From a virus, in IMG/VR virus record IMGVR_UViG_3300017917_001486, positions 1-32,383 of that record: DNA of 32,383 bases. One strand, given 5' to 3'. The position numbers were made by a program, and so were the translations under genes. Numbering within the stretch: position 1 is the first letter of the stretch; each line of letters starts with the position of its first letter. The notes under the pieces were generated by a model, which was not told where the DNA came from, searched no databases, and was given only the letters and a program-made list of their open reading frames with translations. Of this stretch, positions 1 through 32,383 are shown piece by piece.

Positions 1-99
1 AATGAAGCATTATGTTACAAAGATTTGTATGATACATACCAATCAATGTTAATGGCTCCAGGTCAAACTCAAGAGTCAGTTCCATTTGAACAACAAATT
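1..99. repeat. Terminal direct repeat, left copy (assembly overlap of a circular genome)
   Basis: These 99 bases are identical to the last 99 bases of the window (32285-32383). The repeat lies inside the capsid coding sequence and the reading frame continues through it, so it is best read as the k-mer overlap of a circular assembly and not as a biological long terminal repeat. Removing one copy leaves a 32,284-bp circle. Confidence 0.95.
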
Positions 100-696
100 G
101 CTGATTTAAAAGTTAAACAAATCCAACAAAGAATTGAGCAACAATTATGGCAAGCAACTACTGGAACTTCTTGTTTCAATGGTTTCAAAACCTTAATTTC
201 TACAGGTACAACTGGTGTTGCTAACTCAAGTGGTGTAACTTTCAGTTCATCTGCAGCTTACGGTGTATCTGGTAACCCAATCACTGAAGTTGATAAGTTA
301 ATCAACGTATTAGACGATAACGCAATGAGCCGTGAAGACTTAGTAGTATTTATGTCTTATGCTAACTTCCGTTTATATGTACAAGCATTAACAAGAGCTA
401 ACTTCTTCGCTAACTACATCGGTGGTACTGATGTTACAGCAATGATGGAAGCTACTCATCCAAACACTAACGTTAAAGTTGTTCCAACTATCGGTTTGAA
501 TGGTTCTAATCAAGTAGTAATTGGTCCTCGTGAGTATATCGTAGTAGGTTTTGACTTATTATCTGATCACGAGAAATTAGTTATCTGGTACTCTAAGGAT
601 TTTGATGAGTTACGTTTGAGAGCTAACTACAACTATGGTGCACAAATTGCAACATTCGGTTCAACAGCTTACTTCGCAACTAACAACTTAGCATAA
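1..696 (+). CDS. Major capsid protein, C-terminal part (gene continues from 32018 across the circular junction)
   Basis: This is the 3' part of the capsid gene; codons read in frame from base 1 (NEALCYKDLYD...). Joined to 32018-32284 it gives a 320-residue protein. The segment with VPFEQQIADLKVKQIQ and the C-terminal stretch VVGFDLLSDHEKLVIWYSKD resemble major capsid proteins of Bacteroidota phages, expected to adopt the HK97 fold. The neighbours support this: a scaffold-like gene and a protease-containing gene lie upstream, the portal downstream. It forms the icosahedral shell. A strong hairpin terminator follows its stop. The TTG at 25 could be mistaken for a start, but the frame is open through the seam and the true ATG is at 32018. 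Confidence 0.85.
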   Translation, partial: NEALCYKDLYDTYQSMLMAPGQTQESVPFEQQIADLKVKQIQQRIEQQLWQATTGTSCFNGFKTLISTGTTGVANSSGVTFSSSAAYGVSGNPITEVDKLINVLDDNAMSREDLVVFMSYANFRLYVQALTRANFFANYIGGTDVTAMMEATHPNTNVKVVPTIGLNGSNQVVIGPREYIVVGFDLLSDHEKLVIWYSKDFDELRLRANYNYGAQIATFGSTAYFATNNLA

Positions 697-718
697 TCTA
701 AGTCCAAACACAAATATT

Positions 719-743
719 AAAGGGGGTGTAAAATCCCCCTTTT
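719..743 (+). terminator. Rho-independent terminator after the capsid gene
   Basis: AAAGGGGG (719-726) pairs with CCCCCTTT (735-742) around an 8-base loop and runs into T residues. It lies 22 bases after the capsid stop codon and probably ends or trims the abundant capsid transcript. Confidence 0.8.
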
Positions 744-777
744 AAAAACATAAACAAAAATTTAATAATAAAAATAT

Positions 778-1323
778 ATGTCTTGCTATATAAGTTCAGG
801 TGTTCAATTAGGATGTTCAGATGGAATAGGTGGCATTAAAACTATTTATGTATTAGGTGCAACAGGTGCAACAGCACCTTCAGTATCCGCTGTTTCAACT
901 TCAGGTGCAACAGGTCCTATCACTGGTATCACTGGTGCTGGTACTTGGTTCCAATTTGAATTGAAAAGAAATACATCAAGTTTATCTCAAAATACTACCA
1001 AAAACTTTGAAAATGGTACTATTTTTTGGGAACAAGTTTTAACTGCTGTTCTATACAAATATGATCAAGATAAGAGAAACCAATTAAAAGTATTAGGTCA
1101 AAATGATAATTTACAAATTATCGCTGTAGACCAAAATGATGTTCAATACTATTTAGGTCAAGTTAATGGTATGTATTTAAGTGGTGGTTCTGCTGCAACT
1201 GGTACAGCATTTGGTGATCGTAATGGAATGGAGTTAATCTTCACAGGTCAAGAAGCATCTCCAGCAAATGTAATTAGTGGAACTTTAAGTTCTATCTTTA
1301 CTGCGGGTGGTTTCAATGACTAA
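778..1323 (+). CDS. Phage structural protein, probable capsid accessory or tail tube protein
   Basis: The 181-residue product opens with MSCYISSGVQLGCSDGIGG, a Cys-containing start seen in a family often found next to the capsid gene in Bacteroidota phages. Residues about 27-60 form a Gly/Ala/Thr-rich segment (GATGATAP, GATGPITGITGAG) that looks like a flexible insertion. The rest alternates short strands (IIAVDQNDVQYYLGQVNG, MELIFTGQEASP), consistent with a beta-rich tube or decoration protein. It has terminators on both sides, so it may be a separately controlled, abundant virion component. Whether it is a head decoration protein or the major tail tube cannot be decided from sequence alone. 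Confidence 0.6.
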   Translation: MSCYISSGVQLGCSDGIGGIKTIYVLGATGATAPSVSAVSTSGATGPITGITGAGTWFQFELKRNTSSLSQNTTKNFENGTIFWEQVLTAVLYKYDQDKRNQLKVLGQNDNLQIIAVDQNDVQYYLGQVNGMYLSGGSAATGTAFGDRNGMELIFTGQEASPANVISGTLSSIFTAGGFND

Positions 1324-1380
1324 TTAGAAAAAAAGTAGGTCTGTTGTGGACCGAATTTCTATATCTAATCCAATCGAAAG

Positions 1381-1404
1381 AAGGGGCATTCAGCCCCTTT
1401 TTTT
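1381..1404 (+). terminator. Rho-independent terminator after the second structural gene
   Basis: AAGGGGC (1381-1387) pairs with GCCCCTT (1393-1399) around the loop ATTCA and continues into a T tract to 1404. It is a compact textbook intrinsic terminator and isolates 778-1323 from the portal operon. Confidence 0.88.
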
Positions 1405-1459
1405 ATGCCATACCAATTCACTTTGGTTTTTTTTATATTTAGTTATATAGGAATAGAAT

Positions 1460-1828
1460 ATGTTATACATTAATAAAGGGGTGGAAAACACTCTAACAAT
1501 GAACATCAACAACAATACTACAACTACTTTTGCAAGTTACGTATTGGAGTTTACACACATTATGTCAAAAGAAGTTAAAACATATACTGTTGATACTTCA
1601 AATAATGCACAATATGCACAAAATATTCGTTATTGTGAAATTGTATTACCATTAGATGTAGATGATTTAAATTATGAAGGAGAATATAATTTAAACATTT
1701 ATGGTAATGGAACAACTTTGGTATTTGTTGGAATTGCAATATTAGAAGGTACACAAGAGTCACCTGCATTTACAGAATATATCTCTCCTAACGAAACTAA
1801 CGAAAATTATATATACATACAAGATTAA
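1460..1828 (+). CDS. Small beta-rich structural protein of unknown role
   Basis: The 122-residue product begins MLYINKGVENTLTMNINNN and has alternating hydrophobic patterns (YVLEFTHIM, CEIVLPLDVDDLNYEGEYNLNIYG, TTLVFVGIAIL) typical of an all-beta, Ig-like virion protein. It contains no catalytic motif that I recognise. It begins after a strong terminator, so it probably has its own promoter; an AT-rich TTTATATTTA element lies at 1432-1441. Its stop is separated from the portal start by only two bases, suggesting co-translation with the portal. A head decoration or neck-associated role is possible but not shown. Confidence 0.65.
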   Translation: MLYINKGVENTLTMNINNNTTTTFASYVLEFTHIMSKEVKTYTVDTSNNAQYAQNIRYCEIVLPLDVDDLNYEGEYNLNIYGNGTTLVFVGIAILEGTQESPAFTEYISPNETNENYIYIQD

Positions 1829-1830
1829 TT

Positions 1831-3171
1831 ATGAGTGAAATAAAGAAAGCAGAATTTAAGAGTATTGCGTTTCAAAAGGCGTCAGTACCTATATTTTCAG
1901 AAGTATTACAAAGAAGCCCTTGGGTATATTATGGTGAGAACAATTTATTACCTCAATACTTTATAGATTTATATGATAACTGTGCAATCCATAAAGCAAT
2001 TATCACTTCAAAGGTAAATCAAATTATGGGTGATGGTGTTGTATCATTAAACAATCCAATGGCGTCAATTAACTTAATAAATGGTAAGGAGAATGTTGCT
2101 GATGTAATGAGAAAATGTGCATTGGACTTTATGATGTTTGGGGGATATTCCCTAAATTGTATTTGGTCTAAGGACAGAAAATCAATTGCTGAGATTTATC
2201 ATCTTGACTTTAGTAGAGTTAGAAGTGGTAAATTGAATGATGATGATGAGATTGAATCTTATTATTATTCTGCCGATTGGAAACAATTAAAGAAATATCC
2301 ACCTGAAGAATATCCAACTTTCAATCAAGAAAAGGGTGGACCTTCTCAAATTTATTACTATAAATCATATCAACCATCATTAACTTATTATCCAATTCCT
2401 GACTGGTCTGCTGGTCAACGTGCAATTGAAATTGATATTGAAGCTAAGAACTTCCATATGAATAACTTACGTAAAGGAATGGTTCCATCACTTTGGATTA
2501 ACTATAATAATGGTATCCCTGGTGAAGAAGAACAAAGAACTTTGGTTCGTGCTTTGGAATCACAATATGGTGGAACTGATAATGCAGGTCAAGCAATCAT
2601 CTCATTCAATGAGAGTCAAGAACAATCTCCTGTAATTACACAGATTCCTCGTAATGATAATGATAACTATTATGCCGCTTTAAATGATGATATTACTCGT
2701 TCTATATTGTCTGCACACAGAGTTTCAAGTGCAGAGTTATTTGGTATTGCAACAGCTGGTAAATTGGGTGCAGCGAATGAAATTACAGAACATTCTGAAT
2801 ATTTCCGTAAAATGGTAATTATGCCATTCCAATCTTGTTTATTACCAACATTTGATAAATTAGTTTCATTAAAATTTGGTGTACCAACTACATTTGAAAT
2901 TAAACCATTATCATTATTCTTAACTGGTGATATTAATCAAAATCCTGTAGTTGTTGATAAACCTGTAGTTCCTGTTGAAGCTGAAGCAACTCCTATCAAT
3001 GAAAACATTAAAGGTTTAAAAGGACGTGAATATCAAGGATTATTGAGAATTGTAAGAGAGTATAATAAGGAAAAAATAAACAGAGCACAAGCAATGCAAA
3101 TGTTAATGAGTGGATTTGGTCTATCTCAAGAAGAATGTGTTGCGTGGTTAGGAGAAGAAGAAACAAATTAA
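1831..3171 (+). CDS. Portal protein
   Basis: The 446-residue product resembles the portals of Bacteroidota phages. It has an N-terminal segment with the pattern WVYYGENNLLPQYFIDLYD, a helix-rich core with AIHKAIITSKVNQIMGDGV, and a C-terminal clip/wing segment (RSILSAHRVSSAELFGIA ... FRKMVIMPFQSCLLPTFDKL). The portal forms the ring at the single head vertex through which terminase packages DNA and to which the neck attaches. Its length is normal for the family. The tail of the protein (about residues 395-446, KGLKGREYQGLLRIVREYNK) is a charged helical extension. The connector gene follows directly downstream. The ATG is preceded by TAATT, the stop of the previous gene. Confidence 0.85.
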   Translation: MSEIKKAEFKSIAFQKASVPIFSEVLQRSPWVYYGENNLLPQYFIDLYDNCAIHKAIITSKVNQIMGDGVVSLNNPMASINLINGKENVADVMRKCALDFMMFGGYSLNCIWSKDRKSIAEIYHLDFSRVRSGKLNDDDEIESYYYSADWKQLKKYPPEEYPTFNQEKGGPSQIYYYKSYQPSLTYYPIPDWSAGQRAIEIDIEAKNFHMNNLRKGMVPSLWINYNNGIPGEEEQRTLVRALESQYGGTDNAGQAIISFNESQEQSPVITQIPRNDNDNYYAALNDDITRSILSAHRVSSAELFGIATAGKLGAANEITEHSEYFRKMVIMPFQSCLLPTFDKLVSLKFGVPTTFEIKPLSLFLTGDINQNPVVVDKPVVPVEAEATPINENIKGLKGREYQGLLRIVREYNKEKINRAQAMQMLMSGFGLSQEECVAWLGEEETN

Positions 3172-3181
3172 ATTATATATA

Positions 3182-3802
3182 ATGGGTGTTTTATTAATAT
3201 CAGAAGTAAAATTAAAGAACTTTACCAATATCAATAAAAATGTTGATATGGATGTTCTTAAGTCAGAAGTTCAAATCGCACAAGATATTGACCTTCAAAC
3301 AATATTGGGTACCAAATTTTATAACCATTTATTATCACAAGTGACTGCTACTGGTAATACATTTAATGCTGATGAATTAACTTTGGTAAATGATTATATT
3401 CAACCATTCTTGATTCAAACTGCATATTTCAATGCAATGCCAGGAATTATGTACAGAACAATGAACAGAGGCATTGTAGAAGGTACAATGGAAAATGCGG
3501 CATCTGTGGATATAAACACAATGAAATATTTGAGAACAATTCAAAAACAACGTGCGGACTTTTATATGACACGTCTTCAAGATTATTTATTAATCGGTCG
3601 TGGTCAGAATAAATTCCCTGATTATGTTACTCAATCTACAATTGATGGTATGATTCCTGATAGAAGCCAAAAGTACAACAATGGTATCTTCTTGAAACAT
3701 ACAACAAGAAAAGGTTATTCAACAAATGATATAGCTAAAAAAGGCATAACTGTTTATTCTGAATTACAAAACGAAAATCCTCCTTGTCAGGATTGCTACT
3801 AA
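3182..3802 (+). CDS. Head-tail connector/adaptor protein (DUF6712-like)
   Basis: The 206-residue product has the pattern of the small helical connector that docks under the portal: an N-terminal MGVLLISEVKLKNFTNINKN followed by helices with QIAQDIDLQTILGTKFYNHL and a Tyr/Asn-rich centre (QTAYFNAMPGIMYRTMNRGI). I recognise it as similar to DUF6712-type adaptors encoded after the portal in Bacteroidota phages. It probably forms the ring that completes the head and presents it to the tail. It ends with a Cys pair (PPCQDCY). The next gene begins after a one-base gap (TAATATG). Confidence 0.65.
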   Translation: MGVLLISEVKLKNFTNINKNVDMDVLKSEVQIAQDIDLQTILGTKFYNHLLSQVTATGNTFNADELTLVNDYIQPFLIQTAYFNAMPGIMYRTMNRGIVEGTMENAASVDINTMKYLRTIQKQRADFYMTRLQDYLLIGRGQNKFPDYVTQSTIDGMIPDRSQKYNNGIFLKHTTRKGYSTNDIAKKGITVYSELQNENPPCQDCY

Positions 3803-3803
3803 T

Positions 3804-4064
3804 ATGAACACAGAACTAATTTTAATTGCTTCTAATATATTAACTGGTATTGCTGCTTGGTTTGTAGGTAGAAAAAAAGTATCTGCAGAAACAGACAATA
3901 TGGTATTACGCAATCTTGAATTATCAATTCAATTATATAAAAATATAATTGATGATTTGAAAACAGAAATACACGAATTGAATGTAAAAGTTCAAGGATT
4001 AGAAAAAAAGGTTGAAGAACTAATGGCTGAGAATAGAAAACTAAAAAAATACAACGGATTATGA
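3804..4064 (+). CDS. Small protein with N-terminal membrane helix and coiled coil
   Basis: The 86-residue product starts with a hydrophobic helix (about residues 4-22, ELILIASNILTGIAAWFVG) followed by a basic turn GRKK, then a long heptad-like helix (about residues 35-82, IDDLKTEIHELNVKVQGLEKK). This layout fits a membrane-anchored coiled coil, such as a holin-associated or spanin-like lysis factor, but no lysis motif is specific enough to name it. It could equally be a structural coiled coil. It overlaps the next gene by four bases (ATGA), implying translational coupling. Confidence 0.6.
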   Translation: MNTELILIASNILTGIAAWFVGRKKVSAETDNMVLRNLELSIQLYKNIIDDLKTEIHELNVKVQGLEKKVEELMAENRKLKKYNGL

Positions 4065-4270
4065 TAGAGAAATTACCAACCCCAACAGACGAAGAATTAA
4101 ATATGACAGGTAAACACGAGTATTTCGCAAGGATACTTGAAATGGATTTACATAAGAAATTAAAGATTGACCATTTAGAATTTACAGGATGGATTAGTCA
4201 TAACTTCAATAGTGTCTATTTAACAAATAAAGAACTTACCTACAAAGAATATTTAAAATTAATTAAGTAA
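4061..4270 (+). CDS. Hypothetical small protein
   Basis: The 69-residue product has no domain I recognise. It has a polar N-terminus (MIEKLPTPTDEELNMTGKHE) and then a mixed helical segment rich in Lys, His and aromatic residues. It overlaps its upstream neighbour by four bases (ATGA) and its downstream neighbour by one base (TAATG), so it is firmly embedded in the late operon. The coding assignment rests on this packing and on compositional similarity to the flanking genes. Confidence 0.5.
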   Translation: MIEKLPTPTDEELNMTGKHEYFARILEMDLHKKLKIDHLEFTGWISHNFNSVYLTNKELTYKEYLKLIK

Positions 4271-4629
4271 TGGGAATAAATGAATTTATATCAACATTAA
4301 AACAATCGTTTGAACAGTCAGTAGTATGGCATCATCAAACAACTTCGTTCTCTGAACATAAAGCATTAAACAATTATTATGACAAAATTGTTCCATTACT
4401 TGATGGATTGGTTGAATCAGTTCAGGGAATATATCCACGAATTGGTTCTTACACTTTGGTTAACCCTGTTGATTGGAGTGATGGTGTTTCCACAACTTAT
4501 TTTAAGGGGTTGTATGAATATGTTCAAACACACCGTAAAATGTGTTACCAAGAAAGTTGGATACAAAATCAAATAGATGAAATAGCACAATTAATTGCTG
4601 AAACATTATATCAAATCAGTTTAAAATAA
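4270..4629 (+). CDS. Small helical protein, possibly DUF5856/ferritin-like
   Basis: The 119-residue product is predicted to be mostly helical. Near its start is the pattern SFEQSVVWHHQTTSFSEHKA, followed by LNNYYDKIVPLLDGLVESVQG. This resembles small phage proteins of the DUF5856 type, which look like minimal Dps/ferritin-like helical bundles with His/Glu positions. No metal site can be confirmed by eye. It sits in a run of coupled small genes between the head-tail connector and the end of the late operon. Function in the virion or infected cell is unknown. Confidence 0.55.
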   Translation: MGINEFISTLKQSFEQSVVWHHQTTSFSEHKALNNYYDKIVPLLDGLVESVQGIYPRIGSYTLVNPVDWSDGVSTTYFKGLYEYVQTHRKMCYQESWIQNQIDEIAQLIAETLYQISLK

Positions 4630-4635
4630 AACAAA

Positions 4636-5100
4636 ATGAAATTAGAACAAATAATCAAATTAAAGTTAAATAACTTTGAGATTAAAAAACCAGATGTAAA
4701 TCCTGTAGCAAAAGAACCAATATATATGGCAGATTATCCTTGGGAAGATTGTATTGCAGATCAAGTTGCAAGATATGGTGATGAAGAAACTGCAAAGAAT
4801 ATTTGTGGTTGGATTAAAGCTAACTATCAAACAAACTTTGCTGAATCAGAAGATGGATTGGAAAATGCCTGCTGGCCTGGATACATTGCAATAGGTACAA
4901 AAGAATTGGATGGTAGAACTGTACCGAATTGTGTACCTGAAGATAAGGTTGAACAATCAAAAGAAAAATTTGTAATTCCTGAACCAGGTGAAAAAGAATC
5001 TGAGGAAGAATATATAAGTCGTTGTATTTCGTCCATAATTGACGAATATGGACAGGAACAAGCAGCAGGTATATGTTATGGTCAATGGGAAAAAAAGTAG
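4636..5100 (+). CDS. Cys/Trp-motif phage protein of unknown function
   Basis: The 154-residue product has two related segments. One, about residues 30-60, reads YPWEDCIADQVARYGDEETA. The second, about residues 123-154, reads SRCISSIIDEYGQEQAAGIC and ends YGQWEKK. Between them is CWPGYIAIGTKELDGRTVPN. These Cys-Ile...Tyr-Gly and CWxGYxAIGTK motifs recur in head-associated phage proteins, often fused to other head domains, but their role is not known to me. The gene closes the rightward head operon and its last 23 bases overlap a small membrane-protein ORF in another frame. It stops with TAG, unlike most neighbours. Confidence 0.6.
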   Translation: MKLEQIIKLKLNNFEIKKPDVNPVAKEPIYMADYPWEDCIADQVARYGDEETAKNICGWIKANYQTNFAESEDGLENACWPGYIAIGTKELDGRTVPNCVPEDKVEQSKEKFVIPEPGEKESEEEYISRCISSIIDEYGQEQAAGICYGQWEKK

Positions 5101-5209
5101 TCTTATAGACAAAATATTTAGGTATTACCTATACTTCTGTTTGGGATGGGTAACCTTTGCAATATGTTTTGACATATATATGATTATTAAACATTTTGAT
5201 GAATTATAA
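5078..5209 (+). CDS. Small single-span membrane protein (43 aa), overlapping the previous gene
   Basis: ATG at 5078 opens a 43-residue frame that ends at TAA 5207-5209, three bases before the terminator hairpin. The protein has a basic start (MVNGKKSSLIDKIFR) and then a clear hydrophobic span at residues 16-37 (YYLYFCLGWVTFAICFDIYM). It ends KHFDEL. The position as last gene of the late operon, the overlap with the upstream gene and the exact fit up to the terminator argue that it is real. A holin-like or lysis-related role is possible from size and topology but is inference only. Confidence 0.55.
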   Translation: MVNGKKSSLIDKIFRYYLYFCLGWVTFAICFDIYMIIKHFDEL

Positions 5210-5211
5210 CA

Positions 5212-5244
5212 AAAAACCCTGAGGATAAAATCTTCAGGGTTTTT
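5212..5244. terminator. Bidirectional rho-independent terminator between convergent operons
   Basis: AAAAACCCTGAGGAT (5212-5226) pairs with ATCTTCAGGGTTTTT (5230-5244) around an AAA loop, with one G-T wobble. The A tract on one side and T tract on the other make it work on both strands. It lies between the end of the rightward late operon and the end of the leftward regulatory operon. Confidence 0.92.
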
Positions 5245-5296
5245 CTTTAACTTTTCTTAAACTTTTTAACAAAATCTCACTTCTATTTAAAAAGAA

Positions 5297-5363
5297 TGTA
5301 GGGAGGATTAACAAATGATGGCGATCAAAATAATGAATAGTATTAAAACAATCCCTCCCTACA
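5297..5363. repeat. Long-loop inverted repeat downstream of the leftward operon
   Basis: TGTAGGGAGGATT (5297-5309) is the reverse complement of AATCCCTCCCTACA (5350-5363) apart from one bulged base. The 40-base loop contains a second small stem TGAT-GGCG-ATCA. On the leftward transcript the stem is followed by TTCTTTTT, so it could be a backup terminator. It could also be a protein-binding or recombination site. No credible gene lies in 5210-5391. Confidence 0.7.
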
Positions 5364-5391
5364 ATTATAAATATATAAAAAATAATTTAAA

Positions 5392-5784
5392 TTATAAAAT
5401 GTTTTGAACTTTTATTTTCATCCTTGATATAAAATCACCATTAATATCATCTTGTGTAAAAGTATGTTCAATCAAATTCTCCTCAAGTAATTTTTCTATA
5501 ATCCTATTAGCTTGTTGTCTTCTTAGGTGCATAACAAAATCATTTCTATTTGTAAAATGTTGAGACACACTTCCATCAATACGTTGTTCATCTCTTACAT
5601 TTATTATATCAGGATATACTCTACTTGAAGCGTCAGATAATCTATCACTATATTCAATAACTCTATTATGTAATAGAGTATTACGTTCTTCTAATTCAAT
5701 TATTCTTTGATAGTACTCATCACATATATTATTTGGGAATGCTTCAGTTCCATCATTGTTTCTTAAAAATCTAAAATTTCTCAT
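5392..5784 (-). CDS. Hypothetical protein of the leftward regulatory operon
   Basis: I place the start at 5784 (MRNFRFLRNNDGTEAF), giving 130 residues. An upstream start at 5904 would add 40 residues, but these would be encoded by the terminator hairpin and overlap the previous gene by 50 bases, so it is unlikely. The centre is a probable coiled coil (YYQRIIELEERNTLLHNRVI). The C-terminal part (residues about 85-130) is helical and contains HLRRQQANRIIEKLLEENLI, which could be DNA-binding or an oligomerisation helix. I do not recognise the family. Its expression appears to depend on read-through of the hairpin just upstream. Confidence 0.55.
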   Translation of the reverse strand: MRNFRFLRNNDGTEAFPNNICDEYYQRIIELEERNTLLHNRVIEYSDRLSDASSRVYPDIINVRDEQRIDGSVSQHFTNRNDFVMHLRRQQANRIIEKLLEENLIEHTFTQDDINGDFISRMKIKVQNIL

Positions 5785-5796
5785 ATTGAATGTATT

Positions 5797-5826
5797 AAAA
5801 AAGGGAGACCTAACACCAAGGTCCCC
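5797..5826 (-). terminator. Terminator/attenuator inside the leftward operon
   Basis: Read leftward, GGGGACCT (5826-5819) pairs with AGGTCTCCC (5811-5803, one bulged base) around a 7-base loop and is followed by TTTTTT (5802-5797). It lies between the genes at 5855-6088 and 5392-5784, only 12 bases before the latter's start codon. Confidence 0.8.
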
Positions 5827-5854
5827 CAATTTTTGTTTAATAGTATGTTTATTC

Positions 5855-6088
5855 TTACTGATGTAATATAGTATCTTCAAATAATGATTTGATGTGTTGG
5901 TCAATTTTATCTAACCTTTCACCAATCTCTTTTGAATAACCATTCTGACAATAGTCAGTTAATACATTCGTAATACCTACAACTTCCTTTAAGGATAAAG
6001 GTGTACCAATCATTCGACAATATTCACCCACGAACTTGAGAGTTGATTGTCTAACAATGCTTTCTTGATTTTTTTGATAGTCTGCCAT
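5855..6088 (-). CDS. Small hypothetical protein of the leftward operon
   Basis: The 77-residue product is helical and charged (residues 1-30 MADYQKNQESIVRQSTLKFV..., residues 50-77 GYSKEIGERLDKIDQHIKSL...). The C-terminal part has a heptad-like pattern suggesting a dimerisation helix. No catalytic or DNA-binding motif is evident. It lies 20 bases downstream of the winged-helix regulator and probably shares its transcript, which a hairpin after this gene would largely terminate. A partner or modulator of the regulator is a reasonable guess but not shown. Confidence 0.55.
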   Translation of the reverse strand: MADYQKNQESIVRQSTLKFVGEYCRMIGTPLSLKEVVGITNVLTDYCQNGYSKEIGERLDKIDQHIKSLFEDTILHQ

Positions 6089-6108
6089 CTTTTTTTTTGT
6101 TTTAGTTT

Positions 6109-6564
6109 TTAATAATTTAAGTTAAATTTTTCACTGATTCTTAATAATTTTGTATCTAATTCTGACACCATTGATTCAACATCAATATCACCATTAGAAT
6201 TGTAAACAATATCAAGTTTAATAGATTTAGGTATTTGACTGTCTAATTTCCTTTCTATTACCTCAACTTCAGTATCAGTTAATTCATAAAGATTAACAGG
6301 TCTTCCGTTTTCACCTGGTATTGTTCCCAAAGATACAATAATATTTTGTTTTAACAATGTATTAATACTTCTTCCAACAGAAGATTGAAGAATTGGTTCA
6401 ATCATTTCATTGTAGGTATCATACACATCCCAAGTTGTCATACAACCAAATTTCTTGAATAGTTGATAGATTTTGTTTTCTTGGTCTTTAGCGTTAGCAA
6501 TAGCACGAGATAATGTTTCATCGTCTATTTGAGTTGTTTTGTAATAAGATTTAATTGTTGCCAT
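6109..6564 (-). CDS. Winged-helix-like transcriptional regulator
   Basis: The 151-residue product has a segment at about residues 28-95 that reads as a winged helix: helix IYQLFKKFGCMTTWDVYDTY, then SSVGRSINTLLKQNIIVSLG as the recognition helix region, then a wing with GENGRPVNLYELTD. This arrangement matches small Bacteroidota-phage regulators that control early genes. It is the first gene of the leftward operon and diverges from the replication operon. A perfect 13-base odd palindrome (6605-6617) in its own promoter is a natural candidate operator, which would make it autoregulated. The target is inferred from position only. Confidence 0.65.
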   Translation of the reverse strand: MATIKSYYKTTQIDDETLSRAIANAKDQENKIYQLFKKFGCMTTWDVYDTYNEMIEPILQSSVGRSINTLLKQNIIVSLGTIPGENGRPVNLYELTDTEVEVIERKLDSQIPKSIKLDIVYNSNGDIDVESMVSELDTKLLRISEKFNLNY

Positions 6565-6586
6565 ATTGTTGTTTGTTTTATAAATA

Positions 6587-6618
6587 TAAACATACGGAAT
6601 AAAATTGGAAATTCCAAA
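6587..6618 (-). promoter_or_regulatory. Candidate leftward promoter, Bacteroidota type
   Basis: Read leftward, TTTG (6618-6615) is followed by 20 bases and then TATGTTTA (6594-6587), close to the Bacteroidota consensus TTTG...TAnnTTTG. It lies 23 bases upstream of the regulator's ATG at 6564. Confidence 0.5.
6605..6617. promoter_or_regulatory. Candidate operator, odd palindrome
   Basis: TTGGAAATTCCAA is a perfect 6-base inverted repeat with a single central base. It fills much of the spacer of the leftward promoter and overlaps its upstream TTTG element, the expected place for a repressor site. Confidence 0.45.
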
Positions 6619-6651
6619 TATAGTAAGATTTTTTTTAAATTTTTTATTTCA

Positions 6652-6683
6652 TTTGGATTTATGGAAAAACTTTCGTATTTATT
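6652..6683 (+). promoter_or_regulatory. Candidate rightward early promoter, Bacteroidota type
   Basis: TTTG (6652-6655) is followed by 20 bases and then TATTTATT (6676-6683). The predicted transcript would start near 6688-6692, just before the pseudoknot-forming leader, leaving a 5' leader of about 100 bases before the initiator ATG at 6792. Confidence 0.5.
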
Positions 6684-6694
6684 AACATAAGTCC

Positions 6695-6777
6695 CACTTC
6701 ACATTATAGGACATTAAAGATTTTAAGGGTTGTCAAAGAAAACTGAGGTGAAGTGCAGTGAGTATTTGATGACCCTT
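6695..6777 (+). ncRNA. Candidate H-type pseudoknot in the leader of the replication initiator
   Basis: CACTTCAC (6695-6702) pairs perfectly with GTGAAGTG (6748-6755). AAGGGTTGTCAAA (6725-6737) pairs over 13 positions with TTTGATGACCCTT (6765-6777), including two G-U pairs. The two stems interleave, so together they form an H-type pseudoknot with loops of 22, 10 and 9 bases; separately they would be two alternative hairpins. The second stem ends 14 bases before the ATG at 6792, where it could block ribosome entry. No start codon opens a plausible gene in this region. Confidence 0.65.
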
Positions 6778-6791
6778 TGTTATTAAACATT

Positions 6792-7370
6792 ATGAAACAA
6801 CAAAACACAGGATTAATTATTAAATCCAAATTAACGGAAAAGTTTACTACTATCCCTAATTCGGTCTTAAACGACCCAAATTTGAGTTGGAAAGCTAAAG
6901 GGATACTATGTAAGCTATTATCAAATAAAAGTGACTGGGCGGTCTACAAATCACAATTACAACAATTCTCAACTGATGGTCGTGATAGTACAACTGCAGG
7001 TTTCAATGAATTAGTTGAGAGGGGTTATATAATTGCAGTAAGAAGACATAACGATAAAGGTCAATTTGCTGGTTATGATTATGTAGTATATGATGAACCT
7101 ATTACGGAACAACCGATTACGGAAAACCCGTTAACGGTAAACCCGTCCCTAATAAATACTAATATAATAAATACTAAAGAAATAAATACTAATACTAGTA
7201 CTATACTGGGTAAATCTAAATTTGAGTTAAAACAATTAATAATTAATAATTTAAATTTAACTACAAAGCAATTAGATTTGATGGTTAAAAATAACTTCTC
7301 AACCTATTGGAATCCAGAATTACTGGATGCAAATAAAAATATTATAGAACAATATAAAAACACAATATGA
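6792..7370 (+). CDS. Replication initiator-like protein with helix-turn-helix domain
   Basis: The ATG at 6792 is chosen over an in-frame TTG at 6777, which lies in the leader stem. The 192-residue product has an N-terminal winged-helix domain (about residues 13-90) with TTIPNSVLNDPNLSWKAKGI, LLSNKSDWAVYKSQLQ and a recognition-helix region TTAGFNELVERGYI. This is the HTH_36/RepA-N-like pattern of phage initiators. Residues 104-135 are an Ile/Asn/Thr/Pro-rich linker encoded by iteron-like DNA, and a small C-terminal helical domain follows. As in lambda O, the protein probably binds an origin within its own gene. Its stop overlaps the next start (ATGA). Confidence 0.7.
   Translation: MKQQNTGLIIKSKLTEKFTTIPNSVLNDPNLSWKAKGILCKLLSNKSDWAVYKSQLQQFSTDGRDSTTAGFNELVERGYIIAVRRHNDKGQFAGYDYVVYDEPITEQPITENPLTVNPSLINTNIINTKEINTNTSTILGKSKFELKQLIINNLNLTTKQLDLMVKNNFSTYWNPELLDANKNIIEQYKNTI
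7101..7195. other. Candidate replication origin: GC-containing iterons plus AT-rich repeats
   Basis: Three tandem 15-bp units, ATTACGGAACAACCG (7101), ATTACGGAAAACCCG (7116) and TTAACGGTAAACCCG (7131), are followed after five bases by three tandem 15-bp units each starting with the identical 12-mer AATAAATACTAA (7151, 7166, 7181). Iterons next to an AT-rich repeat array inside an initiator gene match the architecture of the lambda origin. The repeats also encode five-residue protein repeats, so selection on either level is possible. Confidence 0.6.
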
Positions 7371-7573
7371 ACAATTTAACACAAACTGGAAACTGGTACT
7401 GGAGAACTGGTGAAATATCTTTGAAGGATTATTATAATCTATCCTCAACCGAAAGGAAAGAACATATAGATTTTCTATTAACATTAAAACAATCTCAACG
7501 AAGCACAGCAGATAATATTATCCTGTTAATATCTAGAACAAAAGAACAGGATGATAAATTCTTTGAATTGTAA
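7367..7573 (+). CDS. Small hypothetical early protein
   Basis: The 68-residue product starts MNNLTQTGNWYWRTGEISLK and has a helical centre with SSTERKEHIDFLLTLKQSQR. No domain is recognised. Its start overlaps the initiator stop by four bases (ATGA), so it is translationally coupled to the replication gene and probably acts in replication or early takeover. It is the last gene before the repeat- and hairpin-rich intergenic region at 7574-7708. Confidence 0.5.
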   Translation: MNNLTQTGNWYWRTGEISLKDYYNLSSTERKEHIDFLLTLKQSQRSTADNIILLISRTKEQDDKFFEL

Positions 7574-7597
7574 TAAATTTTATATATATTTACATTA

Positions 7598-7683
7598 TAA
7601 CGGTTACTCAAGTAACGGTTTGTCCCAGCACTAGGTTCGCTTCCATAACCCTACGATGCTGGGATTTTCGTTTAAAATTAAAC
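7598..7683. other. Intergenic symmetrical region: two more iteron-like repeats and hairpins
   Basis: TAACGGTT occurs at 7598 and 7613, the same 15-bp spacing and core as the iterons in the initiator gene. It is followed by a hairpin in which CCCAGCA (7624-7630) pairs with TGCTGGG (7657-7663), with an inner stem TAGGTT/AACCCTA and a 9-base loop, then ATTTTCGTTT. A further inverted repeat GTTTAA-AA-TTAAAC lies at 7670-7683. The hairpin may be a terminator; the repeats suggest an auxiliary origin or initiator-binding region. Confidence 0.5.
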
Positions 7684-7708
7684 TTTGGTTTAAAACAAGA
7701 TATTTATA

Positions 7709-8458
7709 ATGATATGTACAAAATGTAAAATTGATAAGGATGAGAATCAATATCAAAAATACTGGCACTCAACTCAAAACAAGTTTAGAATCAGGAAGCA
7801 TTGTACAGAATGTTTATATAAAGAAAGAAACGAGAAAAGACGTTTAAAACGAAAAGAAGCTAAATTGATAGAAGTATCCACCCCAACAGAAATAATCCAA
7901 CCAGTAGTCCCAGAATTAGAACCAGAGGTATCTATTGATTATTCAACTAATCCTAATTATAGATTATGTAGAACTTGTCAAGAATATCTAGAATTAGATA
8001 AATTCTATCATTATAAATGCAGAAAAAAATCAATATACTTAGATTGTAAAAATTGTATTAATAAGAAGGAAGTTGGAAGAGCAAAAGAATATAGAAAGAA
8101 ATTTTTAATAGAAAATGGTGGTAGTGATCAGCACAAAACAAAACCTGGTGAATGGACTGATGAATATCAAATGGAAGCAACCTTTAACATCCTCAAATCA
8201 ATTGGATGGAAACTCAACGAAGAGAATGGAATATGGTGGAAGGAAGGAATTAAAACGCCTGATGGAGTATTTATTAATATCAAAAAGACAAGAAATTTAA
8301 TATTCAATAACTATCCAAATACAATCAATAATGAAAGAAAGAAGCAAATATTTGATAGGTCGGTTGAATTAAGAAATAGAGGTAAATCCTATATGGATAT
8401 AGCATATGAAGTTGGGGTATCACAAACAACAGTATATAAATGGTTAAATAATAAATGA
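7709..8458 (+). CDS. Zinc-finger and helix-turn-helix protein
   Basis: The 249-residue product has two Cys4 zinc-ribbon-like modules: Cys3, Cys6, Cys32, Cys35 in the first, and Cys87, Cys90, Cys113, Cys116 in the second. Each is followed by a basic helix (YKERNEKRRLKRKEAK; KEVGRAKEYRKKF). A C-terminal helix-turn-helix occupies about residues 224-249 (GKSYMDIAYEVGVSQTTVYK). Similar paired Cys modules accompany phage HNH-like and DNA-binding proteins, but no HNH catalytic His-Asn-His is evident. It is likely a DNA-binding early regulator or replication accessory. Its start follows the hairpin-rich intergenic region. Confidence 0.6.
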   Translation: MICTKCKIDKDENQYQKYWHSTQNKFRIRKHCTECLYKERNEKRRLKRKEAKLIEVSTPTEIIQPVVPELEPEVSIDYSTNPNYRLCRTCQEYLELDKFYHYKCRKKSIYLDCKNCINKKEVGRAKEYRKKFLIENGGSDQHKTKPGEWTDEYQMEATFNILKSIGWKLNEENGIWWKEGIKTPDGVFINIKKTRNLIFNNYPNTINNERKKQIFDRSVELRNRGKSYMDIAYEVGVSQTTVYKWLNNK

Positions 8459-8459
8459 T

Positions 8460-8714
8460 ATGAATCAAATAAAGGTTAGTGAAATAGAAATACCAAAAGA
8501 TTATTTTGATTTAACAGAAGAAGAGAAGAAAGCCGTTTGTGTTGAATTAATGAATTTTATGTTGAACATATTGGATAAACAATTAAAACCTGAGGTGAAT
8601 AGGATGTTCGCATTGGGTTTATTAATTGAATCTTCCATAATAACAAATCAAGAAGAAGAACTATACGAAGTATGTGCTGTCTTGACGGATGTAAGAAAAT
8701 TAATGAATGGATAA
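8460..8714 (+). CDS. Small acidic hypothetical protein
   Basis: The 84-residue product is helical and acidic (MNQIKVSEIEIPKDYFDLTE..., FMLNILDKQLKPEVNRMFAL). No family is recognised. It begins one base after the stop of the zinc-finger gene (TGATATG) and overlaps the start of the sigma-like gene by eight bases. The tight packing supports it as a real gene; a small partner of the sigma-like factor is only a guess from position. Confidence 0.5.
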   Translation: MNQIKVSEIEIPKDYFDLTEEEKKAVCVELMNFMLNILDKQLKPEVNRMFALGLLIESSIITNQEEELYEVCAVLTDVRKLMNG

Positions 8715-9225
8715 TAAAATTGAATGTTTCATCACCAGAAACTATTACGTGTTACTCGGAATTGCAAAGAAAATAACAAAGAAGGATGAAGAAACATCAA
8801 GGGAATTACTACACGAAGTATTTCTTCAATTATATCAAAGGGACCAGATAAAGTTAAAAGACTATGGGGATGATAGTATAAAGTATTACATCACCTCAAT
8901 TATGAGAGTTAATTATTATTCTCAAACATCTCCGTACTATTATAGAATCAGAAAGGAACGTTGTTTATATTCAGACTTAACAGAAGTAATGAATATGACA
9001 GAGGAACAAGAATTATTTGAAACGGAGGAATTATACCAATTATTGGAAGAAAACTACTCAGAATTAAACTGGTTCCACAAATCATTATTGGATATGTACC
9101 TAAGTTTAAATTCACTCAAAGCAGTATCCAAACAGACAACTATTCCTTTAACATCAATTTCTCGTTATATTAGAGAAGGAAAAGATACGATTAGAACAAA
9201 TATTATTAATAAATTAAATAAGTAG
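8707..9225 (+). CDS. Sigma-70-like (ECF-type) RNA polymerase factor
   Basis: The 172-residue product has two regions matching a small sigma factor. About residues 8-60 resemble sigma region 2 (YYVLLGIAKKITKKDEETSR, LLHEVFLQLYQRD). About residues 118-165 resemble the region 4 helix-turn-helix (FHKSLLDMYLSLNSLKAVSK, IPLTSISRYIREGKDTIRTN). Such proteins are common in Bacteroidota phages upstream of terminase. It could bind host core polymerase and direct late transcription, though a DNA-binding role without polymerase is possible because region 2 motifs are weak by eye. Its position between replication and packaging genes suits a middle-to-late switch. Confidence 0.6.
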   Translation: MDNKIECFITRNYYVLLGIAKKITKKDEETSRELLHEVFLQLYQRDQIKLKDYGDDSIKYYITSIMRVNYYSQTSPYYYRIRKERCLYSDLTEVMNMTEEQELFETEELYQLLEENYSELNWFHKSLLDMYLSLNSLKAVSKQTTIPLTSISRYIREGKDTIRTNIINKLNK

Positions 9226-9227
9226 AT

Positions 9228-9773
9228 ATGGAAAGACATAGTAAGGGAACAATCACAACAGAACATCCACAAGAACATTGGGGATTTTTAAATGTACAAG
9301 GTAAAACAGTATTAGATTTGGGATGTGGAATTAACTCAGAGTTTACACCAACACCTTGGTACTTCTTACAAGAACAGAAAGCAAAACAAGTTATAGGAAT
9401 TGACGGTAACCCACAATCATATGAATGGTTCAAACAGAACTATGTTGTAAAGAACTTTATTCCAATTATGGATATGGTAGATAGGATTGAGAAGTTTGAA
9501 CTATATCTTGGTTACTATAAACCCGATATAGTGAAGATGGATATTGAGGGTAGTGAAATATTAATTAATGCGTTGAACGTGTCTTATTTGGAATCTGTGC
9601 AACAAATAGGAATAGAATATCATAACTTATCCTGTCTAATATCTTGTGAACATAAACTAATAGAAGCAGGATTTAAATTGGAACATTTTAACTTCCAACA
9701 TTTGGATATTGATTATCAAGGTGTTCTGCACGGATATAGAGAATTTAAACCAATAGAATTAAATAAGATATAA
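9228..9773 (+). CDS. FkbM-family SAM-dependent methyltransferase
   Basis: The 181-residue product has a class I methyltransferase core. VLDLGCG (residues 28-34) is the SAM-binding glycine motif, IGIDGNP (56-62) ends strand 2, and VKMDIEGSE (102-110) is the FkbM-type motif with an acidic residue after strand 4. FkbM enzymes usually O-methylate sugars or other small groups, so a role in modifying host or virion glycans, or a nucleotide-related target, is possible. No DNA-methyltransferase NPPY/DPPY motif is present. The protein is shorter than many FkbM enzymes and may be a minimal domain. It starts two bases after the sigma-like gene. Confidence 0.75.
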   Translation: MERHSKGTITTEHPQEHWGFLNVQGKTVLDLGCGINSEFTPTPWYFLQEQKAKQVIGIDGNPQSYEWFKQNYVVKNFIPIMDMVDRIEKFELYLGYYKPDIVKMDIEGSEILINALNVSYLESVQQIGIEYHNLSCLISCEHKLIEAGFKLEHFNFQHLDIDYQGVLHGYREFKPIELNKI

Positions 9774-9774
9774 T

Positions 9775-9924
9775 ATGGGATGTAATTGTAAGAAAAAAGG
9801 TGAGGAAATACAAGTAACAAATGTTACAATAGTACCAGCAATAGAAGAAACTCCAAAACAAGAAGAAGTAGATTGGTATAATAATATAGATGTAATAGAA
9901 CCAATAAAACCTAAAGAAGAATAA
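9775..9924 (+). CDS. MGCNC-type microprotein (49 aa)
   Basis: ATG at 9775, one base after the methyltransferase stop (TAATATG), opens a 49-residue frame ending at 9924, and the next gene starts two bases later. The product begins MGCNCKKKGEE and continues with an acidic tail (VPAIEETPKQEEVDWYN). Very short proteins with an N-terminal MGCxCKK motif recur in Bacteroidota phages. The two Cys followed by Lys residues could bind metal with a partner. Function is unknown. The exact fit between two genes is the main support. Confidence 0.6.
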   Translation: MGCNCKKKGEEIQVTNVTIVPAIEETPKQEEVDWYNNIDVIEPIKPKEE

Positions 9925-9926
9925 TT

Positions 9927-10259
9927 ATGGATAAGGAATTAGAAAGATTAGAAAAATTAAAACTAAACTCCATAGAAAACCCTGGTAAAAAGAAAAGAGG
10001 CTGTGGAGACTGTAAGAAGAAAAAAGAAATAAACGAACCACTACCAACAGTAGATTATGAAGCACTGTGGATACCAACCAAAGAAGAGATTAAACTTGCA
10101 TATGCGGAATTAACATCGTTTGGTGGTGTGAAAGAAGATAAAAAGATATTTATTAATAAGGTATATAACTTTCTTTTTGGAGAAGACTTTAACTTCAACT
10201 GTAAAGGATGTGGAAAAGGTAGAGTAAGAAAGTTTACCAATTATGTAAATTCATTATAA
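9927..10259 (+). CDS. Small protein with two Cys pairs, zinc-binding candidate
   Basis: The 110-residue product has CGDC at Cys26 and Cys29 within a basic segment (GKKKRGCGDCKKKKE) and a second pair, Cys92 and Cys95, in NCKGCGKGRVRKF. Four cysteines could form one zinc ribbon with a helical insert between the halves. The motif GCGDCKKKK echoes GCNCKKK of the preceding microprotein, which suggests a shared origin or shared partner. It is immediately followed by the terminase small subunit (one-base gap), so a packaging-related role is possible. Confidence 0.55.
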   Translation: MDKELERLEKLKLNSIENPGKKKRGCGDCKKKKEINEPLPTVDYEALWIPTKEEIKLAYAELTSFGGVKEDKKIFINKVYNFLFGEDFNFNCKGCGKGRVRKFTNYVNSL

Positions 10260-10260
10260 T

Positions 10261-10656
10261 ATGGCAAAGGAAAATAAGGTAAATGAGTTGGAGTACGAGG
10301 AAAGAATGAATCGTGCATTTGAAATGATGTTATATGAGAAAAAATCATATGATGAGTTTAAGAACCAATTCTCAAAAGAAATGGGTATATCTGTTAGAAT
10401 GGCAGAGAACTATTGGAAGGACGTTAGGACCCGTTTAAAGGAACGATACGCACAGAATCAAGAGGAAATACTATCTGAACAATTAAATCGTCTGTATGAC
10501 CTTTTAAATCGTTGTAGACTATCAGGTAACCGTAGAGTTGAATCAGAAGTATTAAGAGATATAACAAAGATATTAGGAATGGAAGCACCAAAGAAAGTTG
10601 ACCTAACTTCAAATGGTGAAACTATATCAATTAATATTAATATAACAGAGGACTAA
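10261..10656 (+). CDS. Terminase small subunit
   Basis: The 131-residue product has an N-terminal helix-turn-helix-like region (about residues 12-60, with MLYEKKSYDEFKNQFSKEMG and ISVRMAENYWKDVRTRLKER), then a coiled helix (QNQEEILSEQLNRLYDLLNR) and a C-terminal segment with RRVESEVLRDITKILGMEAP and a beta tail (ETISININI). This matches small terminases of Bacteroidota phages, which recognise the packaging site and assemble into a ring. The large subunit lies about 280 bases downstream with one small gene between. Confidence 0.75.
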   Translation: MAKENKVNELEYEERMNRAFEMMLYEKKSYDEFKNQFSKEMGISVRMAENYWKDVRTRLKERYAQNQEEILSEQLNRLYDLLNRCRLSGNRRVESEVLRDITKILGMEAPKKVDLTSNGETISININITED

Positions 10657-10702
10657 AAAAATTTAAATTAAACGTTAGTAATGTTTCGTTTTTGAGTATC
10701 GT

Positions 10703-10957
10703 ATGTCAGCAAATAGAAGATTTAAAAGAGCACAAGAAAGATTTAAGGAGAAAATCCATAAACAATTCATTGAGAGGACCAAACATATGACTGAGGATCA
10801 GTTAAGAGAATATGTTAATAAACAAGCGGCAAAGTATGCTTATCTTAATAATGTAGCAATTATTGATGAGGAAAAATTAAAAGAACAAGAAAAATTTGCT
10901 GTGGTTAATACCATTCAACCTGTAAGTTTAGACGAACTATATGGAAATAAACATTGA
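10703..10957 (+). CDS. Small basic helical protein between the terminase subunits
   Basis: The 84-residue product is strongly basic in its first half (MSANRRFKRAQERFKEKIHK) and mostly helical. No family is recognised. It lies between the two terminase subunits and overlaps the large-subunit start by 17 bases, so translation of the two is probably coupled. A packaging or DNA-binding accessory role is a guess. The 46 bases before it hold only AT-rich sequence with a weak AAACG/CGTTT inverted repeat. Confidence 0.55.
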   Translation: MSANRRFKRAQERFKEKIHKQFIERTKHMTEDQLREYVNKQAAKYAYLNNVAIIDEEKLKEQEKFAVVNTIQPVSLDELYGNKH

Positions 10958-12269
10958 TTTAACTAAGAAACAATCACAAGCTTGGAAACTCCTAATGGAT
11001 AATATAACTAACGAAGTATTATACGGAGGTTCAGCTGGTGCAGGAAAGTCTTGGTTGGGTTGTCTTTGGATAACCACACTTTGTTTAAAATATAATGGTA
11101 TAAGATGTTTAATTGGTAGAACAGTATTAACCCAATTAAAGATGACAACCCTTAATACTTTATTTGAGACCCTACAATCAATGGGACTTAAATCAGGGGA
11201 ACATTATACCTACAATGGACAAAGTAACATTATAACGTTTCAGAATAAGTCTGAGATAGTATTAAAGGACCTACAATACCAACCATCAGACCCAAACTTT
11301 GATTCATTGGGAGGTTTGGAACTTACAGCAGTATTTGTGGATGAGGCAGCACAGATTAGTCAGTTAGCTTATAATATCCTTAAGTCACGTATCCGTTTTA
11401 AATTAAATGAATATAATCTAATACCAAAGATGTTGATGACCTGTAACCCTGGTCAAGTTTGGTTGAAGAAGGTGTTCTATCTTCCATATATACAAGATTC
11501 ATTACCTCAGAATATGAAGTTTGTACCAGCATTACCGTTGGACAACCCACACTTACCTGAATCTTATATTGAGATGTTAAAGTCATTACCTCCAAACCAA
11601 AGACGAAGATTATTGGAAGGTGATTGGAATTATATGGATGAATCAGATAATCTATTTGACTTTGATAGTATATCCAACTCAGTATTTAGAAATGTTCCAC
11701 AAGGAACATCTAAGAGATATATCTCTGTGGACGTAGCAAGGTTTGGTTCAGATAGGTCCGTTGCAATCGTTTGGGATGGACTGGTGGTCTTAGAAGTTCT
11801 TATCTATACCAAACTATCAACCACAGAATTATCGTCCGAAATAAAGGAACTTATTGCAAAGTACGGAGTACATCCAAACAATGTTATTGTGGATTCTGAT
11901 GGCGTAGGAGGCGGAGTTGCTGATCAGATTAGAGGAACAAATTTTGTGAATAATTCCAAAGCATTACACGAACAGAACTTCTCCAACCTTAAATCTCAAT
12001 GTTATGTTAAATTATCAGAGATGTTTAAGGAAGGTCAAATAAGTTTAAACATAATGGACCCAACCATAACAGATGAATTAACACAAGAACTATTAGCAAT
12101 CAAGCTAAAGGATATGGATAAAGATAATAAAGTTGCTGTACAATCAAAAGATGAGATGAAGAAGATATTAGGTAAATCACCTGACTTATCTGATGCACTT
12201 ATGATGAGGATGTACTTTGAAATTAAAAACCTGAAGGCGACAGGAAGATACGCCATTGCATTCGTATGA
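10941..12269 (+). CDS. terL: Terminase large subunit (ATPase and nuclease)
   Basis: The 442-residue product has all expected motifs. Walker A is GGSAGAGKS (residues 29-37), Walker B VFVDEA (131-136) and the coupling motif TCNPG (167-171). The nuclease domain has Asp264 in SVDVARFGSDRS, Asp318/Asp320 in VIVDSDGVGGG and Asp418 in SPDLSDA. It powers DNA translocation through the portal and cuts the concatemer. The length is normal. The start at 10941 is supported by MEINIDLTKKQSQAWKLL, the usual beginning of the family, although it overlaps the preceding gene. Its stop overlaps the next start (ATGA). Confidence 0.93.
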   Translation: MEINIDLTKKQSQAWKLLMDNITNEVLYGGSAGAGKSWLGCLWITTLCLKYNGIRCLIGRTVLTQLKMTTLNTLFETLQSMGLKSGEHYTYNGQSNIITFQNKSEIVLKDLQYQPSDPNFDSLGGLELTAVFVDEAAQISQLAYNILKSRIRFKLNEYNLIPKMLMTCNPGQVWLKKVFYLPYIQDSLPQNMKFVPALPLDNPHLPESYIEMLKSLPPNQRRRLLEGDWNYMDESDNLFDFDSISNSVFRNVPQGTSKRYISVDVARFGSDRSVAIVWDGLVVLEVLIYTKLSTTELSSEIKELIAKYGVHPNNVIVDSDGVGGGVADQIRGTNFVNNSKALHEQNFSNLKSQCYVKLSEMFKEGQISLNIMDPTITDELTQELLAIKLKDMDKDNKVAVQSKDEMKKILGKSPDLSDALMMRMYFEIKNLKATGRYAIAFV

Positions 12270-13086
12270 TAAAATTTAAGATAGATGGAGAACCATATGT
12301 AATTGACGACTTTATGTCAATTGAGAATTATGTAAAAATTTATAAGATTAAAGACTTATTCACTGAAGAATATTTTGCTTCTAAGTTAGTTAGTATTATA
12401 TCTGGTGCACCACAAAAGGATTTATTAGAAGGTGGTTATGAAGAAGTTAGTTATTTAGCTTCACGTATTATGCAATCATTACCAACATTAGAAACAACCA
12501 AATTTATAGATAGATTTGAATTAGATGGTGTTCATTATGGATTCTTTCCAAATTGGAAGGATTTAACATTTGCTGAGTTTATTGACTTAGATACCATCTC
12601 AACAAAGAAAGAAGATGAATTATTAGATTTATTACACATATTAGCGGCAATTATGTATAGACCAATTGTTGAGGAGATAAGTGAACATAACTTTAAGATT
12701 GAGGAATATGATATACCCAAGATGAAAGAACGAGCCGAATTGTTTAAAAAACGATTAGATGTTAAGTACGTAATTGGTGCACAGTTTTTTTTTATCAAGT
12801 TCGCAAAGACATTCTTAAACTTTACCCCACAATATTCGACCTTGAATCTATCGAAATGGCAGAAAATCAAATTGATATGGATGATGTGGAGGATGATATA
12901 CAAGATTCCTTCCAAAAGTCGTTCGGGTGGTTTTTGGTCATCAACAAAATTGCTGACAATGATTTTACAAAACACGAGTACATCTATAAGAAAAACATAA
13001 TGGAAGCACTTAATCAACTATCTTTTTTAATATCTTGGGATCAAGAACAAATAAAACTCCAAAAGAAAATGGAAGGAAAGATATAA
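12266..13086 (+). CDS. Tail-assembly-chaperone-like protein made by a -1 frameshift at a T9 run
   Basis: Frame one is read from 12266 to the T9 run; shifting back one base and continuing from 12793 to 13086 gives 273 residues. The first 176 residues (MIKFKIDGEPYVIDDFMSIE...LKKRLDVKYVIGAQFFF) are coherent. After the shift the sequence stays coherent (YQVRKDILKLYPTIFDLES, SFGWFLVINKIADNDFTKHE, NIMEALNQLSFLISWDQEQI) and resembles the C-terminus of this family in Bacteroidota phages. Without the shift the frame stays open to 13000 but gives an unlikely Trp/Met/Ser-rich tail. The segment from 12856 alone would make a 76-residue protein. Position between terminase and tail genes fits an assembly chaperone. 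A homopolymer sequencing error cannot be excluded. Confidence 0.6.
12785..12793 (+). other. T9 slippery run, putative recoding or transcriptional-slippage site
   Basis: Nine T residues read as TTT TTT TTT in the upstream frame. Either -1 ribosomal slippage or insertion of one U by RNA polymerase joins the upstream frame to the conserved downstream frame. Confidence 0.6.
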
Positions 13087-13126
13087 TTCGTGTAACGATT
13101 AACATTATTTTATATTTAAAGATAGG

Positions 13127-14149
13127 ATGAACACAAGCTCAATTAATTACAAACAGATATTAGCTAGTCTAAGTTCAATAGCTTATCACCACCCACAGAT
13201 AGAATCTTTTGGGTTTGGTGACTTAGCACAATGTACAAACGACTTAGTTACAAAACAAGAACCGAAATATACAAGAATGTATATTGTCCCTGGTGAAGTT
13301 AAGTTGAATGAAAACCATCTTCATTATCGTTTCTCCATTATTATTATGGATAGAGTTGATGATGACCAATCTAACCAAAGTGAGGTTATGTCAGACACCT
13401 TGGAAACTGTTATGGATGTATGGACTATTCTTTTACAGTCATATACAGCAGCACAAGGTAACTTTAGTTGGGATTTAGTAGTAGATGAGAATCCTGACAT
13501 ATTTCCATTCCTTGAAAGATTTGAAACAATCTTAGGTGGATGGACATTAAACGTATTATTTCAAGTAGCATTTGATTATAATAGTTGTACTCCACCAGTA
13601 ATTAATAATTTCCAATTCCCTGAGGACCAACAATTTAATAGTTACAAATATGTGTTAAGTCAATTTGAAGAATTTGCTGACTTACACGAACAAATCAATT
13701 CATATGGATTTGGAGATGTAGAACAATTAACTAATGACATAATAACAAAACAAGAACCACGATACCCACGTATGTATGTTTTACCTGATAGTACACACAT
13801 TCAAGTAGGACATATTCATTTAGGATGGAAAGTATTTTTTGTGGATAAGTTGAATAATGATATATCCAATCAACAAGATGTTTTATCTGACCAATTGGAA
13901 ATTGTTAAAGACTTTTTTGCTAAACTATACTTATCAGATTTTGAAGCAGGATGGGAAGCAACAGTTCAACCATATTACGAGAAAACAGAAACCATATTAT
14001 CTGGATGGATAATTGATTTTCATTTTATACAGAAATTCAATTATGACAGATGTGTATTACCTGAATTACCATTTATAATAACTAATTATACTTGGGAACA
14101 ATTGGATAAACTATGGAAAGATGTGAATGAAAAATGGTCAAAAATATAA
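13127..14149 (+). CDS. Neck/tail protein with internal tandem duplication
   Basis: The 340-residue product consists of two related halves. FGFGDLAQCTNDLVTKQEPK (residues 28-47) matches YGFGDVEQLTNDIITKQEPR (193-212). MDRVDDDQSNQSEVMSDTLE (74-93) matches VDKLNNDISNQQDVLSDQLE (239-258), both offset by 165 residues, and FETILGGW (132-139) matches TETILSGW (287-294). The single-copy family is a small phage protein near the terminase-tail boundary, plausibly a tail terminator or completion protein. The duplication would give a two-domain chain able to fill a ring with half as many subunits. The first half carries a short insertion (about 10 residues) not in the second. Confidence 0.6.
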   Translation: MNTSSINYKQILASLSSIAYHHPQIESFGFGDLAQCTNDLVTKQEPKYTRMYIVPGEVKLNENHLHYRFSIIIMDRVDDDQSNQSEVMSDTLETVMDVWTILLQSYTAAQGNFSWDLVVDENPDIFPFLERFETILGGWTLNVLFQVAFDYNSCTPPVINNFQFPEDQQFNSYKYVLSQFEEFADLHEQINSYGFGDVEQLTNDIITKQEPRYPRMYVLPDSTHIQVGHIHLGWKVFFVDKLNNDISNQQDVLSDQLEIVKDFFAKLYLSDFEAGWEATVQPYYEKTETILSGWIIDFHFIQKFNYDRCVLPELPFIITNYTWEQLDKLWKDVNEKWSKI

Positions 14150-14169
14150 AACAAAATATATAAATATAT

Positions 14170-17100
14170 ATGGGACAATTAACGAATTTATATGTATCTC
14201 AATCATATCAGGGATTAATAAAATTAACAGACTCTACAACAGGAGTTACAGGAACTTTACAATATCTACAAGATGGTTTAGGTAATAGACTACCTATTCA
14301 AATGTCAACATCATCTGTAAGTATAACAGGTTCCTTATTTGGTACTGCTTCATTTGCAAGTAATACGGTATCATCATCTTATTCAGACTTTGCACTATCA
14401 TCATCATATGCATCTAACGCAACATCAGCATCTTATGCATTGAACGCAACATCTGCGTCATTTGCAACCAATGCTGCAACTGCATCAATTGCAAACGATT
14501 TAATTGTAAGAGGTAAGAACAATAACCCAAGTACATTAACAAGAGGTACAATTGTAAGAATATCAGGTGCGGATGGTAACAATCCATTATTTGATACTGC
14601 TAGTTGGATTAATGATGCAAACTCAGCTAATACATTAGGTATGTTGAGTGAGGATGTAACAGCAAATGGTTTTGCTAATGTAGTTGTTCAAGGTAAGGTA
14701 GAAGGTATTAACACCAACGGTATGACGCCAGGCGCAATGTTATACTTGTCTTCATCAGGACAATATACAACAGTAATACCACCAGCACCATATCACGAGG
14801 TTAGATTAGGACAAGTTTTAAGAGTTAATACTAACCAAGGTTCCGCATATGTGTCCATAGATAATGGTTATGAATTAACAGAACTTCACGATGTGGATAT
14901 TACAAATCCTGTTGTTGGTGACCTATTGGTTTATACTTCAGGTTCTTATGGAATATGGGAGAATAAAACAGCATCACAAATAGGACTTGCAACAACATCA
15001 TCATTAACATCATTATCAAGTTCAATTGCATCAACTGATTTAGGTCAGAATAATAGATTAACTTCAATAGAACAAAAGACAGGTAGTTATGCAACTACAG
15101 GTTCAAATATATTTAATGGTAGTCAAAATATATTAGGTTCACTACAAGTTAGAGATAATGTTTCAATTACTGGTAGTTTATTAGTTGATAGAATTACAAA
15201 TGAAAGTTCAACAATTTTACAAATTGAACCAAATACACAATTAATATTAGGTAATACAGTAACAACATCATCTTTATATGGTCAATTAGAATTAAACAAT
15301 TCTAAAGTAGTTGTCAATACAGGTGATATAACAGGTACAACAAATCAAATAAATTTAAATACCGCTGGTGTTTCAATTACAGGTTCAGTTGATATTCAAG
15401 GTAATATAACCGCACAAAGTGCGTCATTTACTTATTTAGAAACAATATATCAAACATCGTCAGTTTTATTCTCATCAGGTTCAAACATATTGGGTGATGA
15501 AGCATCAGATGTTCAAACATTATATGGTACAGTTCGTTTACCAAACGGACCATTAGATATAACAGGTTCTTTAAGAACATCAGGTCAAATCAGAACCGAT
15601 AATAGTTTAATTGCTATAGGTGGTGTACAAACAAATAACATTTCAAATCCTGGTACTGCTGGTGATATTACTATTAATAGTAATACTTCAAAAATTATAT
15701 TAGAAGGTAATACAGAAGTTACAGGAACATTAAAAGTAACCAATGGTATTACTGGTTCATTGGAAGGTACTGCATCATATGCAACAAATGCGTTAAGTGC
15801 ATCACAAGCACAAAATTCAGTATCTGCGTCTCAATCAACTAATGCTAATACAGCATCATATGTATTGAACGCGGTATCATCATCTTACGCAACAAACGCA
15901 TTATCTGCGTCATATGCACCTGATACAACTAACACAGGAAGTTTAGTTCAAACAGTTGGTTTATTATCACCAACAGATGACACTGTACAAGTTATTAAGG
16001 GTGACGGTACAATTAATACATTTACAATAAATAATGTTCAATCAGCATCATTTGCAACAAACGCATTATCTGCATCTTATGCACCAACAGTATTACCAGC
16101 AGGAACTGTATCAGGTTCTGCACAGATTGTTGAATTAGGATTTGCAACAACATCTTCTGTTAATCAGAAATTAGACACAGGTTCTTTCAACACTTATTCA
16201 GGTGATACATTAAATCTTATCAATACAAAATTAGATACAGGTTCATTCAATTCATATACATCAAGTAATGACGGTAAGGTTAATGATTTAATATCAAAGA
16301 CTGGTTCTTATGTAACAGAAGCTGAGAGTGGTTCATTTATGACCACAGGTAGTGTTGCAGGAAACGTTCTAACATTTACTAAGGGTGATGGTACAACATT
16401 TAATTTAACTGTTAATACAGGTTCTGGTGGTGGAACAATAGACACAGGTTCTTTTGCTATCACAGGTTCAAATAGATTTAACGGTAACCAAATTATTACA
16501 GGTTCAGTTAATGTAAGTGGTTCAGTTAATATATCAGGTTCAGCTTATTTTAAAAAGGTAAGTAATACAGGTATTGATTATATATCTGAAGGTTTTGATA
16601 CAGCAGGTAATATATACTTTGGTTCAAATGGTTTATTTAATACAAACAGTGGTTCATTTATTATCACTGGTTCAAATAACTTAGTTACCTCACAATTCCC
16701 ACTTACAGTTGGTTATAATAACGTAATTAACGGTCACGGAAACATAATGTTAGGTTCAACAGGTGTATTATTATCAACATCATCAATTCCTGTAGTTACA
16801 TCAGCAAATATTGGTGGTGGTTCAATGACAATAAACTTTGGAACATCATCATTAGCAGCACCTGTAGTTGGAAACAATCAGATATTAGGTGGAGCAACAT
16901 TCACATCACCATCAGGTTCAATAAACGCAATTAATAATGCATTTATTGGTTCTGTAGTATATAGAGCAACAGGTAGTACTCATAACACATTGAGTACAAT
17001 GACGAATAATATATTTAACTCAACACCAGCATTTAACGCTGTAAGTTCATCAATTGCAATGACTTACAATACATTTGGTGGTGGTACAACAACAATTAAT

Positions 17101-17889
17101 AACAACTATACATCAAGTAATACAAGTGGTAACCAATTAGCTGTAAACAGAAACGCAATATTTGGTCAAAACCATACAATTAACATATCAGGTTCTAATG
17201 ATGGTTCTACTAACTTTAGAGCAGTAAATGACAACTTAATTGCAGGTATTGCAAATATTGTTAATGCAAGTGCTGTAGGTACAACCTCAGGTTCATTAAC
17301 ACAAGCAATGATATTGGGTGCTAACTTAACTGTATCAGCATCTAACAGAGCTGGTGGTAATGATGTAGGTTCTGTGTTCTTAGGTAGAAACAATGACACA
17401 GCACAAGGTTTATCTGAATCAACTACAACAGTATTAGCGGTAGGTACAGGTACATCAACAGCAGCTAAGAGAACATCTTTACACGTATCATCTTCAGGTT
17501 TATTCCAAGTAAGACACAATATGATTGTAAGTGGTTCAATGACTGTAACTGGTTCAGCTGTAATTACAGGTTCAGTTCAAGGTAACGTTTTACCATTGAC
17601 TGTAACTTCAAACACAGCATCTTTAAACTTGAATAATGGTAACTTCTTTGAATTAGCATTAACAGGTTCTCAAGATATTAGAATTGAACCATCAAACATT
17701 AAACCAGGTCAAACTGTAAATATAAAATTAAACACAACTGGTTCAGGTACAGTATCTTTCCCAACAACTGTTAAACAGGTTTCAGGGTCATCTTACACAC
17801 CAACAACTGCAGTTAGTACAGATATAATAACAATGGTTAGTTTTGACTCAACAAATCTATACTTAGCAAACGTTAAAAATTTAGTATAA
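14170..17889 (+). CDS. Long tail fibre protein with Ala/Ser/Tyr heptad-like repeats
   Basis: The 1239-residue product carries repeats of the form (A/S)SYA(T/S)NA at about residues 57-110 (ATSASYALNATSASFATNAA) and 524-640. Further on are many TGS(V/L)xITGS motifs, typical of triple-beta-helix fibres in environmental phages. Residues about 112-260 form a separate domain (RGTIVRISGADGNNPL, IPPAPYHEVRLGQVLRVNTN). The C-terminal 120 residues (from SLNLNNGNFFELALTGSQDI) look like a globular tip with beta strands. It probably forms a trimeric fibre that contacts the host surface. It is directly followed by a LamG-like gene, which could be the adhesive tip partner. Confidence 0.75.
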   Translation: MGQLTNLYVSQSYQGLIKLTDSTTGVTGTLQYLQDGLGNRLPIQMSTSSVSITGSLFGTASFASNTVSSSYSDFALSSSYASNATSASYALNATSASFATNAATASIANDLIVRGKNNNPSTLTRGTIVRISGADGNNPLFDTASWINDANSANTLGMLSEDVTANGFANVVVQGKVEGINTNGMTPGAMLYLSSSGQYTTVIPPAPYHEVRLGQVLRVNTNQGSAYVSIDNGYELTELHDVDITNPVVGDLLVYTSGSYGIWENKTASQIGLATTSSLTSLSSSIASTDLGQNNRLTSIEQKTGSYATTGSNIFNGSQNILGSLQVRDNVSITGSLLVDRITNESSTILQIEPNTQLILGNTVTTSSLYGQLELNNSKVVVNTGDITGTTNQINLNTAGVSITGSVDIQGNITAQSASFTYLETIYQTSSVLFSSGSNILGDEASDVQTLYGTVRLPNGPLDITGSLRTSGQIRTDNSLIAIGGVQTNNISNPGTAGDITINSNTSKIILEGNTEVTGTLKVTNGITGSLEGTASYATNALSASQAQNSVSASQSTNANTASYVLNAVSSSYATNALSASYAPDTTNTGSLVQTVGLLSPTDDTVQVIKGDGTINTFTINNVQSASFATNALSASYAPTVLPAGTVSGSAQIVELGFATTSSVNQKLDTGSFNTYSGDTLNLINTKLDTGSFNSYTSSNDGKVNDLISKTGSYVTEAESGSFMTTGSVAGNVLTFTKGDGTTFNLTVNTGSGGGTIDTGSFAITGSNRFNGNQIITGSVNVSGSVNISGSAYFKKVSNTGIDYISEGFDTAGNIYFGSNGLFNTNSGSFIITGSNNLVTSQFPLTVGYNNVINGHGNIMLGSTGVLLSTSSIPVVTSANIGGGSMTINFGTSSLAAPVVGNNQILGGATFTSPSGSINAINNAFIGSVVYRATGSTHNTLSTMTNNIFNSTPAFNAVSSSIAMTYNTFGGGTTTINNNYTSSNTSGNQLAVNRNAIFGQNHTINISGSNDGSTNFRAVNDNLIAGIANIVNASAVGTTSGSLTQAMILGANLTVSASNRAGGNDVGSVFLGRNNDTAQGLSESTTTVLAVGTGTSTAAKRTSLHVSSSGLFQVRHNMIVSGSMTVTGSAVITGSVQGNVLPLTVTSNTASLNLNNGNFFELALTGSQDIRIEPSNIKPGQTVNIKLNTTGSGTVSFPTTVKQVSGSSYTPTTAVSTDIITMVSFDSTNLYLANVKNLV

Positions 17890-17890
17890 T

Positions 17891-18613
17891 ATGAACTTTG
17901 CACCATTTGCATTTCAAAATTCACAAACTGTATCAATTATACCAACTAGTGGTTTAAGTTTATGGTTAGATGCAGGTAACGTTGCATCTTATCCTGGAAG
18001 TGGAAGTACTTGGTATGATTTATCTGGTAATAATAATAACGGTACACTTACAAATGGTGCAGTATATGATAGTTTAGGTGGAGGTTCAATTTACTTTGAC
18101 GGTACAAATGATTATGTTACTTTCTCATCTGTTACAGGGATGCCATTAGGTAATTCTAACTATACTATTATTACTTTCTTCACATCACCAACTATGATAA
18201 GAAGAAATGGTTTAATATTATGGGGAACAACTGGTTCATCAAAACAAGTTAATGCAATGAGAACATTAGATACAAGTGAAAATGGTAATACACAAGGTGG
18301 TCTTTTAAATTATTGGTGGGCTAATGATTTAGCTGTTAATACACAATTAACAAATAATGCTTGGTATGAGGCTGTTGCAACATACAATGGTTCTACTCGT
18401 ACAATATATAAAAACAATGTATCAGTTGGAAGCGGTTCAGCAAACACAGCTAACGTAACTAATCAATCAACATTAGCTGTCGGTAGAGTATATGGAGCTG
18501 CATTTGAATATATGTTAGGTAATATTGCTGCAGTTATAGTATATAATAGAACATTAAGTACCGATGAATTAACTCAAGTATTTAACGCATATAAAGGAAG
18601 ATATGGATTATAA
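17891..18613 (+). CDS. LamG/concanavalin-like jellyroll protein
   Basis: The 240-residue product shows the Laminin-G_3-like pattern from about residue 18: SGLSLWLDAGNVASYPGSGS, TWYDLSGNNNNGTLTNGAVY and GSIYFDGTNDYVTFSS. It ends with AVIVYNRTLSTDELTQVFNA, characteristic of this jellyroll fold. Such domains bind carbohydrate and occur in phage adhesion proteins. It begins one base after the fibre stop (TAATATG), so the two are almost certainly co-expressed, and it probably decorates the fibre or baseplate as a glycan-binding module. No signal peptide is needed or seen. Confidence 0.75.
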   Translation: MNFAPFAFQNSQTVSIIPTSGLSLWLDAGNVASYPGSGSTWYDLSGNNNNGTLTNGAVYDSLGGGSIYFDGTNDYVTFSSVTGMPLGNSNYTIITFFTSPTMIRRNGLILWGTTGSSKQVNAMRTLDTSENGNTQGGLLNYWWANDLAVNTQLTNNAWYEAVATYNGSTRTIYKNNVSVGSGSANTANVTNQSTLAVGRVYGAAFEYMLGNIAAVIVYNRTLSTDELTQVFNAYKGRYGL

Positions 18614-18863
18614 ATATATAATATTTGATTTATCTGAGATAGATAAAATCAATTTTGAAGAAGTAATAGAAACGTCTGTAGAGACATTAAGATTATCAGT
18701 AGATGGTACAAAGACATTCGTTAAATGGATTGGTGATGAACCTAGCTTCATTTCAGCGTTGCAAACCAAATCTATTATATATAATAATGAGGATATATTA
18801 AATATATTGGATGGTCCAATATGGCAGAAAATAGATATATCATCAGGAACAACAATTAACTAA
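18603..18863 (+). CDS. Small conserved-looking tail-module protein
   Basis: The 86-residue product contains the pattern SEIDKINFEEVIETSVETLR followed by LSVDGTKTFVKWIGDEPSFI. This looks like a short protein often found after fibre genes in environmental phages, where similar sequences read Y.I...SEID...F..V.E. I cannot name a function; a chaperone for fibre assembly is a possibility by position. Its start lies inside the end of the LamG-like gene (11-base overlap) and its stop overlaps the next start by one base (TAATG). Confidence 0.6.
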   Translation: MDYKYIIFDLSEIDKINFEEVIETSVETLRLSVDGTKTFVKWIGDEPSFISALQTKSIIYNNEDILNILDGPIWQKIDISSGTTIN

Positions 18864-19351
18864 TGGAATTAGAAAAAGTAGCACCTATTATTGAATCTAT
18901 AATGAAGAAAACGTTGGAACAAAAACGTTACCCATTTGGATTTGCTAAATTTAAAGGAGTAGGTAATAAAGTTGCTTCAGGAAAGTTAAGAGATAGTATT
19001 AAGGTTGTTACCAAAAAAGTAAATGAAGATGAAACTGTTATTCAAGTAATTTCTGAGGAATATGCACAATGGGTACAATCAGGAAGACTACCAGGTAAGA
19101 AGGGTGTACCAATAGATGCTATAGAAAGATGGATTAAAGAGAGAGGTTTACAAGGTAGAGACAAAAAAGGAAAATTTATAAAAAGAAGAAGTTTCGCATT
19201 TGCGATACAATCAAACATAAAAAAATTCGGAATAAGACCATCAAACTTTTTGGATGTGGCACTTGAAATGATTGCTGAAGACCCAAAGATTATGGATTTA
19301 ATTGGAGATGCAGCTTATGACGATTTAATTAATTTAATAGAAGGAATTTAA
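18863..19351 (+). CDS. Tail-completion protein, HK97 gp10-like
   Basis: The 162-residue product has the pattern of the HK97 gp10 / minor tail family: SGKLRDSIKVVTKK near residue 40, EEYAQWVQSGRLPG about 68-81, then AIERWIKERGL and a C-terminal SFAFAIQSNIKKFGIRPSNF (about 112-132). These proteins sit at the head-tail joint and help join tail to head. The gene lies in the tail module between fibre-related genes and the large tail-tip proteins. Its length is typical. The start follows a TAATG junction. Confidence 0.7.
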   Translation: MELEKVAPIIESIMKKTLEQKRYPFGFAKFKGVGNKVASGKLRDSIKVVTKKVNEDETVIQVISEEYAQWVQSGRLPGKKGVPIDAIERWIKERGLQGRDKKGKFIKRRSFAFAIQSNIKKFGIRPSNFLDVALEMIAEDPKIMDLIGDAAYDDLINLIEGI

Positions 19352-19352
19352 T

Positions 19353-20948
19353 ATGGCAACACCAAAATTTGGATACCAAAGACTATACGCAAATAACCTA
19401 AATAGTAATTCTCAGATAAGAAGAAGTACCGATATGGTTTATCAAAGAGGAGGTACATACGAGATTGTTTTAACAGGAGATACATATCAATCATCTATAG
19501 AAATGGATGTTGATTTATATGCAAATGGAAATAAGGTAGGTAGAATGTCATTAGTACCTTATTCAACAACACAATCAGGTTCAACTTATACCTATAAATT
19601 TAATTTAAGACCATATAGTTATTTATCAAATTATGTTCAATCACAACATTACGAAAAATATATATTAAATGATTTTTATAATACAACATTAAACATTAAT
19701 TACAATAATCCTTATCCAAATATAGTTCAAGCTAATTATAAAGTTGGATGGAGATATGTTAATGCATCAGGTGCAACTGTAACAGAATATACAACAGAAC
19801 CTGATAAAAGTTATAATCATTATACTGATATACCATTCTGTGTTGCTGACACATCTTTTTTACCATCAGGTTATACAAATACTGGTGATAAGTTTGATTA
19901 TGTCGGTGGTGCATTTCAAATGGGTGTTGACAAATTCTATCTTCCAAATTTTGATCAGGAAATTGGAACAACGATTGGAACAGGTTTAACAATATCTCCC
20001 GCAGAATTACCGAGAAGATATTCACCAATGTCTCAATATTTGATGGACTATCCGTCAATCCCTGAACCATCAGAAACATCTAGATTTTTGACCGATGCAC
20101 CACGCATACAATATATACAATCTGACGAAAATTACGTATTATATTATTTAAACGGACAAACAGGAGATAGACAAGTGATAGAAGCAGATTATGCAGTAAT
20201 TGAATTTTTTGATGCATTAAATAACAAAGTAGATTATATAACACAACAATTAAATTTTGTTAATACGGAATATGCATCACCAACAGGTTATACAGATACA
20301 TTACAACCATTTGCAATACCTTGTGGACCAGTTGATATAGATAATTTATATAAAGCAATTGGATGGGATTTTGTGGCTTATTATACAGTACAATTATTTT
20401 ATTCTTATCCAACAAATAGTGAATTAAGAAGTTCTGTTGGACCTATTGGACCAATATCTGAACAATTCTATTTTTATCTATATGATAATTGTCAACCTGA
20501 GAACACACGTCTTGCATTCTTAAATGCACGTGGAGGATATGATTATTTCACATTCACATCTTACAGACAAGACACTAAAAAGATTAAAGCTCAGACTTTT
20601 GATAGTAGGTATTACTCCACTAGTTTGGCATCACCAGATAGAGATTATGGACGTTCTGTGAAGACATTTGCAACAGATATAGATCAAGAAATAGTATTAG
20701 AATCTGATTATTTATCAGTTTCAGTTGGTAATTGGTTAGAACAATTGTTTTATTCACCTCAAGTATATGAAATGAAACCTGATTATGTTTCACCAATTGA
20801 TACTCAAAATATATATTTCAAGGATATGAGACCACTTCAAGTATTATCAACTGAAGTACAAACAATTACTAAGAAACACCAAAAATTAAATAAGTATAGA
20901 ATAACATTAAAAACAGCGGATACATTCTTTGTAAATCGTGGATTCTAA
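19353..20948 (+). CDS. Tail/baseplate structural protein of Bacteroidota phages
   Basis: The 531-residue product is beta-rich and aromatic. The late segment LAFLNARGGYDYFTFTSYRQ, followed by SDYLSVSVGNWLEQLFYSPQ, resembles a structural family that accompanies the large tail-tip protein in Bacteroidota phages. The N-terminal part (FGYQRLYANNLNSNSQIRRS) has no recognised motif. The exact role, such as distal tail protein or baseplate wedge, is not known. It lies one base after the gp10-like gene and four bases before the 1546-residue protein, so the three probably assemble together. Confidence 0.6.
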   Translation: MATPKFGYQRLYANNLNSNSQIRRSTDMVYQRGGTYEIVLTGDTYQSSIEMDVDLYANGNKVGRMSLVPYSTTQSGSTYTYKFNLRPYSYLSNYVQSQHYEKYILNDFYNTTLNINYNNPYPNIVQANYKVGWRYVNASGATVTEYTTEPDKSYNHYTDIPFCVADTSFLPSGYTNTGDKFDYVGGAFQMGVDKFYLPNFDQEIGTTIGTGLTISPAELPRRYSPMSQYLMDYPSIPEPSETSRFLTDAPRIQYIQSDENYVLYYLNGQTGDRQVIEADYAVIEFFDALNNKVDYITQQLNFVNTEYASPTGYTDTLQPFAIPCGPVDIDNLYKAIGWDFVAYYTVQLFYSYPTNSELRSSVGPIGPISEQFYFYLYDNCQPENTRLAFLNARGGYDYFTFTSYRQDTKKIKAQTFDSRYYSTSLASPDRDYGRSVKTFATDIDQEIVLESDYLSVSVGNWLEQLFYSPQVYEMKPDYVSPIDTQNIYFKDMRPLQVLSTEVQTITKKHQKLNKYRITLKTADTFFVNRGF

Positions 20949-20951
20949 TAT

Positions 20952-23900
20952 ATGGCAACACAACAACAAACAGTTTTAAGGGTTCAATTTGATAATGTTA
21001 ATACCAATACTGGTATTACCCAATATGAATTTTTAGATTTGTATGGAGATATTCCAATTAAGATTAATAAATCATTTGCAGAACTTCAAGATATATCCAA
21101 ACGTAATTCTGATTATTCTATTGGATTGCAATTACCTGGTTCAAAAAAGAACAACAAATTCTTTGAGAACTTCTTTGAAGTAGATACACAATCACTTTAT
21201 TTCAATGCAACAAAAAGGGTTCCTTGTCAAGTATTATTAAACGATGAAGCTTATTTTACTGGTTATATGAGGTTAAATAAAACCTCTGTTATGGAATCAA
21301 AGGTTGAATATGATGTTACATTATATTCATCTATCGGTGATTTGTTTGGTAAAATTGGTAATAACTTATTAAATGAATTAGATTTTAACGATAATGAATA
21401 TCGTTTTAATCATACATTTGACCAATATGCTGTAACCGATAATTTTGATAAAAGTATATTTGCTGCGGATACAAAATATCCAATTCCTTATTTTTATCCA
21501 ATTGTTCACAATGGTTATGAATATTCGGGAGATACAGTTAATTTAAGTGGTGGTACAGCAACAGACCAAACAAGACTTTATACAACAAGTGGACCTTTGA
21601 GTGGTTATACTTCTCAAGCAGCTGCTTGGGCTGCTGGTGTAAAACAATACAGACTTAATTCACCAGGTCAAGGTATATTAGATAATCAATTAAAACCTGC
21701 TTTAAACATATATAGTTTAATCCAATTAATTTTTAAAACATATGGATATTCAATTAGTTCAGACTTTTTTAATACTCCTTGGTTTAAGAGTTTATATATG
21801 TATGGTTATTTTAGTTCAGATAGAACTAAATTTGGTTATAATATGCCAACCATTAGTGTATTACCATTAGAAGGTGTACAAGTGGTTTTAGTAGAAACAT
21901 TTGTTGATTCAAGTGAATATCCTTGTGGTACCCAATATATTAAAACAGATAGAACATACACAATATATGTAGTTAAATCTGATTCAGGGATACCTTGTTA
22001 TTGTTCAGAAGATATTAATGTTGTATTAGATTTTAGACAATATCCTTGTTTTGGGGGTACAGTTGATTATTCAGTTACTGTAAATATACCAGCCAATTCA
22101 ACAGGAACAACATATAGTTGGGTTTCTAACCAATTTGTTGATTGTGGTGCTGGTTGTCCATATAGTTTAGAATATACTCAAAATTTTGGTTTAAATACAT
22201 CTGCATCAAACGTTTCAGAATCTCCCGTTGGACTAGCATATTTACCAGTTCCAGTTGGAACATTTGTTACATATGTTGATGGAGATACCATAGATTTTAG
22301 TTTAGTAATATCTAACACAATAAAACAAATTGATTTACTTAGTTCAATTGCTAAGAAGTTTAATTTAGTATTTGTTCCTGACCCAAATAATAAAAATCAA
22401 ATTATAATAGAACCATATAACTTTTATATTGGTACAGGTGATATTCACGATTGGTCAGATAAAATTTCTTGGGATAGAGGATTTACCGTTGAACCAGCAT
22501 TAAACTATATTGAATCTCAATTAACATTGACAGACTTAGAAGATGGTGATTATGGTAATAAAGAATTTAAAGATAGAAATAATAGAATATACGGACAAAA
22601 TAATGTATATAATCCAACTGATTTTAAATCACAAGAAAAGAAGATTGATACAATATTTTCACCAGAATTAATTAGAACTTGGGATGAAAATATTGCACTA
22701 CCATTAGGTATCAATTATGCTGGTTCAACTCAAACAGTAACTAGTGGTGGTTCAGAAAGTCTTGCTTATATATACAAAGGTCTTAAAACAAAACCAAAAT
22801 TAATGTTTTGGTTAGGTGGATTCAATCCATTTTTAAACATTGTCAGTGAATCATTTCCATTTACGCCAGCTACACCTTTTATATCATATAATGTGTGGGT
22901 ATCAGATTCTGATGCAAATGTAAGTGGTAGATTTGAATATATTCCAATTATAAGTCATACTACACCAATAGGTAATTCTGATTCAAATAAGGATTTTACA
23001 AGAGGATTTGAGAGTGATAGTTTATGTAACTTATTTAATTCAGAAGAACCAGTTTCAATTGGTACAACAACTTCTTATAATGCATATACAGAAAATGATA
23101 TATATTCTGTATTTTATCAAAATAGAATAGATAATTTATATGACCCAAATACAAGATTTTTGAGTGGTTATTTTAATTTAAAATATAATGATATTAAAAA
23201 TCTTAAAGCAAACGATTTAATTAAAATTAATGAACAATATTTTACTTGGAATAAGATTGATGGATTTAATTTAACAAATCCTGAATTAACTAAAGTAGAA
23301 TTAATTCAAGCCAATAATAATCCATCAGAATATCCAACAAGATATTTTGCTTATTACTATTGTGATAATCCATCGGTATGTTATAAATTTAAAACAGATT
23401 TTACTAATTCAAATTTAAGAGATACTAACTATTATTGGAGTGTATTATATGATTATTATATTGGAATTTTAGGTGGTTCTGCGTCAGGTTTTACAAGTTC
23501 ATTTCAAGATATACAAAGTTTAACTTCTAAGTATATTCCATACTATATGTATGAAATTACAAAAGATGATTATGATACATCATCTTGTACAAATTGGGAT
23601 TGTGATACTTTACACAATTATATTTATAATGAATCATCATATCCATTTACATATCATATGCCAGGATTTTGGTTTAATTCAGGTACAACAAGACAAGGAT
23701 TAAACGTATATATAGGATGTACAGATTTTAATGATGATGCAATTGCTTGGGGAATATTAACAGGTAGTTCAACATATCACGGTAGTGGATTATGTTTAAC
23801 ACCTACACCGACACCAACAGCAAGTATTACACCTACACCAACAATAACACCGAGTATTACACCGAGTCCTACACCAGGTTTACAATGTTATAATTTTAAT

Positions 23901-25592
23901 ACTATGGTAAGGACTGCTTATGTTGATAGTAGAAATAGAGTTATATATGGTGGTAAATTCTATGAGTATTATGGAGTTTCTTGTAAATATAAAATTGCAT
24001 TAGATCAAGATTTTAATTTAGAACCTGACTTTAGTTTAACAGCAACAGGTGGAATTACAAGTGGTGCTACACAAACATTTGATGATGTTAAATTATTTGC
24101 AGAAGATAATTCAGGTGGATTATATAGTGTTCAAACAAAACAAACATTTGGAAGTGATTATTTAACAAAATTAAAATATGATGGAACATATGATTATACT
24201 TTTAATTCTGTTGAATTTGTAGATCAAGTAGGAGGTATGTTTGTTGATAGAACATCAGATAATGAATTATGGGTATATGATACATACACATATTCTCAAC
24301 AATCATATGCATATAAAATCAACAAATATGGTACTAAATTAATAACAATAGATAAAGCATCAAAAATTTATGATGCAACAATACAAAGTAATGGTTCATA
24401 TATAATATCATATACTCAATCTGGTTACCAAACAATTCCTCCTTTTCCTGTACCTCAAGATGTTGAATTAGGTTTGAGAAGATATAGTTCAGATGGAACT
24501 TATGATACAACATTTAGAGATAATTTAGGAACTACATTAAAAGAAGGTGCTGGTTGTAATTATGTGGTTGTAAATAAATCAAATGATAAAATATACTGTC
24601 AAGGAAACGGATGGGGTGCGTATGGTTTATTAAGATTAAATTCTGACGGTACACCTGATAATACATTTAACTTTACAGGAATAACATATACTGGAACAAC
24701 ATATTCAGCTAATGGACCAATTGCAGTTGCTACTGATGGTAAATTATATGGTATTGCTGCGGGTCATATATTATTCAGAGTTAATACTGACGGTACACAA
24801 GATACTTCATTTACAGTAGGTTATTGGGATGAAGGAACTACAATTGATAAACCAGAAAGTTTAACTGTATTACCAAATAACTCTGTTATTGTAATTGGTA
24901 GTGCATCAACAACTGCAAATAACGTATATTACACATATAGCGGAACAACATATAATAGAAATAGATTTGTTGTAATAAATCCAAATGGTAGTGTTCAAGC
25001 TTGTCCAACTGCACCTGTGTATGTTACACCAACACCTACTCCGACTTTAACTCCGACACCAACTGTTACTTTAACACCAACTAAAACAGTAACACCAACA
25101 CCATCGGTTACACCTACTCATACAACAACACCGACACATACACCAACCCCAACTCCAACAAGACTACCTGTAAATTTATATTATAGATATTCAGGATATA
25201 CTTCTTTTGCGGGTTCAGGTACTAAAACAGTGTCAGCTATGAGTTTTGTAGTTAATGGTATCACATATTCAAGAAGTGATACAAGTTTCACAACAAGTGT
25301 AACAAACTCTGTATTTGTAGGTTCAACATTTGATGTTGGTTCAGGTATAATTGGTTCGGTAACAAGAAAAATATGTAAATCAAGTACTGCAGCAGCACAA
25401 AAATTAGATATATGGTATGTGAGAGTATATGTTAATGGAACTAAAGTTTATGAATCAATAAATGACGTTTCACCAAATACATCAATACCAACTTGTATTA
25501 CACAAGATACTAAAACAAAAACAACGGATGCAATTGTTATAAATCCAGGTGATACTGTGATAGTTGAATTTGAGGATCAAATAACAGCATAA
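20952..25592 (+). CDS. Large tail-tip/hub-like protein with propeller and Thr-Pro linkers
   Basis: The 1546-residue product is modular. Residues 1-950 are the conserved structural part: SFAELQDISKRNSDYSIGLQ and LPGSKKNNKFFENFFEVD near the start, and NLKANDLIKINEQYFTWNKI later, resembling Bacteroidota phage tail-tip proteins. A Thr-Pro linker (about 950-977) leads to a segment (978-1350) with repeated Asp-Gly-Thr-x-Asp-x-Thr/Ser-Phe motifs (DGTYDYTF, DGTYDTTF, DGTPDNTF, DGTQDTSF), matching delta-60/DUF5122 beta-propeller repeats. A second Thr-Pro linker (1355-1406) precedes a small C-terminal beta domain. The added modules are likely exposed and receptor-facing. Confidence 0.7.
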   Translation: MATQQQTVLRVQFDNVNTNTGITQYEFLDLYGDIPIKINKSFAELQDISKRNSDYSIGLQLPGSKKNNKFFENFFEVDTQSLYFNATKRVPCQVLLNDEAYFTGYMRLNKTSVMESKVEYDVTLYSSIGDLFGKIGNNLLNELDFNDNEYRFNHTFDQYAVTDNFDKSIFAADTKYPIPYFYPIVHNGYEYSGDTVNLSGGTATDQTRLYTTSGPLSGYTSQAAAWAAGVKQYRLNSPGQGILDNQLKPALNIYSLIQLIFKTYGYSISSDFFNTPWFKSLYMYGYFSSDRTKFGYNMPTISVLPLEGVQVVLVETFVDSSEYPCGTQYIKTDRTYTIYVVKSDSGIPCYCSEDINVVLDFRQYPCFGGTVDYSVTVNIPANSTGTTYSWVSNQFVDCGAGCPYSLEYTQNFGLNTSASNVSESPVGLAYLPVPVGTFVTYVDGDTIDFSLVISNTIKQIDLLSSIAKKFNLVFVPDPNNKNQIIIEPYNFYIGTGDIHDWSDKISWDRGFTVEPALNYIESQLTLTDLEDGDYGNKEFKDRNNRIYGQNNVYNPTDFKSQEKKIDTIFSPELIRTWDENIALPLGINYAGSTQTVTSGGSESLAYIYKGLKTKPKLMFWLGGFNPFLNIVSESFPFTPATPFISYNVWVSDSDANVSGRFEYIPIISHTTPIGNSDSNKDFTRGFESDSLCNLFNSEEPVSIGTTTSYNAYTENDIYSVFYQNRIDNLYDPNTRFLSGYFNLKYNDIKNLKANDLIKINEQYFTWNKIDGFNLTNPELTKVELIQANNNPSEYPTRYFAYYYCDNPSVCYKFKTDFTNSNLRDTNYYWSVLYDYYIGILGGSASGFTSSFQDIQSLTSKYIPYYMYEITKDDYDTSSCTNWDCDTLHNYIYNESSYPFTYHMPGFWFNSGTTRQGLNVYIGCTDFNDDAIAWGILTGSSTYHGSGLCLTPTPTPTASITPTPTITPSITPSPTPGLQCYNFNTMVRTAYVDSRNRVIYGGKFYEYYGVSCKYKIALDQDFNLEPDFSLTATGGITSGATQTFDDVKLFAEDNSGGLYSVQTKQTFGSDYLTKLKYDGTYDYTFNSVEFVDQVGGMFVDRTSDNELWVYDTYTYSQQSYAYKINKYGTKLITIDKASKIYDATIQSNGSYIISYTQSGYQTIPPFPVPQDVELGLRRYSSDGTYDTTFRDNLGTTLKEGAGCNYVVVNKSNDKIYCQGNGWGAYGLLRLNSDGTPDNTFNFTGITYTGTTYSANGPIAVATDGKLYGIAAGHILFRVNTDGTQDTSFTVGYWDEGTTIDKPESLTVLPNNSVIVIGSASTTANNVYYTYSGTTYNRNRFVVINPNGSVQACPTAPVYVTPTPTPTLTPTPTVTLTPTKTVTPTPSVTPTHTTTPTHTPTPTPTRLPVNLYYRYSGYTSFAGSGTKTVSAMSFVVNGITYSRSDTSFTTSVTNSVFVGSTFDVGSGIIGSVTRKICKSSTAAAQKLDIWYVRVYVNGTKVYESINDVSPNTSIPTCITQDTKTKTTDAIVINPGDTVIVEFEDQITA

Positions 25593-25625
25593 TTTGAATA
25601 ACTAAAAACGGATAATTTATATTTA
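25593..25625 (+). promoter_or_regulatory. Candidate promoter upstream of the second Thr-Pro protein
   Basis: TTTG (25593-25596) is followed by 21 bases and TATATTTA (25618-25625). The ATG lies only five bases downstream, so a transcript from here would be leaderless or nearly so. Confidence 0.4.
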
Positions 25626-25630
25626 ATAAT

Positions 25631-26767
25631 ATGAGTAGAAAATATATAGGTCAACAAACAGATTATAATTTTGTATATCCAAATTTTGACCCAGCAATAT
25701 ATGATGTTGAAATAGTACACGATATTAACGATAATAGTGTATCAGGGACGGTAACAAACTTTACAGGTACCTCAATAACTTCTTCTGGAATGACAATCAG
25801 TTATAATTGGGTTTGGTCAAAAAATAGTGCTGAACCATTTATAAGTGAAGATTTGACTAGAATAAATTTAGTATCAACCCATATGATGGGACCTACTCAA
25901 TTATATTATAAACCTTGGAGAATGGTTGATTATGCTTATAGTGGTACCACAACTGGTACAACATATAGTGGAACAACATCATTTTCGGTAACACCATCTC
26001 AATTAGGTTTATCATCATTTACAAATGGTAATTATCAGTTTGAAATACGATTTATTGGAAAACGTTCAGTTTACCCTATTTGTCAAACTTTAACTGTTTC
26101 AAGTATTGTAGGACCAACACCAACTCCGACTCCTACACCAACTGCTACACCAATACCACCGACACCTAGTCCAACGCCAGTAAATATATATACGAGTGGT
26201 GCAACATTGAATGTTACTGATGCAGGATGGATTAAATATAATATGTCAAGTGGTTCAACTTATCAATTTATTGCTAGTACAGGAAATGTTACATTAACAA
26301 ACTGTTTGGATTGTAGTTCAATTATGGCTGGTATTCCGTATGCTGATGTGGCTAATTTTACAATAATTAATTGTGGTACAAGTTGTACAGCACCTTCACC
26401 AACCCCACCACCAACACCAACAGGAAGTATAGCGACATTAGCTTGGAGTTATACTGAAGGTAATGGTGCAGATGGATATATGGATTTATATGTCAATGGT
26501 TCAATAATTGAAAGTAGAAGTAATACATCAAGTGGAACCTATACTGTAAATGTTGGTGATACAATCAATGTACAAGTATTTTGTGATACTTGTGGAGCAC
26601 CAAATGATCATTCAAATGCATATTGTATAGGTATTATAAACGATGCTAGTTGTGGTGACAATACCTCAGCATCAATATTTACATCAGTTTATACAGTAGT
26701 TTCAGGAGATATTGGGAAAACATTAAATCTTGCAACTTATGCTGTTTGTGATTTTGGATGTGTTTAA
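25631..26767 (+). CDS. Accessory tail/adhesion protein with Thr-Pro linkers
   Basis: The 378-residue product has three beta-rich segments separated by Pro-rich linkers at about residues 160-185 (PTPTPTPTPTATPIPPTPSP) and 253-265 (PSPTPPPTPTGS). The first segment (1-158) has no recognised family but contains many Thr/Gly/Ser turns. The second is short with two Cys pairs (NCLDCSS, NCGTSC). The third (266-378) looks like a bacterial Ig or carbohydrate-binding fold (DGYMDLYVNGSIIESRSNTS). The shared linkers with the preceding gene suggest both are exposed adhesins or receptor-binding proteins. The modular build hints at domain exchange. Confidence 0.6.
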   Translation: MSRKYIGQQTDYNFVYPNFDPAIYDVEIVHDINDNSVSGTVTNFTGTSITSSGMTISYNWVWSKNSAEPFISEDLTRINLVSTHMMGPTQLYYKPWRMVDYAYSGTTTGTTYSGTTSFSVTPSQLGLSSFTNGNYQFEIRFIGKRSVYPICQTLTVSSIVGPTPTPTPTPTATPIPPTPSPTPVNIYTSGATLNVTDAGWIKYNMSSGSTYQFIASTGNVTLTNCLDCSSIMAGIPYADVANFTIINCGTSCTAPSPTPPPTPTGSIATLAWSYTEGNGADGYMDLYVNGSIIESRSNTSSGTYTVNVGDTINVQVFCDTCGAPNDHSNAYCIGIINDASCGDNTSASIFTSVYTVVSGDIGKTLNLATYAVCDFGCV

Positions 26768-26777
26768 AATATAAAAT

Positions 26778-26945
26778 ATGAAGATAGAAATAGAAAACAA
26801 AACAAAGATTAAAAAGAAGGATTTAAAATTAAAATATAAAATAGATTATATACCCGATTTTTCATCAATTAAGGATTTGAAAGGAAATAAATTAATATTG
26901 GAAACAACCTTCCAACAAACTATAATGGAATTATTATATGGCTAA
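26778..26945 (+). CDS. Small lysine-rich protein overlapping the tape measure start
   Basis: ATG at 26778 opens a 55-residue frame that ends at 26945, overlapping the tape measure start by eight bases. The product is basic at its start (MKIEIENKTKIKKKDLKLKY) and ends LETTFQQTIMELLYG. Its place just before the tape measure is where tail assembly chaperones usually lie, so a chaperone-like role is possible, but the protein is shorter than those. The tight fit between two genes is the main support. Confidence 0.55.
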   Translation: MKIEIENKTKIKKKDLKLKYKIDYIPDFSSIKDLKGNKLILETTFQQTIMELLYG

Positions 26946-29124
26946 GAAAGTAGAAATTGAATTAGACGTTAAGGGTAATATTGTTGAAAGTGCTAAGAAC
27001 TTAAGGGCATTAAAACAAGAACTAAAAGGTCTTGATGTTGGAACCGCTGAATATAAAAAATTATTCAATCAAATTGATGATTTAGAAGATAAATTAAAGT
27101 CAGCTAAAAGTGCATCATCTGATTGGATTGACAGTTTGGAGAATGCTGGTGGACCATTAGGTATGGTTGGTGCTGGTCTTAATAAGGTTAAGGTTGCTAC
27201 CCAATCTTTTGGTGCGGCACTTAAAGCGACAGGTATTGGTTTAATCGTTTCACTTATTGGTGGATTAGTTGCAGCTTTTAGTCAGACAGAAGGTTCATTA
27301 AAGAAACTTGAACCGTTGTTAATTGGAATGGAGAAAATCTTTGGTGGTCTTGTAGAAATGGCACAACCATTCTTAGATTTAATATTAGAATTAGGTCTTA
27401 AAGCATTACCATTTGTTACTTCAGCATTTAAGAATGTTTACTCAGCAGTATTTTCAGTTTTCCAATCTTTGGGTAAATTAGGACAAGCAGTAATGAAACT
27501 TATCAAAGGTGACTTTAGTGGTGCTTGGGAAACAGCAAAAGAATCTGTAACCAAATTTGGTGAAAACTTTGAACAAAATCAAAAGAACTTTGAGAAGGGT
27601 GCGGCTAAAATGACTAAGACTCAAAAGGAGAATGCAGCAAAACAAAAGGAAATTAATGACAAAGCACTTCAAGATAAGTTAAAACGTATGGAAGCTGAGG
27701 ATAAAATTGATGAAGCCACATTGGAAAAGATGAAGGCTGAAGCAATGGCACTCGCAACAACTGAACAACAAAAATTAGATATAGAAGAAAAGTTTGCTAA
27801 AAAGTCTTACGATTTAAAGAAAAAAGATTTAGAAGATAAAAGAGCGTTATATAAAAAGGGTTCTGATGATTATAAAAATTATACAGCTGACCTTATTAAA
27901 TTGGATGCAGAATATACTAATACAAAAACTGCAAACGATGAAAAACAAAGACAATTAGATGATACTAAGAAGAAAGAGTTTTTTGATAAGGATAAAGCAA
28001 GATACCAATCACAATTAGATACAAGATTAAGAGATACTGATATTGCAAATGAGAAGGAATTACAAGCATTAGATGTTAAATTAAAGAAAGGTGAGATAAA
28101 GGAATATCAATATCAACAAGAATTATATCTATTGAAACAACGTCAATTGCAGGATAAAATGTCTCAATTGAAGAAGGAACAAACAGACGAAGAAGACTAT
28201 TACACAAATTTATATAATCAAGGTAAAATTAAGAAGGAAGATTATCTTACCCAACTTCAAGAAATTGAGAAGACATTTGGTGATAAAAGAATTGAAACAT
28301 TAAAACTTCAAGGTGATAATGAATTTACAAATGCGGTAAATCTTGCTAATCAATTGGTTGCAACAAAAGAATATGAGAAAAATGCAATAATTGCTTTAGA
28401 AGAAGCTAAGATAAATGCAGTTGCAACATTGGGTAATATTTTAACTCAACTTGCTGGTCAAAATAAAACAATTGCAATATTAGGATTGGCAGTATCACAA
28501 GGTGCAGCAATTGCTGATATTTTAACTAAATTCTTTAGAACCAAAGCAGGTTTAATTGCAGATAAAGCATTATATGCGGCAATGATACCAAATCCATTAA
28601 CAGCGGCAATTGGTATTGCGGGTGTTGCTGCAACTACAGCGGGTTTGACAGCAAATACAATTGGTATGGCTGCAGGTCTTGCTGGTGTAGCATCAGCTGT
28701 GGCACAAGGTATATCAGCAATCAATGGTTCAGGTGGTGGAGGTAATGCTTCAAGTGGTACTCAAGGTGGTGCACCAGCAGGAAACTCAGCGGCGGCATTA
28801 GGTAAAAACTATGGTGATGGTGGTATGATTAATGGACCATTACACGCACAAGGTGGTGTTATGATTAATGCTGAAGGTGGTGAAGCGGTAATGACACGTG
28901 GTGCTGTTACAATGTTTGGACCATTATTATCCGCATTAAATCAAGCTGGTGGTGGAACATCATTTAGTCAAGGTGCTATGGCAGGAACAAGATTTGATTC
29001 ACCAAGTGTAAGTGCACCAGCACAACAAGCATCACCAATGATAATGAAGACATATGTGGTTGAGAATGAATTAACTACTGCACAACATAAACAAGCAAGA
29101 TTAAAAGATTTAAGTACATTATAA
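26938..29124 (+). CDS. Tape measure protein
   Basis: The 728-residue product has the features of a tape measure: an N-terminal coiled segment (NLRALKQELKGLDVGTAEYK), hydrophobic stretches near residues 96-120 (ATGIGLIVSLIGGLVAAFSQ) and 515-600 with many Ala/Gly, and a long charged helix at about 215-470. The C-terminal motif GGMINGPLHAQGGVMINAEG followed by GEAVMTR is typical of tape measures. It sets tail length and probably inserts into the host membrane during DNA entry. At roughly 0.15 nm per residue for an extended helix, 728 residues would mean a tail of about 110 nm, an estimate only. It is followed by a basic microprotein through TAATG. Confidence 0.8.
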   Translation: MAKKVEIELDVKGNIVESAKNLRALKQELKGLDVGTAEYKKLFNQIDDLEDKLKSAKSASSDWIDSLENAGGPLGMVGAGLNKVKVATQSFGAALKATGIGLIVSLIGGLVAAFSQTEGSLKKLEPLLIGMEKIFGGLVEMAQPFLDLILELGLKALPFVTSAFKNVYSAVFSVFQSLGKLGQAVMKLIKGDFSGAWETAKESVTKFGENFEQNQKNFEKGAAKMTKTQKENAAKQKEINDKALQDKLKRMEAEDKIDEATLEKMKAEAMALATTEQQKLDIEEKFAKKSYDLKKKDLEDKRALYKKGSDDYKNYTADLIKLDAEYTNTKTANDEKQRQLDDTKKKEFFDKDKARYQSQLDTRLRDTDIANEKELQALDVKLKKGEIKEYQYQQELYLLKQRQLQDKMSQLKKEQTDEEDYYTNLYNQGKIKKEDYLTQLQEIEKTFGDKRIETLKLQGDNEFTNAVNLANQLVATKEYEKNAIIALEEAKINAVATLGNILTQLAGQNKTIAILGLAVSQGAAIADILTKFFRTKAGLIADKALYAAMIPNPLTAAIGIAGVAATTAGLTANTIGMAAGLAGVASAVAQGISAINGSGGGGNASSGTQGGAPAGNSAAALGKNYGDGGMINGPLHAQGGVMINAEGGEAVMTRGAVTMFGPLLSALNQAGGGTSFSQGAMAGTRFDSPSVSAPAQQASPMIMKTYVVENELTTAQHKQARLKDLSTL

Positions 29125-29249
29125 TGGCAAAAGGTAAATCACAATCAAACAATAAAATATCCTTCGGAAAAAGAAAGGGTGGTAAATCTCAAAAGAGTTG
29201 GGGACCTAAAGACCAAAAACCTAAGAAGTATCGCGGCCAAGGTAGATAA
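29124..29249 (+). CDS. Very basic Gly/Lys microprotein (41 aa)
   Basis: ATG at 29124 overlaps the tape measure stop by one base (TAATG) and opens a 41-residue frame ending at 29249. The product is rich in Lys, Gly, Ser and Arg (MAKGKSQSNNKISFGKRKGG, ending KKYRGQGR) and has few hydrophobic residues, so it is likely disordered and nucleic-acid- or capsid-binding. Similar short basic proteins with a Gly-Pro-Lys centre occur in Bacteroidota phages. It occupies what would otherwise be the first part of an overlong version of the next gene, which supports placing that gene's start at 29266. Confidence 0.6.
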   Translation: MAKGKSQSNNKISFGKRKGGKSQKSWGPKDQKPKKYRGQGR

Positions 29250-29265
29250 ATTTATATTTAATAGT

Positions 29266-31179
29266 ATGGTAAAGAAAGATAAAATTTTTGAATTAAAGAT
29301 AGAAGAGGATGATGACTTATCAGGTATTGATAGTATTTCCCTTGTTGATGAACCCGCAATTGAGGTTAATTGGATGTTCTTTAATAAAGAGAAACCTCAC
29401 GAATTTCACATTCCTGATGGAGAAGATAACAAGTATATTGAGAAATTAGTTTCAATTGCACGGGATGAACAAGAACTATTTGACGAAGGTTGGGTGGTTA
29501 ATAAAGTAACTATCGTTGGTGAAAATGAATTTGTTTCAACAAGTCCAAATGGTCCATCAATTGAAGATGAGGAGGAATATAATGTACGTTACAAATACAT
29601 ATTAAATCCTCGTATTTCACAAAGTGCAATCATTCCTACAACTCGTGATTTTTGTAGAACTTTAATTTCAAAGAACTATGTTTGGAGAATTGAAGATATG
29701 GAGAAGACTCAAAATGATTTTGGAGATTCTGCAATGGTTTGGAGAGGTGGTTACAATTGTAGACACGTATGGGCAAGAATTGAATATAAAAAAGATGCAA
29801 CAATTGTAAATAAAGCATCTGTAAATAAAGGTAAAGTAACTGTTGCTGGTTTCCCAACTGATATGATACCTGATACAAGAGTATTGGGAATTGAACAACC
29901 ATCTACCGTAACATCTAAAACATTGGCTAATCCAAAACCATCAACTGTAAAGAACTTAGGTTTATCTAAGGTTTATGATTTTGTTTCTGAAAAGGTATCA
30001 ATTGATTATGATGATACATTATCAACTGAGAGAGGAAAAGAACTTGCAAAGAAAATATTGGAGGAAGGTAAGGATGTTAGTATCATTACAAGAAGACAGG
30101 CAGACCAAATGGACGAGGTTTATAAGACAGCTGAGGAATTAGGTATCCCAAGAGATAAAGTCCACGCAACGAACGGAAAATTGAAATGGGAGACCATTAA
30201 GAAATTAGGTATAGAAAGACACATAGATAATAATGAAAATGAAATTAAAGCAATCAATGAAAACTTACCTAATGTTACAGGTGAGAAGTTTGATTATAAC
30301 GTGGGTAGTATTGGTGGATATGTCGATCCAGGTATTGGAAAGAAAAAGAAGAAACAACAAGATATTATTGAGAAGAGTTTAACTCCTCCAACAATGTTTG
30401 AATCACATTCAGATTATCCTGAATCAGTTAAGAATAATGCTAAAGCAGTTCTTAAATGGGTTGAGGAAAATGGATGGGGTTCTTGTGGCACAGATGTGGG
30501 AAAACAGCGTGCTAACCAACTTGCAAAGGGTGAACCCATATCGGAAGAAACGATACGTAGAATGTATAGTTACCTATCAAGACACGAAGTAGACTTAGAA
30601 AGTTCAAAAGGATATGGTGATGGATGTGGAAAATTAATGTATGATAGTTGGGGAGGAAAGACAGCTTTATCTTGGGCTGAGGCTAAAATTAAAGCAATGG
30701 ATAAAGAAAAAATGTCCAAACAAAGATTCCAAACTGACGATGAAAAAAGAATTGTATTAGGACCAGCAATGATACCTGATATGAAGATATTCCGTAAGGA
30801 TAGTCTTGGCAATCCTTATTATGTGTATTTCTCTTCTGATACAATTAAGATGATTGCTGAGAAGTATATGAGAAACAAGTACATAGATAACAATGATGAG
30901 ATGCATAATGGTAAAGCAGTGTCTGACGTATATGTTATTGAAAGCTGGATTAAGGAATCAGAAAATGATAAATCAACAGATTTTGGATACGGTGACTTAC
31001 CAGTTGGTACTTGGTTTGTCTCAATGAAAGTTAAAAATGATGAAACTTGGGCTAAAGTAAAAGAGGGTAAATTAAACGGATTTAGTGTATCTGGTTACTT
31101 TGAAGAGGTTGCAGCTTTCTGTAGAGAAGAGATGTTCCTTAAGCAGGTTGCTGAAATATTAAAGAACATAAAAGATTAA
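29266..31179 (+). CDS. Head-morphogenesis / HAD-like / XkdF-protease fusion protein
   Basis: I choose ATG 29266 (MVKKDKIFELKIEEDD), giving 637 residues. An upstream start at 29179 would overlap the basic microprotein. Segments in order: SISLVDEPAIEVNWMFF, a common opening of XkdF-linked head proteins; residues about 75-175, ending WRGGYNCRHVWARIEYK, like the C-terminus of SPP1 gp7/Mu F head-morphogenesis proteins; 243-340, a HAD-like domain with DYDDTLS (247-253) and VSIITRR; 375-470, a Cys/Trp-rich domain with ENGWGSCGTDVG and YGDGCGKLMYDSWGG; 485-637, an XkdF-like protease (Peptidase_S78_2) with His547 in MHNGKAVSDVYV and Ser607 in GFSVSGYF as candidate catalytic residues. It likely acts in prohead maturation. 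Confidence 0.7.
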   Translation: MVKKDKIFELKIEEDDDLSGIDSISLVDEPAIEVNWMFFNKEKPHEFHIPDGEDNKYIEKLVSIARDEQELFDEGWVVNKVTIVGENEFVSTSPNGPSIEDEEEYNVRYKYILNPRISQSAIIPTTRDFCRTLISKNYVWRIEDMEKTQNDFGDSAMVWRGGYNCRHVWARIEYKKDATIVNKASVNKGKVTVAGFPTDMIPDTRVLGIEQPSTVTSKTLANPKPSTVKNLGLSKVYDFVSEKVSIDYDDTLSTERGKELAKKILEEGKDVSIITRRQADQMDEVYKTAEELGIPRDKVHATNGKLKWETIKKLGIERHIDNNENEIKAINENLPNVTGEKFDYNVGSIGGYVDPGIGKKKKKQQDIIEKSLTPPTMFESHSDYPESVKNNAKAVLKWVEENGWGSCGTDVGKQRANQLAKGEPISEETIRRMYSYLSRHEVDLESSKGYGDGCGKLMYDSWGGKTALSWAEAKIKAMDKEKMSKQRFQTDDEKRIVLGPAMIPDMKIFRKDSLGNPYYVYFSSDTIKMIAEKYMRNKYIDNNDEMHNGKAVSDVYVIESWIKESENDKSTDFGYGDLPVGTWFVSMKVKNDETWAKVKEGKLNGFSVSGYFEEVAAFCREEMFLKQVAEILKNIKD

Positions 31180-31211
31180 TTTGGAAATATATATATAAAT
31201 CCATATTTAAG
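31180..31211 (+). promoter_or_regulatory. Candidate promoter before the scaffold and capsid genes
   Basis: TTTG (31180-31183) is followed by 20 bases and TATTTAAG (31204-31211), the same spacing as both promoters in the regulatory region. It lies 36 bases before the scaffold ATG and could drive scaffold and capsid expression. Confidence 0.4.
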
Positions 31212-31247
31212 AATAGAGGAAATAAATAATAAAACAAAAAATAAATT

Positions 31248-31997
31248 ATGTCTAATTCAAAGAAAGCAATCGCTGAGATTAAAAATTTGATGAAACAATT
31301 TGGTTTTATGTCTGAAGAAGTAAATTTAAAGTCTTTCAAATTGGAAGATAATACAATTTTACAAACATCTGATTTAAAAGTTGGAGAGAAAATCTCTAAG
31401 ATTAATGAAGAGTTTGAACAAGTTGCATTAGAAGATGGTTCTTACAGATTAGTTGAAAACTTCAATATTGAAGTTAAAGACGGTCAAATCACATTGGTAG
31501 AATCAATTTTCTTAAGTGCTAAATTAGTAGACGGTACAGAAATTAAAGTTGACGGTGAAGCTTTATTAGAAGGTGCTAAAGTTGTTGTTGTTACTCCTGA
31601 TGCTGAAATACCAGCACCAGATGGTAAACACGAACTTGAGGACGGAACTAAAGTAGAAACTAAAGACGGAGTTATTGTATCTGTTGAAGAAGCAATGGAA
31701 GAAGATGGTGAAGGGGAACCAGCACCAGAAGGAGAACCAAAAGCACCAGTTGCTGAAGGTCCAATTGAAGATGAAGTTATGGGTTTATTGAAAGACTTTA
31801 TCGCTAAAATGAGTGATAAAATGTCTCAAATGGAAACTCAAATGGAATCAATGAAGAATGAATTTAAGTCATTCAAAAGTGAACCAGCAGCAAAGAAAAT
31901 AGCTAATGGTAAAACAGACTTTAATAAACAAGAAAAAGTTAATGAAGTAGATGATAAAATCGCTATGATTATGTCATTAAGAAATAACAACAAATAA
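31248..31997 (+). CDS. Capsid scaffold-like acidic protein
   Basis: The 249-residue product has an N-terminal helix (MSNSKKAIAEIKNLMKQFGF), then acidic beta-rich segments with repeated DGTxIxVDGEAL / DGTKVETKDGVIVSV motifs (about residues 60-145), an Ala/Pro/Glu-rich linker (EGEPAPEGEPKAPVAEG), and a C-terminal coiled coil (LKDFIAKMSDKMSQMETQME). This layout, and its position between a protease-bearing head gene and the capsid gene, match phage scaffold or capsid-assembly proteins. It is probably cleaved or released by the neighbouring protease. A decoration role is the alternative. The capsid gene begins 21 bases after its stop. Confidence 0.7.
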   Translation: MSNSKKAIAEIKNLMKQFGFMSEEVNLKSFKLEDNTILQTSDLKVGEKISKINEEFEQVALEDGSYRLVENFNIEVKDGQITLVESIFLSAKLVDGTEIKVDGEALLEGAKVVVVTPDAEIPAPDGKHELEDGTKVETKDGVIVSVEEAMEEDGEGEPAPEGEPKAPVAEGPIEDEVMGLLKDFIAKMSDKMSQMETQMESMKNEFKSFKSEPAAKKIANGKTDFNKQEKVNEVDDKIAMIMSLRNNNK

Positions 31998-32017
31998 TTA
32001 AAAAAAAAATAAAGAAA

Positions 32018-32383
32018 ATGAAAATTTTATCAAGAGAAGAATTTGCATACAACGTCGCTAGTATTGGTTCATATGTTGACCAAGTGGGCGGAGAATTGCT
32101 TTCTAAAGCGTTAATCGGTGGTACAACTGCTAAATACGCAAACGTACGTTTAGGTATCAAAGGAACACAAGCATTGAACCTTTTAAACTCTACAGCGTAT
32201 TTCAATGACGGTACTTGTGGATGGGATCCATCAGGTACAACAACTTTCACACAAGCTAACATCACAACTTGTCCTGAAAAGTATAATGAAGCATTATGTT
32301 ACAAAGATTTGTATGATACATACCAATCAATGTTAATGGCTCCAGGTCAAACTCAAGAGTCAGTTCCATTTGAACAACAAATT
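32018..32383 (+). CDS. Major capsid protein, N-terminal part (gene continues at base 1)
   Basis: ATG at 32018 is preceded by an A-rich stretch and opens MKILSREEFAYNVASIGSYV. The frame stays open to the window's end and continues in the same frame into 100-696 after the 99-base overlap, giving 320 residues in total. The N-terminal part (about residues 1-90) contains TTAKYANVRLGIKGTQALNL and two Cys residues (GTCGWDP, TTCPEKY). No cleavable long scaffold (delta) domain is apparent, which is consistent with a separate scaffold gene upstream. Confidence 0.85.
   Translation, partial: MKILSREEFAYNVASIGSYVDQVGGELLSKALIGGTTAKYANVRLGIKGTQALNLLNSTAYFNDGTCGWDPSGTTTFTQANITTCPEKYNEALCYKDLYDTYQSMLMAPGQTQESVPFEQQI
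32285..32383. repeat. Terminal direct repeat, right copy (assembly overlap of a circular genome)
   Basis: This is identical to bases 1-99 and lies within the capsid gene. The uninterrupted reading frame through the join supports circular closure at 32,284 bp. Confidence 0.95.

Follow-up and report, generated by a model that had tools for sequence, protein, structure and literature searches.

In the leader of T4 gene 32, a pseudoknot precedes a phage replication gene and is bound by the protein which that gene encodes. In the rep mRNAs of pT181 and pIP501, a leader terminator stands before the replication-initiator gene, and attenuation involves loop-loop contacts with an antisense RNA acting in trans. 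The put RNA of phage HK022, a cis-acting RNA of two hairpins that contains a triplex and lies at the 5′ end of the early transcript, makes polymerase ignore terminators (PMC9378689). In the HMP-PP (thiS) riboswitch, the terminator hairpin lies within a larger pseudoknotted fold just before the regulated gene; the conserved sequence of the terminator loop is the binding site for a thiamin precursor, and in the ON state the terminator stem is broken up (PMC6478431).

Here we analyse a leader in a 32-kb viral record (IMGVR_UViG_3300017917_001486; the whole stretch analysed, 32,383 nt, is called the window), whose terminase is nearest to that of Flavobacterium phage 11b (48% identity). The leader sits between a divergent gene on the minus strand (6109–6564) and an initiator-like gene on the plus strand (6792–7370), of the winged-helix, DnaD/RepA type, which matches PHROGs 4707, 428, 270 and 186 and, by tblastn, 'replication initiator A family protein'. 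Two hairpins are joined by a loop-loop helix, S1, and the stem of the second hairpin, S2, is followed by a U-tract.

As in the HMP-PP riboswitch, a terminator-like hairpin is thus placed within a larger pseudoknotted fold just before a gene; in the phage leader, by contrast, the loop keeps its pairing and not its sequence (ten versions), S1 leaves S2 intact, and the RNA is phage-borne and precedes replication genes. The likeness to put concerns layout and position only: whereas put acts against terminators, the present leader ends like a terminator and has a loop-loop helix. Unlike the pT181 and pIP501 leaders, it carries the loop partner within the same RNA. A sigma-70 scan, whose pattern does not cover flavobacterial promoters, identified no conserved antisense promoter, and the downstream gene, in which one would be sought, is not conserved among members. 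With T4 gene 32 the leader shares a pseudoknot before a phage replication gene, but the proteins encoded behind it are unrelated among phages. The HMP-PP riboswitch is the closest precedent for a terminator inside a larger fold, and put the closest two-hairpin phage leader.

No Rfam 15 family was found at gathering threshold in the whole window, in 12 further loci or in the phage 11b leader, in line with the preliminary description of this DNA, which had not recognised a known riboswitch. A permissive search of positions 6600–6850 of the window returned chance matches only; over all Rfam runs these were MIR395, RUF1, RMST_7 and CAESAR. The class is likewise absent from the literature searched (open-licence PMC papers). 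The leader therefore appears to be an undescribed class of structured RNA among the phages of one major group of aquatic bacteria. Linked to the decision to begin replication, it is retained while unrelated initiator genes swap in, and it adds to the few RNAs whose terminator hairpin forms part of a tertiary fold.

Fold and covariation of the leader RNA

The preliminary description had proposed an 8-bp perfect stem whose strands interleave with those of a 13-position stem containing two G-U pairs. Both were confirmed on the plus strand: S1a (CACTTCAC, 6695–6702) pairs with S1b (GTGAAGTG, 6748–6755), and the 13 bp of S2 are formed by AAGGGTTGTCAAA (6725–6737) and TTTGATGACCCTT (6765–6777), ending, as had been stated, 14 nt before the initiator ATG at 6792. 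Two further stems of 4 bp had been missed, P1 (GTCC, 6691–6694, with GGAC, 6709–6712) and P3 (ACTG, 6742–6745, with CAGT, 6756–6759); both are present in the plain minimum-energy fold (−22.8 kcal/mol, z −2.2) and both covary. Hairpin 1 is P1 with CACTTCAC exposed in its loop. Hairpin 2 comprises S2, an internal loop and P3, and its own loop consists of A-R (AG in the window) plus the eight nucleotides of S1b. S1a abuts P1 and S1b abuts P3, with no gap in either case. The internal loop, GAAA (6738–6741) opposite GAGTA (6760–6764), has a sequence suggestive of a sarcin-ricin-like AGUA/GAA motif. Between the hairpins runs the linker ATTAAAGATTTT (6713–6724), in which ACAT(T)AA is nearly invariant in both sequence types defined below (alignments A5 and A7).

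Because S1 joins both hairpin loops, the RNA is an intramolecular kissing-loop pseudoknot, and its interleaved helices are all kept by compensatory change. Of the H-type pseudoknot proposed earlier, the pseudoknot stands, with strong covariation; the minimal H-type does not, since there are two complete hairpins and a loop-loop helix. An interleaved pair of an 8-bp and an at-least-12-bp helix is unique to this site: among 4614 scanning segments of 98 nt on both strands there were two matches, both overlapping the leader. Shuffling the leader gave a comparable pair in 2 of 3000 cases.

Leaders of the same layout were found in IMG/VR by scanning for the pattern of the 8-bp stem and then filtering for the second stem, and the set was enlarged with looser patterns and a covariance model to ∼37 distinct loci. 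These phage contigs fall into two sequence types, type I (window-like) and type II. In type II, the S2 sequence at the same helix is unrelated to that of type I, and the AGUA and GAAA strands of the internal loop are exchanged. The internal loop thus keeps its sequence with its strands swapped between types, phage 11b being as type II.

All four helices covary, which bears out the covariation that the preliminary description had proposed to look for in homologous leaders. In nine type I sequences, 30 pairs in the four helices were 100% paired and 9 had double changes; in 15 type I sequences the figures were 29 pairs, 99.5% and 10, and in 15 type II sequences 30 pairs, 98.6% and 14, with 0/500 shuffles reaching these values in each set. 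The S1 counts were not fitted, because S1 was unpaired in the model that aligned A6. P1 occurs in homologues as GTCC/GGAC, GTCG/CGAC and GTTC/GAAC, and P3 as ACTG/CAGT, ACAG/CTGT and GTTG/CAAC, among others. In the locus nearest by initiator protein (L001), S1 reads TCCTTCAC/GTGAAGGA, as against CACTTCAC/GTGAAGTG in the window. In 37/37 loci S1b complements S1a exactly, in ten S1 versions; three S1-dependent pattern searches had required part of S1, and one looser search asked for no S1 complement. Every true member returned by this looser search still had the complement, with core changes such as CCATTCAC/GTGAATGG, CCTTCAAC/GTTGAAGG and CTCATCAC/GTGATGAG. Sequence-specific recognition of S1 was rejected, since its sequence varies freely.

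These data make the four-helix structure (P1, S1, S2 and P3) virtually certain. As all four helices covary, the two stems first described need not be mutually exclusive, and the suggested switching between two alternative hairpins is not supported.

Putative promoter, U-tract and terminator-like hairpins

The preliminary description had placed a promoter-like pair ending at 6683, with the structure at the very 5′ end of the transcript, and this remains plausible. A putative flavobacterial sigma-A promoter is formed on the plus strand by TTTG (6652–6655), 20 nt and the −7 box TATTTATT (6676–6683); in F. psychrophilum, the −7 box consensus TAnnTTTG spans −12 to −5 (PMC9723704). Transcription would start at about 6688, some 3 nt before P1. 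A similar box, mostly TATATTTA, lies 1–8 nt upstream of the motif in homologues, with the versions TATATTTG in phage 11b and TACATTTG in P12002L and phi18:3.

A terminator-like 3′ end had been overlooked. Nearly all members have a U-tract directly 3′ of S2, with T fractions across members, by position after S2, of.89,.94,.89,.83,.47,.75 and.67, and then of.33,.19 and.17. In the window the tract (TTTGTTATTA, 6776–6785, plus strand) is interrupted and weaker than in most relatives. The GC pairs beside the U-tract are kept in S2 even though they read GGG/CCC in type I and CCC/GGG in type II. By these features, a GC-rich hairpin base with an adjoining U-tract, the class would qualify as an intrinsic (Rho-independent) terminator and the window as a weak one. 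The start codon follows S2 by 9–26 nt in IMG/VR members. With the ATG this near to S2 a separate promoter would not fit, and transcription of the first gene has to come from read-through.

Three loci (L012, at 10479–10595, L019 and L074) have an extra hairpin 2, alone and without P1, between convergent operons. A terminator would be expected at such a site, and the arrangement supports S2 as terminator-like; in these loci the lone hairpin was apparently acquired as a terminator. The extra copy has a different loop, GTGAAGAC, as in L121.

Distribution and the genes behind the leader

Four cultured phages also carry the element, without detectable sequence identity: Flavobacterium 11b, Cellulophaga phi10:1 and phi18:3, and Polaribacter P12002L. 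Only two tools reached them: the type II covariance model, which detected the leaders of 11b (33632–33732) and phi10:1, and a sequence-blind descriptor, which added P12002L and phi18:3. This descriptor recovered 43/48 members and gave two false matches, both lacking a promoter, over 2.08 Mb of other DNA; on shuffled sequence it made none in 0.87 Mb and none in 3.86 Mb. All four phages have a TAnnTTTG-like promoter, P1, P3, S2 and a T-rich tract, 13–52 nt 5′ of a gene, and S1 reads CGGGCAGG/CCTGCCCG in 11b, GTACGAC/GTCGTAC in phi10:1, CTTCTGAC/GTCAGAAG in phi18:3 and GTCGTAG/CTACGAC in P12002L. The next gene in P12002L is an O-like initiator. In the other three a first gene comes next, and behind it lies a DnaD-like loader (phi18:3), a gene weakly matching a primosomal protein (phi10:1) or an uncharacterised gene related to the DUF6291 set (PHROG 16304; 11b, L161:33871–34509). 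The small first genes of phi10:1 and phi18:3 are homologous (PHROG 33177), and GGTAATCTTAAA(A)CC after the U-tract is common to both phages (L167 and L178).

No match was obtained in FPSV-D2, most of 6H, FCL-2 and P12024S, nor in the parts searched of FPSV-S2, laban6-1, phi12:1, elemoE, B124-14, C1_85S2P and PDS1, several of these phages having been searched in pieces. A blastn search with the leader gave nothing real in INPHARED phages or PLSDB plasmids, and a GTDB pattern scan gave seven matches, all by chance and none scored by the covariance model. In sets of 114 and 399 Flavobacteriales genomes there were two weak model matches, both without S1, so in that sample the leader is neither a host element nor a common prophage feature. 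None of the bacterial genomes searched carries it. It belongs to phages, and its occurrences here are confined to those of Flavobacteriia and to their metagenomic relatives.

The first genes behind it form at least nine sequence clusters, often mutually unrelated, and include winged-helix initiators (several PHROGs), Lin1244_N, the uncharacterised DUF6291 and MAKRF-type proteins, and other families; many of the clusters are replication-initiator PHROGs. In L121 the initiator is the second gene, behind a 63-aa ORF, L016 has a non-initiator gene behind the element, and the L002 contig ends too early for an initiator to be assigned. DUF6291 proteins (PHROG 16304/19415) fill the initiator slot in L077, L094, L099, L110 and others, including phage 11b, and may be a replication-initiator family; a DUF6291 protein search in INPHARED gave no match.

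Since the element stays at the initiator slot despite replacement by unrelated genes, control of initiator level, which the preliminary description had suggested, is likely. With unrelated proteins encoded downstream, autoregulation by the initiator itself is unlikely. An autoregulated leader of the T4 gp32 type would need a homologous downstream protein in all members, and the number of clusters speaks against one. The window and L012/L089 share flanking genes, with leader and initiator on one side of them in the window and on the other in L012/L089, and this varying orientation makes service to one long operon unlikely.

Probable mode of action and neighbouring elements

The 5′-terminal ∼90 nt of the initiator transcript very probably constitute a structured cis-acting leader RNA, and we favour the reading that it works mainly by transcription attenuation (probability about 0.6). 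Polymerase would start at +1 and hairpin 1 would fold first; the S1 kissing helix would form once the second loop emerges. Timely closure of S2 with the U-tract terminator would yield a terminated RNA of ∼90 nt, and otherwise read-through into the initiator unit would follow. In this scheme the U-tract would terminate, S1 would modulate termination, and the outcome would be an initiator dosage timed to infection.

When folding of the growing transcript was modelled, S1 was best at 62–82 nt and P1, S2 and P3 were set from 86 nt, which fits a kinetic race with the loop-loop helix formed before the terminator closes. S1 contacts the loop of the terminator and leaves the stem alone, so an antiterminator of the classical, mutually exclusive kind is not seen. 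A GACA/UGUC alternative helix seen in short-transcript folding was rejected as a conserved antiterminator, being broken in L098, L103, L110, L121, L137 and most type II members. The interrupted U-tract of the window is a counterpoint to attenuation, as are the non-initiator gene behind the element in L016 and the uncharacterised DUF6291 and MAKRF-type proteins that fill the slot in other loci.

A fold of this kind before replication genes suggests a built-in switch for starting replication. A more specific version is offered tentatively: a dedicated RNA switch for replication onset, kept by Flavobacteriia phages across initiator exchange, in which the kissing loop would form with the 3′ arm of the terminator still inside polymerase, gate its closure and answer some factor or ligand. 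Occurrence in cultured phages (11b, phi10:1, phi18:3 and P12002L) makes the function directly testable.

Termination at S2 would also be expected if the ∼90-nt RNA were itself the product, a trans-acting small RNA with the downstream gene fed by leaky read-through. A terminated RNA with a function of its own would account for the same data as attenuation: the element has its own promoter, a compact fold and a terminator-like 3′ end, contains unpaired residues that are conserved in the alignments of both types, outlasts exchange of the downstream gene, and in one locus precedes a non-initiator. We nevertheless consider it unlikely, as a free small RNA needs neither a start codon, which always follows within 9–52 nt, nor the initiator slot, which the element nearly always occupies, and as the freely varying S1 leaves no conserved base-pairing target for that loop.

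The position of the fold, from about +3 to an S2 end at −9 to −26, would also suit a post-transcriptional element of the 5′ UTR that governs how the first gene is translated or shields the mRNA 5′ end. Flavobacteria lack Shine-Dalgarno sequences, and S2 overlaps the −20 to +20 region, where structure tunes initiation in F. johnsoniae (PMC6847099). This reading seems improbable to us: it leaves unexplained the position-specific U-tract, the adjoining GC pairs kept in S2 and the stand-alone hairpin at operon ends.

An RNA that, like put, alters RNA polymerase for processive antitermination could account for two hairpins right after an early promoter, for the compact tertiary fold and for the lack of conservation in the downstream gene. 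Hairpin 2 itself bears a U-tract, however, and HK022 put is not known to have one of its own. Moreover, the transcription unit is often short and then closed by a terminator-like hairpin, and with the orientation of leader and initiator differing among phages the leader has no long operon of constant layout behind it. Together these points make a put-like role very improbable.

A DNA element without an RNA role (a single-strand origin, a protein site or an inverted-repeat cluster) is hardly credible, even with replication genes and iteron-like repeats adjoining, since the G-U pairs conserved on the plus strand (83 of 441 S2 pairs) would become A-C mismatches on the opposite strand, the motif is precisely delimited by promoter and U-tract, and P1, S1 and P3 are arranged as in a transcript.

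The iteron-like repeats lie within the initiator gene (7096–7194, plus strand), where AACCNATTACGGAA repeats are followed by AT-rich AATAAATACTAA repeats; judging from their sequence, they are a probable replication origin. The short initiator unit (the initiator and a 68-aa ORF at 7367–7573) ends in a terminator-like hairpin (7623–7664, plus strand). Its loop, GCTTCCAT or CTCCCAT, is common to terminator-like hairpins 3′ of the initiator in the window and in L094, L095, L096, L099, L103, L106 and L158. A plain terminator would need no shared loop sequence, and these hairpins are possibly a second conserved RNA element. Elsewhere in the window, positions 5212–5244 form a strong bidirectional terminator-like hairpin, AAAAACCCTGAGGAT...ATCTTCAGGGTTTTT.
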